NCBI GenBank assembly: GCA_016213785.1
Contig: JACQZQ010000109.1
Span: forward strand, 62,001 to 126,000
Direction of reading: 5' to 3'
Length of the DNA: 64,000 nt
Source: Acidobacteriota bacterium
Lineage (GTDB): Bacteria; Acidobacteriota; Blastocatellia; Chloracidobacteriales; JADJPF01
Shown here: piece after piece, positions 1 through 64,000 of the stretch
Layout of the letters: each line of letters begins with the position of its first letter
How positions within the stretch are numbered: position 1 is the first letter of the stretch
Made by a program: the position numbers and the translations under genes
Notes under the pieces: model-generated
The model's database searches: none
Seen by the model: the letters and a program-made list of their open reading frames with translations, nothing else
Told to the model about the DNA's origin: nothing

Positions 1-99
1 TAAGGCTTCTTCTTCATCAAAAATAGGTATTACTAAAGAAAGTAATTTTGGGTTGGGTCGAGGACATAAATATATTGGCTTATCACCTAGGCTACTCAT
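1..99 (-). CDS. Family 2 glycosyltransferase, N-terminal fragment
   Basis: The reverse strand opens with ATG at 99 and stays open to the window edge, giving 33 residues. They end in LLSLVIPIFDEEEAL, the classic first beta-strand and nucleotide-binding start of GT-A family 2 glycosyltransferases (VVIPxYNEE-like). These enzymes move a sugar from an activated donor to a lipid or saccharide acceptor at the inner membrane. The rest of the gene lies outside the window, so substrate and membrane segments cannot be judged. It lies head to tail with the envelope genes to its right, which fits a role in surface polysaccharide. The partial call is fairly secure because the motif is specific, though it is short. 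Confidence 0.6.
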   Translation of the reverse strand, partial: MSSLGDKPIYLCPRPNPKLLSLVIPIFDEEEAL

Positions 100-205
100 T
101 ATTATAAAAATTATAAAAACAACTGATTAACTAAAAAAATAGATTTTTGAGAACTAAAAAGATGGGTTTACTAAATTTTATTTTGTAAAACTATCAGTTT
201 ACAGT

Positions 206-1174
206 TTAGGTACTTCTAAGTTCTTCAGCAACTTCTTTAGCAACTTTGCAAGCTAGTTCTAAGTCTTGAGGACTAAAGGAAATAGCACCTACAACAGGAT
301 GACCACCACCACCATACCGCTCACAAATAGAGGCTAAATTATGACGGCGTAAGTCCTTTGCCCAAGGATTATAGCCGATAGAAACTTTAGATCGTTGGGC
401 GCTCAAACTTACTCCTATGCTATAAAGAGCTTCTGGGTGTAAATAATAAGGAATAAACTTACTGTATCCTTCCATATCATGTTCACTAACATCAAAGTAA
501 ACAACTCCACGATCAGATTGAGCAGCTTTTTTTATTATATCAATAGCACCTAAGTGACGATTATAGTAGTGTTGAAAAATACTTGTTACATAAGGTTGGC
601 TAGCAACTTCGCTAAGTTTCATTATTTGCAAATCTCTAATTATATGAGAAAGTAGCTTTTCATCTCTTGCTGATTCAATTACTAGCATTAGGTGTAGGGC
701 TGGAGCATCAAGTTCTACAGCAGTTTTAGCATCAGGATAAAGTGCCCCATCAATTACATCAGCCCATTGTACAAGCTCATATAAATGATCAGCCTTTAAG
801 TCAAACTGACTCATTGCTACCTCAGCAATATACTTAGTACAAGAGCGAAAATTAGTATCAACAAATTTTTTACCTGATTTTATTCCTTGAGGGTCATTAT
901 GATAGTGATGTTCGTCCTCTTCTGTAAGAAAAGCACTTTGATGATGGTCAAACCACCAAGTTAGACGTGGAGAGCTACTATACTTAAAATCAACTATTGC
1001 ATTTTCATCACCATCAAATCTAGTTTCATCAAAAATTTGCCCTGCTTTATGAGCAAGCCCTTCAAAATATTGTTCTGCATCAGGATTTATACATTCACGA
1101 TAAAAAACTGCAAATGTTGCGGCTGAAGCAACCCCATCAAAACAATTATTGTGAAAAAAGATCTTTATTTTCAT
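206..1174 (-). CDS. DHH/DHHA1-family phosphoesterase
   Basis: A 322-residue protein with the metal-binding pattern of the DHH superfamily: NNCFDG with Asp13, Asp62 in the DFKY stretch, and the diagnostic DHH triplet at residues 76-78. The C-terminal DHHA1 nucleic-acid-binding signature GGGGH is at 288-292, followed by PVVGAISF. The family contains manganese-dependent phosphodiesterases acting on short oligonucleotides or cyclic dinucleotides (NrnA, RecJ, GdpP) and several uncharacterised branches. Size and domain order resemble NrnA, but the spacing of the N-terminal motifs is not canonical, so I leave the substrate open. No signal peptide or membrane segment is visible. It stands 91 bases downstream of gmhB on the same strand. 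Confidence 0.8.
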   Translation of the reverse strand: MKIKIFFHNNCFDGVASAATFAVFYRECINPDAEQYFEGLAHKAGQIFDETRFDGDENAIVDFKYSSSPRLTWWFDHHQSAFLTEEDEHHYHNDPQGIKSGKKFVDTNFRSCTKYIAEVAMSQFDLKADHLYELVQWADVIDGALYPDAKTAVELDAPALHLMLVIESARDEKLLSHIIRDLQIMKLSEVASQPYVTSIFQHYYNRHLGAIDIIKKAAQSDRGVVYFDVSEHDMEGYSKFIPYYLHPEALYSIGVSLSAQRSKVSIGYNPWAKDLRRHNLASICERYGGGGHPVVGAISFSPQDLELACKVAKEVAEELRST

Positions 1175-1265
1175 AAATTAACTCTTTAAGCAAAAAATTT
1201 AAAAGAGGTCAGTATAGCCCAATTATAAATCTTGAAGCCATTCGTTTTTGCAACACTTATCCTAA

Positions 1266-1841
1266 TTATTTAACTTGTGCGATTATCCAATCTACCGCTT
1301 CAAGTAGGTCTAAAGCTATTTTATCAGGCATCTTAGGCCAAGTATTTCGCTGATATTCATATTCGCCTATTCCATAGCCTGTCATTACCATAATACCTTT
1401 AATTCCAATACGTTGCGCTAGCTCTACGTCTGTATACTTATCACCTATCATAAAAGATCGAGTTAAGTCTATTTCATGTTCTTGTGCAGCTTTATAAATA
1501 AGCCCTGGTTTAGGCTTACGGCACTCACAATTAGCTCTATAAGGAGGCTCACCCGCGCTAGGATGGTGAGGACAATAATAAATTCCATCTAAACAAGCAC
1601 CAGAATTTGCAAGTTCTAAGCTAAGTTTTTCATGCACTTTCCAAATTAAATCCTCTGTAAAATAGCCTCTAGCTACTCCAGCTTGATTAGTTATTAGAAT
1701 TGCTTTTAAGTTTGCTTGATTAAGCCTCTTTATTGCTTCTGCTGTAAAAGAAAAGAGTTTATATCTTGATAAATGGTTAACATAACCCACTTCTTCGCTT
1801 ACTGTTCCATCTCTATCTATAAAAACTGCTATATTTTTCAT
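1266..1841 (-). CDS. gmhB: D-glycero-D-manno-heptose 1,7-bisphosphate 7-phosphatase
   Basis: A 191-residue HAD-superfamily phosphatase. DRDGT at residues 9-13 supplies the nucleophile and acid/base aspartates, ITNQAG at 50-55 is motif II, and Lys111 and GDKYTD near 133-138 complete the active site. The cysteine/histidine cluster C90-P-H-H and C105-E-C107 is the zinc-binding insertion typical of GmhB. The enzyme removes the 7-phosphate from heptose bisphosphate on the way to ADP-heptose or GDP-heptose for the LPS inner core or surface glycans. It lies directly downstream of the heptosyltransferase waaF with 27 bases between them, so the pair is probably co-transcribed. Length matches the family. 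Histidinol phosphatase is a close relative, but the context favours heptose. Confidence 0.9.
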   Translation of the reverse strand: MKNIAVFIDRDGTVSEEVGYVNHLSRYKLFSFTAEAIKRLNQANLKAILITNQAGVARGYFTEDLIWKVHEKLSLELANSGACLDGIYYCPHHPSAGEPPYRANCECRKPKPGLIYKAAQEHEIDLTRSFMIGDKYTDVELAQRIGIKGIMVMTGYGIGEYEYQRNTWPKMPDKIALDLLEAVDWIIAQVK

Positions 1842-1868
1842 AAGGTATTAATTTTATTAATTATTAAT

Positions 1869-2906
1869 TTAGGCAATATAGCCTAATATTGTTAATGTTC
1901 TAAGCAAAACCATTTGGACTGATATTTGAGTCATACAACGGTGATCTATAGGGCAATCCCTTAGCATACAAGGAGAGCAATCTACTTTGTTGCGGATAAT
2001 TTCTGCCTGTTTTCCAAAGGGGTGAATCATTTTATCATCAGTTGGCCCAAAAATTGTTAAGGTCGGTCTATCTAGCGCAGCAGAAATATAAGCAGGCCCA
2101 GTATCATTAGAAATAAGCGCATCACAAATACTTAAAAATGCTATAGATTCTGAAAGTGAGGTTTTACCTGTTAATATTTTAGCCCTCTGCTCCATCTTCT
2201 TTATTATAGCTTCTGTAATATCTAACTCTGTTGCTGCTCCAATAAAAACTACTTCTACTCCTGCTATAACTAAGCGGTCTGCTAACTCTGCAAACCTATC
2301 TAGAGGCCAGCGTTTTGCCCTACTATTAGTTGCACCTGGATTAATAGCAACTAGTTTTTTACTAGTATCAATACTAAACTCTTTAAGTTTTTCCTTGATA
2401 GATATTTTTCTTTCTTCCCTAACAGGTAATTGATAGTTTAAGTTTTGAAAATCAACTTGGCTTTTCCCAAATAAGCCTTCTTCCATTTGAGAAACTATAT
2501 GTAAGTAATAGTAAATTTGATGTAAGGAGAGTATCTTTGTTGATAAATTAAGTGGATGAGTTAGTAAAAAGCCTCTAAATTCTGTAGGAAAACCAACTCG
2601 AAATTCTGCCCTTGAGCCAAAAGCAATAACTGCGGCTTCAAAAGCATTTTGAAATAAAACTACAAGGTCAAAATTTTTCTTTTGAAGATTTTTTATTTTT
2701 TTTATCAGACTTTCTTTTTCATATTTGATTACTTCATTAACACATTCAAGGTCTTCAAAAATCCCACTAACCCAAGGTTTTACTAAAAGTGAAATCCTTG
2801 CTTGAGGAAATATTCGTCTTAGCTCTCTTAAAGCAGCAATTGTAATAATTGAGTCTCCTACCCAATTTGTACCTCGTACCAATATATTTTCTATAGACTT
2901 AGCCAT
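1869..2906 (-). CDS. waaF: LPS heptosyltransferase II (family 9)
   Basis: A 345-residue GT-B glycosyltransferase of family 9. The N-terminal ILVRGTNWVGDSIITIAALR carries the GxxxD start motif, AINPGATNSRAKRWP near 187-201 is the donor-domain phosphate loop, and NDTGPAYISAA followed by FGPTD is the ADP-heptose binding signature. The enzyme adds the second heptose to the LPS inner core at the cytoplasmic face of the inner membrane. The neighbour gmhB makes the heptose precursor, supporting the assignment. Length and motif order match WaaF rather than the distantly related WaaC. A four-cysteine segment near the C terminus (CSPCMLRDCPIDHRCM) also occurs in many WaaF homologues. Confidence 0.88.
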   Translation of the reverse strand: MAKSIENILVRGTNWVGDSIITIAALRELRRIFPQARISLLVKPWVSGIFEDLECVNEVIKYEKESLIKKIKNLQKKNFDLVVLFQNAFEAAVIAFGSRAEFRVGFPTEFRGFLLTHPLNLSTKILSLHQIYYYLHIVSQMEEGLFGKSQVDFQNLNYQLPVREERKISIKEKLKEFSIDTSKKLVAINPGATNSRAKRWPLDRFAELADRLVIAGVEVVFIGAATELDITEAIIKKMEQRAKILTGKTSLSESIAFLSICDALISNDTGPAYISAALDRPTLTIFGPTDDKMIHPFGKQAEIIRNKVDCSPCMLRDCPIDHRCMTQISVQMVLLRTLTILGYIA

Positions 2907-2979
2907 TTTGACATTAGAACACCTTTTTATAATTTTATAAATAGTAGTTACTTTATAAATTAAATAAAATTACTTACTC

Positions 2980-3039
2980 AAGCCCTAGAGCAGCTTTTGA
3001 GTAGCTTTTGAGCAGCTTTTGATAAGCTTTCTAGGGCTT
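2980..3039 (-). repeat. Hairpin with 11-bp tandem repeats in its loop
   Basis: A 9-bp perfect inverted repeat (AAGCCCTAG at 2980-2988 and CTAGGGCTT at 3031-3039) encloses four 11-base units that start AGCTTTT at 2992, 3003, 3014 and AGCTTTC at 3025. It sits 7 bases past the stop of the AidB-like gene on the minus strand and may end or stabilise that transcript. No long U-tract follows, so a classical terminator is uncertain. Confidence 0.5.
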
Positions 3040-3045
3040 AATATA

Positions 3046-4701
3046 CTAAATAACTGAGAGAATTGACTTTATATCTACACTTCCTGGTAAAGTCCCAAAG
3101 CAATTTCCCCAATCTTTAGATAATCTAGTTAAACAAAATGCATCAGTAATGGCTTGGCTAGCAAAACGCACAAGTAATGAGGCTTGTAAGGCGAGAACAA
3201 GACGCTCAACAAGACGGCGGGCTTGATTTTCTAAATTAGTGCTATTTAACTCAGAGAGTTCTTTTTCTAGTGTCTTAATGTAATTGTCTAAGTGTATATT
3301 TCCACCTCTAGCTAGACAAATTTCTTCCATCAAAGCTTTTAGTGATTGGGGTTCTTTACTTGCTGCACGAAGCACATCTAGACAAATTACATTTCCTGAA
3401 CCCTCCCAAATAGAGTAAAGGGGTGCTTCGCGATAAATACGAGGCATATTAGAATCTTCTACATAGCCATTTCCGCCCAAGCATTCTAAAGCCTCATAAA
3501 TATGGCTAACAGCACGTTTACAAACCCAATATTTAGAAATAGCCGTAGCAATACGTTGAAATGGGCCTTCAAATTCTTGGTCATCTCTTTTATCAAAAGA
3601 GCGTGCAAGCCTCATCATTAGAATAGTTGCAGCTTGAGATTCTATGGTTAAATCAGCTAAAACATTTTGCATCAAAGTTTGATCAATTAACTTTTTACCA
3701 AAAGCGCTACGATGATTAGCATGGTGGTGGGCTTGAACTAAAGCTTGGCGCATTAACCCTGATGAAGCAATTACACAATCAAGTCTTGTATGAGTTACCA
3801 TTTCTATAATGGTTTGAACTCCTTTACCTTCTTGGCCTACACGTCTTGCCCAAGCTTCACGAAATTCTACTTCACTTGAGGCATTAGATCTATTACCTAA
3901 TTTTGATTTTAAGCGTTGTAAGTGAAAATTATTTCGCTTTCCATCAGGTGTCCAGCGAGGCAGTAAAAAACAAGTTAGTCCGTTATTAGTTTGTGCTAAA
4001 ACTAAAAAAGCATCACTCATTGGTGCAGAACAAAACCATTTATGCCCAGTTATTAAGTATTCTCCCTCTGTGCCATAAGAAATAGCTCTAGTTGTATTTG
4101 CCCTAACATCAGAACCGCCTTGTTTTTCAGTCATTGCCATACCAATAATTGCGCCAGCTTTTTCATTTACAGGGCGAAAGTTTGGATCATAAATATTGCT
4201 AGTAATTTTACCTTCCCACTCGGCAGCTATTTTAGGCTCTTTTCTTAGAGCAGGAATTACGGAATAGGTCATTGAAATGGGACAAAGATGTCCTGTTTCA
4301 ACTTGGCTAATTAAATATGCTAGTGCAGCACGAGCCACATGAGAACCTACTCTAGACTCTCTCCAAGCAAAACTATGTACTGCATTTTCTATAGAAATTT
4401 TCATTAGCGAATGCCAAGCTGGATGAAATTCTACTTCATCTATTCGATTACCATAACGGTCATGAGTACGCAGAACAGGGGGATAATCATTAGCCTCTAT
4501 ACCTAATTGTATTGTTTCAGCTTTGCCCATTAGCTTTCCAAAATTGCTAACATGCCCTTTAGCCCAATCCGCCCCTTCTCTTTCTAGGCTTGTAACTAAA
4601 GTTTTATCTGTTTCAAAAAGGTTAGAGTCAACAAGTAGTGGAGTTTGATTAAAAACTTCATGTGTGTAGTGTGGAATAATATGTTTTTCTGGAGTAGACA
4701 T
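3046..4701 (-). CDS. aidB: AidB-like acyl-CoA dehydrogenase
   Basis: A 551-residue flavoprotein of the acyl-CoA dehydrogenase superfamily, in the AidB branch. Visible signatures are MTEKQGGSDVRANTT and GHKWFCSAPMSDAFLVLAQ (FAD/substrate region), LKSKLGNRSNASSEVEF, and near the C-terminal third ECLGGNGYVED followed by WEGSGNVICLDVLRA, which is typical of AidB. E. coli AidB is an adaptive-response flavoprotein that binds DNA and has isovaleryl-CoA dehydrogenase activity; many bacterial relatives probably serve acyl-CoA catabolism. An acyl-CoA ligase and an aldehyde dehydrogenase lie a few kilobases away, which suggests lipid or branched-chain carbon use. The protein is cytoplasmic. Whether it protects DNA cannot be decided from the sequence. 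Confidence 0.87.
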   Translation of the reverse strand: MSTPEKHIIPHYTHEVFNQTPLLVDSNLFETDKTLVTSLEREGADWAKGHVSNFGKLMGKAETIQLGIEANDYPPVLRTHDRYGNRIDEVEFHPAWHSLMKISIENAVHSFAWRESRVGSHVARAALAYLISQVETGHLCPISMTYSVIPALRKEPKIAAEWEGKITSNIYDPNFRPVNEKAGAIIGMAMTEKQGGSDVRANTTRAISYGTEGEYLITGHKWFCSAPMSDAFLVLAQTNNGLTCFLLPRWTPDGKRNNFHLQRLKSKLGNRSNASSEVEFREAWARRVGQEGKGVQTIIEMVTHTRLDCVIASSGLMRQALVQAHHHANHRSAFGKKLIDQTLMQNVLADLTIESQAATILMMRLARSFDKRDDQEFEGPFQRIATAISKYWVCKRAVSHIYEALECLGGNGYVEDSNMPRIYREAPLYSIWEGSGNVICLDVLRAASKEPQSLKALMEEICLARGGNIHLDNYIKTLEKELSELNSTNLENQARRLVERLVLALQASLLVRFASQAITDAFCLTRLSKDWGNCFGTLPGSVDIKSILSVI

Positions 4702-4893
4702 AGAAATTACCCTTAAAAAAAGTAAAATATTTTATTTGTTTGGCAAATTTTAGCGCACTATAGAGCAACAAAAAAGCAAAGCCTCAACGTTTGTTAACAG
4801 TTCTTGTTTTAACTTAGTTGTAGAGCTAAAATTTGTCTACAAATTTTTAACCAGCTAAAGCTTAAACTAATCTAAAATTTAAGGGGAGTTAAG

Positions 4894-7779
4894 ATGTTAA
4901 ACAGGCTACTTACCTGCTTGCTTGTTGTATTTTTAGCAGGCATCTGCCCAGTGGGTGCTTTTGCAAAGAAGAAACCTATGACAAATGATAATTCAACTAA
5001 TGCAAGTTCAACTGCTAGTAAAATTTTTCCTTTTCCTGTAACAGAAAAAACCCTACCTAATGGGTTAAAAGTGATTATTGTACCAACAGGATTTCCTAAT
5101 TTAGTCTCTTTACAAATTCCTGTACAAACAGGTTCGCGTAATGAAATTGAGCCTGGAAAATCAGGTTTTGCACATTTCTTTGAACATGTGATGTTTCGCG
5201 GTACAAAAAATTATCCTGCCAAAGATTACCAAGCAATTCTTACTAAAATAGGCGCTAGACAAAATGCTTATACTACTGATGACTTTACAAATTATCACAC
5301 TACTTTTGCTAAAGACGATCTAGACATAATGCTTAAGATAGAAGCAGATCGTTTTATGAACTTAGAGTATTCTGAGGAAGACTTTAAGACTGAAGCTAGA
5401 GCAGTATTAGGTGAGTATAATAAAAACAGTGCTAGCCCAATAAATAAACTTATTGAAGTTCAACGAGATAACGCTTTTAATAGCCACACTTATAAGCATA
5501 CAACAATGGGCTTTTTAAGAGATATTCAAGATATGCCTAATCAGTTTGCTTATTCACGACAATTTTTTGATCGTTGGTATCGTCCTGAATATACAACAAT
5601 TATAGTTGCAGGCGATGTAACACCAGAAAAAGCTATTGAGCTAGTAGAAAAATATTGGAGCAATTGGCAACCTGGTAAATATCGTGTTGAAATTCCTAAA
5701 GAACCCCCTGCAAAAGGTAGTGTTTATGCACATGTTCCTTGGTCTACACAAACCTTACCTTATGTAACAGTAGCCTTTCGCGCTCCTGCTTTTTCAGAAA
5801 CAGATAAAGAATATGTTGCACTAGATTTACTCTTAGATCTTTACTTTGGGCCAACTTCAGATATTTACCGAAAACTTGTTCAACAAGAGCAAAAAGTAGA
5901 TCAATTCTTCCCCTACCTTCCAAGCCATGCAGACCCAACACTTGCAACAATTGGGGCAAGACTCAAAAAACAAGAAGATGCAATGTATGTTCGTGATCTA
6001 ATTATGGAAACTTTTGCTACTGCTAAAACTAGCCAAATTTCTCCTGATCGCTTAGCTGCTGGAAAATCAAATGGTCGTTATGGCTTTGTAAGAGCTATGG
6101 ATAATACAGAAGCTATTGCTGCTACTCTAGCTCGTTTTGTTCGTTTTCGTCGCTCTGTTGATACATTAAATAATCTCTATGATCTTTACTTACAAGTTAC
6201 TCCTGCTGACTTACAGAAGGTAGCTAATAAGTTTTTCACCGATGATAACTTAGTCATTGCTACTTTATCTAAAGATCCTATGCCTGCTGAGATAGGCAAA
6301 CCTGCTACACTCGCTACTTATGAGGCAAAAGTAGCACCTAAAACAGACTCAGACTTAAAAATTACTTTACAAAAATCTGCTAGTCCACAATTAAATGTAA
6401 AACTTTTATTTGCTGTAGGCTCAGCTTATGATCCTAAAGGAAAAGAAGGCTTATCTGCACTTGCAGCAGCAATGATTAGCGAAGCAGGTAGTAAGGAAAA
6501 ATCTATTGATGAGATAAACAAAGCTTTCTTCCCTATAGCAGCAAGTTTTAGTGCTCAAGTAGATAAAGAAATGACTACATTTACAGGTGTGGTACATAAA
6601 GATAATTTAGAAACCTTTGCAAATCTTGGCCTTAAACAACTTCTTGACCCTGGTTTTCGTGAAGAAGACTTTAACCGTCTAAAAGAACAACAATTAAATG
6701 CTCTAAAAGAAGACCTCCGCGCAAGTAATGAAGAAGAATTAGGTAAAGAGCGGCTCCAACAAAATATTTTTGCTGGAACTCCTTATGGTCATCCTGTTCT
6801 TGGTACAGTTGCAGGGATAGAATCAATTACTTTAGAAGATGTTAAGAATTTTATCCGTAAATCTTATACACGTTCTAATTTAATGGTTGGGCTTTCAGGA
6901 GATGTTCCAGAACAATTTGTTAAAAGACTTAACCAAGACCTATCAAATCTTTTAGCTGGCCCTGCTCCAGTAATTGATGCAAATATTAAAGGGCGTATGC
7001 CACAAGGTATTGAAGTAGAAATTATTGAAAAAGAAACTCTTGCTACAGCAATATCTTTTGGTTTTCCAATAGAAGTAAATCGCTCACACTCTGATTTTGC
7101 AGCCCTTTGGCTAGCTCGTGCATGGCTTGGTGAGCATCGCTCATCAGTTAGCCATCTTTATGATCGAATCCGTGAAACTCGTGGTATGAACTATGGCGAT
7201 TATGCCTACATAGAAGCTTTTCCACGTGGAATGTTTCAATTTTTCCCAGATGCTAATATTGCTCGTCGCGCCCAAATTTTTGAAATTTGGATTAGACCTG
7301 TAGTCCCTACTAATGCTCATTTTGCTCTAAGAATCGCAACCCATGAACTAGAAAAATTAGTAGAAAAAGGTCTTTCACAAAAAGAATTTGAAGCTATCCG
7401 TGAATATCTAATGAAAAATGTTTTTGTAATGACTGCAACCCAAGATCAACAACTTGGCTATGCCTTAGACAGTAAATGGTATCAAATAGGCGAGTTTACC
7501 TCTTATATGAGAGATAAACTACAAAGTCTAACCGTTGATCAAGTTAATAGTGCAATTAAGAAACACTTAAATGCTAAAAACTTAAATGTAGTAATGATTA
7601 CTAAAGATGCTGAAAGTCTACGCAAACAACTAGTTGAAGATGGGTTTTCTGCTATCAAATATGATGCAACCAAACCACAAGAACTACTTGATGAGGATAA
7701 AGTTATCGGTGCTCGTAAACTTAACATTAAACCAGAAGCAGTAAAAATTACTAAAGCAGAACAGGTTTTTGCTCAATAG
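4894..7779 (+). CDS. M16-family zinc protease, two-domain, secreted
   Basis: A 961-residue pitrilysin/insulinase-type peptidase. Residues 1-24 form a signal peptide ending in a GAFA-like site. The first M16 domain has the inverted zinc motif HFFEH at 94-98, in SGFAHFFEHVMFRGT, and the distal glutamate in ARAVLGEYNKN about 80 residues on. The second half repeats the fold without HxxEH, as usual for the non-catalytic partner domain. Such periplasmic proteases degrade peptides or act in envelope turnover. AGGGGAG stands 8 bases before the ATG and supports this start. The gene is monocistronic. A bidirectional hairpin follows it and separates it from the convergent aldehyde dehydrogenase gene. 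Confidence 0.9.
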   Translation: MLNRLLTCLLVVFLAGICPVGAFAKKKPMTNDNSTNASSTASKIFPFPVTEKTLPNGLKVIIVPTGFPNLVSLQIPVQTGSRNEIEPGKSGFAHFFEHVMFRGTKNYPAKDYQAILTKIGARQNAYTTDDFTNYHTTFAKDDLDIMLKIEADRFMNLEYSEEDFKTEARAVLGEYNKNSASPINKLIEVQRDNAFNSHTYKHTTMGFLRDIQDMPNQFAYSRQFFDRWYRPEYTTIIVAGDVTPEKAIELVEKYWSNWQPGKYRVEIPKEPPAKGSVYAHVPWSTQTLPYVTVAFRAPAFSETDKEYVALDLLLDLYFGPTSDIYRKLVQQEQKVDQFFPYLPSHADPTLATIGARLKKQEDAMYVRDLIMETFATAKTSQISPDRLAAGKSNGRYGFVRAMDNTEAIAATLARFVRFRRSVDTLNNLYDLYLQVTPADLQKVANKFFTDDNLVIATLSKDPMPAEIGKPATLATYEAKVAPKTDSDLKITLQKSASPQLNVKLLFAVGSAYDPKGKEGLSALAAAMISEAGSKEKSIDEINKAFFPIAASFSAQVDKEMTTFTGVVHKDNLETFANLGLKQLLDPGFREEDFNRLKEQQLNALKEDLRASNEEELGKERLQQNIFAGTPYGHPVLGTVAGIESITLEDVKNFIRKSYTRSNLMVGLSGDVPEQFVKRLNQDLSNLLAGPAPVIDANIKGRMPQGIEVEIIEKETLATAISFGFPIEVNRSHSDFAALWLARAWLGEHRSSVSHLYDRIRETRGMNYGDYAYIEAFPRGMFQFFPDANIARRAQIFEIWIRPVVPTNAHFALRIATHELEKLVEKGLSQKEFEAIREYLMKNVFVMTATQDQQLGYALDSKWYQIGEFTSYMRDKLQSLTVDQVNSAIKKHLNAKNLNVVMITKDAESLRKQLVEDGFSAIKYDATKPQELLDEDKVIGARKLNIKPEAVKITKAEQVFAQ

Positions 7780-7807
7780 TTTAAGTATAAATTAGTTTTA
7801 TAAAACC

Positions 7808-7847
7808 AAAATAGCCATCTGAAAAAACATAATCAGATGGCTATTTT
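7808..7847. terminator. Bidirectional intrinsic terminator
   Basis: A perfect 15-bp inverted repeat (7808-7822 and 7833-7847) with a 10-base loop. The stem begins with AAAA and ends with TTTT, so a U-tract forms on either strand. It lies between the convergent M16 protease and aldehyde dehydrogenase genes, 9 bases from the stop of the latter, and can end both transcripts. Confidence 0.85.
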
Positions 7848-7856
7848 GCTTATAAG

Positions 7857-9278
7857 TCATAAACTTAGTACTAAGGTTTTTAGTTCTGTCATTTCCTCTA
7901 TAGAATAACGTATTCCTTCACGCCCAAAACCTGACTCTTTGACTCCTCCATAAGGCATATTTTCAGCACGATATGTAGGAATATCTCCTACAATTAATCC
8001 ACCTACATCTAGTTTTTCATAAGCAGAAAAGATTTTTTTAATATCACGTGTAAAAATCCCTGCTTGTAAGCCAAATTTTGAATTATTTATTAGTTCTAAA
8101 GCCTCGTCAAAATCCTCATAAGGACTAATTGTAACAACAGGAGCAAAAACTTCTTGAGAGCTAACTTTCATTTCACTATCAACATTAGCTAAAACCGTAG
8201 GCTCAAATAAAGTTCCTTGCCGTTTTCCTCCACAAAGTGTTTTAGCACCGTTTTGACAAGCCTCTATAACCCAAGATTCAGCCCTTGCTGCTTCTCGTTC
8301 ACTAATCATTGGGCCTAGGTCAATATTTTCATCTAGAGGATCGCCTAGTTTTAAGTTTTTTATACCATTAAGAAATTTTTGAGTAAAGTCTTGATAAATC
8401 GGCTCATGAACATAAATTCTTTGTACAGAAATACATACTTGACCACTATAGCCAAAACCACCAACAATTGAGCGAGAAACAGCAAAATCTAAATCTGCAT
8501 CAGACTCTACTACTACACCAGCATTTCCACCTAGCTCTAAAACTACACGTTTATCGTAAGCTAGTTTTTTTAGTTGCCAACCTACTGTAGCACTACCAGT
8601 AAATGAAAGCATTTTTACTCTAGGATCTACTATTAGCGCGCTTGCATCTTCATTACGACAAAATACTACATTTAGAGCTTCTCTAGGCCAACCAGCATTT
8701 AGCAAAATCTCACCTAAAGTTATAGCAGTTAAAGGCGTTTGGGGAGCAGGTTTTAAGACTATAGGATTTCCCACAGCCATTGCAGGGGCAAGCTTATGCA
8801 CTACTAAATTTAGTGGAAAATTAAATGGTGTAATAGCTGAAATTGTCCCTATAGGAAAGCGTTTAACTATAGCGCTTCTCCCACTTGAGGCTGCATCAAC
8901 ATCTAAGGGTAAATACTCGCCTGTTAAACGTTTACTTTCCTCTGCTGCTAAATTTAGGGTGTTAGCAGCACGGCTAACTTCTATACGAGCGGCTTTTATT
9001 GGCTTACCTGCTTCTAAAGTAATTAGCCTGGCTACTTCTTCTTGTCTAGCTCTAAGCTCTGTTGCTGCATTATTTAAAATTTCTGCACGACGATAAGCCG
9101 GTAGTTTACGCATTTGCTCAAAGCTATTTGACGATGACGCTATAGCATCTGTAATTTGATTCTGTGTTGCGTAGCAAGTAATTCCTACTAGCTCATTATT
9201 AAAAGGCGACCGTATTTCTAAAGTATCGGAGCTAGTAATTCGCTCACCTGCAATTAAAAGAGGATAATTTTTTACCAT
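7857..9278 (-). CDS. NAD(P)-dependent aldehyde dehydrogenase
   Basis: A 473-residue member of the aldehyde dehydrogenase superfamily. PFNFP at 151-155 contains the conserved Asn, FTGSATVG near 226-233 is the cofactor loop, LELGGN at 247-252 carries catalytic Glu248, and GQVCISVQR holds nucleophile Cys282. The enzyme oxidises an aldehyde to its acid in the cytoplasm. The SGQVCISVQR wording and overall length recall lactaldehyde or phosphonoacetaldehyde dehydrogenases and non-phosphorylating GAPDH relatives, but no residue settles the substrate. An acyl-CoA ligase lies upstream on the same strand, separated by a GC-rich hairpin, so the two may share a transcript. Confidence 0.88.
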   Translation of the reverse strand: MVKNYPLLIAGERITSSDTLEIRSPFNNELVGITCYATQNQITDAIASSSNSFEQMRKLPAYRRAEILNNAATELRARQEEVARLITLEAGKPIKAARIEVSRAANTLNLAAEESKRLTGEYLPLDVDAASSGRSAIVKRFPIGTISAITPFNFPLNLVVHKLAPAMAVGNPIVLKPAPQTPLTAITLGEILLNAGWPREALNVVFCRNEDASALIVDPRVKMLSFTGSATVGWQLKKLAYDKRVVLELGGNAGVVVESDADLDFAVSRSIVGGFGYSGQVCISVQRIYVHEPIYQDFTQKFLNGIKNLKLGDPLDENIDLGPMISEREAARAESWVIEACQNGAKTLCGGKRQGTLFEPTVLANVDSEMKVSSQEVFAPVVTISPYEDFDEALELINNSKFGLQAGIFTRDIKKIFSAYEKLDVGGLIVGDIPTYRAENMPYGGVKESGFGREGIRYSIEEMTELKTLVLSL

Positions 9279-9288
9279 ATTATTTTTA

Positions 9289-9351
9289 GGGGGTAGTTGG
9301 GGTTGTTGGGGCTGACCTATGTGTCAGCCCCAACAACCCCTAACCTACTCC
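9289..9351. repeat. GC-rich long palindrome between acyl-CoA ligase and aldehyde dehydrogenase genes
   Basis: A perfect 18-bp inverted repeat (9299-9316 and 9323-9340) with a 6-base loop, extended imperfectly to about 28 bp per arm. It consists largely of G-runs on one arm and C-runs on the other, in strong contrast with the AT-rich surroundings. No U-tract follows on either strand, so it does not look like a normal terminator. It may be a REP-like element or an mRNA-processing or stability hairpin. Confidence 0.65.
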
Positions 9352-9402
9352 AATTTACCTAAGCCCAATTTATTTCAACACCTCAATTTGTTATCAATCT
9401 AA

Positions 9403-11025
9403 CTATTCCCCAGGCCACTTAAAATCTTGGTACATCACACGTAGGCGTTTTTTATCAAACTTGCCTACACTGGTTTTAGGGATTTCTTTAACAAACTCTA
9501 CGGCATTAGGAATCCACCAAGAAGCAAATTGTCCTCTTAGGTATTCAAGTACTTCTTCTTTGCCAAAGCTTTCTATAAAGGCGGGTTTTGGAACAACACA
9601 AGCAAGTGGGCGCTCAACCCATTTTTCATGAGGGACAGCAACTACAGCCGCTTCTTGAATTTTAGGGTGACTAAGTAGAGCGATTTCTAAATCTACGCTT
9701 GAAATCCATTCACCCCCACTTTTTATTAAGTCTTTGGTACGATCTACAATTGCTATATAGCCTTCAGAATCAATAGTTACCACATCGCCTGTAGAAAACC
9801 ATCCATCACAAAAAGCTTCAGCACGTTCTGTAGTATTAAAGTAGCTTTTAGCAACCCAAGGGCCTCTAACCTGTAATTCTCCTCTTGTTTCTCCATCCCA
9901 TTTTACTTCTTTACCATCATCATCTAAGGCTCGGATTTGTACACAAGAAGCGGGGATACCTTGTTTTGTGCGATAGCTCATTTGTTCTTGTTGGCTTAAA
10001 GAAAGCAAATTGCTTTTTACTGTGGCAATTGAGCCTAATGGGGATGTTTCAGTCATTCCCCAAGCTTGTACAACAGGGATGTTATAGCCTTTTTGGAAAT
10101 ATTCAATCATTGAGGCAGGAACAGCAGAGCCTCCAATAACAATAAGTCTAAGGTTTTCTAGATTAAATTTTTCATGTTCAAGTAGTGCCATTATTCCAAG
10201 CCAAATTGTAGGAACACCAGCAGTTACAGTTACTTTTTCTTGATCAATAAGTTGAATAATATCACGAGGCTGCATAAAGTGATTAGGAAAGACTTGTGTA
10301 GCACCTACTAGAGCAGAAGCAAAAGGATAGCCCCAAGCATTAGCATGAAACATTGGAACAACTGGAAAAGCTCTATCCTTTTCACAAAGCCCCATCATAT
10401 CAGCCATACAAATAGCCATTGAATGTAGAAAAATAGAGCGGTGTGAGTAGAGCACCCCCTTAGGATGTCCTGTTGTTCCAGACGTATAACATAGACCCGC
10501 TGCCATGTTTTCATCTTCTATTTTTGGCAATACAAAATCAGTAGGTTGAGAGGCTAATAGCTCTTCATAAGATTCTGCTCTAAGTTCCTCAATAGGACTT
10601 TCATCCATAGCAACAAAATGTTTTACGGTTTTTAGCTCTGGCGCAAAGTGTTTAACTAAAGGAGCAAAACAAGCGTCAAAAAATAATATTTGATCTTCAG
10701 CATGGTTAATGATGTAAACAATTTGATCAGCAGCAAGTCGAATATTTACTGTGTGCAGTACCGCCCCAATACAAGGAATAGCAAAATAAAGCTCTAAGTG
10801 GCGGTAGTTATTCCAAGCAAAAGTAGCAACACGATCACCAGGTTTTATGCCTAATTGTTTAAGCGCTGAAGCAAGTTGTAAAACCCTTTTATAGAAGTCT
10901 CCATAAGTATAGCGATGAGTTCCATTAGCTTGACGTGTAATAATTTCTTTTTTAGGGAAAAACTGTTTTGCTCTTTCTAAAATTAACTGCACGGATAGTT
11001 GAGTATCCATCATTAGACCCTGCAT
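9403..11025 (-). CDS. Fatty acyl-CoA ligase (AMP-binding)
   Basis: A 540-residue ANL-superfamily adenylate-forming enzyme. The P-loop TSGTTGHPKG is at 181-190, the second core motif contains QAWGMTETSP, the hinge STGDVVTIDSEGYIAIVDRTKD is present, and the C-terminal PKTSVGKFDKK carries the catalytic lysine. It activates a carboxylic acid, probably a medium- or long-chain fatty acid, with ATP and CoA in the cytoplasm. The closest family pattern is the medium/long-chain AlkK/FadD-like group. The start is secure, since AAGGAGAG lies 7 bases before this ATG. Neighbouring acyl-CoA dehydrogenase and aldehyde dehydrogenase genes fit a fatty-acid use cluster. Confidence 0.9.
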   Translation of the reverse strand: MQGLMMDTQLSVQLILERAKQFFPKKEIITRQANGTHRYTYGDFYKRVLQLASALKQLGIKPGDRVATFAWNNYRHLELYFAIPCIGAVLHTVNIRLAADQIVYIINHAEDQILFFDACFAPLVKHFAPELKTVKHFVAMDESPIEELRAESYEELLASQPTDFVLPKIEDENMAAGLCYTSGTTGHPKGVLYSHRSIFLHSMAICMADMMGLCEKDRAFPVVPMFHANAWGYPFASALVGATQVFPNHFMQPRDIIQLIDQEKVTVTAGVPTIWLGIMALLEHEKFNLENLRLIVIGGSAVPASMIEYFQKGYNIPVVQAWGMTETSPLGSIATVKSNLLSLSQQEQMSYRTKQGIPASCVQIRALDDDGKEVKWDGETRGELQVRGPWVAKSYFNTTERAEAFCDGWFSTGDVVTIDSEGYIAIVDRTKDLIKSGGEWISSVDLEIALLSHPKIQEAAVVAVPHEKWVERPLACVVPKPAFIESFGKEEVLEYLRGQFASWWIPNAVEFVKEIPKTSVGKFDKKRLRVMYQDFKWPGE

Positions 11026-11229
11026 AGATATTCTCTCCTTGAAAAAATTGAGTTATTTGTAGGAATTTATTAAGAAGTTTAATTTATTTACGAGCGGAAA
11101 TTATACATAATTCTTCATAGTCTACAAAACTGATCTCTCTATCCCTTATGCTCTTACTCTCAATATTCTCTTGTTAAATGCTATACCAAAAATACACCTG
11201 AATTTATGGGAGTAAATTGCCTATTAAAA

Positions 11230-12543
11230 TTATCTATTAAGTGGATATTCGTTAATCCAATGAAAACCTCTACTATTAAGCAAAAATTTCTTTTCATCTA
11301 AGCGCTGTAACTTTATACGAACAGGTTCACCATTTAATTGACCGTTCCAAATCATTTTATCAGAATCTAATTGTTCAAAAGTAAAACTAGCTCTCCAGTT
11401 TTTATCTTGATCTTCTCGATAAGGGCTAAGAATAATTGTTTTCTTTTCCATATCAAGTTTAAGTGCAACATATTCTTTTTTCTCAATCATATTTTCTAAA
11501 AGCATATATCCAGGGAAATCAAAAACGACTCTTCGCCAACGGATTTCATCTGTAAGTAAAGGCGGTTTAACCTCTCCTTTAAGCTCAAATTCCTCAATAA
11601 ACCAAATTCCATATAATGGCGGTTTTGTAGATAAATCACCATATATCTTACGTTCTTCGTGGGCTACTGATAAATGAATACTAATAAGAAGCAAAATAAA
11701 TACTACTTTAACCGCTTTAGCAATTTTATTTAACCTGTCCGTTTCAAAAAGTGGAGTAAATACATTGGCTTCTACTTTATTATTTAGTACAAAGAAATAT
11801 GCTAAGCGCTTTAAGTCTGGTATTAATAAGAAAACTGACATCATTAATAAATGGAAGGAAAAAAGTTTTACTGGCACATCATAGCTCATATTAAGCATAA
11901 CAACATTGCTCATTACACCTATAGCAACTAATGCCCCTAATGTAGTTAGCTGAGGAAATGCTAGCAAAACCCCTGCTAACATTTCTGCTGACCCTGTAAA
12001 AACATTATAAGGCTCGGAAAACCCCATAAAAGCCCAGAGTAAACCCATAGGAGAGCTATCACCAAAATTATCTATTAATTTACTAAGAATTGGATAAGGA
12101 AACTGTGATTTAATAACCTTTACTGCACCATAGCTTATCATTGCACTAGCTAAAGAAAACCTAACATAAACTCTTAACCACTGGTGTAAATACTGATAGT
12201 TAGCTCGTTTACGGTCTAGTAATGTCCAAATTAAAGTAAAAAACATTGCAATAAATAAAAAACATAAAACTTGAACATAGTTAAAAGTAGTGTCTCCGCT
12301 TCCATTAGGAAAAATCGTAATATCTAAATTTAGTAAATGCTTGCCAACCCAGGGAATAATTAATTTCCACAAGCTATCATACTTTGTGACAAACCATTCT
12401 AATATACTAAAAGGAAAGGTACTTAATTCAAAGGCATTAAGAGGAAATGGAAGAAAATAAATAAATGAATAAACAAACATAAAGCGGAAAGCTAGCTTTT
12501 TACTTAAACTCCATTCAAGTATTAGATAAGATTCTTCTTGCAT
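11230..12543 (-). CDS. DoxX-like polytopic membrane protein with soluble C-terminal domain
   Basis: A 437-residue protein. Residues 1-285 contain about six to seven hydrophobic helices; the part around MISYGAVKVIKSQFP and FTGSAEMLAGVLLAFP resembles the DoxX/HTTM fold. Residues from about 300 on are hydrophilic and end in an immunoglobulin-like or lipocalin-like beta-rich stretch (KKTIILSPYRED, MIWNGQLNGEPVRIKLQRLD). The exact function is unknown. Relatives in other bacteria are annotated as DoxX-family or uncharacterised integral membrane proteins. It is transcribed away from the SBBP gene and has no obvious operon partner. Confidence 0.6.
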   Translation of the reverse strand: MQEESYLILEWSLSKKLAFRFMFVYSFIYFLPFPLNAFELSTFPFSILEWFVTKYDSLWKLIIPWVGKHLLNLDITIFPNGSGDTTFNYVQVLCFLFIAMFFTLIWTLLDRKRANYQYLHQWLRVYVRFSLASAMISYGAVKVIKSQFPYPILSKLIDNFGDSSPMGLLWAFMGFSEPYNVFTGSAEMLAGVLLAFPQLTTLGALVAIGVMSNVVMLNMSYDVPVKLFSFHLLMMSVFLLIPDLKRLAYFFVLNNKVEANVFTPLFETDRLNKIAKAVKVVFILLLISIHLSVAHEERKIYGDLSTKPPLYGIWFIEEFELKGEVKPPLLTDEIRWRRVVFDFPGYMLLENMIEKKEYVALKLDMEKKTIILSPYREDQDKNWRASFTFEQLDSDKMIWNGQLNGEPVRIKLQRLDEKKFLLNSRGFHWINEYPLNR

Positions 12544-12813
12544 TTTAAGCTCCTAAAGCCAAAATTTTTCAGTGTATTAGTAATGTAGTACAGTGATATA
12601 TTCTAGTCAATAAAACCATTCTATGAAATTAAATTGGATAAAAATGGTTATAAATTTTTACAATACCATATTTACTAACTAGCTGACTATGCAGATAGTT
12701 ACAAATATTGTAAGATGCTTTAGTGTTAGATCGCTTTCAAAAAAAACAAAACTTTGATAATCATTTGCGCATCAAAACAAAAATCTATGTTTTATCTGAG
12801 GGGGGTTAAATTT

Positions 12814-14916
12814 ATGTCTTTAACAAAAACTTGGTTTAGACTTGCTATTTTACTAGTAATTATATTTGCCATTGTTAGCTTACCTATTCTACCAAATCAA
12901 ACTAAAAATCTTGAAACAAAATTTAGCTCTAAAGCTAATGTTATGTTTCAAGCAGCACCAAATCTTAGCTTAAGCACTTATTTAGGCGGTGAAGGACAAG
13001 ACACTTTAACTTTAAGTACCATTGATTCATCAGGAAATTTTTATCTAGTTGGTAATAGTACATCCACTAATTTTCCACTAAAAGCAGCCTTCCAAGATAA
13101 ATCTAGAGGAGCATCTGAATTAGTAGTAGTAAAACTTAGTCCAAGTGGAGAGCTACTTTATTCCACTTATATTGGTGGTGCTAATGAAGAACGCCCAAGA
13201 CAGATAAAAATGGACAAGGCAGGAAATCTTTATGTTTTAGGAGCGACAAACTCGCGTAATTTTCCTATTCAAAATGCTTTTCAAACAACTTATAAAAGAA
13301 TTAGTACTGAGGCTTTTTGTATAACAAAACTCGCCCCTAATGGTCAGGTAATTTATTCTACTTATTTAGGCAGAGGTGGGGAGGTTAATGACCCCTTTAC
13401 TTTTACTGTTGATGATAATGGAAATGTTTATGTAGCAGGTGTAACTTCTTCTAGAAAGTTCCCTTTACTTAATCCTTTTCAGAGTTTATATGGTAATAGA
13501 GAAGATTTTAAGGATAACGACTCTGATGCTTTTCTACTTAAGATAGCTCCTAATGGTGATGGTATTTTTTCTACATATCTAGGTGGTGTTGGAGATGAAG
13601 ATATTTTAGGGCTAAAACTTGATGTACTAGGAAATATCTATATTGTAGGTGTTACTTCTAGTAAATCCTTCCCTACATTAAATGCAGTGCAAAAGAAATT
13701 TGGTGGTGCAAGCGATGGGTTTGTAGCTAAATTTAGCCCTAGAGGTGAGGCAATTTATTCAACTTTCCTTGGTGGTAGAGGCTTTGATGATATTAGAGAT
13801 TTTCTTGTTGATAATGCAGGTAATATTACTTTAGTTGGAAAAACTGGCTCGCAAAATTTCCCTATAGCAAATGCTTTTCAAGGTGTTTCAGGTGGATTTG
13901 ATGATGTGTTTTTAACTAAACTTAGTACTCAAGGAACATTTATCTATTCTACTTACTTAGGTGGTAATGGAAATGAGCTAAACTCTAATTTAGACTTACG
14001 TTTAGCCATAGATAGTAATAATGATATACTTTTAAGTGGAACAACTTTTTCTAGTAACTTTCCTTTAATAGGAAATTCTTTCCAACGTGCTTATGGAGAT
14101 GCTGGGGATGTATTTTTAGCTAAGATAAATATGGTAGGTATACCAACACTTAGCACCTATGTTGGAGGAAAGGGTTTAGATACAATTTTACAAGTTAAAT
14201 CTGATAGTGCAGGAAATATTTATTTACTAGGTGAAACTAGCTCACAAGATTTTCCTCTACTTAACCCATTTCAAAACAATCAAATAGGAGACAAAACTCT
14301 GTCTATTTCTAAGTTTACTAACTCCGGTTCATTAATTTACTCAACTTATTTAGGTGGTCGTCTAGGGCAAGAAGTAACTAACTTTGTTATTGATAATTCA
14401 GGAACAGTTTATTTAATTGGGAGGACAAAATCTCTTGATTTTCCGACTCGTAATGCCTTCCAAAAAGATTATGGTGGAGGATTTGGTTCCTTTTATGATG
14501 CATTTGTTACTAAAATTAATCCTAGTGGTGGAGTAATTTACTCTACATATTTAGGTGGAAGTTTAGATGAAAATGAACCTACATTTGGGTTTTCTTTTGT
14601 TGATGGATCTGGAAAAGTGCATCTAGTTGGTACAACAGCATCTCCTGATTTACCAACTCAAAATGCCTTACAAACCTCTTTAAGTGGTTCAAGTGATATT
14701 TATTTTGCTAGTTTTGATGCTCAAGGGCAAGCAATTACATCAACTTACTTAGGTGGAAATGGAATAGAAAGAGAAGCTAGTTTTATTGTGGCAAATAACG
14801 GCACAATATATTTGACTGGAATAACAGGATCTACTAACTTTCCCACCTTAAATGGCCCACAAAGAGCCTTTGGTGGAGGCAACCAAGACGGTTTCTTTTT
14901 AGCCATTAAACCTTAA
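12814..14916 (+). CDS. SBBP-repeat beta-propeller protein, secreted
   Basis: The reading frame is open from a TTG at 12754, but the likely start is the ATG at 12814, since GAGGGGGG stands 8 bases upstream. The product is then about 700 residues. An N-terminal hydrophobic segment acts as signal or anchor. The remainder is roughly a dozen repeats of about 50-58 residues built on a YSTYLGG...D core followed by GNIYxxGxTxSxxFP. This is the SBBP (seven-bladed beta-propeller related) repeat found in Acidobacteriota and other environmental bacteria. The protein is probably exported and binds a surface or polymer ligand, but its role is unknown. purK begins 15 bases after its stop. Confidence 0.85.
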   Translation: MSLTKTWFRLAILLVIIFAIVSLPILPNQTKNLETKFSSKANVMFQAAPNLSLSTYLGGEGQDTLTLSTIDSSGNFYLVGNSTSTNFPLKAAFQDKSRGASELVVVKLSPSGELLYSTYIGGANEERPRQIKMDKAGNLYVLGATNSRNFPIQNAFQTTYKRISTEAFCITKLAPNGQVIYSTYLGRGGEVNDPFTFTVDDNGNVYVAGVTSSRKFPLLNPFQSLYGNREDFKDNDSDAFLLKIAPNGDGIFSTYLGGVGDEDILGLKLDVLGNIYIVGVTSSKSFPTLNAVQKKFGGASDGFVAKFSPRGEAIYSTFLGGRGFDDIRDFLVDNAGNITLVGKTGSQNFPIANAFQGVSGGFDDVFLTKLSTQGTFIYSTYLGGNGNELNSNLDLRLAIDSNNDILLSGTTFSSNFPLIGNSFQRAYGDAGDVFLAKINMVGIPTLSTYVGGKGLDTILQVKSDSAGNIYLLGETSSQDFPLLNPFQNNQIGDKTLSISKFTNSGSLIYSTYLGGRLGQEVTNFVIDNSGTVYLIGRTKSLDFPTRNAFQKDYGGGFGSFYDAFVTKINPSGGVIYSTYLGGSLDENEPTFGFSFVDGSGKVHLVGTTASPDLPTQNALQTSLSGSSDIYFASFDAQGQAITSTYLGGNGIEREASFIVANNGTIYLTGITGSTNFPTLNGPQRAFGGGNQDGFFLAIKP

Positions 14917-14931
14917 AAAAAGTGGTTTAAA

Positions 14932-16176
14932 ATGTTAGCTAAAAAATCTAAAGATTCTAAAGATTCTAAAGATTCTAAAGACCTTAAAGACCTTAAAGAC
15001 CTTAAAAGAAAGTCTATTGAAGTAGGTGGTAGAATCGGGATACTAGGGGGCGGGCAGCTAGGCAGAATGCTAGCACTAGCTGCCCGTCAAATGGGCTATC
15101 GCATCTCTTTCCTTGACCCCTCAAGCGATGCCCCTTGCTCATCTGTAGCAGATAAAAAAATAGTTGCTAACTATGATGATATTGCCTCAGTACTAAAATT
15201 AGGCAGTCGCTCAGATATTCTTACCTATGAATTTGAAAACATTGATGTTAATTCAGTAATTGCTTTAGAAGAAGCAGGTCATCAAGTTTACCCTAGTAGC
15301 TATGTCTTAAAAACAACACAACATCGTATTTTAGAAAAGGAATTTGTTCGTAGCATAGGGATTAAAACAGTCCCTTTCTATCCAATTTATACCCCTATAG
15401 ATTTAGAAAAAGCTAGTGAGGAAGTAGGGTTTCCAACCCTCTTAAAAACAGCTTATGGTGGTTATGATGGTAAAGGACAAGTTAAAATTATTAATTTAGA
15501 ACAAGCTCAACAGGTTTTTAACTCACTTAATCATCGTACTTTAATTTGGGAAAAAGTTATTAATTTTACTAAAGAGCTAGGAATAATTTGTGTTCGCGAT
15601 CAACTTGGACAGATTGTTACCTACCCTGTAACAGAAAATATACATGTAGATAATATTCTAGACACAACAATTGTACCTGCAAGAATTTCAGATAATGTAG
15701 CTGATAAAGCAACAGAAATTGCTAGAAAAATAGCCCAACAATTAAATATAGTTGGGGTTTTTTGTGTAGAGATGTTTTTGCTAGAAAACAATGAGATTTT
15801 AGTTAATGAAATAGCCCCACGCCCTCATAATAGCGGGCACTATACGATTGATGCTTGTGTATCATCACAATTTGAGCAACAGTTAAGGGCAATTTGTGGA
15901 CTACCTCTAGGATCTCCTAAAATGCTAACAAATAGTGCTGTTATGGTTAATATTCTAGGCGATCATAAAGGCGATAGATTCTTTGGGACAACTGAAATAC
16001 TAGCTAATGATAATGTTTGCCTACATTTATATGGTAAGAAAAAAGCTAAGCCAAAACGTAAAATGGGACACTTTACAGTTTTATCAGACAGTGTAGATAC
16101 AGCCTTAAGTATTGCCGAAGAAACTAGAAAAAAACTCTGTTGGTTAGAAAGTAAATATAGAAGAAAAGTAAAGTAA
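14932..16176 (+). CDS. purK: N5-carboxyaminoimidazole ribonucleotide synthase
   Basis: A 414-residue ATP-grasp enzyme of de novo purine synthesis, converting AIR, ATP and bicarbonate to N5-CAIR. The core begins at RIGILGGGQLGRMLALAA, followed by ATP-grasp elements LLKTAYGGYDGKGQ and VFCVEMF...NEIAPRPHNSGH. The canonical enzyme would start at the IGILGGGQ strand. Here about 30 extra N-terminal residues precede it, mostly Ser-Lys-Asp and Leu-Lys-Asp triplets encoded by seven 9-base repeats. No other Met, GTG or TTG lies before the core, so the repeat is probably translated. purE is not in the window. prmC follows after 12 bases. Confidence 0.93.
   Translation: MLAKKSKDSKDSKDSKDLKDLKDLKRKSIEVGGRIGILGGGQLGRMLALAARQMGYRISFLDPSSDAPCSSVADKKIVANYDDIASVLKLGSRSDILTYEFENIDVNSVIALEEAGHQVYPSSYVLKTTQHRILEKEFVRSIGIKTVPFYPIYTPIDLEKASEEVGFPTLLKTAYGGYDGKGQVKIINLEQAQQVFNSLNHRTLIWEKVINFTKELGIICVRDQLGQIVTYPVTENIHVDNILDTTIVPARISDNVADKATEIARKIAQQLNIVGVFCVEMFLLENNEILVNEIAPRPHNSGHYTIDACVSSQFEQQLRAICGLPLGSPKMLTNSAVMVNILGDHKGDRFFGTTEILANDNVCLHLYGKKKAKPKRKMGHFTVLSDSVDTALSIAEETRKKLCWLESKYRRKVK
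14947..15009 (+). repeat. Seven 9-bp tandem repeats in the 5' end of purK
   Basis: Units of TCTAAAGAT (three), TCTAAAGAC, then CTTAAAGAC (two) and a degenerate CTTAAAAGA run head to tail for 63 bases. They encode a charged Ser/Leu-Lys-Asp tail before the PurK fold. The unit is a multiple of three, so copy-number slippage would keep frame. Confidence 0.9.
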
Positions 16177-16188
16177 TAACTTTCCCAA

Positions 16189-17046
16189 ATGTTATCAATT
16201 AAAGATTTATTAGCACAAGCAACAGAAAAACTCCAAAAAGCAAATATTAAAGATGCTCGCCATAATGCTACTTTGCTCTTAATGGATTTACTTAACTGCA
16301 ATAAAGCCTATTTACTAGCTCATAATAAAGATATCTTATCTTCAGAAATAGCTGAGCATTATCAAAGATTTATTGAGCGGCGTTCTAAGGGTGAGCCACC
16401 TCAATATATTTTGGGCTACCAAGAGTTTTATGGTCGTAAGTTTACTGTTAACCCCAATGTTTTAATTCCTCGCCCAGAAACAGAGCTAATGATTGAATTA
16501 GTTATAAAGCTAGTTAAAGAACTTAATATTTTACAGCCAAAAATCCTGGATGTAGGCACAGGGTCAGGTTCTATTGCAATTACACTTGCCTGTGAACTTC
16601 CTTTATCTCAAATTACTGCAATAGATATTTCTCCTAGAGCCTTAAAAGTAGCCCATGAAAATGCCTCTAAGCATCAAGTAATAGATAGAATTAATTGGGT
16701 TTATAGTGATTTAGTCAAAGAACTTTCATCTACTGAAGAATTTCACTTTTGTTGTGCAAACCTCCCTTATATATCGCCTAGTGAAAAAAATGATCTGGCT
16801 AAAGAAGTCCGCGATTATGAGCCAGAACTTGCTCTTTTTGCACCTGAAGAGGGTTTGGCTTTAACTAAAAAATTATTTAATGACGTAGTGCCATTAATTT
16901 ACTCTGGAGGATATTTAATTTGTGAAATAGGGTTTGGTCAAGAAAAAGCATTGCTAGAGAGTGTTAATTTAGAAAGCTGGCAAATAGAAGAAACTCTTAA
17001 AGACCTTCAAGGGATTGCTCGCACAATAGTTTTAAGGCGAAAGTAA
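16189..17046 (+). CDS. prmC: Release factor glutamine N5-methyltransferase
   Basis: A 285-residue class I SAM-dependent methyltransferase. The N-terminal helical domain has RRSKGEPPQYILGYQEFYG near 63-82, followed by NVLIPRPETE, the SAM loop DVGTGSGSIAITLA and the catalytic CANLPYIS, a form of the NPPY motif that holds the substrate amide. PrmC methylates the GGQ glutamine of peptide-chain release factors RF1 and RF2 and speeds translation termination. The pro-to-leu change in the NPPY motif is an unusual detail. The gene is 12 bases from purK, likely in the same transcript. Its stop is only 2 bases from the stop of the convergent XdhC gene. Confidence 0.92.
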   Translation: MLSIKDLLAQATEKLQKANIKDARHNATLLLMDLLNCNKAYLLAHNKDILSSEIAEHYQRFIERRSKGEPPQYILGYQEFYGRKFTVNPNVLIPRPETELMIELVIKLVKELNILQPKILDVGTGSGSIAITLACELPLSQITAIDISPRALKVAHENASKHQVIDRINWVYSDLVKELSSTEEFHFCCANLPYISPSEKNDLAKEVRDYEPELALFAPEEGLALTKKLFNDVVPLIYSGGYLICEIGFGQEKALLESVNLESWQIEETLKDLQGIARTIVLRRK

Positions 17047-17048
17047 TT

Positions 17049-17381
17049 TTACTCTGGCAAATATGGTTCAATAAAAATTTCCATAATCCCTCCACAAACA
17101 TCACCATCAGGATCACCAGGATCAGCAATTAATTCAAAACAACAAAGTTCAGCTTTTTTCTGTCTCATTAGTCTTTGTGCTGCTCCTACTACATCAGCCT
17201 CAACACAACCACCCCCAACCGTGCCAGATAGTTTTCCATCACGGTAGATAAGCATTTTTGCCCCTGCTCTTTGTGGGGTAGATCCTTTAGTTGCTATTAC
17301 TGTAGCAAGTGCTAAAGCCTGTTTATTTTCCTTAGCTTGGGAAAGCTCTTGATAAAGTGCTGCTGGATTAAGCAAGTTCAT
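17049..17381 (-). CDS. XdhC N-terminal-domain protein
   Basis: A 110-residue protein matching the XdhC/CoxI N-terminal domain: ALATVIATKGSTPQRAGAKMLI, then GTVGGGCVEADVVGAAQ, and a C-terminal DGDVCGGIMEIFIEPYLP. Full-length XdhC has an additional Rossmann domain and helps insert sulfurated molybdenum cofactor into xanthine dehydrogenase-type enzymes. Here only the first domain is encoded, as seen for many stand-alone relatives. No molybdenum enzyme gene is adjacent, so the client is unknown. The gene is convergent with prmC. Confidence 0.82.
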   Translation of the reverse strand: MNLLNPAALYQELSQAKENKQALALATVIATKGSTPQRAGAKMLIYRDGKLSGTVGGGCVEADVVGAAQRLMRQKKAELCCFELIADPGDPDGDVCGGIMEIFIEPYLPE

Positions 17382-17441
17382 AAAATAAAAACCTTTAATA
17401 TTAAAATATTTGTTATTTGCTATTTTTATACTTTTTTATAC

Positions 17442-17789
17442 TTAATGAGAATTAATAGCGTCCTTAATCCAATTTGGTAACATTGCAACTTCTAGTCTCA
17501 TATCAACTTTGGATTCTTTCTCAATACATTCAATGGAATACTCAATATGTTTTCTATCAACTTCGTGCATTGATTCACTAATTGGTTTTCCGCCTTCTCC
17601 TTGAATAGAAAACCAATAAAGAAATTCACCTTCTTTATTAAATTCCCTAAAAATGGCCTCAACATACATTTTTTCATCTTCAAGAGTAAGCAAAACAGCA
17701 GGCATATTATCATTAAGCAGTCTTATCCATTCATCTACCCTTTTGCTTTTGCCTTCTTTTATCTTAAATCGTGTAAGCTCTATTAGCAT
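17442..17789 (-). CDS. Small conserved protein, DUF6176-like
   Basis: A 115-residue soluble protein beginning MLIELTRFKIKEGKSKRVDEW and with LYWFSIQGEGG in the middle. The pattern of a short ferredoxin-like alpha/beta fold with a conserved EWI/EEW turn resembles DUF6176 family proteins, which look like small dimeric alpha-beta barrel proteins. I recognise it only tentatively and assign no function. It lies between the XdhC-domain gene and mqnA on the same strand, with 20 bases to the mqnA stop. Confidence 0.55.
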   Translation of the reverse strand: MLIELTRFKIKEGKSKRVDEWIRLLNDNMPAVLLTLEDEKMYVEAIFREFNKEGEFLYWFSIQGEGGKPISESMHEVDRKHIEYSIECIEKESKVDMRLEVAMLPNWIKDAINSH

Positions 17790-17809
17790 AAATTTGCGCC
17801 CTAACTAAT

Positions 17810-18670
17810 TTATTTTTCTAGAAATTCTATTTTATGGTTTTTATTAATTAATCCACATTCAAAAGCTAGATTATAAAATAGCTCTAGCCCAAGTAAATTT
17901 TCTTTATCTAAATCATAATTAACATTGCTTGTAAGATAATCTAATAATAAATCTGGGTCTATTTCTAAATCCTTACTATATTCTTTAACAATTTCTTCTA
18001 GTGTACTTAAACCCTCTTCTTTAGCTTTAATAAACAAAGAAACCATACCACGACTAGACAACCGACTAGACAAATTATTAATTAAACCATCTTGGTTATC
18101 AGACCAAAGTATTCTTTTATTTACTCCCCAACAAGCAAAAACAAAAGGGAGTTTTGTAAATTTTCGCCATTCTTGAGCTAGGTCATATATTTGATAAACA
18201 GATGAATTTTCTTCTCTAATTTTTATAGCAGGATCACCAATAATTAAGGCTGCATCTGATTGGCTTAGCATTTTGCTTAGATTTGGAAAGCTAGTTAAAT
18301 AGAAGGGTTTTATCTGGTAAAATTTCTCTAAAATAATTTTTACAAGCGTTGCAGAAGTTCTAGAGGAAGTATCAAGTGAAACACTATTAATCTTATTAAT
18401 AGGACATTTAGTTACTAAGATTACACTTTTAACAGATTCTTTTGCAGCAATAGCAACATCAGGGATTAAGTGTATTTCTTTAATCGATTGATACTCAATA
18501 ACAGGAATTAACGCTATATCTACTAAATTCTCCTTAAGCAAATCAGCACAGCGTGATGGGGCAGCATCACCAATAAAATCACAGGTATTTTTTAAGCTTC
18601 CTTTTAAGAAACTATAAATTAATGGGGCAGAATTAAGATAAGTTGAAGCAGCAATTTTAAGTTTAGCCAT
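17810..18670 (-). CDS. mqnA: Chorismate dehydratase (futalosine pathway)
   Basis: A 286-residue periplasmic-binding-like fold enzyme of the MqnA/MqnD family. It starts KIAASTYLNSAPLIYSF, the conserved strand with the N-S-A-P substrate motif, and contains AAPSRCADLL, VDIALIPVIEY and DTSSRTSATLVKIIL, all typical of MqnA. MqnA removes water from chorismate to give 3-enolpyruvylbenzoate, the first step of the futalosine route to menaquinone. No other mqn gene lies in the window. Menaquinone respiration is therefore likely in this organism, although an ETF-quinone oxidoreductase is also present. Confidence 0.85.
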   Translation of the reverse strand: MAKLKIAASTYLNSAPLIYSFLKGSLKNTCDFIGDAAPSRCADLLKENLVDIALIPVIEYQSIKEIHLIPDVAIAAKESVKSVILVTKCPINKINSVSLDTSSRTSATLVKIILEKFYQIKPFYLTSFPNLSKMLSQSDAALIIGDPAIKIREENSSVYQIYDLAQEWRKFTKLPFVFACWGVNKRILWSDNQDGLINNLSSRLSSRGMVSLFIKAKEEGLSTLEEIVKEYSKDLEIDPDLLLDYLTSNVNYDLDKENLLGLELFYNLAFECGLINKNHKIEFLEK

Positions 18671-18941
18671 ATAAGTAATTAAATATAAAGTTTGAAGTTT
18701 GAGGTATAAAAAAAGTATCTATAGTTTAAGTTTCTCTACCCTGTTAAGGGTAAGCAAAAATAGACCTAGCATTTATGGCTGGTCACTTATTAGAACTTAT
18801 AAGAACTGCCAAGTTAGATTTTCTTTTTTGGCTAGTAATGGTTATAGTAGCAGATTGCAAAACTTCTTTGCATACTTAGTAAAGGATAGATGATAAAGAT
18901 TAGCCTGCAAAAAGCTTACCTCCTTTTAAGGAATTAATAAA
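18671..18941. other. Intergenic region before the amylase gene
   Basis: A 271-base stretch between the divergent mqnA and amylase genes. A 64-codon reading frame on the plus strand (18699-18893) has no convincing ribosome site or family resemblance and is treated as chance. AAGGAAT about 10 bases before 18942 serves the amylase. No tRNA-like structure was found. Confidence 0.4.
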
Positions 18942-20411
18942 ATGTCAATTAATGGTGTCATAATGCAGTTCTTCCATTGGTACACAAGTTTTGATGGTAC
19001 ACTTTGGCGAGAACTAGCAGAAAAAGCCTCTGCGCTTGCCCATCAGGGTTTTACAGCTATTTGGCTACCTCCTGCTTGTAAAGGACAAGGTGGGAAAATT
19101 GATGTGGGCTATGGAGTTTATGATTTATTTGACCTAGGAGAGTTTTATCAAAAAGCTAGTAGAAGAACTAAATATGGGACTAAGGAAGAATTATTAACAG
19201 CCATTAAAGCAATTCATGCTCAAAATATGCAGGTTTATGCTGATGTAGTCTTTAAGCATAAAAATGGGGCTGATGGAATAGAGTCTGTTAGAGTCCAAGA
19301 AGTAGACTGGGCAAACCGTAGTATGGCTAAAAGTGATTGGTATCAAATTCTAGCTTGTACAGATTTTAATTTTCCTGGTCGTGGTAATACTTATTCTGAT
19401 ATGAAATGGCATTGGTGGCATTTTGATACTATTAGTTATAATGCTGAGACTAAAGACCAAAGTAAGCTTTACCGTCTTAAGGATAAAAGTTTCCCTCCAG
19501 GAGTTCCTAATGAGTATGGAAAATTTGAATATCGCACAGCTTGCGAACTTGATACAGACGTTCCAGAAGTCCGAGGAGAGCTTATGTATTGGGGACGATG
19601 GTTTGTTGATACAACAGGCGTAAATGGTTTTAGAATGGATTCTACTAAGTTCTTAAGTGAACATTTTTTCCGTGATTGGATTAACCATTTACGTGCTCAT
19701 TTTGGAGGTCGCGAGCTTTTTACTGTTGGTGAATATTGGTCAGAAAATCTTTTAGAGCTAAAAAGTTATGTTGAAAAAACAAATGGGGTAATGTCGCTTT
19801 TTGATGTACCTCTACATTATAAATTACATCATGCTAGTCGGTTAGGAACTAGGTATGACTTACGTACAATTCTAGATAATACACTTGTAAAAGAAACTCC
19901 TACTCTAGCTGTAACATTTGTTGATAACCATGATACTCAACCCTGTCAATCCCTAGAATCTCCTGTTGAGCCTTGGTTTAAGCCTCTAGCCTATGCATTA
20001 ATTTTGCTTAGACAGCAAGGATATCCTTGTGTATTTTATCCAGATTATTATGGAGCACAGTATGAAAATAGTTTACCTGACAAACCTCCAGTAATACTTT
20101 ATTCACATAGCTGGTTAATAGATAAATTTCTGTGGGCGCGAAAAAATTATAATTATGGCGAGCAACTAGATTTTTTTGACCACCCTAATATTATAGGCTG
20201 GACTCGTTTAGGAGATATTAAACATCCTAAAGCAATGGCTGTTGTTATAAATACAGGCTTTACTAGTGGTAAATGGATGGAGGTTAAAAAAGCAAATAAA
20301 ACTTTTTTTGATATAACAGAACATATTAAAGAAAGCATAGAATCTGATGCTCAAGGTTGGGCATATTTTCCCTGTAAAGGTGGATCGGTTTCTGTTTGGA
20401 TAGAAAAATAA
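18942..20411 (+). CDS. Cytoplasmic alpha-amylase, GH13
   Basis: A 489-residue glycoside hydrolase of family 13, most like the liquefying cytoplasmic alpha-amylases (GH13_5). Region signatures occur in order: AIWLPPACKG and DVGYGVYDLFDLGEF near the start, YADVVFKHKNGAD, GVNGFRMDSTKF with the nucleophile Asp, LFTVGEYWSEN with the acid/base Glu, and FVDNHDTQ with the transition-state Asp. It hydrolyses internal alpha-1,4-glucosidic bonds. No signal peptide is visible, so it probably acts on glycogen or maltodextrin inside the cell. The usual NHK of region I is KHK. It stands alone, with no other glycogen gene near it. Confidence 0.9.
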   Translation: MSINGVIMQFFHWYTSFDGTLWRELAEKASALAHQGFTAIWLPPACKGQGGKIDVGYGVYDLFDLGEFYQKASRRTKYGTKEELLTAIKAIHAQNMQVYADVVFKHKNGADGIESVRVQEVDWANRSMAKSDWYQILACTDFNFPGRGNTYSDMKWHWWHFDTISYNAETKDQSKLYRLKDKSFPPGVPNEYGKFEYRTACELDTDVPEVRGELMYWGRWFVDTTGVNGFRMDSTKFLSEHFFRDWINHLRAHFGGRELFTVGEYWSENLLELKSYVEKTNGVMSLFDVPLHYKLHHASRLGTRYDLRTILDNTLVKETPTLAVTFVDNHDTQPCQSLESPVEPWFKPLAYALILLRQQGYPCVFYPDYYGAQYENSLPDKPPVILYSHSWLIDKFLWARKNYNYGEQLDFFDHPNIIGWTRLGDIKHPKAMAVVINTGFTSGKWMEVKKANKTFFDITEHIKESIESDAQGWAYFPCKGGSVSVWIEK

Positions 20412-20460
20412 ATAAGTAAATAGCCTAATTATAAAGAGTTAGGCGCTTAAAAAAGCAAAG

Positions 20461-20486
20461 TGGCGTATCTTATGTAAAATACGCCA
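20461..20486 (-). terminator. Intrinsic terminator of the 20522-21202 gene
   Basis: A perfect 8-bp inverted repeat TGGCGTAT/ATACGCCA with a 10-base loop. On the minus strand it is followed by CTTTGCTTTTTT, a U-rich tract, and it lies 36 bases past the stop of the unknown gene. It may also block reading from the amylase side. Confidence 0.65.
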
Positions 20487-20521
20487 TAGTAATCGTACGA
20501 GATTATTAAATTTTGATTGGA

Positions 20522-21202
20522 TTAAGTTATTTCAGAGTGATCCATTTCATCATCATCTAATTCGCTTTCTCCAATAGGTTCAATATCAGAAGGAGCTTCA
20601 GTCCATTCAGTTTCTAGTGGCTCGGCATCCTCTGTTACTTCTTCTTCTAAGGCATTAACTTCTATATCTTGAGTTGGCTCATCATTAATTAAGACATTTT
20701 GTTTAACGACTCTATCCCATCTAGGAGAGTCTTTAGTTACTTTAGAAACACTAGCAGCTTTGGGTAAGGCTTCCTTTTTAGTAAAAAGGAATTTAGAGAA
20801 TTGTGATAAGAGTTCTAAAGCTTTATTTTTAGGAAGTAGCTCTATTAAAGAGCAAAAGTAACGTAAGCTAATACGAGCTATATCATCTTGTGCTGAAGCC
20901 TCTAGCTTAGTTTTAATACTGCTAAGGGATTCACCTTCTTCTACTGCTTCACGAACTGAAGCAACATTATTCATTAGATCATATATTTGAATATTACGAG
21001 AGGTTTGACTGCCTGCTGATAAGGAGAACACTGTAGATAGTAGTCCTCTTACAAGTTCCTCTGCTTCTGCGCCAGGCGGGTCAACTTTAACTTTGCGCAA
21101 TTCCTCTTCAGATTCAGGCATATCAAATTCTAAAAAGCATACTTCTTGAGGGCCAAGCCTGACCTCAATTTCATAGGTTCCTGTAAATTTTTGCGCCGAC
21201 AA
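20522..21202 (-). CDS. Unknown acidic protein
   Basis: A 226-residue cytoplasmic protein I do not recognise. Residues 1-150 look folded and mixed alpha/beta to helical (FTGTYEIEVRLGPQEVCFLEFDMP, then SIKTKLEASAQDDIARISLRYF). Residues from about 165 on are rich in Asp, Glu and Pro and probably disordered (EEEVTEDAEPLETEW, ELDDDEMDH). No membrane segment or catalytic motif is seen. It is flanked by a terminator on one side and a 256-base gap on the other, so it appears monocistronic. The tail could be a protein-binding region. Confidence 0.6.
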   Translation of the reverse strand: MSAQKFTGTYEIEVRLGPQEVCFLEFDMPESEEELRKVKVDPPGAEAEELVRGLLSTVFSLSAGSQTSRNIQIYDLMNNVASVREAVEEGESLSSIKTKLEASAQDDIARISLRYFCSLIELLPKNKALELLSQFSKFLFTKKEALPKAASVSKVTKDSPRWDRVVKQNVLINDEPTQDIEVNALEEEVTEDAEPLETEWTEAPSDIEPIGESELDDDEMDHSEIT

Positions 21203-21458
21203 GTGACCTCCTTTGTGTTAGCAAAAGCTAAAGTAGCAATATGTTCAAGTTTATGAACAGGCTAGCTAGATTCTTATTTTGTTATTTTGTTGCAGGGCAT
21301 TTCTACCATCTGTTTTAAGATCCGTCAAGAGGAGATATAAAGATTTTATGCAATAATTGCCAAATTTGTTCTTAAAAGAGGTCTAGGACACCTTAGATCT
21401 TGCATTTCTCCTATAAAACCCCTATGGAACTTATCTATTTAGCTGGTTTTAGAAAAAT

Positions 21459-23117
21459 TTAAGTAACCTGATATTGTGTTGCAAAAGATTCTTTATATCT
21501 ATGAAGTTCTGTTTCTATTTTACTTTGTGACCAGTTAAGTTCTTGACCCATAAGATGTGCTACACTAGAAGCCACACTTACTCCTTGATCGGCTGAGAGA
21601 AAAGCAATTCGGCTACGACGAACTAAAAAATCATCTAAATGTGTTGCTTGCTCAGCACGAACACAATAAATAACTTCTGCTTGTATAAAGGGGAGTGTTG
21701 GAGTCAAAAGTGCAGATAAATCAGGTTGCTCTTTAACAATACTTAAAATTTCTTCTACATTAGTACCATAATCTTCTACTAAATGATCGGCAACACTATC
21801 ATCTATACCTAATTTTCTTGCTTTAGGCCAAGTTAGTGTTTGAAGTAGTTTTACTGGATTTTTATTAGGAGTAAAACCACTTAAAAATATTTTATCTGTA
21901 ATAGTTGGGTTAATTTCCTTAATTAAATTTCGCACTTTCATGCTCTTAAGAACAACATCCATTAGTTGGTTAGCCATTAGTCTATAAGTAGTTAATTTGC
22001 CTCCAGCAATTGAAATTAAGCCTGAATTGCTCTCAAAAATACGATGTTCTCTAGAAATATCTTTAGTTGATTTACTTCCTTCATCAATAAGCGGACGAAG
22101 CCCTGCATAACTACTTAAAATATCTTTATTAGTAAGTTTAGCATGTGGGAAAACTTTATTTGTAGATTCAATAATATATTTAATGTCTTCATCTGAGGCT
22201 AGAGGAGAATCAATATTACCCTTAAAATCTGTATCTGTAGTGCCAATAATAATGCCTTCATACCAAGGGATAAAAAATAGCGATCGTTTGTCATTATAAG
22301 CGGATTCAAAAAGTAAGGCTTGTTGAGAAGGAATACGAGAACGAGCAATAGTAATATGAACTCCTTTAGCAGGGCGGACTTTACTATTTGACTGAGGTTC
22401 ATCAGCTTGGCACATTTTATCTAACCAAACTCCAGTAGCATTTATTACTTGTTTGGCACGAATAGAAATTTCCTGACCTGTTATTAAATCTTTTGCTTTT
22501 GCTCCAACAACAAAATTTTGTTCTTTAATTAAGTCACTTGCTTCTAAGTAGTTACAAGAGATTGCATTATAGCTAGCAGCAGATTTTATTACTTCCATTA
22601 CAAGTCTAGAATCATTAGTTTGACAATCATGGTAGAGAAAACCTAAGTGTAATCCTTGGCTCTCTAGCATTGGCACCATCTCACAGGCTTTTTTAGCGCT
22701 AACACGCTGATGAAAACGAGAATTTTTTACCATAGAAACAATGTCATAAAGCCAAAGACCTGTAAAAACCATTAATCCGTGCCCTAAGCGATAAATAGGG
22801 ACTAAAAAAGACAAAGGTTTAACTAAATGTGGGGCTAAGTCTTGTAGTAAGGCTCTTTCAGCACAAGATTCATAAGTTACACGAAAATTACCTTGGGCAA
22901 GATAGCGTAATCCTCCATGAATAAGCTTTGAGGAACGGCTAGAAGTTCCAATAGCATAATCTCCACGCTCAATTAAAGCGACTTTTAACCCTCTAGATGC
23001 AGCATCTTGAGCAGCACCAACCCCAGTAATTCCGCCACCTATAATTAGAATATCAAAAGCTTCTTGCTGTAATTTTTTAATTGCTTGATCTCTTGGCTCA
23101 AGTGCTAGCTTTGTCAT
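21459..23117 (-). CDS. glpD: FAD-dependent glycerol-3-phosphate dehydrogenase
   Basis: A 552-residue flavoprotein. The FAD dinucleotide-binding motif ILIIGGGITGVGAAQDAASRG lies near 24-44, followed by GTSSRSSKLIHGGLRYLAQGNFRVTYE, which is characteristic of GlpD, and the C-terminal SSYAGLRPLI and GGKLTTYRLMA. It oxidises sn-glycerol 3-phosphate to dihydroxyacetone phosphate and passes electrons to the membrane quinone pool. Its ATG overlaps the stop of the preceding AGPS-like gene (ATGA), so translation is coupled. The direct substrate link between DHAP and an alkyl-DHAP-synthase-like enzyme makes the pairing meaningful. Confidence 0.9.
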   Translation of the reverse strand: MTKLALEPRDQAIKKLQQEAFDILIIGGGITGVGAAQDAASRGLKVALIERGDYAIGTSSRSSKLIHGGLRYLAQGNFRVTYESCAERALLQDLAPHLVKPLSFLVPIYRLGHGLMVFTGLWLYDIVSMVKNSRFHQRVSAKKACEMVPMLESQGLHLGFLYHDCQTNDSRLVMEVIKSAASYNAISCNYLEASDLIKEQNFVVGAKAKDLITGQEISIRAKQVINATGVWLDKMCQADEPQSNSKVRPAKGVHITIARSRIPSQQALLFESAYNDKRSLFFIPWYEGIIIGTTDTDFKGNIDSPLASDEDIKYIIESTNKVFPHAKLTNKDILSSYAGLRPLIDEGSKSTKDISREHRIFESNSGLISIAGGKLTTYRLMANQLMDVVLKSMKVRNLIKEINPTITDKIFLSGFTPNKNPVKLLQTLTWPKARKLGIDDSVADHLVEDYGTNVEEILSIVKEQPDLSALLTPTLPFIQAEVIYCVRAEQATHLDDFLVRRSRIAFLSADQGVSVASSVAHLMGQELNWSQSKIETELHRYKESFATQYQVT

Positions 23118-24772
23118 GTTATTAACTTTCCTGGATTAAGTATTCCTTGAGGGTCAAAAACTTGTTTTACTTTATTTAATGCAGCAATTGCAAGCTTGCC
23201 ATGTTCAAGTTGTGCCCAAGGTGCGTGATCACGCCCTACACCATGGTGATGTGAAATTGTTCCACCATTTTTTATAATTGCATCTGAAGCAGCACGTTTT
23301 ACCTCATACCATTGCTCTATTTCAAATCCCTTAATTTGTTTAGCTAGCAAAGTAAAATAAAGCGATGCTCCATCGTGATAACTATGTGAAATATGACAAA
23401 AAACCATTGGCGAACAGTTGCGGCTTTTAATTGAGCTAATTAAAGCATTTTGTACTGCTTTATAAAGGTTAGCAAAATTGCTCCAAGTAGTAGCCGTTTC
23501 AAGTGTATCAATCATTATCATATTATCAAGCAAGGTATCTCTTAGGTAAGGAAGCGCAAAACGGTCTTTATACCAATGCTGACCGACTCTTAAGCCTAAA
23601 TCTAGACCATCAAAATTTTTACAAATCTCTAAAGCTACTCCTACATCTTTCTTTATATTATTATCACTGGCTTCAAACCCTAAAATCATTAAGCAGGGAG
23701 ACTCATTATATCCACGATTCTTTAAGTACCATTTAACAGAGCGAGAAAGTGCATTTTCTAACATTGATTCTGATTCAGGACGCATTTTCATAAATGCTCC
23801 TGTTTCTAGTTCATCTGAAAGCCTTATGGTAGCAGGTTCTAAGCCTAATTGGATAATTGTGCGAATTGCTTGAGCACCTGAAAAGAAATCCTTAAACAGT
23901 ATCCCTCGATAGTTTTTTATGCTAGGGAGTTTATGAACTCGCATTTTAGCTTTAGTAATTACTCCAAATATTCCTTCACTCCCAATTAATAATTGTTTTA
24001 TAGAGGGGCCTGCGGCAGAGGCAGGAGCATCTAGTGTAGTAATAAGCTCTAGAGGGTTTACAATTGTAAGGCTTGATACCATATCTTCTACACGGCCATA
24101 TTTGTTAGATTGCTGACCTGCGGAACGGGCTGCAATCCAACCGCCTAGAGATGAAAACTCAAAAGACTGAGGATAATGCCCTAATGTATAACCCTGAGCT
24201 TGTAAAGATTTTTCTAGGGCTGGCCCCATCATTCCTGCTTCAATAGTAGCAAGTAAGGAAGTTTCATCAATACTTACTACTTTGTTAAGTGAGCCAAGAT
24301 CTAAGCTTAATACAGCCTTATGTCCAGAATCCTTTAAGGCTTCTAGCCCACCAACCACGCTAGTGCCGCCGCCAAAAGGAACTACAGCTATTTTTAAGTC
24401 ATTTGCTAATTGCAAAATTTTAAGTACCTGATCCTCTGTCTCTGGATAAAGAACAAAATCAGGCGGGCTTTTTATTTGACCTTTGCGAATACGAATTAAG
24501 TCTAAATAGCTTTTTCCCATTGAGTGAGTAAGCCTAGCTAAAGTGTCACAACTAACAGCATTTGCTCCTAAAAGGCTTTCAAACTTTGAAGCTAAAGATG
24601 ATTCTGAAGCAGGTAGTTTAATTTCAGAAATATCTATTGGAAGCGAAGTTTCATTGCTAGTTAGTTCAAGTTTTTCTCTTAGAAAAGGCCAAAAGTTATG
24701 ACGACGACTTAGATCAAAAGTTTTATTTACAAGCCCCCAGCCGTACCATTTTAGTTTTTCCTCTTGAGACAT
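23114..24772 (-). CDS. FAD-linked oxidase similar to alkyldihydroxyacetonephosphate synthase
   Basis: A 552-residue VAO/PCMH-type flavoprotein. The pyrophosphate-binding loop PFGGGTSVVGGLE is at 132-144, ARSAGQQSNKYGRVEDMV near 215 and the C-terminal TISHHHGVGRDHAPWA contain the histidines that identify the AGPS group. AGPS swaps the acyl chain of acyl-DHAP for a fatty alcohol, the first ether-bond step of ether lipid synthesis. Bacterial homologues are often paired with GlpD, but their true reaction is mostly untested. Here it is the first gene of a two-gene operon with glpD, overlapping by 4 bases. No companion acyl-DHAP acyltransferase is seen nearby. Confidence 0.78.
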   Translation of the reverse strand: MSQEEKLKWYGWGLVNKTFDLSRRHNFWPFLREKLELTSNETSLPIDISEIKLPASESSLASKFESLLGANAVSCDTLARLTHSMGKSYLDLIRIRKGQIKSPPDFVLYPETEDQVLKILQLANDLKIAVVPFGGGTSVVGGLEALKDSGHKAVLSLDLGSLNKVVSIDETSLLATIEAGMMGPALEKSLQAQGYTLGHYPQSFEFSSLGGWIAARSAGQQSNKYGRVEDMVSSLTIVNPLELITTLDAPASAAGPSIKQLLIGSEGIFGVITKAKMRVHKLPSIKNYRGILFKDFFSGAQAIRTIIQLGLEPATIRLSDELETGAFMKMRPESESMLENALSRSVKWYLKNRGYNESPCLMILGFEASDNNIKKDVGVALEICKNFDGLDLGLRVGQHWYKDRFALPYLRDTLLDNMIMIDTLETATTWSNFANLYKAVQNALISSIKSRNCSPMVFCHISHSYHDGASLYFTLLAKQIKGFEIEQWYEVKRAASDAIIKNGGTISHHHGVGRDHAPWAQLEHGKLAIAALNKVKQVFDPQGILNPGKLIT

Positions 24773-24905
24773 ATTTTTAGCTCACAACGGTTAAGATATT
24801 AAGTTTTCCTTAGATAACATAATTAGGCGTTTTTAGCAACAAACTAATCACTTTAGAAGACTTATTAAAATTTTATAAGCAAAAATTTTTATCCCACAAA
24901 AAGAA

Positions 24906-24933
24906 AAAGCACAAGGATTTTTCCTTGTGCTTT
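24906..24933 (-). terminator. Intrinsic terminator after the IPT/TIG gene
   Basis: An 11-bp perfect inverted repeat AAAGCACAAGG/CCTTGTGCTTT with a 6-base loop. On the minus strand TTTTTCTTTTTG follows, giving a strong U-tract. It begins 22 bases after the stop of the IPT/TIG protein gene. Confidence 0.85.
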
Positions 24934-24955
24934 ACTCTTTGGCCTAAAATTTTAT

Positions 24956-26596
24956 CTAAGGAGTTACAGTCATTTCCATTGAAACTGTACCATCAGGATT
25001 ACGAACTCTTACCTTAACAGCTTTTCCAGCAAAACTGCTACTAACTTTCTTAGCAACAATGCTAGTTGCAGATTTTACATTAGTACTAGGAGCGGCTTGA
25101 CCTTCAATCTCTAGGATTGCACCAGATTGGAAGTTTGTTCCAGTAACCTTAAATTTAATACTAGATGTAACTGTTGCAGTGATCTTAGTAATTGTAGCAG
25201 CAGGTAGTATTCTAAAATCTGCATCGCTCATATCAGAGATAGTAGCACCATTTTCTATTACACTTATCCTAATACGTGCTCTAGTAGTATTTATTGCTGG
25301 AGGAACATTATAGACAAATGAAGTCTTATCAGCAGATAAATTGTCTGTAATCATAGTGCTAAAGGTTTGTCCACCATCAGTAGAAAGTTCTAGGCGTTGT
25401 GTAGCAGTACTACCACTCATTACCATCCAATTAATCATAAATGGCAAACCACCAGAGCTTAAAACTTCTGTTCCGTTTGGATTAAGCAGTTGGACAGATC
25501 CACTTGGAGTAGTGCCTACATAAGTAAAGGCATTAGTTATTACACTAGCTTGGCCGTCTGGGTTAGTAACAGTAACATTTACATTACCTGGATCACTTGG
25601 TTGAGTTACAGCAGTAATTTGAGTGCTAGTAACAGAAACCATAGTAGCTTGGCGTGAGCCTATACTAACAGTAGCGCCTTGCATAAAGCCAGTTCCTGAT
25701 AAAGTAACTGTAGTGTCTCCAGAGGTTGGGCCAGTATTAGGATTAATACTATTTAATGTTGGGGCTGGTAATTGTGAAGCTTCAAAGGTAAAACCATTAT
25801 TAATTCTAGCCGTTTGACCATCAGAGTTAGTTACTACTACGTTTACTGCACCTGCACTACCAGAAGGTGTTACAGCAGTTATACTTGTAGCATTAACAGA
25901 TCTTGGAGTAACTCTTGTACCGCCAAAAGTAACAGTTGCACCATTGCTAAAATTAGTTCCTGTAAGGGTAACTTCTGTACCCCCACTAGAGGGGCCACGA
26001 TTAGGATTAATATTTGATAAAGTCGGGGCAGGAGTGGCAGGAGCACCACTTATAGCTACATTTGTTAAATAAACATTATCGCCGCCTGATGAGCTATCTC
26101 CATTAGCAGCATTTCCAGCAGCATAAAAAGTAATACGACCAACATCACTAGTAGGAGCAGTCCAAGATAGGTTGAAACTAGCAGTATCTCTAGTGCCTCG
26201 TTGAGTGCCATTAACAGTGTGTTGAACATACATTCTAGTACGTCCACCTACAGAACCATTAAGTAATTGTGTTCTACTAGAGTCTGTTACTGTAAAAGTG
26301 CCTGCTGCGCTACCATCATCTCTAAGAGCGGTAATTTGGAAACCCCAACGCATTTTTCCTGTTTCAGAAACAGTTACAGTTAAGTTATATTGTCTTCCTG
26401 CTTCATAACTTTGAGGTAGCCCTGTGATTCTTACATTGCCTGGAGGGCTATTTGTCCCTCGGTGACAATTAGAACAACTACCTTCACCTGGTGCTCCAGT
26501 ATTAGAAGTTGGCGGACTTGATGAAAAAGCATAGACTAATGTAGCCCAGCATAAAAGAATACTAAATAAAGCCAATGATTTTATTTTCTTATTCAT
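24956..26596 (-). CDS. Secreted multi-domain protein with CxxCH motif and IPT/TIG repeats
   Basis: A 546-residue exported protein with a signal peptide at 1-23. Directly after it, GSCSNCHRGT carries a CxxCH heme-attachment motif (Cys41, Cys44, His45). Residues 52-190 resemble the choice-of-anchor V / Reelin-like beta domain (VRITGLPQSYEAGRQYNLTV). Two IPT/TIG immunoglobulin-like domains follow (APTLSNINPNRGPSSGGTEV and APTLNSINPNTGPTSGDTTV), then a further beta domain and a C-terminal IPT-like piece. The layout suggests a periplasmic or surface protein with a covalently bound c-type heme or a structural disulfide. Its partner is unknown. A terminator ends the gene, and the next gene on the other strand is sppA. 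Confidence 0.75.
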   Translation of the reverse strand: MNKKIKSLALFSILLCWATLVYAFSSSPPTSNTGAPGEGSCSNCHRGTNSPPGNVRITGLPQSYEAGRQYNLTVTVSETGKMRWGFQITALRDDGSAAGTFTVTDSSRTQLLNGSVGGRTRMYVQHTVNGTQRGTRDTASFNLSWTAPTSDVGRITFYAAGNAANGDSSSGGDNVYLTNVAISGAPATPAPTLSNINPNRGPSSGGTEVTLTGTNFSNGATVTFGGTRVTPRSVNATSITAVTPSGSAGAVNVVVTNSDGQTARINNGFTFEASQLPAPTLNSINPNTGPTSGDTTVTLSGTGFMQGATVSIGSRQATMVSVTSTQITAVTQPSDPGNVNVTVTNPDGQASVITNAFTYVGTTPSGSVQLLNPNGTEVLSSGGLPFMINWMVMSGSTATQRLELSTDGGQTFSTMITDNLSADKTSFVYNVPPAINTTRARIRISVIENGATISDMSDADFRILPAATITKITATVTSSIKFKVTGTNFQSGAILEIEGQAAPSTNVKSATSIVAKKVSSSFAGKAVKVRVRNPDGTVSMEMTVTP

Positions 26597-26843
26597 GCTT
26601 TCCCCCGATAAAGTTAGCTATACAAAATATGTAATTTTTCTAATAGCCTTAGCTAGATAATTAAAACTCTATTAAGGATAAAAATATTCGCGAGTTTTCA
26701 AGTTTTGACGCAAAAAACTTAAATAAAGTCAGAAAATTTTTCTCTTTAATTGATAGATTTTTCCGGCCATAAAAAGTAACATCTTTTTTAGGCGTTCTGC
26801 AAAGTAACTTAACTTGTTATAGGCTAATTTTTTAAAATAAATT

Positions 26844-27653
26844 ATGAGATGGTTTAAGAAAAAGAAAAAACAACATATAGCAATTACTAAAATCGAAGGA
26901 GTAATTGCAGATGGGCTTGAAGCCTCATCAGGCCGAGAAGAAGTTATCGAATCCTTAAAACAGGCTGAAGAATATGAAGTTAAAGCATTAATTGTTCGTA
27001 TTAATAGCCCTGGTGGTACAGTAGGAGCATCACAGGAAATCTATCAGGCAATAAAAAGGGTTAGGGAAAAAGGTATTCCTGTAGTAGCCTCATTTGGCGA
27101 TGTAGCTGCTTCTGGAGGCGTTTATGTAGCTATGGCTGCTAATAAAATAGTCTCTAACCCTGGAACTATCACAGGATCTATTGGAGTTATTATTAAGTCT
27201 AATAATTTAACTGAGTTATATAGCAAAATAGGTGTTAGCGCTCAAGTTATAAAATCTGGAAGCCATAAAGATATTTTAGCTAGTTATCGGCCTTTAACAG
27301 AAGAAGAGCGTGAGCTTTTACAATCTACAATTGATGATACTTACTTGCAATTTGTTGAAACAATTGCAGATGGTAGAGGTTTATCTGTAGATGAAGTAAA
27401 ACCCTTCTCAGATGGACGAATTTTTTCTGGTAGACAGGCAAAAGACCTTAAGTTAGTTGATGAATTAGGCGGACTACAAACTGCAATTAATGTAGCTAAA
27501 GACTTAGCAGGAATTGAAGGTGAGCCTAAGTTGTTACACTTAGAACCAGAAAAAACTTGGCGTGAAACCCTCTTAGGGCCATTTGCTAAAGTAGCTAATC
27601 ATTGGCAAATAGGGACTCAAATGCATGGCATCCCTCTTTGGTTAATGCCTTAA
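26844..27653 (+). CDS. sppA: SppA-type serine protease without membrane anchor
   Basis: A 269-residue S49-family peptidase. Nucleophile Ser90 sits in SFGDVAASGGVYVAMAA and general base Lys142 in SGSHKDILASYRP, the Ser-Lys dyad of signal peptide peptidase A. VRINSPGGTVGASQEIYQ precedes it. The family degrades cleaved signal peptides at the membrane. Most SppA proteins have an N-terminal transmembrane helix; here the protein begins MRWFKKKKKQHIAITKIEG with a lysine-rich stretch and no hydrophobic helix, so it may bind the membrane peripherally or act in the cytoplasm. The McrB start follows 19 bases downstream, which suggests possible read-through. Confidence 0.85.
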   Translation: MRWFKKKKKQHIAITKIEGVIADGLEASSGREEVIESLKQAEEYEVKALIVRINSPGGTVGASQEIYQAIKRVREKGIPVVASFGDVAASGGVYVAMAANKIVSNPGTITGSIGVIIKSNNLTELYSKIGVSAQVIKSGSHKDILASYRPLTEEERELLQSTIDDTYLQFVETIADGRGLSVDEVKPFSDGRIFSGRQAKDLKLVDELGGLQTAINVAKDLAGIEGEPKLLHLEPEKTWRETLLGPFAKVANHWQIGTQMHGIPLWLMP

Positions 27654-27672
27654 CTAATTGTATTTAATAGAT

Positions 27673-29286
27673 ATGGCATTTTCTGGATTTAGCCCAAAAA
27701 CCTTTAAGTTTTTAAGTGATCTAGAGGCTAATAACCAAAAAGACTGGTTTAGTAGCCATCATCTAGATTTTATTAAAGAAGTCGATCAGCCTTTAAGAGC
27801 TTTAATTAAAGAACTTGAGCCTTTTTTCCTTAGTCACTCTAGTGATCTAGAAACTTCTGCTAAAACAGGAAAAACCCTATCAAGAATTAATAAAAATATT
27901 TTTGGTCATAAAGAAACAGGACTCTATAACACTAGTTATTGGGCAGCTTTTTATCGTAAAACTTATAAAAAACAAACCGACCTCCAACTTTTCCTAGGAC
28001 TTAGACCCACTGGCTTTCAAATAGGGCTTTATGCTAGCCATCGTGCAGAAAATTTATTAACTAAATTTAGGAACTATATTGCTAGTAATAAAACTCGCTT
28101 TTTTAGCTTAATAGAAAACCTACGATTTCCAATAAATATTTTTACTGAAGAAACATTGTCTCAACCGTTAAAAATAGGATCTTTAGACGATCTTGAATTC
28201 TTAAATCAAGGAAAATGTTTAGCCATATTAAGGTCTTTTTCAAGCGATGATGAGACATTATTTTCCTCTAATTTGCTCTTTAGGATAGAAGAAACTTTTG
28301 ATAGCCTGCTGCCACTTTACAAACAAATTATCTCAGACCTGTCAAGCCCTTTAGAAATTGATGAAGTAATTGAAATTGAAGGAGATAATGAAATAGAAAT
28401 TACCTATGATGTTGAAGACTTAAAACAAGAAACATATTTAGAAGAAGATTTTATTAAACAAATTTTTAATTTACTAAATCATAAAAAACAAATAATTTTC
28501 TATGGCCCTTCAGGAACAGGTAAAACCTTTATTGCTGAACACTTTGCCCAATATTTTATAAATGGGAAAGGTGAATATAAAATAATTCAATTTCACCCTT
28601 CATATTCTTATGAAGATTTTATTGAAGGTATACGACCCGAAACTATACCTACACAAAGCGGTCAGTCAACTCTTTCTTATCAAGTTCTAGATGGCTTATT
28701 TAAGCAATTTTGCCAGAAAGCAAGATCAGGCAATAAAGATAGTAAGTTTGTATTAATTATTGATGAAATAAATAGAGGAAATCTAACTAGGATTTTTGGA
28801 GAGCTACTTTATTTACTAGAATATAGAAATAATATAATTGAGCTACCTTATTCAAAAAAAACATTTAATATTCCTCCTAACCTTTATATCATTGGAACAA
28901 TGAATATAGCAGATCGCTCTATTGCTTTAGTTGACCATGCATTAAGACGAAGATTTCATTTTATTTCATTAAATCCTGATGCTAATGTGCTAAGGAAATT
29001 TCTTAGAGAACATGCTATAGAACAAGTTTGGATTGCAGACTTATTAGTTAAATTAAATCAACAGCTTACTAGTCATGGTATTAGTCGAGAGTATCATATT
29101 GGACATAGCCATTTTATGTCACGTAACATAGATTTTACTCAACTACAATTAATTTGGGATTTTACTATTCTTCCAACTATTGAAGAATTTTTTTATAACC
29201 GTCCAGATCTATTAGCTAAGTATTCACTAGCAGAACTATCTAGAGGATTAATTGATCAAACATTGTTATCAACTCTTAGAACATAG
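27673..29286 (+). CDS. McrB-like AAA+ GTPase with N-terminal DUF2461 domain
   Basis: The frame is open from TTG at 27658, but ATG at 27673 gives the usual DUF2461 start FSGFSPKTFKFLSDLEANNQ, so 537 residues are predicted. Residues 3-215 match DUF2461 (TIGR02453-like). After an acidic linker, residues 250-520 are an McrB-type AAA+ domain: Walker A GPSGTGKT at 278-285, Walker B LIIDEINRGN at 361-370, and the McrB signature MNIADRS at 410-416 followed by HALRRRF. McrB translocates DNA with GTP and activates the McrC nuclease of type IV modification-dependent restriction. mcrC overlaps the 3' end by 35 bases. The N-terminal domain is not the methylcytosine reader of E. coli McrB, so the target is unknown. 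Confidence 0.82.
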   Translation: MAFSGFSPKTFKFLSDLEANNQKDWFSSHHLDFIKEVDQPLRALIKELEPFFLSHSSDLETSAKTGKTLSRINKNIFGHKETGLYNTSYWAAFYRKTYKKQTDLQLFLGLRPTGFQIGLYASHRAENLLTKFRNYIASNKTRFFSLIENLRFPINIFTEETLSQPLKIGSLDDLEFLNQGKCLAILRSFSSDDETLFSSNLLFRIEETFDSLLPLYKQIISDLSSPLEIDEVIEIEGDNEIEITYDVEDLKQETYLEEDFIKQIFNLLNHKKQIIFYGPSGTGKTFIAEHFAQYFINGKGEYKIIQFHPSYSYEDFIEGIRPETIPTQSGQSTLSYQVLDGLFKQFCQKARSGNKDSKFVLIIDEINRGNLTRIFGELLYLLEYRNNIIELPYSKKTFNIPPNLYIIGTMNIADRSIALVDHALRRRFHFISLNPDANVLRKFLREHAIEQVWIADLLVKLNQQLTSHGISREYHIGHSHFMSRNIDFTQLQLIWDFTILPTIEEFFYNRPDLLAKYSLAELSRGLIDQTLLSTLRT

Positions 29287-30454
29287 CCAAATAACAGATA
29301 TTGATCTAACCCTAGAAGATCTAAATATGCTTTTAGCTTTGTTTATAGGTAAGCTAGATGTTAGCCCTAGTCTTACTACTGGTAAATATAATTTACAATC
29401 CCATCAATATGTAGGAGTAATTTCTCTTCCCAATACCAAAATAATTATTGAGCCTAAGACTAAGATTACTAACTTAAACTTTATGATTTCAAAGGTTTAT
29501 AACTTAGTTCGTTGGCAAGAAAATAAAATGGCTCAAATTGGTACTATTAAAGAGTGGAGCAATTTTGTTTTACTCCTTTTTTTGGATTCTCTTAAAGAGC
29601 TTATTATAAAAGGGCTTAATCAAACTTTTCAGGAAGTAAAAGAAAATTCTACTTCAATTAAAGGAAGTATTGATTTTGTTAAACAAGCTAAAGAAAATTT
29701 TGGCTATAACCTACAACATTACTGCAATTTTACAGAAGTTACAGCTAATACAATAGAAAATCAAATACTTAAACTAGCTCTTAGTAAAATTTATGCTATT
29801 GATGAGCTAGAAAATAGTCTAATCTGGGAATTGAATAAATTAGAAAAGTATTTTGCTAATGTTAGTTTACCTAATTTATTTACAATTAATTTTTCTAACC
29901 TAACTTTTAACCGCTTAAATCAAGCCTATCAAGAACCTATTGCACTTGCACAAATGATTTTAGAGATGTCTAGTCCTTCGCTTGAAGGTTTGTCACATTT
30001 TTTTCCAGCTTTTTTAATAGACTTAAATCGACTATTTGAGCGCTTTGTAGCAAACCAACTTGCTCAAAGCTGTAATGATTACAATAAGTTAAATAAAATC
30101 AATAAATTAATATTAAGTTATCAGATGCAAGTATTTTTAGATACTGAAAATAAAATTAAAATAATTCCTGATTTAATTTTAAGTTATGGTGAAAAGACTT
30201 TAGCGGTAATAGATACAAAATATAAGCTAGCTAGTAGTGAGCTTAATAGGGATTATTATCAGATAATTAGTTACTCTTTAGCGCAAAATGCTATTTATGG
30301 TGTGTTAGTTTATCCAAATTGGGAAAAACCAAAAGATATTTTTTATATTAAAAATAGCAAAGTAAAGATTTTATGTCTTGAAGTAGTGATGAATAAAGGG
30401 GTTAAAGAACTTAACAGTAGTATAGAAACAGTACTTGAAACCGTTATAGCATAA
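29252..30454 (+). CDS. mcrC: McrC-like PD-(D/E)xK nuclease subunit
   Basis: A 400-residue protein starting at a TTG inside the end of the McrB gene; the first ATG in frame is at 29327 and would remove the leading YQLLEH strand. The N-terminal part (PSLTTGKYNLQSHQYVGVI) and middle helices match McrC. The C-terminal nuclease core is intact: IIPDLIL with Asp307 and VIDTKYK with Asp321 and Lys323, a PD-x-DxK arrangement. McrC caps the McrB hexamer and cuts DNA when translocation stalls. The overlapping start argues for coupled translation and fixed stoichiometry. No methyltransferase lies close by, as expected for a type IV system. Confidence 0.83.
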   Translation: MIKHCYQLLEHSQITDIDLTLEDLNMLLALFIGKLDVSPSLTTGKYNLQSHQYVGVISLPNTKIIIEPKTKITNLNFMISKVYNLVRWQENKMAQIGTIKEWSNFVLLLFLDSLKELIIKGLNQTFQEVKENSTSIKGSIDFVKQAKENFGYNLQHYCNFTEVTANTIENQILKLALSKIYAIDELENSLIWELNKLEKYFANVSLPNLFTINFSNLTFNRLNQAYQEPIALAQMILEMSSPSLEGLSHFFPAFLIDLNRLFERFVANQLAQSCNDYNKLNKINKLILSYQMQVFLDTENKIKIIPDLILSYGEKTLAVIDTKYKLASSELNRDYYQIISYSLAQNAIYGVLVYPNWEKPKDIFYIKNSKVKILCLEVVMNKGVKELNSSIETVLETVIA

Positions 30455-30548
30455 TTTTTCTAAGCCTAACTGAGAATTATAATTAACTTTGATTTTTTAA
30501 GACTTGAGCTGAAATAACTGTTTAATTATTATTTGTAGTTGCTTTTGC

Positions 30549-30584
30549 TAAAAGCTCTAAAAGCTCTAAAAGCTCTAAAAACTC
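30549..30584 (+). repeat. Four 9-bp tandem repeats upstream of the GT-C-like gene
   Basis: TAAAAGCTC occurs three times head to tail from 30549, followed by a fourth copy with one change (TAAAAACTC). The array ends 31 bases before the ATG at 30616. A perfect TATAAT hexamer lies at 30608-30613. The repeats could alter promoter spacing or leader length. Confidence 0.8.
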
Positions 30585-30615
30585 CAAACTTATCAATTTT
30601 CTAGCTATATAATTT

Positions 30616-32406
30616 ATGACCTTATTTCTATTATTCAATCAGATTTTAAGAGAAACAAAGATAGAACCTGCTTTAGAAGAAGCTCTAACAATAGAGAGGT
30701 TTGAGTTTAAGATAAAGATACTGGTGCTTTTAATTTTAGTATCACTCTCTTTTATACTAGCCCTTCGCAGAATAGAACTTAAAAGATTTGAAAAACTCTT
30801 TAATAAAATAGCTATAAGGAAAAACCTTGTAATTTTATTAATAGCTATTTTTACTTTCTTAGGTAACTTAGCTATGGCTAAGTTTTTTTATTGGCCTATT
30901 CCTAAAATACATGATGAGTTTAGTTATTTATTAACTTGCGATACTTTTGCGCATGGAAGGTTAACAAATCCTGCACATCCTTTGTGGGAGCATTTTGAAA
31001 CTTTTCATATAACACCTTTTCCAACCCGTGCTTCAAAATTTCCACCAGCACAAGGCTTGTTTATGGCAATAGGACAAGTCTTAACAGGAGATCCAATAGT
31101 TGGCATATGGCTAAGTATGGCTCTAGCTTGTGCTGCAACTTGTTGGATGTTACAAGCTTGGGTGCCTCCTCGTTGGGCAATGTTAGGTGGGATTTTAATG
31201 GTGTTTAACTTAGGCTGGTTTACTTATTGGACTCAAAGTTACTGGGGAGGTGCTGTAGCTTTATTTGGAGGAGCATTAGTCTTTGGGGCTTTACGAAGAA
31301 TAATTAAAAAACCTCAAGTTAGTCATTCTTTGCTCTTTGCTTTGGGTTTAGCCATACTGGTTAATAGCAGACCTTTTGAAGGATTTATAACAGGTTCTTT
31401 TGCTATAGCAATGCTATTTTTTTGGATTACAAAAAAAACTCTCTCATTAAAAACTATTTTTCAACAAATAGTCTTACCTTCAGCCATAGTTTTAACTCTA
31501 GTAGTTCTTATAATGGGCTATTATAACTATCGCGTTACTGGTAGTTGTTTTAAGTTACCCTATCAAGCTTATGAATCGGTTTATAATAATCTTTCTAACT
31601 TTATTTGGGTAAAACCTGAAACACGACTAATAACATATAATCACAAAGAGTTTGTAGATTTTTATAATGTTTGGTATCCAAACACTTTTAAGAAAAACTT
31701 TAACCCCAATTTTAATTTTCCATTTGCTTTAGAAAAACTACAAGACTTATTTATTTTTTTTCTAGCTACCCCGCTAAATATTTTTTTGCTTGCTCTATCA
31801 CGAGCAATAAAGAACTCTTGGGTTGTTTTTTCTCTTATAACCATTGGAGTGTTGTTATTTGCCGTTTTGCAAGTGGTAGTTGCCTTAACACACTATGTAG
31901 CGCCTGGAGTTTGCCTACTTTATTATGTGCTTATTCAATGTATGCGCTATGTTTATCTTTGGCGTTGGAAGAAAAAACCCATAGGAAAATTTCTTGTCTG
32001 GTCAACACCGATTTATTATTGCTCTATGATTTTTCTGTTACTATTTAATAGTATTAACCCCTCTTTAGTATTAGGGTTTGACCCGTTAAGAACTGATAGA
32101 TACAATAAAAATGATTGGTCAGTTGTACGTAATGATTTAGTCAGGTTTTTAAATAATCAAGAAGGGGAAATTTTAATTTTAGTTACATACTCTAAAAATC
32201 ATATTTTCCATGAAGAATGGGTTTATAATGATGCAGATATAGATAACGCAAAAGTAGTTTGGGCACGTTCTATGAGCAAAGAAAAAGACTGTAACCTTGT
32301 AAAATACTTTAAGGATCGTAGAATATGGAGGTTAAAAGTATTACAGGGACGAGATATTGAACTTCTTCCCGATGTTAGTTTAGAAACTGTCTGCCCAAAA
32401 GATTAG
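30616..32406 (+). CDS. GT-C-like polytopic membrane protein
   Basis: A 596-residue protein with about ten to twelve hydrophobic helices. Between the second and third helices is IPKIHDEFSYLLTCD with Asp100-Glu101, placed like the catalytic acidic motif of GT-C glycosyltransferases (ArnT/PMT, GT39 and relatives), then PTRASKFPPAQGLFMAIG. The C-terminal 90 residues are soluble. Such enzymes use a lipid-linked sugar donor at the periplasmic face. I do not recognise a precise family; Acidobacteriota contain many similar uncharacterised proteins. It lies head to head (convergent) with a four-gene sugar operon, suggesting a role in surface glycan assembly. Confidence 0.6.
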   Translation: MTLFLLFNQILRETKIEPALEEALTIERFEFKIKILVLLILVSLSFILALRRIELKRFEKLFNKIAIRKNLVILLIAIFTFLGNLAMAKFFYWPIPKIHDEFSYLLTCDTFAHGRLTNPAHPLWEHFETFHITPFPTRASKFPPAQGLFMAIGQVLTGDPIVGIWLSMALACAATCWMLQAWVPPRWAMLGGILMVFNLGWFTYWTQSYWGGAVALFGGALVFGALRRIIKKPQVSHSLLFALGLAILVNSRPFEGFITGSFAIAMLFFWITKKTLSLKTIFQQIVLPSAIVLTLVVLIMGYYNYRVTGSCFKLPYQAYESVYNNLSNFIWVKPETRLITYNHKEFVDFYNVWYPNTFKKNFNPNFNFPFALEKLQDLFIFFLATPLNIFLLALSRAIKNSWVVFSLITIGVLLFAVLQVVVALTHYVAPGVCLLYYVLIQCMRYVYLWRWKKKPIGKFLVWSTPIYYCSMIFLLLFNSINPSLVLGFDPLRTDRYNKNDWSVVRNDLVRFLNNQEGEILILVTYSKNHIFHEEWVYNDADIDNAKVVWARSMSKEKDCNLVKYFKDRRIWRLKVLQGRDIELLPDVSLETVCPKD

Positions 32407-32424
32407 TATTTTTATTAGTTATAA

Positions 32425-33528
32425 CTAACTATAGAACTCTTTTATCATAGAACAAGTATATTGAATTTGTTCTTGTGATAATTCTGGGAACATTGGTAGA
32501 GAAACTATTTCCTCAGCAAAAGCTTCTGTTATTGGGAAAGCACCTTTTTGATAACCTAAATCACTATAGGCTTCTTGCAAATGTATAGGTACAGGATAAT
32601 GAATTATTGTAGTAATACCTTTTTCTAAAAGAAATTTTTGCAGTTTTTCACGCTCTTTTACCCTAACTACATATAGATGAAAAATATGATCGCGGTCTAA
32701 AGCTATTTGAGGTGTTTTTACTTCTTCAAGGTCTGAGAGATATTCACTGTAGAGCTTTGCATTGTAAGCTCGTTTAGAGTTCCATTCTGTTAAATACTTA
32801 AGTTTTACATTTAATACAGCCGCTTGTAAGGTGTCAAGCCTATTATTTAAGCCTTTTTCTGAATGATAATATTTTTGTTTCTGCCCATAATTACGTAAGC
32901 GTGAAATTTTTGCTGCTAGGTTTTTATCTGCTGTAACTATAATTCCAGCATCACCATAAGCTCCTAAATTTTTTCCTGGATAAAGGCTAAAACACCCTAT
33001 TTTACCAAAAGTCCCTGTAGAAAAACCGTTGTAATGTGAGCCATGAGATTGAGCAGCATCTTCAACAATTTCTAAATTATGTTTTTTGGCAATATCAATA
33101 ATTGCTTTCATATCAGCAGCTTGACCATAAAGATGAACTGGCATAATTGCTTTTGTTTGTGCTGTTATAGCATCTTCTATTAAGCTAGTATCAATATTGT
33201 AAGTTTTTGTATTAATATCAACTAAAACAGGTTTTGCACCAACAGCAGAAACCGCAAGCGCTGTAGCAATAAAGGTATTAGCTGGTATAATGACTTCATC
33301 TTTATAGCCTATACCTAATACTTCTAAAGCGATTTTTAAGGCATCCAAGCCATTACTTACACCAATTGCATAGTCTATACCAATAAATTTAGCAAAATTC
33401 TTCTCAAACTCTTCTACTTCCTGTCCAAGAATAAAATTGCAGTTTTCAAGTACATTGGATATAGCTTGATTAACTTCTGTTTTAATACTTTTATATTGTG
33501 CTTTTAAGTCTACAAAAGGTACTTGCAT
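32425..33528 (-). CDS. DegT/DnrJ/EryC1 sugar aminotransferase
   Basis: A 367-residue PLP-dependent nucleotide-sugar aminotransferase. VPFVDLKAQYKSIK starts the fold, VSNGLDALKIAL and IPANTFIATALA bind the cofactor, VEDAAQSHGSHYNG gives the PLP-stacking region, and the Schiff-base lysine is Lys186 in LYPGKNLGAYGDAG. It transfers an amino group to a keto sugar (FdtB/QdtB or WbpE type). It is the last gene of an operon read leftwards: oxidoreductase, acetyltransferase, glycosyltransferase, aminotransferase. A second, clearly divergent paralogue lies at 49.8 kb. Substrate could be a dTDP-3-keto-deoxyhexose or UDP-3-keto-GlcNAcA. Confidence 0.87.
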   Translation of the reverse strand: MQVPFVDLKAQYKSIKTEVNQAISNVLENCNFILGQEVEEFEKNFAKFIGIDYAIGVSNGLDALKIALEVLGIGYKDEVIIPANTFIATALAVSAVGAKPVLVDINTKTYNIDTSLIEDAITAQTKAIMPVHLYGQAADMKAIIDIAKKHNLEIVEDAAQSHGSHYNGFSTGTFGKIGCFSLYPGKNLGAYGDAGIIVTADKNLAAKISRLRNYGQKQKYYHSEKGLNNRLDTLQAAVLNVKLKYLTEWNSKRAYNAKLYSEYLSDLEEVKTPQIALDRDHIFHLYVVRVKEREKLQKFLLEKGITTIIHYPVPIHLQEAYSDLGYQKGAFPITEAFAEEIVSLPMFPELSQEQIQYTCSMIKEFYS

Positions 33529-33529
33529 A

Positions 33530-34270
33530 TTATTTCTTTATTCTCATTGCTAATAAAAATATTGGACGTAAAATGCTCCACCAACCAATTATAGGCTTCA
33601 TTTTTGTATAACCTAATTCTTTTGGAGGATAAATTTTAGTAACAGGGACTTCCTTAAAACTATACCCAAGCCTTATGGCTTTATACATTATGTATGGTTC
33701 TAGCTCATACTTATCTAACCAAGATTGGTCAATATTTATTTGTTTGTCAGAAAAAATAGATAACCTTATGGCTCTAAAACCATTAGTACTATCTGTAACC
33801 CATTTACCTGTGGCTATTGAAAAAAGTAGTGGATGTATTTTAGTAGCAATCCGCCTATAAAAAGGCATATTACCATAAATCCCCCCTGGCAAATAGCGTG
33901 AGCCTTGTACAAAATCATAACCTTCTTGACTAATTGGCTCTAGGAGTTTTGGGATCTCGCTTGGACGGTCTTTATCATTGCCAGCTAGGATAACTATAAC
34001 ATCAAAACCTTTATCAGAAGCATACTTTATAGCCGTTCTAATAGCTGCTCCAACCCCTTTTTGGGAAGAATGGCTAATAAGATTAGCACCTCTTTGTTTA
34101 ACTATTTCAGGAGTACTATCTGTAGAAGCATCATCTATAACTAAAATTTCATCAACCAAACCTTCTGTAAATCTATCTAGAACAGAGCCTATTTTTTTTT
34201 CTTCATTAAAAGCCACTGGAACAGCTAGAACTTTAAGGTTTTTAGGTGTGGTAGAAGTGATGGAACTCAT
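33530..34270 (-). CDS. Family 2 glycosyltransferase, DPM1-like
   Basis: A 246-residue GT-A glycosyltransferase. LAVPVAFNEEKKIGSVLDRF opens the Rossmann-like domain, VDEILVIDDASTDST gives the donor-binding DDA motif, and DVIVILAGNDKDRPSEIPKL carries the later acidic site. No long hydrophobic segment is present, so it resembles soluble dolichol/polyprenol phosphate sugar synthases, or a short glycosyltransferase working on a lipid carrier. Its ATG overlaps the stop of the acetyltransferase gene (ATGA) and it ends one base before the aminotransferase start, so the operon is tightly packed. The transferred sugar is probably the amino sugar made by its neighbours. Confidence 0.82.
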   Translation of the reverse strand: MSSITSTTPKNLKVLAVPVAFNEEKKIGSVLDRFTEGLVDEILVIDDASTDSTPEIVKQRGANLISHSSQKGVGAAIRTAIKYASDKGFDVIVILAGNDKDRPSEIPKLLEPISQEGYDFVQGSRYLPGGIYGNMPFYRRIATKIHPLLFSIATGKWVTDSTNGFRAIRLSIFSDKQINIDQSWLDKYELEPYIMYKAIRLGYSFKEVPVTKIYPPKELGYTKMKPIIGWWSILRPIFLLAMRIKK

Positions 34271-34827
34271 TTTAAGATTACTTTATTTTCTATTTTTTGG
34301 TATTTACAACCACATTGACATTCAGAAAAATCTAAATCAAAAACAAGCTTTTTAGCACACTTACAAACCCATCCATGACTACGAGATGGATTACCATAAC
34401 AAAGACTATAATCTGCAACATTACGAGTTATTACTGATCCTGCTCCAATCATTGCATATTGCCCAATAACCACACCACAAACAATAGTTGCATTAGCCCC
34501 TATTGTAGCGCCCTGTTTTATTAAAGTTTCAACAATTTGCCAATCACTTTTCTTACTTCTAGGCCATAAATCATTGGTTAACACAGCATTTGGGCCAATA
34601 AACACATCATCCTCAATTATAACTCTATCCCATAGACTTACCCCATTTTTAATAGTAACTCTACTACCTATTATTGCCCCTGATTCTACAAAGCTATGGT
34701 CACAAATATTACAGTCTTCTCCTATTTTGGCTCCCTTCATAATATGGGAATATGCCCAAATACGGGTGCCTTGGCCTATTTCATCGCTTTCTACCAAAGC
34801 TGTTGGGTGCTTAAAAAAATTTGCCAT
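34267..34827 (-). CDS. Left-handed beta-helix sugar N-acetyltransferase, WbpD-like
   Basis: A 186-residue hexapeptide-repeat protein. Repeats such as AKIGEDCNICDHSFVESGAI, VTIKNGVSLWDRVIIEDDVF and [20 protein letters not shown] form the left-handed helix. The same fold and order are found in WbpD, which N-acetylates the 3-amino group of a UDP-sugar acid. The last 30 residues contain six cysteines (WVCKCAKK ... CQCGC) that could form a zinc ribbon. Oxidoreductase and aminotransferase partners flank it. The start is 4 bases after the preceding stop, indicating coupled translation. Confidence 0.83.
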   Translation of the reverse strand: MANFFKHPTALVESDEIGQGTRIWAYSHIMKGAKIGEDCNICDHSFVESGAIIGSRVTIKNGVSLWDRVIIEDDVFIGPNAVLTNDLWPRSKKSDWQIVETLIKQGATIGANATIVCGVVIGQYAMIGAGSVITRNVADYSLCYGNPSRSHGWVCKCAKKLVFDLDFSECQCGCKYQKIENKVILK

Positions 34828-34830
34828 TGA

Positions 34831-35850
34831 TTAATTAACCTCTATGGCCTTTCCATGCTCTTTTAAGGACTGTTGTATTGCCTCTAGGACTTTTACTACA
34901 TCTAGCCCACTATTTCCATCAGAGACATCTACTCTACCTTTTTTGATTGCATTAAGAAAATACTTTGCTTGGTTCTTAAGAGGTTCTTCTAGTTTAACTT
35001 TGGGGATAATTATATCGCCTTCGCGGGCTAGAAGATGAAAATGTCCATAATCATCATAATATGGCTCTCTAACTACACCTTTATCAAAAACTTGTATAGG
35101 GCCAATGGTAGCTAAATCATCCCAAAGTACCATTTTTTTATCACCAACAATAGTAATTTCTCTTACTTTACGAGGATCTAGCCAAGAAACATGAACACGT
35201 GCAAGAACATTATTAGGATAGCGCATAGAAATAAAGGCAAGATCCTCAATGTCTTTTTGTAAAAAGGATTCACCTACAGAAGAAACTTCAAAAGGCTTAC
35301 TTCCTAATAAAAAATTAAAAATCGCAATATCATGCGAAGCTAAATCATAAACAGCATTTACATCTTGGCGTATTGGGCCTAAATTAGTCCTAGTTGAACC
35401 AATATAATAAATTCTACCTAAGTCATTAAATTCTAAATATTCTTTTAATTTAAGAATTCCATTGTTAAAGAGAAACACTTGTCCAACCATTAAAACCAAA
35501 TTGGCTTCTTTAGCTAATTTAACAAGCTCCTGTCCTTGGCTTGAGCTTTGACAAAGAGGTTTTTCTACTAAAACATGTTTTCCTGCTAAAAGGGCATTTT
35601 TAGTTATTTCATAATGGGTTAGAGTCGGTGTAGCAATTATTACAGCATTAATATCTTTATCATTTAATATTTCTTGATAATCTTTTACTAACTTAATATC
35701 AGGATAAAGCTTACCAATATTATTAAGTCTTTCTACATTTAAATCTGATACCATAGATATTTTGACTGAAGGCGTAGTAGAAAATACACGTACATGATTA
35801 GGCCCCCAATGACCAGCCCCTATAATACCCAATTTAATTTCATTACTCAT
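34831..35850 (-). CDS. Gfo/Idh/MocA oxidoreductase, WbpB-like
   Basis: A 339-residue NAD(P)-dependent sugar oxidoreductase. LGIIGAGHWGPNHVRVF is the Rossmann GxGxxG strand, VIIATPTLTHYEI and GKHVLVEKPLCQ follow with the EKP motif, and DLASHDIAIFN contains the H-D catalytic pair. The family oxidises a sugar hydroxyl to a ketone (WbpB/WlbA oxidise UDP-GlcNAcA at C3). It is the first gene of the operon that continues with the acetyltransferase and aminotransferase, the three steps of the diacetamido uronic-acid pathway. UDP-GlcNAc dehydrogenase (WbpA) is not seen in the window, so another keto-sugar substrate is possible. Confidence 0.85.
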   Translation of the reverse strand: MSNEIKLGIIGAGHWGPNHVRVFSTTPSVKISMVSDLNVERLNNIGKLYPDIKLVKDYQEILNDKDINAVIIATPTLTHYEITKNALLAGKHVLVEKPLCQSSSQGQELVKLAKEANLVLMVGQVFLFNNGILKLKEYLEFNDLGRIYYIGSTRTNLGPIRQDVNAVYDLASHDIAIFNFLLGSKPFEVSSVGESFLQKDIEDLAFISMRYPNNVLARVHVSWLDPRKVREITIVGDKKMVLWDDLATIGPIQVFDKGVVREPYYDDYGHFHLLAREGDIIIPKVKLEEPLKNQAKYFLNAIKKGRVDVSDGNSGLDVVKVLEAIQQSLKEHGKAIEVN

Positions 35851-35960
35851 TTGATTTTATCTCATTATTAAGAAGTATATAGTAGAATTTAATAGCTAAT
35901 GATTAGTATAGATTTCTTACAAAAGAAAAATATAAATATTTTTATGTTTTTACCTTTGAT

Positions 35961-36881
35961 TTAATTTGAAACGCAAACGCGGTTACGGCCTGAGGTTTTA
36001 GCCCGATATAGAGCTTCATCAGCACGTTTAAGAATATCTTCGCCATCGCTTGTTGTATCGCCTTCATATTCAGCTACACCTATACTAATAGTAACCTGTC
36101 GGCGACAACCTAAAGATTCAAAATTAACATTTTCTACTGCGGTACGAATACGCTCTGCAACAACAACAGCCCCACCTAAATTAGTTTCTGGTAGTAGCAT
36201 AACAAATTCTTCTCCTCCAAAACGCGCTGCAACATCATGGTTACGAACATGGCGCATTAGGACTTCTGAAACGCCTTTTAGCACATTATCACCAACATCA
36301 TGACCATAGGTATCATTAATTTTTTTAAAGAAATCTATATCAAGCATAATTATTGATAAAGCACGATTATAACGAACAGCTAAGGAGACAAATTTTCTAA
36401 GTTCATTACGGAAATAGTTACGATTTGATAAAGCGGTTAGAGGATCGCGGGTAGCTTGTTGGTAGAGTTTATCGTGGTAAGAAACATCTAGACGATCTTT
36501 GATCTCAAATTTTAATATGGTGTCGCCAACTTTAATTTTATCACCGCTCCTAAGTTCTTGCTCATAAGCACGAACACCATTAACAAAAATACCATTTTTA
36601 CTGCTAAGGTCAGCTACCTTAGCACGCGCTTCACCCTTATGATTTTTAATCATATAAAGCTTTAAGTGTTTACGTGAAACTTTTTCATCGTCTAATTGAA
36701 TATCAGCCTCATCACTGCGGCCTAGAACCATTTCAGGCTTTTCTAAAAGAAAAACGCGACCAAAATCCGCGCCTTCAATTACTGTAAAGTAGAAACCCTC
36801 TGAGCCTGTAAAACTAGTCCACTCAGACATCTGAAATTCTATTGTTTGATCACCAAAAGCCTTTGTATCCTTCTTTTCCAT
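35961..36881 (-). CDS. FHA-GGDEF diguanylate cyclase
   Basis: A 306-residue cytoplasmic signalling enzyme. Residues 30-125 form an FHA domain: GRSDEAD at 54-60, SRKH at 69-72 and SSKNG at 93-97 bind phosphothreonine. The GGDEF domain follows, starting RDPLTALSNRNYF, with active-site GGEEF at 222-226 and an intact inhibitory site RNHD (213-216) five residues before it. It should make cyclic di-GMP from GTP and be inhibited by its product. The FHA domain suggests control through a Ser/Thr kinase. No kinase is adjacent. It is the last gene of its transcript on the minus strand. Confidence 0.9.
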   Translation of the reverse strand: MEKKDTKAFGDQTIEFQMSEWTSFTGSEGFYFTVIEGADFGRVFLLEKPEMVLGRSDEADIQLDDEKVSRKHLKLYMIKNHKGEARAKVADLSSKNGIFVNGVRAYEQELRSGDKIKVGDTILKFEIKDRLDVSYHDKLYQQATRDPLTALSNRNYFRNELRKFVSLAVRYNRALSIIMLDIDFFKKINDTYGHDVGDNVLKGVSEVLMRHVRNHDVAARFGGEEFVMLLPETNLGGAVVVAERIRTAVENVNFESLGCRRQVTISIGVAEYEGDTTSDGEDILKRADEALYRAKTSGRNRVCVSN

Positions 36882-37180
36882 TCTTGAGAGGATAACTCCT
36901 AAACTCTCTTATTACTAAAAATAACAAAATTAACGCTATAGGATAGTGTAAGTTTATAGCGCAGTTCCAGCCAATTTAGCAATAAATTTGATAGCCTAAC
37001 TTTTTGTTAATTAAGGTATTGCGTAGTTTCCACGATTCGGTAGAGAGAGTTTACCACAAGAATTAAGATTGAGCAATGAGCCGCATTGCTCAAGAAAAAT
37101 TTTTACCTCTATGATGAATAATGTAAGAATTTATATATAGGTATAATATTATAGTTTAATTTTTAAGCTTTAGTTTATTT
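36882..37180. other. Intergenic region holding a 10-bp stem-loop
   Basis: This 299-base gap separates the nucleotidyltransferase-like gene from the FHA-GGDEF gene, both on the minus strand. It contains a perfect 10-bp stem TTGAGCAATG/CATTGCTCAA at 37069-37093 with a 5-base loop. A short U-run on the plus strand lies 6 bases later, so it may be a terminator for either direction. No gene or tRNA was found. Confidence 0.5.
37069..37104. terminator. Possible terminator hairpin
   Basis: A 10-bp perfect stem at 37069-37078 and 37084-37093 with the loop AGCCG. TTTTT begins at 37100 on the plus strand. The U-run is not immediately adjacent, so activity is uncertain. Confidence 0.4.
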
Positions 37181-37810
37181 TTATAAGTTTTTTCCCTGAC
37201 TACGTAAAATTGTAGAAGAAATATCAACTCTAAATAAATCCACAGGTATTTCTAAGAAAAAAGGCTCTAGGTTTTTAGGAATTGGTAAATCTCTTAGACT
37301 CTTAAGCTCACTGCCTTGTATGCGTGCAGCAACTAAAAATTTTCCACCCTTTTCTATAATAGTTTTTAAGGACTGAGTTATGTCTTCCGCCCTTTCATAA
37401 TACTTAGGAGAAAATATTCTTAAGGCCGTATCATAGCCTAAAACATAGTAACATCCACCAAAAAGACGCGCTTTTTCCATAAAAGTAGCTGATTTACTAA
37501 TGGCTAATGTATTATAGCCAATAAACTGACTTACTCTTTTAAGAACAGTAGTTTCATCTAGCCAAGCTTTATCAACATTAGCAATTGAGAGTTCAAAAAC
37601 TACAGGTTTATTAATTAAACCTTCAACAACTTGAGCTAATTTTTGATGTCCTTGATGTAGAGGGTTAAAAGAACCCGCAAGTAATGCAAACTCTTTTGGT
37701 AGTTCAGTAATCTTTCCTAATGGGGAAATAATTATTAAGTCCTTTTGCCCTTGCCAAAAAGCTTTCCACTGATCTTCTAATTGTAGACTTTCTAATATTT
37801 GGCTTTTCAC
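37181..37810 (-). CDS. Cytidylyltransferase-like (NMNAT-fold) protein
   Basis: A 209-residue nucleotidyltransferase-fold protein. LLAGSFNPLHQGHQKLA (44-60) contains the HxGH motif at residues 52-55 that binds the ATP or CTP phosphates. ELSIANVDKAWL and the C-terminal FRVDISSTILRSQG resemble the substrate and ISSTxIR motifs of nicotinate/nicotinamide mononucleotide adenylyltransferase and related enzymes. The 40-residue N-terminal extension is unusual for NadD. It might adenylate a pyridine nucleotide or use a different small substrate. It is transcribed alone between an orphan lipoprotein gene and the GGDEF gene. Confidence 0.75.
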   Translation of the reverse strand: MKSQILESLQLEDQWKAFWQGQKDLIIISPLGKITELPKEFALLAGSFNPLHQGHQKLAQVVEGLINKPVVFELSIANVDKAWLDETTVLKRVSQFIGYNTLAISKSATFMEKARLFGGCYYVLGYDTALRIFSPKYYERAEDITQSLKTIIEKGGKFLVAARIQGSELKSLRDLPIPKNLEPFFLEIPVDLFRVDISSTILRSQGKNL

Positions 37811-37887
37811 ATTGACTAAATTAAAAGCAACTCTTAAAACTAGTTTTAAGAAAATTTTACAACATTAAGTAATTAAAGGTAATTTAA

Positions 37888-38259
37888 TTGAAAATCCATA
37901 AGACTTATAAAACAATATTATTAATAGTTTTTATCTTTTTTACAAACTGTCAAACAGTTCATAACCCAAATAAAATAGCGCGCCTAGGTATGTTAAGCTC
38001 ACAAGCTGATGGTGCTCAAGTAGAATTTACTGCTTGGATTAAAGAAATTGTAGGCGATGAAAAATTAGGGCTTGAACTAATTACAAGTGAAAATGATACT
38101 CAAGCCTATCCCTTAGCTATAGTTACCCTTAAAGATGGTCAAAAAACTCCTGAAAAAGAAAAAAACCTATGTTTTCGAGGCCAAATCTTAAAACGAATCG
38201 AAGTAGGCGGAGGAATGGTTTACTATATTAAGGAAGCTGAACCTATAGAATGTTATTAG
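37888..38259 (+). CDS. Small lipoprotein, unknown function
   Basis: A 123-residue protein starting with TTG at 37888, preceded by AAAGG at a suitable distance. Residues 1-20 are a lipoprotein signal peptide and the lipobox FFTNC places lipidation on Cys21. The mature part (AQVEFTAWIKEIVGDEKLGLEL, CFRGQILKRIEVGGGMVYYI) looks like a small beta-barrel, OB-fold-like domain. I do not recognise the family. It is the first of three small plus-strand orphans. Confidence 0.6.
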   Translation: MKIHKTYKTILLIVFIFFTNCQTVHNPNKIARLGMLSSQADGAQVEFTAWIKEIVGDEKLGLELITSENDTQAYPLAIVTLKDGQKTPEKEKNLCFRGQILKRIEVGGGMVYYIKEAEPIECY

Positions 38260-38352
38260 CTTACTGGTTTGTTTAAAATTTTGTGCTAAAATGCTTTTTT
38301 CATTCACTAAATCTTTACTTTATCTAAAACCTTTCTAATAGGAGTAAAACTA

Positions 38353-38853
38353 ATGAAACGCTTACTACTATTAACTACTAGTATATTAATATTAGTTATA
38401 CCAACATTAACAGTCTTTTCTCAGGGTAATAACCCTAATGCTAGCCGACCATTAGCTGAAGATAGATTTCGAGCAAATTTAGCTGAACCCGATGGTTTTT
38501 TAGGGCTACGATTAGGTAATAGTTTTCGTTATGCCGAAGAGCTTTTTGGTGAGCCAAACTTTGTAAGAACAGGCAGTTTAGACTGGCGTTTTGCTAGTGC
38601 TGACTTTGATCCTTATGAAGGGCTATCTGTTTTAGGAGAAAAAAGAACTATTGATGGATTTATTGCTTTTCTTCGACCTAACCGTATCCAATTTACAGAT
38701 ATGGACTTACGCCCTAAAGTAGATAAATTTGGTGCCTATAGCGCTTCTAAACAATATGTCATTGGTAAATATATGGTTACTATATTGGTACAAGGTTATG
38801 ACTCAGAATATGTACGCCGTATAATTATGCAAACAAAAAAGATAAACAATTAA
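38353..38853 (+). CDS. Secreted protein of unknown function
   Basis: A 166-residue protein with a clear signal peptide (1-24, ending VFSQG). The mature part begins NNPNASRPLAEDRFRANL and includes GFLGLRLGNSFRYAEELFGEP, a pattern seen in short periplasmic proteins that compare an early and a late glycine-rich loop. GGAGTAAAACTA precedes the ATG. No enzyme motif is visible. It lies 93 bases after the lipoprotein gene and may share its transcript. Confidence 0.65.
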   Translation: MKRLLLLTTSILILVIPTLTVFSQGNNPNASRPLAEDRFRANLAEPDGFLGLRLGNSFRYAEELFGEPNFVRTGSLDWRFASADFDPYEGLSVLGEKRTIDGFIAFLRPNRIQFTDMDLRPKVDKFGAYSASKQYVIGKYMVTILVQGYDSEYVRRIIMQTKKINN

Positions 38854-38889
38854 TTGATTTATAGTTTTCTTTGACTTTTTTAGATAAAA

Positions 38890-39180
38890 GTGTTACAAGA
38901 GGCAAAATCTAAATCTGGGTTCAAAAAAATGATATCTGAAGACTTTAATAATATTTGTAGACAGCTAAAGACTGGTACAGAACTAGTCTTAAAATTAAAT
39001 CACTATGAACATGGTGAAAAACTTAATGGTTTATTTCTTAACTTTACTGAAGCTGGAAAATATCCTGGAATGATGTCTCTCATTACTCAAACTGGCTCAG
39101 TAGCAATACTTTCTGATTGGATTCAGGAACTCTATATTATTCCTAAAGGAATGCGTCCTGAAGATGTTTTGACTGATTAA
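38890..39180 (+). CDS. Small unknown protein
   Basis: Up to 96 residues from a GTG at 38890; an ATG at 38929 would give 83. Neither has a strong ribosome site. The segment LVLKLNHYEHGEKLNGLFLNF ... VAILSDWIQELYII predicts alternating beta strands, reminiscent of an Sm/SH3-like barrel, but this is speculative. It lies 36 bases after the secreted-protein gene. Confidence 0.5.
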   Translation: MLQEAKSKSGFKKMISEDFNNICRQLKTGTELVLKLNHYEHGEKLNGLFLNFTEAGKYPGMMSLITQTGSVAILSDWIQELYIIPKGMRPEDVLTD

Positions 39181-39356
39181 TTTTTTCTCATAGCATTTAT
39201 CTAATTATAGTGTTTATTCTCCTTAATTCTTCTTATTATCTTATTTACAAATAAGCTTTTATCTACCCTTTGGCAGGAAATACTTGTCCGGCTGGTCAAA
39301 AAATTGTTATCATCCAAACAAGGCTGTTTAGCATTTTTTAAGTGAGGATTTCGCGC

Positions 39357-41048
39357 ATGGGTCGGGAAAGAGAAACATTAGAATTAGATGTATTATTTGT
39401 TGGCGCTGGCCCAGCTAATTTAGCTGGAGCTTATCATCTTAATAAACTTATTAAATCTCATGATGAAGCAATTAATAAAGGACAAAAAAAAGGACGTAAA
39501 CTAGGCGAAATTGCTATTGGAATAATTGAAAAAGGGCGCGAAATTGGAGCACATATCCTCTCTGGCGCAGTAATGGATCCAAAAGCATTAAAAGAATTAA
39601 TGCCAGACTTCTTAGAACAAGGTGCTCCTGTAGAAGCAGAAGTTACTTATGATAAAGTACTTTTTCTTACTAAAAAAAGCAGTCTTGCTTTTCCTATCAC
39701 CCCTCCCCCTTTAGTTAATCATGGTAACTATGTTGTCTCTTTAGGTAAAATTGCCCGTTGGCTAGGAAAAAAAGTTGAAGAAGCTGACGTTAATATTTTT
39801 ACAGAAACCCCTGGAGCAGAAGTTTTATTAGATGGTGATAAAGTTATCGGTATTCGTACAGGCGATAAAGGTATTAGTAAAGAAGGTAAGCAAAAAGGTA
39901 ACTATGAACCCGGCGTAGATATTCTTGCTAAAGTAACAGTCTTGGGTGAGGGTTCTCATGGTTCATTAACTAAAAAGCTCAAACCCCGTCTAAAACTAGA
40001 CTCAGACTCTAATCCACAAGTTTATGCAATTGGTGTAAAAGAGATTTGGGAACTACCAAAAGGCCGTGTTAAAGCAGGTCATGTTTACCATACAATGGGT
40101 TTTCCAATGAATAATGACACTTATGGTGGTGGATGGATCTACCATATGAAAGATGATCTGCTAGATATTGGTTTGGTCGTAGGTCTAGATTATAAAAATC
40201 CTCTTTTAGACCCTCATGCTGAGTTGCAAAAATATAAAACCCATCCCTATCTAAAATCCTTACTAGAAGGCGGCAAATTAATTGCATATGGAGCTAAAAC
40301 TATTCCTGAGGGCGGACTTTTCTGCTTGCCTAAGTTATATTCAGATGGATTACTGATAGTTGGAGATTCAGCAGGATTTCTTAATTCAGCAAGACTTAAA
40401 GGCATCCATTTAGCAATGAAATCAGGAATGCTTGCAGCAGAAACTATTTTTGAGTCTTTAATAAAAGATGATTTTTCTGCAAACGAACTAAGTAGTTATG
40501 ATAGTAAATTTAGGAATAGTTGGGCCTATCATGAACTACACCAATCACGTAATTTCCATCAAGCATTTAAGGATGGCAATTTAGTAGCAATGTTTCATGC
40601 TGGTATTCAAATGGCTTTTGAAGGTAATTACTGGGGTGTATTTGACCGTGCCCATAATGAACCAGGGCATGTTCATATGCAAAAACTCTATAATTTTCAA
40701 AAACGTGAACCAGAAAAACATAATTTTGATGGAAAAGTAACCTTTGATAAATTAACTAATGTTTATTACTCGTCAACTAAACACGATGAAGATCAACCTT
40801 GTCACTTAAAAGTATTAGAACCAAATATTTGTGTTGACCGTTGTGTTAAAGAATATGGCAATCCTTGTCAGCACTTTTGCCCTGCTAAAGTTTATGAAAT
40901 GGTAGAAGATGGAGCAGAAAAGAAAAAACTTCATATTAATTTTGCTAACTGTGTTCACTGTAAAACCTGCGATATTATGGACCCTTATCAGATTATTGAT
41001 TGGGTTACACCCGAAGGTGGTGGTGGGCCAAGTTATACAATAATGTAA
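39357..41048 (+). CDS. Electron transfer flavoprotein-ubiquinone oxidoreductase
   Basis: The frame is open from GTG at 39342, but ATG at 39357 has GAGG 9 bases upstream, giving 563 residues. The N-terminal LFVGAGPANLAGAYHL is the FAD motif, HILSGAVMDPKAL and the central GGWIYHM region are typical of ETF-QO, and the C-terminal iron-sulfur domain carries CVDRCVKEYGNPCQHFC and CVHCKTC, a 4Fe-4S cluster. The enzyme takes electrons from ETF, fed by acyl-CoA dehydrogenases, to membrane quinone. This matches the fatty acyl-CoA ligase and dehydrogenase genes near 3-11 kb. Confidence 0.92.
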   Translation: MGRERETLELDVLFVGAGPANLAGAYHLNKLIKSHDEAINKGQKKGRKLGEIAIGIIEKGREIGAHILSGAVMDPKALKELMPDFLEQGAPVEAEVTYDKVLFLTKKSSLAFPITPPPLVNHGNYVVSLGKIARWLGKKVEEADVNIFTETPGAEVLLDGDKVIGIRTGDKGISKEGKQKGNYEPGVDILAKVTVLGEGSHGSLTKKLKPRLKLDSDSNPQVYAIGVKEIWELPKGRVKAGHVYHTMGFPMNNDTYGGGWIYHMKDDLLDIGLVVGLDYKNPLLDPHAELQKYKTHPYLKSLLEGGKLIAYGAKTIPEGGLFCLPKLYSDGLLIVGDSAGFLNSARLKGIHLAMKSGMLAAETIFESLIKDDFSANELSSYDSKFRNSWAYHELHQSRNFHQAFKDGNLVAMFHAGIQMAFEGNYWGVFDRAHNEPGHVHMQKLYNFQKREPEKHNFDGKVTFDKLTNVYYSSTKHDEDQPCHLKVLEPNICVDRCVKEYGNPCQHFCPAKVYEMVEDGAEKKKLHINFANCVHCKTCDIMDPYQIIDWVTPEGGGGPSYTIM

Positions 41049-41082
41049 ATAACCCAAGTTTCTACGCTCTAGAGTAAAAAGA

Positions 41083-41694
41083 ATGATTATTGACTTACAT
41101 ATTCATACTATTGGCTCAGAAGACTCTTTAATTGCAGCAGAAGATCTTATAGAACAAGCACTTAGAATTGGTTTAGATGGTATTTGTGTTACAGAACATA
41201 ACTTATTTCAAGCCTCAGAAATTGTTGAAGAATTTGCCTTTGGTACTCCATTAAAAGTCTTTCGTGCTGTTGAAATTGATACAGATCTAGGCCATTTATT
41301 AGTCTATGGCCTAGATCAAAAACAATGGCAAGAGGTTGAAAACAAACCTAAAATTCACACCCAACAATTAATTGATTATGTAAGAGATTGTGGCGGAGTT
41401 TGTGTTCCTGCCCATCCTTTCCGCTTTCAATCCTCTAGTATTGGAGAAAAGCTAGAAACTCTTATAGGGATATTTGCTATTGATGGCTATAATGGAAAAT
41501 CAGATATTGAGGAAAACCGTCTAGCCTGGGAATATGCCAAAAGGTTTAACCTAAAGCTTATTGGTGGTAGTGATGCACATATAATAGGCGATATAGGAAA
41601 ATGTGTTACTGAATTTCCTAAATATATTGAAACAATGTCTGAGCTAGTAGAACAACTTAAGAGCGGTCAATTTCAAGCCAAATACCTTCTTTAA
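41083..41694 (+). CDS. PHP-domain metal-dependent phosphoesterase
   Basis: A 203-residue PHP-domain protein. IDLHIHTIGSEDS has the first metal-binding histidines, GICVTEHNLF the second, CVPAHPFRFQ a third, and GGSDAHIIGDIGKC the last; all ligands of the trinuclear site are present. Family members hydrolyse phosphate esters such as nucleoside 3',5'-bisphosphates or histidinol phosphate. The short length points to a single-domain hydrolase rather than a polymerase subunit. It follows the ETF-QO gene by 34 bases. Confidence 0.82.
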   Translation: MIIDLHIHTIGSEDSLIAAEDLIEQALRIGLDGICVTEHNLFQASEIVEEFAFGTPLKVFRAVEIDTDLGHLLVYGLDQKQWQEVENKPKIHTQQLIDYVRDCGGVCVPAHPFRFQSSSIGEKLETLIGIFAIDGYNGKSDIEENRLAWEYAKRFNLKLIGGSDAHIIGDIGKCVTEFPKYIETMSELVEQLKSGQFQAKYLL

Positions 41695-41800
41695 TTTCTC
41701 TTTCTCCTAACTTTACTCCTAACTTTAGCCCCTATTTGAACAAAAATGCAGTTCTCTGCGTACCCTGTCCATAAATTATCCTATTTTCAGCAAAAACTCT

Positions 41801-41884
41801 TTGACCAATTTATATTAATCTATTATTTTTAATACAAATCAAACGTTTGTTTTAATCATTTGTTTTAATCATTTGTTTTAATTT
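41801..41884 (+). promoter_or_regulatory. Promoter, palindromic operator and 13-bp repeats of the TetR-ABC operon
   Basis: TTGACC at 41801-41806 with a weak -10 (TATTTT at 41824) could form a promoter. The perfect palindrome CAAACGTTTG at 41840-41849 lies at the expected transcription start and is a natural operator for the adjacent TetR regulator. Overlapping it, TGTTTTAATCATT is repeated at 41848 and 41861, with a partial third copy from 41874. No Shine-Dalgarno sequence is seen before the ATG at 41885. Confidence 0.5.
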
Positions 41885-42574
41885 ATGGAATCAACTACAG
41901 CTAATTTATCAATAGAGCAAAAAACTGAAGAAATGGGAGCCAAAGCTAGGATTTTAAGCGTAGCAGAAAAACTTTTTGCTGAACGAGGATTAGCCGCTAC
42001 CAGCATCAGAGATTTAGCTCGTGAAGCAGGTGTTAATATTGCAGCAGTAAATTATTATTTTGGTAGTAAAGAAAATCTATATTTAGAAACACTTCGTCAT
42101 ACTTTTCAAAAAACTGTAGTTAGTTCACCAAAATTTGATCAATTGCTTAAAGAAGCTCAAATAGCTAAAACACCTAAAGCAGCCCAACAAGCTATTAGAG
42201 AATATATTAAAGTGTTTCTACAACTTATTCTTACTTCTGATGAGGCACGCCGTCATGCTTGCTTAATGTCTAGAGAAATAAACGACCCAACACCAGCCTT
42301 AGATGTTATTGTTGAAGAATTTATCCTACCTAAACATCAAGCTTTAGCTGCTTTAATTGTTCAGGCTCAACCTCTATTAGCAGAATCAAAAGATTTACCA
42401 TTTTATACTATTAGTATTGTTTCTCAGTGCCTACATTACCACTTTGCCTTACCAGTTGCCCTAAAGTTACTAAATAAAAAAGAAATGACCCCAGAATTAA
42501 TTAACCAAATTGCTAAACATATAGCGTCTTTTTCCTTACAAGCATTAGCTAGCTTAAATGAAAAAAACTCTTGA
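41885..42574 (+). CDS. TetR-family regulator, CecR/YbiH-like
   Basis: A 229-residue repressor. Residues 18-75 form the TetR helix-turn-helix (ILSVAEKLFAERGLAATSIR, then VNIAAVNYYFGSKENLYLE). The C-terminal ligand domain, with QLLKEAQ, RHACLMSREINDP and HHYHFALPVALKLL-like wording, resembles the CecR/YbiH domain. In E. coli cecR precedes the HlyD-ABC exporter genes ybhGFSR, and here it also precedes an ABC permease, ATPase and HlyD adaptor. It likely represses this operon through the palindrome just upstream. The following ABC permease ATG is 10 bases beyond the stop, with GAGG overlapping the stop. Confidence 0.85.
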   Translation: MESTTANLSIEQKTEEMGAKARILSVAEKLFAERGLAATSIRDLAREAGVNIAAVNYYFGSKENLYLETLRHTFQKTVVSSPKFDQLLKEAQIAKTPKAAQQAIREYIKVFLQLILTSDEARRHACLMSREINDPTPALDVIVEEFILPKHQALAALIVQAQPLLAESKDLPFYTISIVSQCLHYHFALPVALKLLNKKEMTPELINQIAKHIASFSLQALASLNEKNS

Positions 42575-42583
42575 GGTAAAAAA

Positions 42584-43705
42584 ATGTTACGAGTTGCTTT
42601 ACAAATGCTTATTGGAGATCGGTCTAAGTATATTACTTTAGTAAGCGGACTTGCATTTGTCTCCCTTTTATTTATCCAACAAGGCTCTGTTTTCTGTGGT
42701 TTAATGTTACGTACTTGTCGCCCAGTAGAAACCATTGGAGCAGAAATTTGGGTAGCAGATCCTAACCTACAATCAATAGACGACTCTAAACCATTACTAG
42801 ACACAGATTTAACCCGTGTTCGTAGTGTTGAGGGAGTTAAATGGGCTGTACCATTATTTTTGCGTCAAGTCCAAGTAAGATTAAAAAATGGTAAATTTCA
42901 AACTGTTAGGCTTTATGGCCTAGATAGTGCCTCCCTAGTAGGACGACCTGGAAAGATGTTAGAAGGTGATAGTTCAGCCCTTAATGCTCCTGAATCAGTA
43001 ATTATTGGTAAAGCAGAATCAGAAAGACTAGGTAGCCCTAAAATAGGAGATACTTTTGAGATAAATGACCGCATTGCTCGTGTAGTAGGAATTGCTGATG
43101 TTCCTAGAGATTTTCTTTCTAACCCTTATGTCTACACTACTTATGATCGTGCCCTACAATATGCCCCTCGTCAAAGAAAACAACTTAACTTTATTTTAGT
43201 CTCTGCTAAAAATGGAGTTAAGCCAGAACAAGTTATAGAAAATATTCAGAAAACTACGGGCTTAGCCGCCTATACCCAAGATGGAATGCGTTGGCTTACT
43301 ATTGGCTACTATCTGAAAAACACAGGTATTCCAATCAATATTGGAATTTCTCTAACCCTAGTTTTTGTAGTAGGAATGGCTATTGCAGGACAGACTTTTT
43401 ATGCTTTTGCTTTGCAAAATGAACGTTATTTTGGGGCATTAAAAGCAATGGGAACTAGCAGCTTTACTTTAGTAAAAATGATTTTGCTTCAAAGTCTTAC
43501 AGTAGGCTTAATTGGCTATAGCATTGGGACAGGAGCAGGTTGTTTAATTGGCTGGGTTAATCAAGGTAATCGTTTAGCGTTTTTTACCCCCTATCAGCTA
43601 CTCTTAATTAGTTTTACTGTAACACTTACAATCTGTATGCTTGCAAGCTTAATTAGTATTAAGCGAGTATTACAACTGGAGCCAGCCGTAGTTTTTAGAA
43701 ATTAA
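42584..43705 (+). CDS. ABC transporter permease, DevC/MacB-like
   Basis: A 373-residue permease with one N-terminal transmembrane helix (residues 18-40), a periplasmic domain of about 220 residues (FLRQVQVRLKNGKFQTVRLYG and similar) and three C-terminal helices from about 255 on, ending RVLQLEPAVVFRN. This is the FtsX/MacB/DevC topology of ABC exporters that drive substrates across the envelope with a periplasmic adaptor. GAGG stands 5-7 bases before the ATG. Partner ATPase follows by 13 bases and an HlyD adaptor after it. Confidence 0.87.
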   Translation: MLRVALQMLIGDRSKYITLVSGLAFVSLLFIQQGSVFCGLMLRTCRPVETIGAEIWVADPNLQSIDDSKPLLDTDLTRVRSVEGVKWAVPLFLRQVQVRLKNGKFQTVRLYGLDSASLVGRPGKMLEGDSSALNAPESVIIGKAESERLGSPKIGDTFEINDRIARVVGIADVPRDFLSNPYVYTTYDRALQYAPRQRKQLNFILVSAKNGVKPEQVIENIQKTTGLAAYTQDGMRWLTIGYYLKNTGIPINIGISLTLVFVVGMAIAGQTFYAFALQNERYFGALKAMGTSSFTLVKMILLQSLTVGLIGYSIGTGAGCLIGWVNQGNRLAFFTPYQLLLISFTVTLTICMLASLISIKRVLQLEPAVVFRN

Positions 43706-43718
43706 AAAATTAAAACTT

Positions 43719-44450
43719 ATGAAAATACAAGATAGTGAACTGACTAGTTATAATTTTGCAGTTTCCCTAAACTCTGTATCTAAAACATTTGGTACAGGTG
43801 ATACTCAAGTCAAAGCTCTAAAAGATATAGAGTTAAATGTTCGTTGTGGAGAATTGCTTTTACTTGTTGGGCCTTCAGGATGTGGAAAAACTACATTACT
43901 TAGCGTAATGGCAGGAATTTTAGATAGTGACGATGGAGTTGTAGATGTTTTTGGAGTGAGGGTAGATAAACTTAGTCAAACTAAAAAGACAAGCTTTCGT
44001 CGTCAATATATTGGCTTTATTTTTCAACAGTTTAACTTAATTCCTACTTTAACAGCAGCAGAAAATGTGGCTGTACCACTTTTAATAATTAAAACCCCTT
44101 ATGCAAAAGCTGTTAAAAAAGCCCGAGAATATCTTTCTATGGTTGGTCTTTCAGAAAGAACAGAGTTTTTTCCTACGCAACTCTCTGGGGGTCAACAACA
44201 ACGCGTAGCCATTGCTAGAGCACTTGTTTCAGAGCCTCGTTTAATTGTTTGCGATGAACCTACGGCTAGTTTAGATGGGGACACAGGGAAATTAGTAATG
44301 GAGATGTTCCGACGTACTGCCTTAAGTAAAGATAGAGCCATTGTTGTTGTAACTCATGATAATCGTATTTTTTCTTATGGAGATAGAATAGCAGAAATGC
44401 TTGATGGTCGTATTATTGCTGTACACACTGACCATCAACAAATGATGTAA
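43719..44450 (+). CDS. ABC transporter ATPase, DevA/MacB-like
   Basis: A 243-residue ATPase. Walker A is GPSGCGKTT, the signature LSGGQQQRVAIARAL, Walker B LIVCDEPTASLDG, and the H-loop VVTHDN. The DevA/LolD-type wording ALKDIELNVRCGELLLLVG and the neighbours point to a type VII-style mechanotransmission exporter with the FtsX-like permease. It supplies ATP hydrolysis at the cytoplasmic face. The substrate is unknown; DevBCA in cyanobacteria exports glycolipid or envelope material, and YbhFSR exports drugs or toxic cations. Confidence 0.92.
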   Translation: MKIQDSELTSYNFAVSLNSVSKTFGTGDTQVKALKDIELNVRCGELLLLVGPSGCGKTTLLSVMAGILDSDDGVVDVFGVRVDKLSQTKKTSFRRQYIGFIFQQFNLIPTLTAAENVAVPLLIIKTPYAKAVKKAREYLSMVGLSERTEFFPTQLSGGQQQRVAIARALVSEPRLIVCDEPTASLDGDTGKLVMEMFRRTALSKDRAIVVVTHDNRIFSYGDRIAEMLDGRIIAVHTDHQQMM

Positions 44451-44503
44451 ACTCTTTTTCAGCAACAAATACAGAGACATACTTTCATCTTATTTAGATT
44501 AGT

Positions 44504-44521
44504 GTAGATTTATAAATCTAC
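44504..44521. promoter_or_regulatory. 18-bp perfect palindrome before the HlyD adaptor gene
   Basis: GTAGATTTATAAATCTAC is its own reverse complement. It lies 18 bases before the ATG of the HlyD-type gene and immediately before its GGAGG ribosome site. It may be an operator or an mRNA hairpin that affects translation of the third operon gene. Confidence 0.45.
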
Positions 44522-44539
44522 TTGATGGAGGAATAATTA

Positions 44540-45607
44540 ATGAGAAAATACCTTAGTATATTACTAGCATTAATAGGGGTAAGTTTTGCAATTTATTGGG
44601 TAAAGATTTCTGCACGCCCTGTTCCTGTAGCGCCTCCACTTAATGAACCTGCGCAAAACACTTATGATAGAACCATTGCTGGTGCAGGTATTATTGAAGC
44701 CTCAGGACGTAATATTCAAATTAATCCTCCTATACCTGGACAAGTAACACAAATATTTGTAAGGGAAAACGATATAGTCAAAAAAGGTGATAAGTTATTT
44801 TTAATAGATGATCGTGAACAAAATGCTAAAATTGCTAGTGCTGAGGCAAATATTGCGCGTGCTGAAGCAACTTTAGCAACTGCTCAGGCTGAAATTGCAA
44901 CACAAATGGCAGCAGAACAAAGCGCCCTAGCTAATGTTGAACAACTTCAAGCCCTATTAGCTGACGCTGAACAAGTCTTAAGTAGCAATGACAGGCTTTA
45001 TCAAAGCGGAGTAATTCCATACTTAACTTTTAATACTAGCTTAAAATCCCGTGATGCGGCTAAAGCTAGAGTTCAACAAGCCCAAGCTCAAGTAGAACAA
45101 TCTAGAGCTTTACTTAATAGTACTAAAGCTAAAATAACTGAGGCTGAAGCTAACTTAAAACTACTTAAAGCTCAGCGTAATGAACTACTAGTAACTCTAG
45201 AAAGATTAATGGTAAGAGCACCTCAAGATGGACGAATACTCCAAGTTAATATGCGTTTAGGTGAAATGCTTGCAATAACTCCTATTCAACCATCAATAAT
45301 TTTAGGAGAAACAGAGTTTTTACAAGTAAGAGTAGATGTTGATGAAGTTAATGCAACAAGGGTTTCTGCTGGAAGCCAAGCCATTGCTCATCTAAAAGGT
45401 GATGCAAGTAAAAAAATATCTCTTGAATTTGTCCGTATAGATCCTTATATTTTGCCTAAGAAAAGCCTTACAGGTGATAATACAGAACGTGTAGATGTAA
45501 GAGTTTTACAAGTAATATATAAATTTCAACCACCAGATTTTTCTGTTTATGTAGGCCAACAAGTTGATGTTTTTATTGATGCTGCACCTACTGTAGCCAT
45601 TAAATAG
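44540..45607 (+). CDS. HlyD-family periplasmic adaptor
   Basis: A 355-residue membrane fusion protein. One N-terminal hydrophobic helix (residues 4-24) anchors it. AGIIEASGRNIQINPPIPGQ and VRENDIVKKGDKLFLIDDRE form the first lipoyl half-domain, residues 95-220 are a long alpha-helical hairpin with many Ala, Glu and Gln, and LVTLERLMVRAPQDGRILQVN closes the lipoyl and beta-barrel parts. It joins the inner-membrane ABC transporter to an outer-membrane channel. GGAGG lies 9 bases before the ATG. No TolC gene is in the operon. Confidence 0.88.
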   Translation: MRKYLSILLALIGVSFAIYWVKISARPVPVAPPLNEPAQNTYDRTIAGAGIIEASGRNIQINPPIPGQVTQIFVRENDIVKKGDKLFLIDDREQNAKIASAEANIARAEATLATAQAEIATQMAAEQSALANVEQLQALLADAEQVLSSNDRLYQSGVIPYLTFNTSLKSRDAAKARVQQAQAQVEQSRALLNSTKAKITEAEANLKLLKAQRNELLVTLERLMVRAPQDGRILQVNMRLGEMLAITPIQPSIILGETEFLQVRVDVDEVNATRVSAGSQAIAHLKGDASKKISLEFVRIDPYILPKKSLTGDNTERVDVRVLQVIYKFQPPDFSVYVGQQVDVFIDAAPTVAIK

Positions 45608-45694
45608 CTAAGATTTTAAGCCTAACCATAACTGGATATAAAAGCCATTAAGGGGCTAAGATTTAATACTAAAATATCTACTTACTAAAGTAAT

Positions 45695-45814
45695 ATGATT
45701 GATAATCTACATTTTATTTTTTTAGGTTTAATTATTATTACTGTTATTTTAGTAGCTTTAGTAGCTTATTTAAGGTTTAGACCTTCAGATTCAAAAAATT
45801 CAGATAAAAATTAA
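45695..45814 (+). CDS. Possible 39-residue single-helix membrane protein
   Basis: ATG at 45695 begins a 39-codon frame ending in TAA at 45814. Residues 8-27 are strongly hydrophobic (FIFLGLIIITVILVALVAYL), followed by a basic/polar tail (RFRPSDSKNSDKN), the layout of a small C-in membrane protein. The ribosome site is weak. It lies 87 bases after the HlyD gene. It could be a regulatory subunit of the exporter or chance. Confidence 0.4.
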   Translation: MIDNLHFIFLGLIIITVILVALVAYLRFRPSDSKNSDKN

Positions 45815-46222
45815 GCTATATTGCTTGTTATTTTACCTAATAGATAAATATATTAATAAATATTTCAAATTTTTGATTAATTTAAATCTTTTTGATTGCT
45901 TCTAAACTATTTAACAGGTACACTTACAGCCATACACCATAAAGTTCCGCTCTTTGGTGTTAGAAGCCTTCAAGCTAAATTAAAATTAACTCAAAACTCT
46001 AAGACTCTAAAACTCTAAGACTCTTTTGGTTTAGCCCTAGCTGGAAAAAAACTGCTAATACAAGTAACGCAAATTAACATTTTTGGTTATAATTCACTTT
46101 TTCCATAAAAACTAAGTTTTTAACCTAACTACATCAATAAAAAGTGTTTAATGCCCCACTATAAGCTAAAGTAGAACTACAACTATTTAACCTTCCGAAG
46201 AATGTGCTAAGGAGAAAGCTCT
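45815..46222. other. Intergenic region with 8-bp tandem repeats
   Basis: A 408-base gap with no gene. At 45996-46027 the 8-base unit ACTCTAAG/A occurs three times, followed by ACTCTTTT. No tRNA or strong terminator is visible. AAGGAGAAAGC before 46223 is the ribosome site of the following gene. Confidence 0.5.
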
Positions 46223-46663
46223 ATGAAATATCGTCAAAAAGGCTATCAAGAAGAAAATACTGAAACTAAAGAACCTCCTAAAGAATCCCGTGCTAAACAA
46301 GAACTTGGATTTGGTTCAAGACCCTCGCCACGTATTGAAACTAGGTATACAGAAGTAACTAGATGTTCTAATTGCTCAACTATTGTAGATACTACATTAA
46401 GCATTGGCTTTAATGAGCAATGTAAAAAATGTGGGAATTACTTACATTCTTGTAAAAACTGTCGTTATTTTGACCCAGGTGCTCGTTTTGAATGCCAAAA
46501 ACCTATTGAAATGAGAGTAGCTAAAAAATCTGAAGGTAATATGTGTCTTCAATTTTCTATGAAAGTCTCTGTAGAAAAACAACAAGCACAAGAATCAAAA
46601 AAAGTTGTTAAAGAATCTATTAGTCCAGGAAAATTAGCTTTTGATGCATTATTTAAAAAGTAG
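46223..46663 (+). CDS. Zinc-ribbon protein, unknown function
   Basis: A 146-residue soluble protein with eight cysteines in pairs: C48/C51, C67/C70, C77/C80 and single C91 and C108. Two tandem zinc ribbons of the CxxC type are likely (TRCSNCSTIV ... QCKKCGNY ... SCKNCRYF). Flanking N- and C-terminal 40 residues are charged and probably disordered. I do not recognise the family, though short CxxC proteins of this kind are common in environmental bacteria. GGAG stands at the expected distance from the ATG. Its stop is 6 bases from the convergent O-antigen ligase gene. Confidence 0.7.
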   Translation: MKYRQKGYQEENTETKEPPKESRAKQELGFGSRPSPRIETRYTEVTRCSNCSTIVDTTLSIGFNEQCKKCGNYLHSCKNCRYFDPGARFECQKPIEMRVAKKSEGNMCLQFSMKVSVEKQQAQESKKVVKESISPGKLAFDALFKK

Positions 46664-46669
46664 CTATTC

Positions 46670-48097
46670 TTAAGTTTCTTCTACTCTTGCTAGTAATATT
46701 CCTAGAGAACAAAAGAAAAATAGGTTTAAGTCATAATAATACCCACTTGTTAAAGTAAATCCGACACCTGCATAAACAATCACTAGAAGTAGTACTGTTA
46801 CCCCTGCCGTGTGATTAGAAAATTTTGCTGTCTTCCAGGCAGTATAAATTAGCGTCAAATGGGCAATTAAATAAAGAATAAATCCTATTATTCCCAATTC
46901 AGCTAAAACAGAAAGAAAATTACTATGTGGAGTACTTTGGGCAATTTCCCCTAATTTCTCAGGATGCTCTTTAACTTCCCAACGTTTATTAAAATAATTT
47001 TCATAATTTCCCAAACCTACCCCAAATGGATTACTTTGAGCCACTTCTAAAGCTTTTTTATAAGTTACTACTCGACTAGAAAAGTTTGCTGTGTCTGCAA
47101 TTCTTTGCTGATAAAACCTTGTACTGCTTAAAAATAACCATATTGGTGTAGCTGCTATTATTAGTATTAAAAATGCTGCAAATGGGGTTATTAAAGATCG
47201 CCACCCAGAAATTAAATATCTTCCTAATGCTAAAGAAATCAACATTATAAGCATAATGGCTCGAAATTGAGGGATAAGCGCACTTAAAAAGGCGCTTATT
47301 ATTGCCCCATACCAAATTAATCTGTATTTTCCCAAAACATTAATACCAGCAACTCTAGGCCAATAAAGTAAAACTAAACCAAGTATTAAAGAAATTAATG
47401 CATAAGAATGATCTGATAAAAATGCACCATTAGGGCGAATTCTCCCATCAAAAAATATCTCTCCTCCAGGATAAGCTAATAGATCTATCCCTGTTAATAG
47501 TTCTAATATTCCTATAGGTAAAATCAAGTAGGAAAGCGCTATTAGCCCAATAAAAATTTTTTTGCTAATAGACTTTATATCTAACGACTCTTTAATAATT
47601 ACAAATAGAACTAATGGGAGAATAAAACCATCTACAGCAGTTCTTAGTGTAGAGAGAGAAAAATTTTCCTGTAGCAGGCAATCCCCTAAAGCATAAAGGG
47701 CAAAGAGCATCCAACTAATTTCAAACCAACCTAATTTTAGTTTTATTTTTTCATTTTTTACTAATCTGATTAAAATGCCTAGACTTAGTACCACTATAAA
47801 AACACGCTCAAAAGTAATTATAGCTTGTTGCTTGGGATAGCGAATTAGGTAATCTGCTATAGGAAATAGCACAAGCCAATAACAAAATAGCTTTTCTGGA
47901 TAAAACACCCAAAAACCAATAGCTAGACAGCCTAAAATTACCCAAGCTAATTCACTAGCATTGTTACTGACTAAAAAGCCTATTGCTATGGTAAGTAAAA
48001 AACCTATTGTTATTATTAAAAACCAAATTATATTATTAGAAATATCTTTAATATCTTTAATATCTTTAATATTGTTTGTTAAAAACATCTTTTGCAT
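46670..48097 (-). CDS. O-antigen ligase/polymerase-like membrane protein
   Basis: A 475-residue protein with about ten to twelve transmembrane helices. The large periplasmic loop contains RFYQQRIADTANFSSRVVTY, NPFGVGLGNYENYF and STPHSNFLSVLAELGIIGFIL, the core of the Wzy_C/WaaL family with the conserved His. These enzymes ligate O-antigen or polymerise sugar repeats on undecaprenyl carriers. The N terminus (TNNIKDIKDIKDISNN) comes from three 9-base repeats. It stands close to the second sugar module and probably serves the same surface glycan. Confidence 0.85.
   Translation of the reverse strand: MQKMFLTNNIKDIKDIKDISNNIIWFLIITIGFLLTIAIGFLVSNNASELAWVILGCLAIGFWVFYPEKLFCYWLVLFPIADYLIRYPKQQAIITFERVFIVVLSLGILIRLVKNEKIKLKLGWFEISWMLFALYALGDCLLQENFSLSTLRTAVDGFILPLVLFVIIKESLDIKSISKKIFIGLIALSYLILPIGILELLTGIDLLAYPGGEIFFDGRIRPNGAFLSDHSYALISLILGLVLLYWPRVAGINVLGKYRLIWYGAIISAFLSALIPQFRAIMLIMLISLALGRYLISGWRSLITPFAAFLILIIAATPIWLFLSSTRFYQQRIADTANFSSRVVTYKKALEVAQSNPFGVGLGNYENYFNKRWEVKEHPEKLGEIAQSTPHSNFLSVLAELGIIGFILYLIAHLTLIYTAWKTAKFSNHTAGVTVLLLVIVYAGVGFTLTSGYYYDLNLFFFCSLGILLARVEET
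48041..48074 (-). repeat. Three 9-bp tandem repeats at the start of the O-antigen ligase gene
   Basis: AATATCTTT recurs at 48041, 48050 and 48059 with a partial copy after it (plus-strand wording). On the coding strand this encodes Lys-Asp-Ile three times in the cytoplasmic N-terminal tail. Like the purK array, it preserves the reading frame. Confidence 0.85.
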
Positions 48098-48162
48098 TCC
48101 TAGCTTGCCAGAAAAGTTTGGGTAATTTTATACTTTTCCTACTTTTGTAGAAAGCCTTTGCT

Positions 48163-48456
48163 ATGTTATTTGCTATGTTACTAGATAAGAATTTTATTAT
48201 TATTTTTCTCCCTTCAATAAAAACCCTACAATTTTACCTACTCCCAACAGGAGCTATTTTAGGTATGGGGCTAGGGATTTTACTAGCAAGCACTAAACTT
48301 GCTCAAAAATGGCCTTGGTCAACTTTTTGGTTAATGGTTGCATTAGATATGCTAGCCTTAAAGCTTATATATGTTTTCCTAGGGGATATTTGGGCACGTA
48401 TTAGTTTTTCTTTTTTAATGGGCTATTTTGCATTTAGCCTTAAGTTATTACGTTAA
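48163..48456 (+). CDS. Small membrane protein, unknown function
   Basis: A 97-residue protein with two or three hydrophobic helices (LLPTGAILGMGLGILLAST and STFWLMVALDMLALKLIYVFL). It begins ATG just after the divergent O-antigen ligase start, with 65 bases between the two genes. A few charged residues separate the helices. It recalls small transmembrane subunits but no family is recognised. Confidence 0.5.
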   Translation: MLFAMLLDKNFIIIFLPSIKTLQFYLLPTGAILGMGLGILLASTKLAQKWPWSTFWLMVALDMLALKLIYVFLGDIWARISFSFLMGYFAFSLKLLR

Positions 48457-48552
48457 CACTATTTAGCTCTAAGGTTTGGTAATAGCCTAACATTAAGTTT
48501 AGCGGCGAGGAGTTGTCGGCGTAATTTAAGCTGATAAATAATATTAAAATAA

Positions 48553-48843
48553 ATGAAGCAAATAATCGAAATTTTTTCAACACAAGAATATGAACGCAAG
48601 TTATTATTAAAACATAATGTTGAAATGTATGAAGTAGAAGAAGTTATCTTTGATGATGCCCCTAAGTTTAAGCATGTTGAAAAAGGAATTAAAATAGAAG
48701 GTGAAGATAAATACAGAGTACTAGGGCAAACTAATAGCGGTAGATACTTAGCTGTATTCTTTCATAAACTTGATAATCGAGCATTAATTGTATCTGCCCG
48801 TGATATGGCAGAGAAGGAAAGAAAGCAATATGAGCGCAAATAG
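48553..48843 (+). CDS. brnT: BrnT-family toxin
   Basis: A 96-residue protein. VEMYEVEEVIFDDAPKFKHV and the C-terminal VSARDMAEKERKQYER match BrnT, a ribonuclease-like toxin of the RelE/BrnT fold, with GRYLAVFFHKL in the central strand. Toxin comes first, antitoxin second, with a 14-base overlap. BrnT toxins cleave RNA or inhibit translation when not bound by antitoxin. No clear Shine-Dalgarno sequence precedes the ATG. Confidence 0.82.
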   Translation: MKQIIEIFSTQEYERKLLLKHNVEMYEVEEVIFDDAPKFKHVEKGIKIEGEDKYRVLGQTNSGRYLAVFFHKLDNRALIVSARDMAEKERKQYERK

Positions 48844-49045
48844 TCAAAAGAAAACACTTAAAGAGGAACTAGTAGGTAAGTCCTTAGAAGAAAAGATAGA
48901 ATTTTTTGATACTCACGATACAGGCGAGTATGAAGATGAGATGCCAGAAGTTAAGTTTCAAATCTTACATTCTCCTAGATCTAGAAAATATAGAGATCAA
49001 AAGAAAGCACAAGACGTTAAGAATACGCTTGATAAGGCTAGCTAA
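48830..49045 (+). CDS. CopG-like antitoxin of the BrnT pair
   Basis: The frame is open from 48788, but ATG at 48830 inside the toxin gene is the likely start, giving 71 residues. EKIEFFDTHDTGEYEDEMPEV matches the F-D-T-H-D pattern of CopG-family antitoxins that accompany BrnT. The C-terminal third is basic (RSRKYRDQKKAQDVK). Overlap with brnT by 14 bases fits coupled expression. Confidence 0.8.
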   Translation: MSANSQKKTLKEELVGKSLEEKIEFFDTHDTGEYEDEMPEVKFQILHSPRSRKYRDQKKAQDVKNTLDKAS

Positions 49046-49151
49046 GTTTTAACCGTTGCTATTTTTTTGCTTCACTTTAACTATAGTTTTCTACTCCCGT
49101 ACTATCTACTAAGACGTATAACATTAAACTAAATAAGCGAAAGATTAATCT

Positions 49152-49745
49152 ATGTCAGAAAATCATTTAGACGTTTTTATACATGAATCTAGTTATGTTG
49201 ATGAGCCTTGTTTAATAGGAGCAGGCACTAAAATTTGGCATTTTTGTCATATAATGAAAAATTCCTCTATTGGCGAGCGTTGCAATATTGGGCAAAACGT
49301 CTTTATTGCTTCAGGCGTTAAAATAGGAACAAATGTGAAAATTCAAAATAATGTTTCACTCTACACAGGCGTAATACTTGAAGATGATGTTTTTTGTGGC
49401 CCTTCAATGGTCTTTACCAATGTAGTTAACCCACGTAGCGCAGTTGTTCGTAAAGATGAATACAGAGAAACCCTAGTTAAACGCGGCGCAAGTATTGGAG
49501 CTAATGCCACAATAGTCTGTGGTCATACAATAGGTAAATATGCTTTTATTGGCGCTGGTGCAGTAATAACTAAAGATGTTCCTGACTATGCTTTAATGGT
49601 AGGTAATCCTGCTAGGCTTTTAGGTTGGATGTGTGAATGTGGAATAAAGCTAAACTTTAACGCTGCACAAGCAGAAGCTACTTGTAGTGCTTGTAATCGC
49701 CATTATCATAAACAAGACTTGCTAGTAAAAGAAAAAACTCAGTAA
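49152..49745 (+). CDS. Left-handed beta-helix sugar N-acetyltransferase, second copy
   Basis: A 197-residue hexapeptide-repeat transferase closely similar in layout to the one at 34.3 kb. Repeats [40 protein letters not shown] and [19 protein letters not shown] are visible. The C terminus carries MCECGIKL ... CSACNRHYH, a likely zinc ribbon. It probably N-acetylates a 3-amino UDP- or dTDP-sugar made by the aminotransferase gene, which starts 27 bases later. This is a divergent paralogue, not a recent duplicate. Confidence 0.83.
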
Positions 49746-49772
49746 ACTAATAAACTTATTAAGGATACTCCA

Positions 49773-50912
49773 GTGACCACTCAAAAAACTAAAATTTCTG
49801 TTCCTTTATTAGACTTAAAAGCACAATACCAAAATATTAAATCAGAAATAATGTCAGCAGTAGAATCAATCTTTGAAAGCCAATATTTTATTTTAGGTAA
49901 AGAAGGTGTTGCCCTAGAAGAAGCACTTGCGCCATATTGTGATACAAAATTTGCTATAGGTTGTGCTTCAGGCTCAGATGCCCTACTCATTGCGTTAATG
50001 GCAATAGATATTAAGCCAGGTGATGAAGTAATTACTACGCCATTTACTTTTTTTGCTACTGGTGGGTCAGTATCAAGACTTGGGGCTAAACCAGTTTTTG
50101 TTGATATTGATCCAGATACTTTTAACATTGACCCTAAATTAATTGAGGAAAAAATCACTAGCCGAACCCGTGCAATAATTCCTGTTCATTTATTTGGTCA
50201 ATGTGCTGAAATGAATGAAATCCTAGAAATAGCTAATCGCCATAACCTAGTAGTCATTGAAGATGCTGCTCAAGCTATAGGTTCTGAATATTATGGTAAA
50301 AGAGCAGGATCAATGGGCTTAATTGGCTGCTTAAGTTTCTTTCCTAGTAAAAACTTAGGCGCAGCAGGCGATGCTGGTATGATGTTAACCTCTGATCCTG
50401 ATCTAGCAGAAAAACTCCGTGTGCTTCGTGTTCATGGGGGTAAGCCTAAGTATTATTACAGGATGCTAGGTGTTAATAGCCGTTTAGATGAACTCCAAGC
50501 CACAGTATTAAAAGTAAAGTTTAATCATCTAGAAAGCTGGACAAAAGCACGCCAAGAAAATGCTTCTCGCTATGATAAACTTTTTGCTGATTATAAACTT
50601 ATAGAACAAGTTAAACTGCCTAAAGTACTCTCTTATTGTCGTCATATCTTTCATCAATACACAATTTGTGTTTCAGATCGCGATCAATTAATGAAACACT
50701 TAAAAGATAACGATATTGGAACAGAAGTTTATTATCCTCTTTCTTTACACCAACAAGACTGTTTTGCTTATCTTGGTCAACTTGCAGGCTCTTTACCTAA
50801 GAGCGAACAAGCTGCAAATCAAGTCTTATCTCTACCCATTTACCCTGAATTAACATTAGAACAACAAGATTACGTAGTTTCAACTATTGCAAAATTTTAT
50901 GCTCAAAAATAA
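49773..50912 (+). CDS. DegT/DnrJ/EryC1 sugar aminotransferase, second copy
   Basis: A 379-residue PLP enzyme starting with GTG, with AAGGA 10 bases upstream. [43 protein letters not shown] and [15 protein letters not shown] are visible, the last carrying the Schiff-base Lys193. It should aminate a keto-sugar nucleotide. Its 3' end overlaps the epimerase gene by 14 bases. WbpE-like wording ([10 protein letters not shown]) is stronger than in the 32-33 kb paralogue, so the two may act on different sugars. Confidence 0.87.
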
Positions 50913-51849
50913 AAAGATTCTTTTAACAGGTGGAGCGGGCTTTATTGGCACTAAGTTAATTGCCCGCTTAGTTGATTCTAATGAGTTAACTATTTATGAT
51001 AATCTTTCTCGTAACTCATTAAAATCGACTAGTTTAGCATCTCATCCCAATATAAAATTAGTCACTGGTGATGTTCTAGACTACGAAAATTTGTGTCAAG
51101 TAGTTAAAGATCAGCAAATAATCATACATTTAGCAGGCATAGCAGGTATTGATACAGTGCTGCGTAGTCCTGTAAGAACATTTCGAGTTAATTTACTTGG
51201 TACAGCTAATATTTGCCAAGCAGCCTGTGAGTCAGGAACTTGTGAAAGGCTTATAGATTTTTCTACTAGTGAGGTTTTTGGTCAAATTGCTTTTCGATCT
51301 AATGAGTCAGATCAAACAACTCTAGGCGCAGTTGGTGAACCCCGTTGGAACTATGCAGTATCTAAACTTGCAGGAGAACACTTAGCACATGCTTATTATA
51401 AAGAGTTTGGCCTTCCAACAACTTCAGTAAGACCATTTAATGTTTATGGCCCAGGTCAAGTTGGAGAAGGAGCACTACAACGTTTTGTAATTGCTGCGCT
51501 AAAAAATGAGCCATTAAAAATTTTTGGTGATGGTAGCCAAATCCGTTCTTGGTGCTATGTTGATGATTTCGTTGACTGTTTACTACTTTGTTTAGAAAAC
51601 CCTAAAGCTATTGGTCAAGTTTTTAATATAGGTAATCCTCAAGCTAGCGTTACAGTCCTAACCTTAGCTGAAACCATATTGCGTTTAGTTAAAACAGAGT
51701 CAAAAATTGAGTTTGTCTCTCGCGCTGGTGCAGATGTAGAACTAAGAATTCCTAGTATTGAGAAAGCTCAACAAATCCTTGGATTTGTACCTAAAATAAG
51801 TTTAGAAGAAGGTATTTTGCATACTAGTGAGTGGTATAAGTTAATGTAA
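50899..51849 (+). CDS. NAD-dependent sugar epimerase/dehydratase
   Basis: The frame can start at TTG 50887, but ATG 50899 is preferred. The 316-residue SDR protein has [13 protein letters not shown] (NAD motif), [10 protein letters not shown] and [12 protein letters not shown] with the catalytic Tyr-x3-Lys, then [16 protein letters not shown]. It epimerises or dehydrates a nucleotide sugar, probably the first or last step with the aminotransferase and acetyltransferase. It overlaps the preceding gene by 14 bases. Confidence 0.88.
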
Positions 51850-51881
51850 CCTAAGCAATTTAGCCTGAGGAGGATCAATCA

Positions 51882-52625
51882 ATGTGGTACTTAACTAAGG
51901 TTTTAGTACTAATACTTATTCTCTTAGGATTAGTAACAGAAGTAGTCGCACAGGATAAATATGATATTAAACAAGTAAAATTCCTAGTCTACGATAAAGG
52001 CGGCTATTCCTGGAATGATAAGCAAGCATTTCTAGGAGTTAGACTAGATACAACTAAAGCCGATACTTTAGAAGATCAAGAAATATCTTCTAGCACTACT
52101 ACTTATAGTGTTGGTGGTGAATATCAACGATATGCCCTAAAATTTGATACTTCAGGTAATTGCTATGCAGACATTAATTTTATTGTTTATAAAAACCAAG
52201 ACAAATTAATCTATTATGAAATTGCTTTACTAAAAAAAGATGGCGATAAATATATAGCAGTTCCTCTAGGTAATCGCAGCTACTCAATAAGTCGCACTAC
52301 TCCTGATAGGTACTCAATTAATGCTGCTGTTTTCCGTCCATTACTCTTTACTGATTGGCTAATTTACCTAGGAATAATGCTAGCTAGCGTTGGTTTTATT
52401 TATTTTTCAATCTTTCGTTGGCTATTTACAAACTTACTCTTTAAGCATAATTGGCCTGTAAATCGTGCAGAATATTTTACTACTTCTTTAAGCCTACTTT
52501 TGGTTTTGGCTGTTTTTGGTTTACTTATGGCCTTATTTTTACCACAAACAGTTGTAGTATGGACGGTGCTAGTAGTTTTAACTATTTTTTGGGCAGGACA
52601 TGCTATTACCTGGGCATTATCTTAA
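51882..52625 (+). CDS. Membrane protein with N-terminal exported domain, unknown function
   Basis: A 247-residue protein. Residues 1-24 are a signal peptide ending EVVAQ, residues 30-155 a beta-rich periplasmic domain (DKYDIKQVKFLVYDKGGYSWN ...), and residues 155-245 hold three or four transmembrane helices. AGGAGG lies 9 bases before the ATG. I do not recognise the family. It follows the sugar epimerase gene by 32 bases on the same strand and may belong to that transcript. Confidence 0.6.
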   Translation: MWYLTKVLVLILILLGLVTEVVAQDKYDIKQVKFLVYDKGGYSWNDKQAFLGVRLDTTKADTLEDQEISSSTTTYSVGGEYQRYALKFDTSGNCYADINFIVYKNQDKLIYYEIALLKKDGDKYIAVPLGNRSYSISRTTPDRYSINAAVFRPLLFTDWLIYLGIMLASVGFIYFSIFRWLFTNLLFKHNWPVNRAEYFTTSLSLLLVLAVFGLLMALFLPQTVVVWTVLVVLTIFWAGHAITWALS

Positions 52626-52658
52626 GTTTGGAGAGTTACCAATCATAAGCCATAATTT

Positions 52659-53981
52659 CTACATACGACGATCTTTAATTCCTGACCTACGATCTCCTAA
52701 GCCTGCTATACGGTCTTTTAGGTCATAAACCTCATGGTAGAGTTCTACAATATTACTACCTTCACCATTTCGCGAGCCTTCTCGCAAGGTAGTAATTAAG
52801 GGGTGCATAAATTTATTAACTAGCGAGCCAAGCAGATGTTGTTTTATTGCTTGTTCTTGTTCAGGAGTTAAATCTCCAAGTTTATGACGTGTTCGCTCAA
52901 ATTCAGATAAAGCAATTTCGGTTAAATGCTCTTTTAAGGCTGTGATGGTAGGGCCAATTTCTATTACATCTAGTTTTTCAAAAAAAGCTTCGACTTCTTT
53001 TTCTACAATACTTTCAGCTTTATCAGCCTCTTTTTGGCGTTGCTTTAAGTTTTCCCCAACAACACTTTCTAAATCATCAATATCAAAAAGGAAAATATTA
53101 TCTAAACCCCCTACTGAAGGTTCAATATTTCGTGGGACAGAAATATCAATAAAGAAAATAGGGCGATAACGGCGGACTTCCAAAGCTCTTTTACAATCTG
53201 CTCTAGTGATAATATAGTCGGATGCTCCTGTAGAGCAAACTACTATATCAGCACGTGGTAATTCAAATTTTAGTTTAGAAAAATCAATAACTTCCCCACC
53301 AAATTTCTCACAAAGTTCTGCTGCTCTTTCAGGGGTTCGATTACAAATTAAAAATTGCGTTACACCTTCATTTACAAGATAACGAGCAGCAAGTTCTGTC
53401 ATTTCTCCAGCGCCAACTAAAAGAACTCGTTTGTTATCAAGCCTATCAAAAATCTTTTTAGTAAGTTCTATGGCTACAGAGCTAACCGAAGTAGAGGCTG
53501 ATCCAATTTCTGTTTCTGTTCTTATTCTTTTAGCCACATTAAAAGTTCGGTTAAGTAAATAATTAAGTACTTTTCCTATTGTTCCAACTTCTTGAGCTTT
53601 AGAGTAAGCTGTTTTTACCTGTCCTAAAACTTGAGATTCGCCTAAAACCATTGAATCTAGGCTAGAAGCGACTCTAAAAAGATGGCGAACAGCTAATTTA
53701 TCAGCGTGTGTATAGAGGTGTTCTTTATAAACTAGACCTGGTAGGTGATGAAATTCATGTAAAAAGCGGCAAACCTGTTGCAAACTAGGCTCAGAATCCA
53801 TTGATGAAGCAGCAACAATTTCTACTCTATTACAAGTAGAAACAATCATAGCCTCAGAAACCCCTTCAGAATCAACTAAAGTACGTAGTGCAGGAGTTAA
53901 CATTGTCTCATTAAATGCTAAACGCTCACGCACTTCAACAGGGGCAGTTCTATGATTTAATCCAACTAAAATAATGCTCAT
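52659..53981 (-). CDS. hemA: Glutamyl-tRNA reductase
   Basis: A 440-residue enzyme of C5-pathway tetrapyrrole synthesis. LVGLNHRTAPVEVRERLAF starts the catalytic domain, Cys50 in IVSTCNRVEIVA is the nucleophile, GESQVLGQVK follows, and the NADPH domain carries VLLVGAGEMTELAARYL. It reduces glutamyl-tRNA to glutamate-1-semialdehyde in the cytoplasm. A HemX/CcsA-like gene precedes it by 6 bases, a common arrangement. The C-terminal tail (RIAGLGDRRSGIKDRRM) is unusually basic. Confidence 0.93.
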   Translation of the reverse strand: MSIILVGLNHRTAPVEVRERLAFNETMLTPALRTLVDSEGVSEAMIVSTCNRVEIVAASSMDSEPSLQQVCRFLHEFHHLPGLVYKEHLYTHADKLAVRHLFRVASSLDSMVLGESQVLGQVKTAYSKAQEVGTIGKVLNYLLNRTFNVAKRIRTETEIGSASTSVSSVAIELTKKIFDRLDNKRVLLVGAGEMTELAARYLVNEGVTQFLICNRTPERAAELCEKFGGEVIDFSKLKFELPRADIVVCSTGASDYIITRADCKRALEVRRYRPIFFIDISVPRNIEPSVGGLDNIFLFDIDDLESVVGENLKQRQKEADKAESIVEKEVEAFFEKLDVIEIGPTITALKEHLTEIALSEFERTRHKLGDLTPEQEQAIKQHLLGSLVNKFMHPLITTLREGSRNGEGSNIVELYHEVYDLKDRIAGLGDRRSGIKDRRM

Positions 53982-53987
53982 AAACCA

Positions 53988-54806
53988 CTAACCAACAAAA
54001 ACATGTACTCTTCCCAAGTACTTTAACCCAGCTAAACTAATTATAATAAAAGCAAAACCTACAATAGAAACTATAGCAGCACGACGACCTCGCCAGCCTG
54101 CTGCAACTCGGTAATGAATCATAAACATATAATTTACCCAAGTTAGCATAGTGGCAATTTCTATTGGATCTCCATGCCAATAAACGCCATAGCGTTGACC
54201 TGACCAAATTATACCTGTAACAATACCTACGGTTAATAAAATAAAACCTATACTCATTGAACGATAACTTATGCTATCACAAGTATCTAGCGCAGGAAAA
54301 CGCCCTAAAATAGCTTTAAATTTTTTTAATTTTAATTGTCTTTCTTGAAAAAGATAGATTAATCCTGTCACAAAAGTTACAAAAAAAGCAGTATAGGCAA
54401 AAAGTACCATAGTTACATGTATAGGAAAAAGAACAGTGCCTCCAACTCTTAAGCCTAAAGGAGAAACAGGCGGAAGCGGCAGAATTACACCTATTAAAGT
54501 TGATAAAAAAGCTAGTGGAAAAACATAGTTAGCTAAAATTTGCTCACGATTCCAAATAAAAGCAGTAAGACAATAAGCAGCTAAAGACCAACCTAAAAAA
54601 AGTAAAAGCTCTGGTTGTAAGGCTATAGGACAGCGTTCTACTTGTTTTCCTCGAATTATTAAAGCTGCGGTGTGTAGTAAAAAGCCTGATAAAGAAGAGA
54701 CCAGTGTAATAGCAAATGGCAAGCGGGGTTTTTGGAAAAATACTAACCCCGCTTGAATTAAAGCTACTAAATAAAATGCCAACGCGAGAACTAAGAGTTC
54801 TTTCAT
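53988..54806 (-). CDS. CcsA/HemX-like cytochrome c assembly protein
   Basis: A 272-residue membrane protein with eight transmembrane helices. HVTMVLFAYTAFFVTFVTGL and SGQRYGVYWHGDPIEIATML contain the conserved His and Trp-rich motif similar to the WGxxWxWD domain of CcsA/ResC heme-handling proteins. It probably carries or stabilises heme for cytochrome c assembly or regulates HemA. It lies immediately upstream of hemA and is probably co-transcribed. Confidence 0.83.
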   Translation of the reverse strand: MKELLVLALAFYLVALIQAGLVFFQKPRLPFAITLVSSLSGFLLHTAALIIRGKQVERCPIALQPELLLFLGWSLAAYCLTAFIWNREQILANYVFPLAFLSTLIGVILPLPPVSPLGLRVGGTVLFPIHVTMVLFAYTAFFVTFVTGLIYLFQERQLKLKKFKAILGRFPALDTCDSISYRSMSIGFILLTVGIVTGIIWSGQRYGVYWHGDPIEIATMLTWVNYMFMIHYRVAAGWRGRRAAIVSIVGFAFIIISLAGLKYLGRVHVFVG

Positions 54807-54858
54807 AAATCTAACTTCTTATAATTTAGAGTACTTAAGTGCTCAACGCCTTAAGGCA

Positions 54859-55029
54859 TTATAGAAGAGGGTGTAAATCATTTTCTGTATCTGTGAAGAA
54901 AATCCAGTTTATCAGGGTTTTTACTGCTTAGATAACTTATTGATATTGAATTACTTAGTAAGGGGAGCGCGATTTCTGGCTTTCGCCATCATCGCGTTTA
55001 CAGAAAATGATTTACACGCCCTTATAGAA
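54859..55029. mobile_element. 155-bp miniature inverted-repeat element with 8-bp target duplication
   Basis: Imperfect 23-bp terminal inverted repeats (left end GAGG + GTGTAAATC at 54867, right end reading GGGC + GTGTAAATC from 55021, only two mismatches) bound a 155-base element. The inner 19 bp are perfect. TTATAGAA flanks it on both sides (54859-54866 and 55022-55029), a target-site duplication of 8 bases. No open frame lies inside, so it needs a transposase from elsewhere. TIRs of the form GTGTAAATNA and 8-bp duplications are seen in IS256-family elements; that link is inferred. Confidence 0.85.
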
Positions 55030-55035
55030 AATTTT

Positions 55036-56373
55036 CTAGCTTTCATAGGCTGCGGCAATATAGCAACCCCTTGCTGTTGCTGTTAATGGTTCGCTTGCCA
55101 TACGGACTTCAGAAATTTTAATTGGAAAATCATTTTGTCTAAAAATTTTCTCAAATTTCTCTAAAAATCCTTTTGGTTTTGCAGTTCCACCAGAAAGAAC
55201 TATTGGAATCGCTCTATCTAACCTAGGTAAATTACGGCTTTCAGAAATTTCTGTTCTAAGAGTTTCTACTAGAGTTAAGATCATTTCTTCATAATAGATG
55301 TGCATAGCGCTTTCATATTTGTCTTTAGGATTACGAGAAAGATCTAGACTATCCTCTTTAATAACTCTAATTCTAGTAGCAACTTCGCTAGTTACCGCAG
55401 CAACAGCATTATCAATATAATCGCCTGCCTTAGAAATACTAAAAGAAAACACAGGTACAGACATAAAAGCAAAACACACATTACACATACCACCACCACA
55501 GCTAATACCAATACCTGTAAAATTATCTTTTTCCATTTCAGCAAAAACTACTGATAAGCCTTCATTAACACTTTTTGCTCTATAGCCAAGCGCCTCAAGG
55601 AAGTTCTTTAACATCCCTTCATGGTAAACAAGGTTTGCCTCACCACCACGAGGAGCGCCAGGGACAGAAAAACAAAGAATGTCAGGCCCTTTAGTCTTTT
55701 TAACTAAGAGTTCTATAATGGATTGAATAATTTGCCAACCATTTACTTCTGAAGGATTAAGCAAGCCGTTATACATTGGACGACGAGCCTCTACATTAAA
55801 GGAGTTAGCAAACTTTTCTGATTCATTACCAAAAATAAGAATTTCCTTACCGCTCATTTGGTAAGTAATTTTATTTTGGCGCAAAATATTTTCAGTAAAT
55901 TTTGAATAAGGTACAGTAACAAAAGCATTTAACTGTGTTTGTGTCTTAACATTATTAAACTCACCACTAGCTAATACAATCCGGCTAGTTCCAACATCCA
56001 ATCCAAAAAAGTCGGCTTCTTGCCCTGGATTATGACTTTCACTATTGGGCATATCGGTCATGTGTCCTCCAGTAGATTCATTAATATTTTCGATAATAGT
56101 TTCCTTTACCTCTTGAGTACCAGCTATTAACCTAGATAACTTTCCACTAGGGCGAAAGCGTACTAATTGGCGAGGAAGGGTGTTTTTACTTTCTTCTGCT
56201 TGATGAGACAATAACGGACTAGAAAAACTACCAAAATCATGTAGCCTAATACTATCACCTGCCACCAAAGCTTCTGTCCAAGAATTTAGCACTGAGGCTA
56301 AAGCTTTCATAACAAGAGCTTCGCTGAAACCTGTTTTTAGACTTACTTGTTGGATTAGTTCTTTTTTTGTCAT
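55036..56373 (-). CDS. HU/IHF-type DNA-binding domain fused to actin-like ATPase
   Basis: Predicted from ATG at 56373 (445 residues; the frame can start two codons earlier). Residues 1-86 match HU/IHF: TKKELIQQVSLKTGFSE, then IRLHDFGSF and a C-terminal VRFRPSGKLSRLI, but with a short, atypical DNA-arm. After a linker, residues 121-445 form an actin/HSP70-type ATPase: GLDVGTSRI (phosphate 1, Asp126), ISCGGGMCN at 290-298 (phosphate 2, where the usual Asp is Ser) and IVLSGGTAKPKG around 391 (adenosine motif). NEGLSVVFAE resembles MreB/FtsA/ParM connectors. GGAGGA stands 3 bases before a second ATG at 56061, so the actin part might also be made alone. A terminator separates it from the upstream coiled-coil gene on the same strand. 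I know of no named HU-actin family. Confidence 0.75.
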   Translation of the reverse strand: MTKKELIQQVSLKTGFSEALVMKALASVLNSWTEALVAGDSIRLHDFGSFSSPLLSHQAEESKNTLPRQLVRFRPSGKLSRLIAGTQEVKETIIENINESTGGHMTDMPNSESHNPGQEADFFGLDVGTSRIVLASGEFNNVKTQTQLNAFVTVPYSKFTENILRQNKITYQMSGKEILIFGNESEKFANSFNVEARRPMYNGLLNPSEVNGWQIIQSIIELLVKKTKGPDILCFSVPGAPRGGEANLVYHEGMLKNFLEALGYRAKSVNEGLSVVFAEMEKDNFTGIGISCGGGMCNVCFAFMSVPVFSFSISKAGDYIDNAVAAVTSEVATRIRVIKEDSLDLSRNPKDKYESAMHIYYEEMILTLVETLRTEISESRNLPRLDRAIPIVLSGGTAKPKGFLEKFEKIFRQNDFPIKISEVRMASEPLTATARGCYIAAAYES

Positions 56374-56458
56374 CACCAAAGACGATAGCTTAACATAAGT
56401 TTATTAAATTTCTCAATTGTCTATCCAAGAGCAAATTAATTAGAAAAAATCATTACAA

Positions 56459-56496
56459 TAAAAAACAGTCTAACAAAAATACTTTGGTAAGTATTT
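56459..56496 (-). terminator. Intrinsic terminator after the hendecad coiled-coil gene
   Basis: An imperfect hairpin with outer arms CAGTCTA/TAGACTG and an inner AAAATACTT/AAGTATTTT stem, loop TGGT. On the minus strand it is followed by TTTTTTATTG, a proper U-tract. It lies 44 bases past the coiled-coil gene stop and 86 bases before the HU-actin start, implying partly independent transcription. Confidence 0.75.
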
Positions 56497-56540
56497 TAGT
56501 AGACTGCCTTTTATAAACTACCTTAAGCTAAGTAAACATC

Positions 56541-58556
56541 TTAGTTTGCCGTAGCAAATTGGTTTAGGGCTAAAATAATAGATGTCTTTTCTTTTTGAGA
56601 AACTATTTCTATTTCAGATCTTAATGCTTTGAACTGGCTTAATACTTTAGTAATATCCTTTTCTCTATCACTGCTAATGACTTCAGCAATCTTACTTAAT
56701 TTACTAGCAATTTCTTCTACTTTTCTATCTTGAGAAGCGTTTGTAGCATAATTTAGTTCTTTAATTGATCGAACTAAAGAACGTTTCACTAAGTGTAAAT
56801 CTTTGTCATGTTTGCGAAACTTTTCTTCTAATTCAGTCGAAAGCTGCTGTTTTACTTGTGATTGACGCATATAATCAATCATTGCTGCCATTTGTACAAG
56901 TATGCTATCAAAATAACGTAAGACTTCTAAAGAATATTGATCTAATCGGCGTTCTTTTGCTTCTGCTGCTAGGTTTTGTTGGTTAAATTCTTTTTCTTTG
57001 GCGCGATTAGAAGAAGAAAAAACTGTTTCTGTGGCTTTATTAGCAGTAGATAGCTCATTTTCGGCGGCACGATTTTTTTCAGCTAAAGCAGCTTCAGCGG
57101 CACGATTTTTCTCTGATAATAGTTGTTCTGCACCACGATCTTTTTTAGCAAGCTCAGCTTCTGCCTTAGCATTTTCAGCTTTTAATGCAGCCTCAGCCAC
57201 ACGATTAGCCGCAGATAGCGCACTTTCACTTAAAGCATTGGCTTGTTTAAGTGCTTCTTGTTTAGCTTTATCATTAGTAGCTAGTTCTGTTTCTTCTATA
57301 GAATTATTAAATTTTAATTGCTCTTCAGCAGCACTATCTAGCTCAATTTCTGCGGCTTCAGCTTGTTTATTTGCAGAAACTAAAGCTATTTCATTATCTA
57401 AATTAATTTGGCGAAATTCTGATTCTGATTTAGTGTCACAAGCTAAGCTAGCCTCTTCTGATGCTCGATTAGAAGCAGCAAATTGAGTTTCTTCTTTCTG
57501 ATGTTGAGCTACTAGTAAAGCACGTTTTTCTGGATCTGTTTCTGCTTCTTCTAAAGCGCGATTACAGCTTGCAAGCTCTATTTCAGCAGCACGATTTTCT
57601 GCACTTTGAGCCTCTCTAGCTGCTTGATTTGTCTTTACTAAATCAGCTTCAGCCTTTCGATTAGTACTAGATAATATAGACTCTTCTAAACGATTCTCTT
57701 TAGCATGAGCGCTTTCTTTTGCTAAATTAGCGGCTTTTAATGTACTTTCATCTGCATCATGACGAGCTTTCATAGCATCTTCTTTTGCTATATCTGCCAT
57801 CATTTCTGCTTCTTCAGAAGCACGATTGCGTATGGCTAAATCGCTTTCTGCTTTAAGATTTGAACTTAAAAAGCTTTCTTCCTCTGTTTTATGTTGTGTT
57901 AATAAAGCAGCTTCTTTCTTTAAGTTTTCTGTATGCAAAAGATCTGCTGCTGCTGAGTTAGTCTTACGTAATTCTGCTTCAGCAGTACGATTTGCTGTTG
58001 CAAAAGCGGCTTCTTCTTTTTGATGTTGAGTAACTAAAGCGGCTTCGGCGGCTTGGTGTCCTAGTGCTAGATTTCTTTCTGCTTCACGGTTTCTAGCAGC
58101 ATGTTCTGCTTCTTTTTCTAAATTAGCCTTTAAGAGTCGGGTTTCATTAGCATAATTTGCACTAGCTTGAATACTAGCACTAGTAAAAACAACATTTGCT
58201 ATTGGTTGCTCGCTAACTTGTTCATTGCCATCTTCAATAACAGTATGTCCGCCTGTGTCAGAAATAAGCTGATTTTTCACTAAATCAGCAAAAATAGTAT
58301 GCTCTCCTGTACTAGTATTTGGAGAAATAGATTTTTTTAGGGTTTCTTCGGGGCTAATTTCTTTAGATTCAACTTCTTTAGATTCAACTTCTTTGGAAGG
58401 GCTTTCAGAAATATTTTTAGATAAGGCTTCTTCAATATTTTCTCTTTGGAATCTTCGCTTATGACTTAAGCGTGTTTCTGTTAAACTTTGAGTAATATCA
58501 ATATTATCTAAGTTATGTAAGTTAAAGTGAAAACCTTTATCTTTAATCTCTGACAT
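56541..58556 (-). CDS. Long hendecad-repeat coiled-coil protein
   Basis: A 671-residue protein without signal peptide or membrane helix. GGGAGG stands 9 bases before the ATG. Residues 1-130 are charged and probably disordered, with KEVESKEVESKE from a 15-base repeat. Residues 130-535 are about 37 repeats of eleven residues with an xxNRAAExxLx consensus (for example EKNRAAEAALA, EKNRAAENELS, TANKATETVFS). Eleven-residue periodicity makes an almost straight or slightly right-handed coiled coil, different from ordinary heptad coils. The last 135 residues (RLDQYSLEVLRYFDSILVQM ...) form another helical domain. The gene lies upstream of the HU-actin gene on the same strand. A structural filament or spacer is likely, but no family was recognised. 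Confidence 0.7.
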   Translation of the reverse strand: MSEIKDKGFHFNLHNLDNIDITQSLTETRLSHKRRFQRENIEEALSKNISESPSKEVESKEVESKEISPEETLKKSISPNTSTGEHTIFADLVKNQLISDTGGHTVIEDGNEQVSEQPIANVVFTSASIQASANYANETRLLKANLEKEAEHAARNREAERNLALGHQAAEAALVTQHQKEEAAFATANRTAEAELRKTNSAAADLLHTENLKKEAALLTQHKTEEESFLSSNLKAESDLAIRNRASEEAEMMADIAKEDAMKARHDADESTLKAANLAKESAHAKENRLEESILSSTNRKAEADLVKTNQAAREAQSAENRAAEIELASCNRALEEAETDPEKRALLVAQHQKEETQFAASNRASEEASLACDTKSESEFRQINLDNEIALVSANKQAEAAEIELDSAAEEQLKFNNSIEETELATNDKAKQEALKQANALSESALSAANRVAEAALKAENAKAEAELAKKDRGAEQLLSEKNRAAEAALAEKNRAAENELSTANKATETVFSSSNRAKEKEFNQQNLAAEAKERRLDQYSLEVLRYFDSILVQMAAMIDYMRQSQVKQQLSTELEEKFRKHDKDLHLVKRSLVRSIKELNYATNASQDRKVEEIASKLSKIAEVISSDREKDITKVLSQFKALRSEIEIVSQKEKTSIILALNQFATAN
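58359..58388 (-). repeat. Two 15-bp tandem repeats in the coiled-coil gene
   Basis: TTCTTTAGATTCAAC is present twice in a row (plus-strand wording), encoding Glu-Val-Glu-Ser-Lys twice in the N-terminal tail. Unit length is a multiple of three. Confidence 0.85.
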
Positions 58557-58833
58557 CTTTTCTGCCTCCCAAGCAAGTTTGCTGCAAAAAATTAAGACCT
58601 AATTATTAAAAAGTTGTTAAGGATCTAAACTCATTATCGGGTTAGACCCTGATGTGTTGCTAAATCTCCTTTTTTTCACTAGGAAAATTTTTCTCAGTAG
58701 GAAAAATATACCTAGTGAAAAATTAAAGATCGGGTATTTTTTACATAGTAGGTGGTTTGTACTAGTACTTTAGTTTTTTTAACATCTTACTTTGATTTTT
58801 GCATTAAAATGCTAAAGCTAATAAAAAGTTAAA
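58557..58833. other. Leader region with large palindrome before the coiled-coil gene
   Basis: The upstream region of the minus-strand coiled-coil gene. It contains the inverted repeat TTTTTCACTAGG (58672-58683) and CCTAGTGAAAAA (58711-58722), with a second inner stem ATTTTTC/GAAAAAT. Because the T-tract precedes and the A-tract follows the stem, it does not fit a terminator; it may bind a protein or fold in the leader RNA. Apart from this I see no gene. Confidence 0.5.
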
Positions 58834-59029
58834 GATAGAAAAAGTTTAGACTTTTGGGGGAAACTTTGTCCAGAGTGGCACAATGGTTGCTCTAGGGATA
58901 GGTGGGGCAAGAGATAATTAGCGGCAGAAATGTCGCTATGGTCTCTAGCGATTATAGTGGTGAGGACTGTAATCGCAATTAGTTTAGCGCTGTAGTTATC
59001 TCCCACAACTACAGCGCTGATTTTTTTTA
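58834..59029 (+). ncRNA. Candidate structured small RNA with intrinsic terminator
   Basis: A plus-strand transcript unit of about 195 bases with no protein. It has four hairpins in order: AGAGT...GCTCT near 58872; a hairpin closed by AGAGA/TCTCT with inner 8-bp TAGCGGCA/TGTCGCTA stem and a GAAA (GNRA) tetraloop at 58927-58930; GCGATTA/TAATCGC at 58948-58976; and a final 12-bp perfect stem followed by eight T. The region is clearly richer in G and C than flanking DNA. A weak promoter (TTGCAT at 58799, TAAAAA at 58822) precedes it. The closest plus-strand gene ends kilobases upstream, so the terminator is otherwise unexplained. Function and class are unknown; 5' end is approximate. Confidence 0.55.
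58986..59028 (+). terminator. Strong intrinsic terminator of the candidate RNA
   Basis: Arms AGCGCTGTAGTT (58986-58997) and AACTACAGCGCT (59007-59018) form 12 perfect base pairs with a 9-base loop. GATTTTTTTT follows directly. The U-tract is only on the plus strand. Confidence 0.9.
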
Positions 59030-59114
59030 AAGGCAAAATTTTTAAACCAAGCATTGATTTTCAATTAAACTCTCTTCTTTTTTCAATTAAATCCTTCAAA
59101 TTTCTTCAAATTTC

Positions 59115-59876
59115 TTACCATCCTTTAGGTAATCTTACAACATTCATACGTTTAGCAATTATATTTTGGCGACGAGCTACTTTTTTAGGGTTTTTTGTTG
59201 GATTATAAACAGTACGTGGATTAGGTATCATTGCAGCTAAATAAGCGGCTTCGCTTGAAGAAAGCTCAGAAACAGACTTATTAAAATACTTCCTTGAAGC
59301 TGCTTCAGCACCAAAAACCCCATCACCCCATTCAATAACATTTAAGTAAATTTCCAATATTCGTTTTTTACCTAGATTTTTTTCTAAATAATAAGTTATC
59401 GCGGCTTCTTTAACTTTACGTATAGGATTTTTTGATTCTGAAAGATAAAGGTTTTTAGCAAGTTGTTGTGAGATAGTTGAGGCGCCTCTTACAAACCTGC
59501 CTTCTTCCCAATCTTTTTCAACAGCTTTTTTAAGCTCTTCTGTATCAAAACCATTATGTTGAAAAAACCTTGAATCCTCGCCAGCTAAAACAGCCTTTAC
59601 TAGATTTTTAGAGATTTGATTAATTGGTTGCCAGTTTTGTTTTATTTCAAGAGTTCTAGCTTGACTAACAGCCTCTTTTTTACGTGCTTCAATCATAGCA
59701 GTACTAGTAGGATTACCAGCCTTAAGCTCTTTTCCTGTAGGTAAAAATAAAAACTCTAAGCCTATATAACCAAAGACTGCTAAAAATAAGATTAAGAAAA
59801 TCCGCTTAAACGACCAAGATCTAGCATTTTCTTGTTTACGAACCTTAGTAGAAGCATTAACCTTTTTACTTGGCAT
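59115..59876 (-). CDS. mtgA: Monofunctional peptidoglycan glycosyltransferase
   Basis: A 253-residue GT51 enzyme. One N-terminal transmembrane helix (residues 26-45) follows a basic cytoplasmic tail. VLAGEDSRFFQHNGFD holds catalytic Glu100, then RGASTISQQLAKNLYLSESK, RKVKEAAITYYLEKNLGKKR and EIYLNVIEWGDGVFGAEAAS, all GT51 signatures. It polymerises lipid II glycan strands at the periplasmic face and lacks a transpeptidase domain. It is convergent with the candidate small RNA and divergent from the binding-protein gene to its right. Confidence 0.92.
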   Translation of the reverse strand: MPSKKVNASTKVRKQENARSWSFKRIFLILFLAVFGYIGLEFLFLPTGKELKAGNPTSTAMIEARKKEAVSQARTLEIKQNWQPINQISKNLVKAVLAGEDSRFFQHNGFDTEELKKAVEKDWEEGRFVRGASTISQQLAKNLYLSESKNPIRKVKEAAITYYLEKNLGKKRILEIYLNVIEWGDGVFGAEAASRKYFNKSVSELSSSEAAYLAAMIPNPRTVYNPTKNPKKVARRQNIIAKRMNVVRLPKGW

Positions 59877-59945
59877 TGGGATAAAATCTCTTTTTTAACT
59901 TAAAATCTAAATTTATAACTTTCAATATTAAATCTAGGGATTAGC

Positions 59946-61142
59946 ATGAAACAACCTCTTCTACTCAAAACTTTACTAATCATTTTGTTAGTGGCTATTT
60001 TTTCTATTTCTTGTGAGAAAAAATCTAGCCAGCCAGAAACCACCCAAAAATCTACCTCTGATAAAATCAAAATAGGTGTCTACTATCCATTAACAGGCGA
60101 TATAGCAACTTTTGGTCAATTTGGCAAAAAGGGTGTAGAAATGGCTGTAGCCGAAGTTAATGCCCAAGGTGGTCTACTTGGTCGTCAAATAGAAGCAATT
60201 TATGAAGATACTCGTGGACAACAACAGGATTCAACTATTGCAGTGCAAAAGCTAATTGATAAAGATAAAGTGGTTGCCGTACTTGGTGAATCTGCATCAA
60301 CTAATTCTTTAGCAGGTGGCGCGGTTTGTCAGGAAAAGAAAATCCCTATGATTACACCATCCTCAACAAACCCAACAGTAACACAGATAGGAGATTATAT
60401 TTTCCGTATTTGTTTTCTAGATGATTTTCAAGGTGAAGTTATGGCTAGATTTGCTGTTAATACTCTAAAAGCTAAAAGAGTTGCAGTATTATATGATAAT
60501 GGTAGTGACTATAGTATTGGATTAGATGAATTTTTTAGCGCTACACTTAAGAAATTAGGTGGTGAAATTGTCGCTAAAGAAGCTTACCAAAAAGCAGACG
60601 TTGATTTTAGCGCTCAATTGACTAAGATTAAAGGCTCAAAACCTGATGCTATCTATGTTCCAGGCTACTATACTCAAGTTGGTCAAATCGCTCAGCAGAC
60701 TCGCAAACTTGGTATGACAATACCTATTCTTGGTGCTGATGGTTGGGATTCGCCATCACTAATTGAAATAGGTAAAGAAGCCCTTAATGGTTGCTATTTT
60801 TCTAATCATTATAATGTTGAAGATCCTGATCCAAGAGTAAGCAAATTTGTAGGAGAGTTTAAGACAAAATATAACTCAACTCCTGATACCACAGCAGGTC
60901 TAGCTTATGATGCGACTTATATTTTATTTGCAGCAATAAAAAAAGCTAATTCTACTGAAAGTAAAGCTATTCGCGATGCTATTAGTGAGACTAAAAATTA
61001 CCCTGGAATAACAGGAGACATTAGCATTAGCAAAGAGCGCAATGCTATAAAATCAGCAGTAATTGTAGGGATTGAAAAGGGCAGATATGTTGTTAAAGAA
61101 AAAATGTCTCCTATTGATCAAAACGTTGCAGAAAATAAATAA
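59946..61142 (+). CDS. livJ: Branched-chain amino-acid binding lipoprotein (first copy)
   Basis: A 398-residue type I periplasmic binding protein. The signal ends at Cys23 (FSISC), lipidated. IKIGVYYPLTGDIATFGQFG and GGLLGRQIEAIYEDTRG start the LivJ/LivK-type fold, followed by VLGESASTNSLAGGAVC and PGYYTQVGQIAQQTRKLG. It binds leucine, isoleucine, valine or a related amino acid or amide for the LivHMGF-type importer. A second, clearly related copy follows after 217 bases. Confidence 0.85.
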   Translation: MKQPLLLKTLLIILLVAIFSISCEKKSSQPETTQKSTSDKIKIGVYYPLTGDIATFGQFGKKGVEMAVAEVNAQGGLLGRQIEAIYEDTRGQQQDSTIAVQKLIDKDKVVAVLGESASTNSLAGGAVCQEKKIPMITPSSTNPTVTQIGDYIFRICFLDDFQGEVMARFAVNTLKAKRVAVLYDNGSDYSIGLDEFFSATLKKLGGEIVAKEAYQKADVDFSAQLTKIKGSKPDAIYVPGYYTQVGQIAQQTRKLGMTIPILGADGWDSPSLIEIGKEALNGCYFSNHYNVEDPDPRVSKFVGEFKTKYNSTPDTTAGLAYDATYILFAAIKKANSTESKAIRDAISETKNYPGITGDISISKERNAIKSAVIVGIEKGRYVVKEKMSPIDQNVAENK

Positions 61143-61359
61143 ATTTTAAGCCTTATAGACAAGGTTTTATAGGCTTGGATGTGCCTGTTTGCCTTGACAG
61201 AGTAGAGAATATCCTATATCAATCTTTGGTTACGCTACCCCAAAAACATCTTTTTAATTGTCTCAATAAACATAAGCAAGTAGGTTTCCTACTTTGCAAT
61301 AATATAAATTTTCTATGGAGGCGGCATTCCTGCTAAGTGTAAGTGCCGAAGAAATTTTA

Positions 61360-62622
61360 ATGAAATCAAAGCATTTTTTCAAAACCCTTTTATCCTCAGT
61401 CTTTATCTTAATAATGTTTGCAGCCTTTATTGCTTGTGAAAAAAAGCAAGACTCTACCAATACAGGCAATAACAACACAACACCTAAGAGTGGTGATACT
61501 ATAAAAATAGGTGAATATGGCTCACTGACTGGGGAAAAGGCTACTTTTGGTCAATCTACCAAAAAAGGTATTGAGCTTGCTCAAGAAGAAATCAACAAAG
61601 CTGGTGGTTTATTAGGAAAACAAGTAGAAATTATTGTAGAAGATACTCGTGGACTTCCTCAAGAATCTACTACTGTAGTACAAAAGCTAATAGATAAAGA
61701 TAAAGTAATTGCAGTTTTAGGTGAAGTGGCTTCGACTAACTCTTTAGCTGGTGGTGCAGTATGCCAAGAAAAACAAGTACCAATGATTACACCATCTTCT
61801 ACTAATGCAGATGTAACCAAAATAGGCGATCAAATTTTCCGTGTTTGCTTTGTAGATGATTTTCAAGGCGAAGTAATGGCTAAATTTGCAGCTAATACAC
61901 TTAAGGTTAAAAAGATTGCAATTCTTCGCGATAATGGTAGCGACTATAGCAAAGGCTTATCTAATTTCTTTGAACAAACTTTTAAGAAATTAGGCGGTGA
62001 AATCATTGCTATTGAATCCTTCCAAGATAAAGATTCTGACTTTAGCGCTCAATTAACCAAACTTAAAGGCTTAAAGCCCGAAGCTCTTTATGTTCCAGGC
62101 TACTATACTCAAGCAGGTCAAATTGCTCAACAAGCCCGCAAAAATGGAATTACTGTCCCAATAATGGGTGGAGATGGTTGGGACTCTCAAACGCTTTTTG
62201 ATATTGGTAAAGACGCTCTTAATGGCTGCTATATTTCTAACCATTACACTATTGAAGACCCAGATCCAGATGTACAAAAATTTATTACCAGTTTCAAAGC
62301 AAAATTTGGTGAAACTCCTGATGCTTTAGCCGCTCTTGCTTATGATGCTGCTAAAATTATGTTTGATTCTATTAAACGTGCTGGTTCTACAGATAAAAAA
62401 GCTATACGTGATGCTATTGCTCAAACTAAAGATTTTAAGGGTGTTACAGGTGTAATTACTATTGGAGCTAACCGTGATGCAGTAAAATCTGCTGTTATCT
62501 TAGAAATCCAAGACGGTAAATATAAATTTAAAGAAAGCGTTAAACCTGATAATGCTCCAGTAGCAAGTACTGAAACAGCACCAGCAACTACTCCAGAAAT
62601 AAAAGCGGTAGCAATCAAGTAA
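61360..62622 (+). CDS. livJ: Branched-chain amino-acid binding lipoprotein (second copy)
   Basis: The frame is open from ATG at 61315, but ATG 61360 starts a proper lipoprotein signal with lipobox FIAC and Cys26; the result is 420 residues. The body repeats the wording of the upstream copy (IKIGEYGSLTGEKATFGQS, GGLLGKQVEIIVEDTRGLPQ, YVPGYYTQAGQIAQQARKNG), with a Thr/Ala/Pro-rich C-terminal tail. The two are likely ancient tandem duplicates with different ligand range. livH follows by 40 bases. Confidence 0.85.
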   Translation: MKSKHFFKTLLSSVFILIMFAAFIACEKKQDSTNTGNNNTTPKSGDTIKIGEYGSLTGEKATFGQSTKKGIELAQEEINKAGGLLGKQVEIIVEDTRGLPQESTTVVQKLIDKDKVIAVLGEVASTNSLAGGAVCQEKQVPMITPSSTNADVTKIGDQIFRVCFVDDFQGEVMAKFAANTLKVKKIAILRDNGSDYSKGLSNFFEQTFKKLGGEIIAIESFQDKDSDFSAQLTKLKGLKPEALYVPGYYTQAGQIAQQARKNGITVPIMGGDGWDSQTLFDIGKDALNGCYISNHYTIEDPDPDVQKFITSFKAKFGETPDALAALAYDAAKIMFDSIKRAGSTDKKAIRDAIAQTKDFKGVTGVITIGANRDAVKSAVILEIQDGKYKFKESVKPDNAPVASTETAPATTPEIKAVAIK

Positions 62623-62662
62623 TATCTAAATAAACATTACTTAAGGAGATTATAAAGAGAGC

Positions 62663-63562
62663 ATGGAACTCTTCCTGCAACAACTAATTAACGGGATTGT
62701 TCAAGGGAGCATCTATGCTCTCATCGCCCTTGGTTATACAATGGTTTATGGTGTTTTAAGGCTAATTAATTTTGCTCACGGCGATGTTTTTATGCTAGGA
62801 GCATTTATTGGCTTTTATACTGCAAATCTACTTGGAATTAGTCAACCAAGTGTTGGTGCATTGATCTTGGTAATGACTGTTTCAATGGCAGGTTCGGCGG
62901 CTGTAGGACTAGTGATTGAAAGATTTGCCTATAGACCTGTAAGAAAATTCTCCCGTCTAACCTCTTTAATAACCGCTATAGGCGTTTCTCTGCTACTAGA
63001 ATACGCGGCACAGTTTGTTTTTGGCGCTACTCCAAAAAGCTTTCCTACCATTTTTGAAACCCAAAATATAAGCCTATTTGGCAATGTTACTATTAGCAAT
63101 GATTCGATATTAATTATAATTGTGTCTATATTTCTAATGGTAATGCTTAACTTAATTGTCTTTAAGACGAAGTTAGGAAAAGCAATGCGTGCAGTATCTT
63201 TTAATTTAGATGTTGCTAAGTTAATGGGTATTAATACAGACTTTATAATTGCTTTTACTTTTGCTCTTGGTTCAGCCTTAGCAGCAGCAGCAGGAATTCT
63301 ATATTCAGTTCACTTTACTAAAATAGATCCTTTAATGGGTTTACTTATAGGATTAAAAGCCTTTGTTGCAGCAGTTCTTGGTGGCATTGGCAATATTACT
63401 GGTGCTGTACTTGGAGGGTTATTACTTGGTATAGCTGAAATTATGGTAAGTGGTTATATCTCATCTAGTTATAAAGATGTTTTTGCATTTTTGATCCTTA
63501 TTCTAGTCTTAATTGTAAAACCTGCTGGCTTGCTTGGCTCGGCAGCACAAGAAAAAGTATAG
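62663..63562 (+). CDS. livH: Branched-chain amino-acid ABC permease LivH
   Basis: A 299-residue inner-membrane permease with about eight helices. LINGIVQGSIYALIALGYTM and VYGVLRLINFAHGDVFMLGAF are the typical start, and GLLIGLKAFVAAVLGGIGNI is the conserved cytoplasmic loop of the LivH/LivM family. It forms the transport channel with LivM, driven by LivG and LivF, which must lie right of the window. AAGGAG precedes its ATG. Confidence 0.93.
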   Translation: MELFLQQLINGIVQGSIYALIALGYTMVYGVLRLINFAHGDVFMLGAFIGFYTANLLGISQPSVGALILVMTVSMAGSAAVGLVIERFAYRPVRKFSRLTSLITAIGVSLLLEYAAQFVFGATPKSFPTIFETQNISLFGNVTISNDSILIIIVSIFLMVMLNLIVFKTKLGKAMRAVSFNLDVAKLMGINTDFIIAFTFALGSALAAAAGILYSVHFTKIDPLMGLLIGLKAFVAAVLGGIGNITGAVLGGLLLGIAEIMVSGYISSSYKDVFAFLILILVLIVKPAGLLGSAAQEKV

Positions 63563-63571
63563 GAGAAACTT

Positions 63572-64000
63572 GTGAATACGCTGTTGAGAATTCTTGCGTG
63601 GCTAGGGGCATCCATAGTAGCTGTAACTATTGTAGAATCTATTCTTAAAAGTCTAAAAAACTACCAAATAATGGGATCAGATATTATTACCGACTATGGT
63701 CTTAATATCATTTGCTTAATGGGTATTAGTATTTCTTTAGCCGTTAGTCTTCAGCTTATCAATGGTTATACTGGTCAATTTTCCCTAGGTCATGCTGGTT
63801 TTATGGCTGTAGGGGGCTATGTAGCAGCATTTATTACTAAAAGCACATTAACAGGTGCAAATCCCCCAGATCAATCACTTCTAGGAACACTACCAGTTTA
63901 TATTTTTGCTCTCTGTGCTGGTGCCTTAGCTGCTGCAATTGCGGGACTAATTGTAGGTATTCCTTCACTTCGGCTTAAAGGCGATTACCTAGCAATAGTA
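63572..64000 (+). CDS. livM: Branched-chain amino-acid ABC permease LivM, partial
   Basis: GTG at 63572, with AGGAGA 7 bases upstream, begins a frame open to the window edge (143 residues). The sequence reads LINGYTGQFSLGHAGFMAVGGYVAAF and ends IPSLRLKGDYLAIV, the diagnostic start of LivM. Two to three helices are included. It is 9 bases after livH. The rest of the gene lies outside the window. Confidence 0.92.
   Translation, partial: MNTLLRILAWLGASIVAVTIVESILKSLKNYQIMGSDIITDYGLNIICLMGISISLAVSLQLINGYTGQFSLGHAGFMAVGGYVAAFITKSTLTGANPPDQSLLGTLPVYIFALCAGALAAAIAGLIVGIPSLRLKGDYLAIV

What the first reader, a model, noticed from the sequence alone, without database searches (positions are those of the whole stretch)
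27673..30454. DUF2461-McrB with McrC: type IV-like defence with a new sensor domain
McrB motifs and an intact McrC nuclease (PD-x-DxK) are present, but the N-terminal DNA recognition domain is replaced by DUF2461, a domain of unknown function. The target modification or invader signal may be different from methylcytosine.
Basis: partly seen in the sequence, partly recalled or inferred. Interest (0 to 1): 0.7.

Follow-up and report, generated by a model that had tools for sequence, protein, structure and literature searches.

The report
McrBC restriction system carrying DUF2461 domain
This is an intact, rare two-gene bacterial DNA-cutting defence system of the known McrBC type, in which the usual DNA-reading part of the motor protein is occupied by an uncharacterised domain (DUF2461) that also marks a scattered, apparently undescribed branch of McrBC systems across bacteria and archaea.

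Summary
Confirmed: window 27673-29286 (+) encodes DUF2461 (Pfam E=2e-25) fused directly to an intact McrB GTPase, and 29252-30454 encodes an intact McrC. It is not a one-off: 25 other loci carry the same DUF2461-GTPase core, in Cyanobacteriota, Chloroflexota, Planctomycetota, Verrucomicrobiota, Armatimonadota, Rhodothermota, Myxococcota and archaea. The fused domains form one clade apart from the standalone DUF2461s sampled. McrC follows wherever downstream sequence suffices (22 loci), and some relatives abut BREX, DISARM-like or Type III restriction genes.

Outside this genus, DUF2461 is a constant module between other N-terminal domains (often EVE, sometimes Mrr_N) and the GTPase. Only this genus (two species) has the minimal DUF2461-GTPase form, where DUF2461 is the sole candidate reader. 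AlphaFold gives it the YktB/DUF1054 fold (Z 17-19). The next most similar solved structures, in two models, are E. coli McrB's 5-methylcytosine-flipping domain, but only at Z about 6 and without sequence support. The target is unknown. Best filed as a new variant of McrBC (Type IV-like) restriction; no paper describing it was found in the library searched.

The parts
27673..29286 (+). mcrB-like gene, 537 aa: DUF2461 + McrB AAA+ GTPase (alternative TTG start at 27658 adds 5 aa)
27697..28323 (+). DUF2461 domain (aa 9-217), predicted YktB/DUF1054 fold
   Evidence: Pfam 90.4 bits; hhalign; AF2 pLDDT 84, pTM 0.83; VIA Z 18.9 to 2a8e
27883..28026 (+). Most conserved stretch of the fused domain (aa 71-118): R71 K74 N75 G78 Y89 W90 A92 Y94 K96 Q105 G118
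   Evidence: alignment of 22 fused domains; R71 is nearly invariant, the others invariant
28402..29223 (+). McrB GTPase domain (aa 244-517)
   Evidence: PDB 6hz4 E=1e-49, NF008457
28504..28527 (+). Walker A GPSGTGKT (aa 278-285)
   Evidence: sequence, invariant core
28750..28776 (+). Walker B VLIIDEINR (aa 360-368)
   Evidence: sequence
28903..28914 (+). McrB signature NxxD (N411 I A D414)
   Evidence: sequence; N411 and D414 invariant
29252..30454 (+). mcrC gene (TTG start), 400 aa; overlaps mcrB by 35 bp
   Evidence: PF10117 E=4.9e-51, NF007277
30170..30220 (+). PD-(D/E)xK active site of McrC (D307 ... D321-T-K323)
   Evidence: invariant in 19 McrCs
26844..27653 (+). S49 (SppA-like) protease gene ending 19 bp upstream of the mcrB ATG, same strand; membership in the system uncertain
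   Evidence: PF01343 E=1.6e-54, SppA_dom; same arrangement in L003/L086; no S49 gene recurs beside the other fused loci

Best explanation
A two-gene McrBC-type restriction system. McrB is a GTP-driven AAA+ ring motor and McrC its activator and PD-(D/E)xK nuclease, presumed to cut foreign (probably modified) DNA. It belongs to an apparently undescribed McrB subclass in which a DUF2461 domain of YktB/DUF1054 fold sits immediately before the GTPase. In most members that domain is preceded by variable readers such as EVE or Mrr_N. In this genus those modules are absent, and DUF2461 is the only domain left that can contact the target, so I take it to be the DNA-contacting reader here. Shown: domain identity, intact catalytic motifs, operon, conservation, family breadth, defence neighbours of relatives. 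Unknown: which DNA or modification is read. Confidence about 0.97 that it is an intact McrBC homologue, 0.85 that it is a defence system, 0.5 that DUF2461 is the target reader in this protein.
For: Pfam, NCBIfam and PDB matches. Invariant GTPase and nuclease residues across phyla. McrC follows in all 22 loci with enough downstream sequence. Relatives stand beside BrxHI and BrxD (L098), a Type III Res subunit (L091), DrmB (L095) and a second DUF2357-PDDEXK nuclease (L117). Sparse distribution: 1 of 396 Acidobacteriota and 1 of 400 Chloroflexota genomes sampled, one copy on a Leptolyngbya plasmid, typical of mobile defence genes. The domain evolves faster (dN/dS 0.24) than the GTPase (0.10), as expected of a recognition part. 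Fused domains form one clade apart from standalone ones (99/98). E. coli McrB-N structures rank next after the DUF1054/PF0168 structures in two independent models.
Against: In 21 relatives DUF2461 is constant while other N-terminal domains vary, which fits a coupling or structural role at least as well as a reader role. The McrB-N resemblance is only Z about 6 and has no sequence-profile support: shuffled and reversed decoys score as well or better. The fused domain is acidic in 21 of 22, although ADAM domains also span pI 4.7-9.0. The window's own neighbours are housekeeping and polysaccharide genes, not a defence island. No activity data.
Confidence: 0.5

Rival explanations
1. DUF2461 is not a reader but a constant adaptor that couples variable N-terminal sensors to the GTPase ring (positioning, oligomerisation or GTP recognition). 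The window protein has lost its sensors and relies on non-specific DNA contact or on another protein.
For: All 21 fused relatives outside the genus have extra N-terminal modules before DUF2461: EVE in 11, modules A, B and C in 8, 8 and 5, Mrr_N in 2. Invariant residues within the fused domain are shared whatever sensor precedes it. In E. coli and Thermococcus McrB, elements just upstream of the AAA+ core contribute to GTP recognition (PMC7680126).
Against: The window and sister species lack any sensor module, yet both genes remain under purifying selection, so a sensor-less protein is evidently useful. DUF2461 evolves faster than the GTPase.
Confidence: 0.35
2. DUF2461 is a remote relative of the E. 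coli McrB-N (ADAM/DUF3578) domain and flips a modified base out of DNA. The GxG loop would correspond to the Y41 finger and the W90/Q105 strands to the W49/Y64 pocket region.
For: After the DUF1054 and PF0168 structures, McrB-N entries fill ranks 4-11 (Z 6.0-6.4, 127-138 residues, about 4 A) for the window domain and ranks 3-6 and 8-14 (Z 5.7-6.2) for a Chloroflexi domain. By eye the strand order and the 15-residue W-to-Q and W-to-Y spacing agree. Y64, L68 and Y41 are the known McrB-N contacts (PMC3874153).
Against: Z is under 8; YbjN and secretion chaperones score nearly as high (5.2-5.9). Profile comparison P=0.047 fails decoy controls. No residue-level superposition was available here.
Confidence: 0.3
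3. A truncated, decaying McrBC remnant that lost its reader modules and no longer works.
For: It is the shortest architecture in the family (537 aa against 640 or more) and lies outside a defence island.
Against: All catalytic motifs of both proteins are intact; dN/dS is 0.16 and 0.23; the same minimal form is kept in a second species at 81% identity.
Confidence: 0.05
4. A three-gene system in which the upstream S49 (SppA-like) protease works with McrBC.
For: The gene ends 19 bp before mcrB, same strand, in both species; it is an additional short copy, since the host has a separate 601-aa SppA and the sampled relatives only long SppA.
Against: No S49 gene recurs beside any other fused McrBC. 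Shared position in two close species may be plain synteny.
Confidence: 0.08

Closest known systems
E. coli K-12 McrBC (Type IV restriction, DUF3578/ADAM reader)
   Same: McrB AAA+ GTPase with Walker A, Walker B and NxxD; adjacent McrC with PD-(D/E)xK nuclease; two-gene operon
   Different: The N-terminus is DUF2461, not DUF3578; the GTPase lies far from E. coli McrB in the tree; target unknown
EVE-McrB systems (Bell et al. 2020, PMC7641849)
   Same: About half of the DUF2461-McrB relatives carry an EVE domain before DUF2461
   Different: The window protein has no EVE domain; DUF2461 is not mentioned in that paper's text
Other McrB homologues with exchanged N-terminal domains (T. gammatolerans YTH, H. 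pylori LlaJI.R1 B3)
   Same: Same principle: a conserved motor with divergent DNA-binding N-termini (PMC7680126)
   Different: Fold and sequence of the N-terminal domain differ
CoCoNuTs (PMC11090510)
   Same: McrBC-derived GTPase and nuclease
   Different: CoCoNuT GTPases have an NxD motif; here NxxD, and McrB and McrC are short simple proteins
Standalone DUF2461 (PF09365/TIGR02453) and DUF1054/YktB (2a8e, 3mqz)
   Same: Homologous domain over its full length; same predicted fold
   Different: Standalone copies carry no motor; the family signature is degenerate in the fused form (window RINKNIFGHKETGLY)

Membership tests
McrBC family | McrB-type AAA+ GTPase with Walker A, Walker B and NxxD | tested here: met
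McrBC family | Adjacent McrC with PD-(D/E)xK nuclease residues | tested here: met
McrBC family | GTP-dependent, modification-dependent DNA cleavage | not testable with these tools
   needs biochemistry
E. coli-type McrB (DUF3578/ADAM) | DUF3578 (PF12102) N-terminal domain detectable by sequence | tested here: not met
   The Pfam scan of the isolated domain gives DUF2461 and one weak chance family only; hhalign against ADAM not significant
E. coli-type McrB (DUF3578/ADAM) | Same three-dimensional fold as McrB-N | tested here: inconclusive
   Z 5.7-6.4 in two models
EVE-McrB | EVE domain in the McrB protein | tested here: not met
   No EVE match in the window protein, present in 11 of 21 relatives
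CoCoNuT | NxD GTPase motif | tested here: not met
   NxxD (N411-I-A-D414); definition from PMC11090510
DUF2461 (PF09365) | Score above the Pfam gathering threshold over the whole domain | tested here: met
   90.4 bits against 22.8, model 1-207 of 208
DUF2461 (TIGR02453) | Score above the curated TIGR02453 cut-off | tested here: not met
   68 bits against 105.4: a divergent member
DUF2461 (signature) | Signature RxxRDxRFxxx[DN]KxxY (recalled from memory; seen in most standalone rows) | tested here: not met
   Window reads RINKNIFGHKETGLY
YktB/DUF1054 fold | Same fold by structure comparison | tested here: met
   2a8e Z 18.9 over 200 residues at 2.7 A; second model Z 16.7

The most novel reading that the evidence does not exclude
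DUF2461, and by fold the uncharacterised DUF1054/YktB and PF0168 families, are nucleic-acid (modified-base) readers remotely related to the McrB 5-methylcytosine-flipping domain. The DUF2461-McrB subclass would then combine a constant base-flipping reader with a second variable reader (EVE, Mrr_N), a two-key recognition scheme reduced to one key in this genus.
Probability: 0.25. Interest if true: 0.7.

Novelty: new variant of a known kind. Interest (0 to 1): 0.5.

Why it matters
It gives the first functional context for DUF2461, a common domain of unknown function (181 of 396 Acidobacteriota genomes sampled), and ties the fold of solved but unexplained DUF1054/YktB structures to a DNA-targeting motor. 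It also defines a McrB subclass with one constant and several exchangeable N-terminal modules, so the question of what reads the invader can be tested by comparing the minimal form here with EVE-containing forms, for instance on the plasmid of the cultured cyanobacterium Leptolyngbya boryana.

Tried and rejected
1) Sequence-profile homology of DUF2461 with ADAM/DUF3578: P=0.047, but column shuffles reach the score 4/120 at best and a reversed decoy scores higher; dropped as evidence. 2) Host C5-methyltransferase avoidance as a clue to the target: absent in the window genome and its sister but present in 12 of 22 genomes with fused McrB against 30 of 58 relatives; no signal. 3) Isoelectric point as a DNA-binding argument: fused domains acidic, standalone basic, but ADAM domains range 4.7-9.0, so not discriminating; the six-frame ORF control was uninformative. 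4) Viral contigs: many McrBs but no fused DUF2461; none in annotated phages. 5) Search for DUF3578 (PF12102) in Acidobacteriota and in several cyanobacterial and other genomes gave nothing, but no control rang either, so nothing is concluded. 6) Recurrent operon partners other than McrC: none. 7) PADLOC has no model that names this system; McrB matched only partial REase_II models. 8) Nostoc CENA543 McrB (P0005) looked like a fusion by tblastn but has no DUF2461.

Full report
OBSERVATION. The window lies in a 6.4-Mb genome (132 contigs, 96% complete). Its only same-genus neighbour in the set, G001, matches the contig of a Blastocatellia (Acidobacteriota) MAG. ORF 27673-29286 (+) encodes 537 aa: DUF2461 at aa 9-217 (Pfam 90.4 bits, E=2e-25, model 1-207 of 208) joined to a McrB GTPase (aa 244-517; E=1e-49 to E. 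coli McrB 6hz4). Walker A, Walker B, NxxD and the arginine cluster are intact. ORF 29252-30454 (+) overlaps it by 35 bp and encodes McrC (PF10117 E=4.9e-51) with the catalytic D307/D321-T-K323 set invariant in 19 homologues.

CONSERVATION. The same SppA-McrB-McrC order is found in G001 (L003/L086). Between the two species dN/dS is 0.06 (SppA), 0.16 (McrB) and 0.23 (McrC); within McrB it is 0.24 for DUF2461 and 0.10 for the GTPase. The genes are maintained, and the N-terminal domain changes faster than the motor.

IS IT REALLY DUF2461? Yes, as a divergent member. The Pfam threshold is passed; the stricter TIGR02453 threshold is not (68 against 105.4 bits). Profile-profile comparison of 22 fused domains with 17 standalone ones gives P=8.6e-18 over 211 columns. 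The signature seen in most standalone rows (RIYRDxRFxxDKxPY) is degenerate in the fused ones (window RINKNIFGHKETGLY). Invariant in the fused set are E60, K74, N75, G78, Y89, W90, A92, Y94, K96, Q105 and G118.

FAMILY. The scan of 84,980 species genomes and the plasmid search brought in 25 other loci with this core (L086-L105, L113, L114, L116, L117, L030). A few are cut by contig ends or broken in frame (L089, L092, L093, L105, L113). Hosts: Chloroflexota, Cyanobacteriota, Planctomycetota (L095, the nearest outside the genus, 43% identity), Verrucomicrobiota, Armatimonadota, Rhodothermota, Myxococcota, Lokiarchaeota and another archaeon. The 22 fused domains form one clade against the standalone ones sampled, all of them from Acidobacteriota (99/98). 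On a GTPase tree the fused label needs 4 changes against 20.8 for shuffled labels. The window, L086 and L095 group together, and a large clade (99) holds most others plus a few McrBs of Nostoc, Calothrix and one Blastocatellia genome (G017) without the domain. Distribution is sparse: 1 of 396 Acidobacteriota and 1 of 400 Chloroflexota genomes, whereas standalone DUF2461 is common (181 of 396). No fused copy was found in viral contigs or phages.

ARCHITECTURE. This changes the interpretation. In all 21 fused relatives outside the genus that could be read, more sequence precedes DUF2461: EVE (11), unnamed modules A (8), B (8) and C (5), Mrr_N (2) and others. DUF2461 is therefore the constant part next to the GTPase, and the other modules vary. 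The window genus has the minimal form, since the upstream gene ends 19 bp before the McrB start. 'Replacement of the recognition domain' describes this protein but not the family.

CONTEXT. McrC is the only recurrent neighbour, in all 22 loci with enough downstream sequence. Relatives stand beside BREX genes BrxHI (E=1e-216) and BrxD (4e-133) in L098, a Type III restriction Res gene (3e-183) in L091, DISARM-type DrmB (5e-85) in L095, and another DUF2357-PDDEXK nuclease in L117. This supports a defence role by association. The window's own surroundings are not a defence island.

FOLD. AF2 models of the window domain (pLDDT 84, pTM 0.83) and of the L102 domain (pLDDT 93, pTM 0.90) both match DUF1054/YktB structures: 2a8e Z 18.9 and 16.7, 3mqz Z 16.2 and 15.2 (Foldseek E 3e-5 and 1e-5). 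Next come PF0168 (1yb3, Z 8.5, window model only) and then nearly a dozen entries of the E. coli McrB DNA-binding domain (Z 5.7-6.4). That the nearest further structures are McrB's own reader, in two models only about 22% identical, is suggestive. But Z is under 8, unrelated folds reach 5.2-5.9, and sequence profiles give no support once decoys are used. It is recorded as a lead.

TARGET. The host and its sister lack C5-cytosine methyltransferases (PF00145) but have several N4/N6 enzymes. This would be compatible with a 5mC-type target, but 12 of 22 other hosts do carry C5 enzymes, the same rate as relatives without the system (30 of 58). No inference about the target is justified.

MECHANISM. 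By homology (E. coli and Thermococcus McrBC; PMC7680126, PMC6624300), McrB should form GTP-hydrolysing hexamers activated by McrC, whose nuclease cuts DNA. These steps are inferred from intact motifs. That DUF2461 contacts the target in this protein is inferred from position, absence of any other N-terminal domain, faster evolution and weak fold similarity. The main rival is that it is a constant adaptor.

KNOWN OR NEW. DUF2461 occurs in only 3 papers of the library by that name, none of them on McrB. The McrBC census (PMC11090510) does not mention it in its text; its supplements could not be read. I file it as a new variant of a known kind: motor and nuclease are McrBC; the N-terminal domain and the subclass appear undescribed.

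Noticed in passing
window 26844-27653 (+): Short S49 (SppA-like) protease gene 19 bp upstream of mcrB, kept in the same place in the sister species; an extra copy, as the host has a 601-aa SppA elsewhere.
   Followed up: partly
window 30616-35850: A 596-aa probable membrane protein and polysaccharide-type genes lie between mcrC and the FHA-GGDEF gene (35961-36881). In L086 the FHA-GGDEF gene follows mcrC directly, so about 5.5 kb was gained here or lost there.
   Followed up: partly
L031 2598-4411; L035 1733-5129: Nostoc and Calothrix plasmid McrB operons without DUF2461 have a separate small gene (EVE domain in Nostoc) and a large GNAT-family gene upstream; their McrBs group near the DUF2461-McrB clade, suggesting domain loss or split.
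   Followed up: partly
L102 aa 1-245 and 393-560; L103 aa 1-225 and 226-430: Four recurrent N-terminal modules of these McrBs (called A, B, C, D here) gave no Pfam name in the scan (the full table was shown for L102 only; DUF7664 hits two members); possibly new reader domains.
   Followed up: no
L007, L008, L009: Standalone DUF2461s of Blastocatellia with a variant signature (SRI.ND.RF) form a branch apart from the other standalone copies and are the nearest standalone relatives of the window domain.
   Followed up: partly
L117 5693-7333: A second McrC-like protein (DUF2357 + PDDEXK_7) stands just downstream of a DUF2461-McrB/McrC pair.
   Followed up: no
L036-L085: About 50 viral contigs carry McrB-like GTPases, many with long inserts within the GTPase stretch.
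   Followed up: no

Follow-up and report, generated by a model that had tools for sequence, protein, structure and literature searches.

We found, in the 64,000-nucleotide stretch of DNA that was analysed (the window), a single minus-strand reading frame joining an HU-like domain to an actin ATPase of the volactin family. Sequence comparisons establish that the two domains are fused, that three families have kept the fusion, that the HU half shows coding-type selection, that a ribosome-binding site and start codon inside the gene are conserved, and that the actin co-occurs exactly with a membrane amidase.

The frame runs from an ATG at 56373 to a stop at 55036 (445 aa); a possible TTG start lies upstream at 56379, the open frame spanning 55036..56379, and on the plus strand 55036-56373 is interrupted by many stops. 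Residues 1-86 (56116..56373) form the HU/IHF-like domain, residues 87-117 (56023..56115) a variable linker predicted to be disordered, and residues 118-445 (55039..56022) the actin ATPase, all of these and the motifs below lying on the minus strand. Three Pfam families match over their cut-offs: PF00216 (Bac_DNA_binding) at residues 1-52 (E 5.7e-11, the HU half scoring 47.8 bits against a cut-off of 22.4), HU-HIG at residues 2-86 (E 6.3e-08), and Volactin (PF25216) at residues 123-441 (E 9.2e-76, 255.8 bits against a cut-off of 35, model positions 3-321 of 321). AlphaFold2 modelling of the full chain gives an HU core with pLDDT of about 85-95, an arm of low confidence, a disordered linker (residues 81-117) and an actin mostly above 90. 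The earlier note had placed the feature at 55036-56373 and seen HU and actin folds in one frame; coordinates and folds are both confirmed, and the strand, which it omitted, is added here. Two of the checks it proposed, a profile search with the halves (HU at residues 1-86, actin at 123-441) and structure prediction of the full chain, bear it out.

Volactin was found over cut-off in 34 of the 162 genomes of the class. The in-frame HU fusion is present in 12/12 genomes of three Blastocatellia families (f1, f3 and f6), answering the earlier suggestion to look for it in related genomes; because the same fusion recurs in 12 genomes, it is real and no assembly error. No HU fusion was found in the examined relatives from families f7, f4 or beyond (the contig scan listed 80 of 161 relatives, and fusions elsewhere are possible). 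Separate HU and actin genes in relatives had been named as evidence against a true fusion; the sister families have the actin, and no HU gene was found beside it in the unfused relatives examined from f7, f4 or beyond. The actin tree is compatible with one fusion origin, with modest support (58% of bootstrap trees). The literature searched (open-access papers only) yielded no account of an HU-actin fusion, so the remark that no characterised family joins these domains stands for the fusion, but not for the ATPase itself, which belongs to the named family Volactin/PF25216.

By every feature that could be tested from the sequence or the structure model, the protein belongs to the volactin family. 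Its actin half has MamK, BeeR and MreB as nearest structures (MamK 5ljv: Z 28.7, rmsd 3.0, 295 aligned), and it is the only volactin gene of a genome that also has MreB genes of its own. The three nucleotide-binding motifs reported earlier are all present: phosphate-1, GLDVGTS (residues 124-130, 55984..56004); phosphate-2, GIGISCGGGMCNV (55477..55515, with GIGISCGGGMCN as residues 287-298); and adenosine, SGGTAKPKG (55168..55194, SGGT being residues 394-397). Ser 291 replaces the phosphate-2 aspartate, which had been taken as a change in this protein that hints at altered ATP turnover. The serine occurs in 54/54 bacterial and viral family sequences, and it is found as well in a haloarchaeal member (Haloarcula plasmid) and in a member from a 485-kb huge phage. 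The same D to S change is present in Mad28, and in the presence of ATP-gamma-S that protein polymerises in vitro (PMC10653835). Being invariant in the family and published for a polymerising protein, the serine is no sign of peculiarity here and reads as a family rule, not a lesion. Volactin itself assembles into dynamic filaments and affects the shape of the cell (PMC10869688).

Volactin-family genes were met in other settings as well. They occur in huge-phage records and IMG/VR contigs (H1, H2 and L139-L159), and one frame (L013:778-2466) combines a response-regulator receiver domain with a volactin. Others lie inside gas-vesicle gene clusters of Patescibacteria, Saganbacteria, Elusimicrobia and Omnitrophota (L127, L133, L134, L136 and L137), L133 being assigned by Pfam and the others by similarity to L133; these clusters contain GvpA, GvpF/L, GvpG and a CDC48-type AAA protein. 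No description of an actin in a gas-vesicle cluster was found in the open-access papers searched. A plasmid or phage origin of the window gene was rejected: its phage and plasmid matches are distant, actin-only volactins of 30-37% identity, and the HU half has no plasmid match. A defence system was rejected also, there being no PADLOC match.

The N-terminal half is HU-like as judged from its sequence, without the tip of the DNA-bending arm. The PF00216 cut-off is passed by 8/8 fused HU halves tested, and Foldseek with the HU half alone retrieves HU and IHF structures. Modelled alone it is of low confidence (mean pLDDT 61.5, with six sequences), with confident helices and HU as its Foldseek match. 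It resembles the HU/IHF proteins of its own genome in passing the PF00216 cut-off and matching the HU fold, but differs in being joined to an actin and in its shortened beta-arm: the canonical RNP motif of the arm tip is absent in all 12 of the 12 fusions, whereas C82 and C57 of the same genome have RNP and C70 a recognisable RN. Summed over its first 90 residues, the window protein has a net charge of +4 and L047 one of 0; in 9/12 fusions the HU half is strongly basic (net +7 to +16), and truncated or uncharged halves also occur (L008, L047). The substitution pattern indicates that the HU half is under coding-type selection. Substitutions by codon position number 43/33/83 in three close pairs (a third-position excess, p 2e-6), alignment gaps are all multiples of three, and the frame is stop-free, with several stops in the other forward frames. 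Its dN/dS is 0.35 and 0.14 in two close pairs, versus about 0.04-0.06 for the actin; the HU half evolves much faster.

Two further HU-containing proteins were noticed in the same genome. One is a further HU fusion (L058:1417-2661, C84), with TPR repeats and an additional C-terminal part, its gene sitting between those of a PP2C-like phosphatase and a protein kinase; the other is a stand-alone HU-like protein of 86 aa (L057:1489-1758, C132), likewise without the arm motif.

Between the two halves lies GGAGG-N4-ATG (56059-56070), composed of a Shine-Dalgarno GGAGG (56066..56070) and an in-frame ATG at codon 105 (56059..56061), the proposed start of an HU-free actin. In 12/12 fusions, despite a widely varying linker, the domain boundary retains an in-frame ATG preceded by GGAGG at 4 or 10 nt, and most unfused actins start with the same arrangement. 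At the internal start the 16S tail is predicted to pair with -9.4 kcal/mol on average, versus -2.7 at the HU start; most HU starts, including that of the window gene, have no Shine-Dalgarno, and those of L044 and L008 pair at about -7. The first Gly codon of the internal site is GGA in 12/12 (product of usages 1e-8, kinship ignored), and in 9/12 genes the internal ATG alone, of all in-frame starts, has GGAGG at this spacing. Chance can produce the pattern, two matches being found in a segment of this size versus 0.7 expected, and the evidence lies in the conservation of the internal start at the domain boundary, not in the mere presence of the pattern. With this start between the halves, one gene probably yields two products, an HU-actin of 445 aa and a free actin of 341 aa. 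The earlier note, right as to the one frame, missed the internal start, which suggests two products in place of the single built-in adaptor that it considered.

In 63 of 92 loci (some genomes being represented in both of two collections) the actin has a recurrent neighbour, always on the strand of the actin. The protein that it encodes has a cytoplasmic-type N-terminus, a single hydrophobic segment and, at the C-terminus, an Amidase_2 domain (PF01510). The zinc ligands H/H/D are kept in 67-68 of 68 and a strong hydrophobic segment is found in 58 of 68, features that mark it as a single-pass membrane N-acetylmuramoyl-L-alanine amidase. At E <= 1e-20 the amidase is present in exactly the 34 class genomes with volactin and in 0 of the 128 others (Fisher p 9e-36, inflated by relatedness). 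The two genes lie within 1.5 kb in 31 of the 34 and on different contigs in the window genome, G302 and G267. In a sample of the phylum, 13/14 amidase genomes have volactin over cut-off, and 4/17 volactin genomes, from divergent branches, have no amidase. A SPOR-domain, zinc-ribbon-like protein is often encoded upstream. Amidases cut septal peptidoglycan and SPOR domains bind it, so that a role in wall cleavage at division would be the simplest reading, and the exact co-occurrence points to a cell-wall cytoskeleton rather than a ParM-like machine. For the combination of actin, amidase and SPOR the open-access literature search turned up nothing but reviews and studies that were unrelated, as judged from titles and abstracts.

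In the window the actin is neighboured by genes for a 671-aa repeat protein and a transglycosylase and by CcsA-like and HemA-like genes (the last two named from reading their translations). The 671-aa protein (56541-58556, minus strand) has degenerate coiled-coil-like repeats and no Pfam family over cut-off; this upstream gene was rejected as a partner, because no copy was found at the corresponding locus of G302 (L160), a relative from the same genus. At 59946-61142 and 61315-62622 lie two similar adjacent genes whose translations resemble branched-chain amino acid ABC substrate-binding proteins.

We propose, tentatively and with slightly less than even confidence, that the volactin-type actin works with the membrane amidase, that HU was added in this clade, and that an HU-tagged minority of subunits ties the filaments to the nucleoid. 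From the two translation starts we would expect an HU-actin initiated weakly and a free actin initiated strongly, and the two would co-polymerise; we infer filament formation from volactin and Mad28. The filaments would organise the amidase, engaging its cytoplasmic N-terminal part, and would place peptidoglycan cleavage, probably at division because of the SPOR protein often encoded beside. Sparse HU tags may hold the filament to the nucleoid, or sense the nucleoid, and wall cutting would therefore be coordinated with chromosome position. The more specific version, in which the nested starts make a two-isoform actin and one filament joins chromosome to amidase, timing or placing wall splitting by nucleoid position, we regard as rather unlikely. 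Counting against the model are the location of the amidase on a different contig in three genomes, that of the window among them, the loss of the RNP tip, the low HU charge in some fusions, the fast HU evolution, and the divergent branches without amidase. Its least certain step is DNA binding by the HU domain, which may instead only dimerise.

HU is a dimer, and the main rival takes up that step: HU dimers would cross-link actin filaments, gather them into bundles or fix their register, with no part for DNA. We consider it unlikely, given how many of the fused halves are strongly basic, though the well-predicted helical core, the universal loss of the arm tip and the truncated or uncharged halves of L008 and L047 all fit it. 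The built-in adaptor of the earlier note leads instead to a segregation machine in which filaments of HU-actin would move chromosomes or plasmids by pushing or pulling, in the manner of ParM, HU replacing ParR and parC. It shares with ParM/ParR/parC an actin-like ATPase proposed to connect to DNA, and may draw on the HU fold, the resemblance of the actin to MamK and MreB, and the effect on DNA partitioning of salactin, another haloarchaeal actin (PMC10746226). The comparison with ParM fares poorly all the same. No ParR-like adaptor gene is seen among the window neighbours, the only repeats in 54600-56560 are two-copy ones of chance type, a parC-like centromere array was not found next to the gene either, and a ParM-type partition locus was rejected on both counts. 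The setting is chromosomal, the match in occurrence with a peptidoglycan amidase, the candidate partner, is exact for fused and unfused actins, and the conserved internal start makes an untagged actin likely, all of which renders the segregation machine improbable.

Two further rivals concern the nested start. The HU segment could mainly be a translated leader that sets the amount of actin by translational coupling, the fusion protein being incidental, as the perfect Shine-Dalgarno at the actin start, its absence at most HU starts and the fast HU evolution might suggest; but such a leader need not stay in frame and stop-free with HU-plus-linker lengths of 85 to 130 aa, nor would it have to retain an HU fold that passes the Pfam cut-off, and we find this quite improbable. 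Conversely, the fusion could be the single product and GGAGG-ATG an unused relic of the ancestral gene. Shared ancestry by itself could keep the site for a time, and the pattern does arise by chance, but it has been kept across three families while the surrounding linker diverged almost beyond alignment, and this reading is very improbable.

The preferred model of a wall-associated, partly HU-tagged actin can be set beside known systems. The window protein shares the full PF25216 match with volactin (VolA, HVO_2015, of Haloferax volcanii), and the phosphate-2 serine with a haloarchaeal member of the family; that member has no HU domain, whereas the window gene has the fused HU and the nested start. 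To our knowledge archaea have no peptidoglycan of the bacterial kind, so haloarchaeal volactin would have no such amidase partner. Mad28, the magnetosome-associated actin-like protein that has the same serine and forms filaments (PMC10653835), differs in its magnetosome gene context and in having no HU; a volactin-family gene is present in Ca. Magnetominusculus HCH-1 (L135) and is not equated here with the published mad28. The wall-guiding pairs FtsA-FtsN and MreB-RodZ likewise consist of an actin-fold protein and a membrane peptidoglycan factor, with a SPOR protein nearby here as well, but belong to a separate family, and the window genome has its own MreB genes. The earlier note's interpretation is, as a whole, partly supported.

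In bacteria, actins are usually connected to DNA or to wall enzymes by linkers that are separate proteins. In the present case the actin itself contains a nucleoid-type domain, probably in part of the subunits only, and the gene content hints at a skeleton linking chromosome and wall. If confirmed, this would be a direct physical link between the chromosome and wall cleavage, and the bacterial volactin-family actins would gain a testable partner and function, the amidase being tied to them by gene content.

Follow-up and report, generated by a model that had tools for sequence, protein, structure and literature searches.

Eleven-residue amphipathic helix repeats are found in LEA group 3 proteins, apolipoproteins and synuclein, whilst the rods of crescentin and of the cyanobacterial filament proteins are mainly heptad. 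Closest in kind to the protein described here are FilP and Scy of Streptomyces: the coiled-coil rod of Scy exceeds 1000 residues and consists almost entirely of eleven-residue units (hendecads), and the two proteins show that hendecad dimers require small core residues, above all alanine (PMC9858780). The surface stalks tetrabrachion and NadA3 are hendecad/undecad coiled coils that form nearly straight rods, a description covered in part by PMC6191539 and in part general knowledge.

In a window of 64,000 nucleotides (the whole stretch of DNA analysed), which belongs to a 6.4 Mb Acidobacteriota genome, a gene at 56541..58556 on the minus strand encodes a 671-aa hendecad rod protein, P0001. A ribosome site rated good, GGGAGG at 58565-58570, precedes the ATG by 8 nt, and because another genome (G003) carries an open frame for a full-length homolog, we regard the ORF as a real gene. 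On the plus strand, a shadow ORF (56998..57486) lies opposite it. P0001 is unrelated by sequence to known hendecad rods, yet it is of the same kind as FilP and Scy, sharing with them a long alanine-rich hendecad rod, probably a coiled coil, in a bacterial cytoplasmic protein (35 hendecads, with alanine forming 22-28% of the rod). It differs from them in having neither a DivIVA-like N-terminal domain (Pfam, E up to 1) nor the GYDxxEVD motif, in its single conserved central break, its one leucine per hendecad and its N/H/D at position e, and in being of a type found only in a Blastocatellia family. The earlier note had considered bacterial proteins of this length and regularity to be rare, which was an overstatement given that the Scy rod of >1000 residues was already known (PMC9858780). 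The likeness to crescentin and the cyanobacterial filament proteins lies in a flexible head, a long helical rod, a tail and a proposed scaffold role; no sequence relation to them was found, and polymerisation of P0001 is only putative. In P0001, unlike in tetrabrachion and NadA3, we could see neither a signal sequence nor a membrane anchor nor an adhesin head, and the protein is set apart from LEA group 3 proteins, apolipoproteins and synuclein by the lack of a family match, a fixed repeat number and a weak hydrophobic moment.

Comparison of P0001 with itself gave an identity of 0.277 at lag 11 against ∼0.10 at other lags, with values of 0.25-0.28 recurring at lags 11, 22, 33 and 44, and a cyclic register fit scored 219, compared with a mean of 45 and a maximum of 61 for shuffled sequences. 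The eleven-residue period proposed in the earlier note is thus borne out, and its estimate of about 37 repeats is fair: there are 35 full hendecads, 18 before the break and 17 after it, plus degenerate units at both ends. The consensus is L-x-x-x-[NHD]-R-A-A-E-x-x, with Leu or Phe at position 1, Asn, His or Asp at 5, Arg at 6, Ala at 7 and 8 and Glu at 9, and there is almost no glycine or proline within the repeats. Hydrophobic residues recur most strongly at periods of 11 and 5.5, and because both outweigh the 3.667 harmonic, the amphipathic stripe of P0001 is a weak one; each hendecad carries about one large hydrophobic residue plus alanines. Of the two halves of P0001, only the second has a significant 3.667 harmonic (p 0.004-0.026, against p 0.08-0.14 in the first); in the homolog, the harmonic for large hydrophobic residues reaches significance in either half. 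The amphipathic signal expected near 3.67 residues is therefore modest and limited to some halves, but with power at the heptad period of 3.5 residues at noise level, neither a heptad array nor an array devoid of amphipathic period describes this protein. The hydrophobic moment is low (mean 0.085-0.127; mean 0.17 in 18-residue windows). With position 1 taken as a, core position a is Leu or Phe, d and h are alanine-rich and e is mostly Asn, and the most hydrophobic core register takes in L1, A4, A8 and A11. By analogy, this composition would fit the alanine-core scheme of hendecad dimers. Over the repeats, the charges sum to a net value of about -25 in P0001 and -8 in the homolog.

The hendecads are arranged in two arms, the first comprising 18 complete units at residues 141-338 (57543..58136, minus strand) and the second 17 complete units at residues 348-534 (56955..57515, minus strand). 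Between them lies a nine-residue unit, ETDPEKRAL (residues 339-347; 57516..57542, minus strand), which is the only register shift between residues 121 and 575. This break is the best conserved stretch of the protein, with EEAE-x-DPEKRA invariant between both homologs. AlphaFold, given a two-sequence alignment (mean pLDDT 63.8, pTM 0.20; uninformative on arm packing), predicts a helix of 213 residues at 126-338 (pLDDT mostly 70-86) and one of 227 residues at 342-568 (∼52-78), with a helix break at 339-341. Taken together, the conserved unit and the predicted helix break indicate a hinged rod of two arms, not one. The idea of one long straight coil, put forward in the earlier note, which overlooked this break, consequently lacks support, as the DP-containing break splits the array into two nearly equal halves; the proposed length of tens of nanometres stands, since at the established helix rise of 0.15 nm per residue the predicted helices would measure ∼32 and ∼34 nm. 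P0001 might accordingly be extended over 66 nm, bend at the hinge or double back on itself as a hairpin.

Either side of the rod the protein is less regular. The N-terminal segment (residues 1-125; 58182..58556, minus strand) is mostly of low confidence and predicted to be disordered, as judged from AlphaFold (pLDDT <50 at residues 1-21 and 50-125, with a predicted helix at 21-49) and the sequence, and no signal peptide or membrane segment was seen in it by eye. Inside this disordered segment lies the short motif TGEhtIfaDl (residues 83-92; 58281..58310, minus strand), which is identical or similar in both homologs, coincides with a short predicted helix at 87-95 and is a candidate binding motif. 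The C-terminal helical region (residues 535-671; 56544..56954, minus strand), delineated by the alignment and by low-confidence AlphaFold helices, contains an IDxMRxS motif at residue 560 that is conserved in the two-homolog alignment.

The sole homolog that we found is encoded by one other member of the family, the Blastocatellia MAG SKYG65 (G003), and is full-length and 35-36% identical. The spacing of conserved anchors is equal in the two proteins: SASxQA and DPEKRA lie 215 residues apart, DPEKRA and IDxMR 219; such identical spacings despite the low sequence identity suggest, for n=2 sequences, that rod length and hinge are under selection. Repeats also match their positional counterparts (4.37 of 11) better than units at other offsets (3.03-3.53), which points to an old hendecad array that was not reshuffled and, again from two sequences, would make it stable in copy number. 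Recent tandem expansion was considered and ruled out, there being no tandem repeat left at the DNA level.

A sequence search of 162 class genomes returned no homolog beyond that in G003, and a profile search of 158 class and 396 phylum genomes no credible one; two marginal profile matches (E 1e-3 and 3.5e-4) were to short coil stretches and were judged to be chance. The GTDB contig collection contained a single matching locus, that of the G003 relative, and there was no match to the rod protein among phages, plasmids, viral contigs, PDB sequences, Pfam, NCBIfam or PHROGs. Because repetitive proteins can slip through the first pass of the genome search, these results do not amount to proof of absence elsewhere. 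A search at E 0.1 with the C-terminal 113 residues, one of which near the start was changed from I to Y, missed even the G003 homolog and is informative for close relatives only; it found none in G001, the sister species.

Upstream of the rod gene lies mtgA, for a monofunctional biosynthetic peptidoglycan transglycosylase (59115..59876, minus strand; TIGR02070, E 2.5e-73, above cut-off), an arrangement present in both of the two genomes with a rod gene and in the same order on G003 contig C20. The downstream neighbour in the window is an HU-volactin frame (55036..56379, minus strand; PF25216 Volactin, E 8.8e-76, and PF00216, E 5.8e-11), beyond which come a ccsB-like gene and then hemA. In G003, the HU-volactin gene likewise precedes a ccsB-like gene and hemA, but on contig C8, separate from the rod gene on C20. 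In G001, mtgA adjoins HU-volactin and the rod gene is absent: on aligning 54900-60100 to G001 contig C352 by blastn, the interval 56425..58598 had no detectable similarity, and its flanks were kept 55 bases apart (L042 4157-4211), with stricter settings placing the right edge near 58698. Within a single genus, the rod gene is present in one species and missing from its sister. G001 is a fragmented assembly of 840 contigs, and misassembly might in principle account for the empty site, though the flanks are contiguous. On an economical reading of the gene orders, the rod gene would have been linked to mtgA in the ancestor of the family and lost in G001. Also upstream of the rod gene, at 58661-58733, is an AT-rich inverted repeat, TTTTTCACTAGG...CCTAGTGAAAAA, which is partly kept in G001; matches of miRNA models to it were chance only.

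Volactin, a shape protein of haloarchaea, has bacterial counterparts (PF25216; 55036-56061 of the window, minus strand) in 23 of 58 sampled relatives from the class, a count that leaves out two of 25 search matches because they were to the HU part only. The best Foldseek matches of the actin-fold part are MamK and MreB. Between the HU and actin domains we observed an in-frame ribosome site and start, GGAGG-N4-ATG (56070..56059, minus strand; also L004-L008, L010-L012, L016 and L026), the spacing of which is kept in 10 of the 12 genomes with an in-frame HU fusion (the window's own included), and volactin genes without HU mostly begin with the same element. Its conservation suggests that two products, fused HU-volactin and free volactin, may be made from one frame.

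Between mtgA and the rod gene there is, in addition, a structured RNA candidate of ∼150 nt, comprising hairpins and a terminator (58876-59028, plus strand), other copies of which are L059 and L061-L078. It starts with TGGCAC-N5-TTGC, a sigma54-type -24/-12 match that is the only perfect one in the window (0.11 expected), and ends with a hairpin and a T run; TGGCAY-N5-TTGC stands at the 5' end of nearly all 20 copies. Helix 1 and the putative -12 element overlap in the model, so the start of the putative transcript is uncertain. A covariance model built from five copies matched 89 of 158 class genomes at E <=0.01, with 1-5 copies in each. Covariation is strong: among the 20 aligned copies, double-sided changes were seen at 29 of 44 pairs (97 cells vs 30.5 in shuffles), and in slid versions the paired fraction dropped from 88% to 34-53%. 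Being fitted to the model, this alignment is biased in its favour; the same covariation pattern is seen in the MAFFT alignment of five sequences that supplied the structure. The conserved parts are GGGGCAA-GAGA, the loop GGTGAGGA and the C-rich terminator loop TCCCAC. Rfam at gathering scores gave no match in ten copies, and its matches to the window were at chance level only. From these comparisons, the candidate is apparently a new structured RNA family, and it is probably more novel than the hendecad rod.

As to the function of P0001, we favour a cytoplasmic rod protein that probably serves as a fixed-length, hinged spacer or scaffold. Leucine at a and the alanine-rich d and h positions would allow two or more chains to pack into a nearly untwisted coiled coil, the simplest assembly being an alanine-rich dimer like that reported for FilP and Scy. 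Partners, or further copies of the rod, would thereby be kept a set distance apart by its two ends, and the break would let the two arms bend or fold back. A role at the envelope or in cell shape would be a first guess from the position beside mtgA, which is a weak step; the link to mtgA is seen in two genomes only. It is conceivable, if doubtful, that the protein is a lineage-specific ruler, whose two fixed-length arms and hinge set ∼33 or 66 nm between cell components; if so, selection would preserve its length even as most of its surface changed in sequence. The arms might instead fold back at the DPEKRA break into an antiparallel hairpin of ∼33 nm, in the manner of SMC-like arms. Although the break lies near the middle, between helices of 213 and 227 residues, and is the best conserved sequence, Pfam found neither an ATPase nor a head domain at either end, and we regard such a hairpin, with its putative arm-to-arm contacts, as unlikely.

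Other readings dispense with the coiled coil or assign the rod a partner. The eleven-residue repeats, high alanine content, charge, polarity and near absence of glycine and proline from the repeats are also what would be expected of an LEA-type desiccation or stress protectant, disordered in solution and helical on drying; yet no LEA family was matched in Pfam at E up to 1, the helix prediction carries fair confidence, and the exact conservation of the repeat number and of one break suggests a role that depends on length, making a protectant quite improbable. A repeat of eleven residues bearing one narrow hydrophobic stripe would also suit a lipid- or membrane-binding amphipathic helix of the apolipoprotein, synuclein or perilipin class, a comparison drawn partly from knowledge of these families. 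The low moment (0.17) and the net charge (about -25, and -8 in the homolog) are, partly on general knowledge, atypical of that class, none of whose families was matched in Pfam at E up to 1, and we consider a lipid-binding helix very improbable. Finally, the earlier note had drawn attention to the neighbouring DNA-binding actin, and the rod could work with HU-volactin in a DNA-linked cytoskeleton. The two genes are adjacent and on the same strand in the window, but they are unlinked in G003, the sister species keeps HU-volactin without the rod, and volactin occurs in 23 of 58 relatives where the rod occurs in only two. Such a partnership is hardly credible, and the actin-like gene appears to be an accidental neighbour.

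The presence of the rod gene in two genomes only, together with its absence from the sister species, indicates that it is dispensable, and its effect would accordingly be local to the lineage. There are few regular hendecad arrays, and FilP and Scy of Streptomyces, together with surface stalks, account for much of the present knowledge about them; P0001 provides a clean test case for the assembly of marginal hendecad cores and for selection on rod length.
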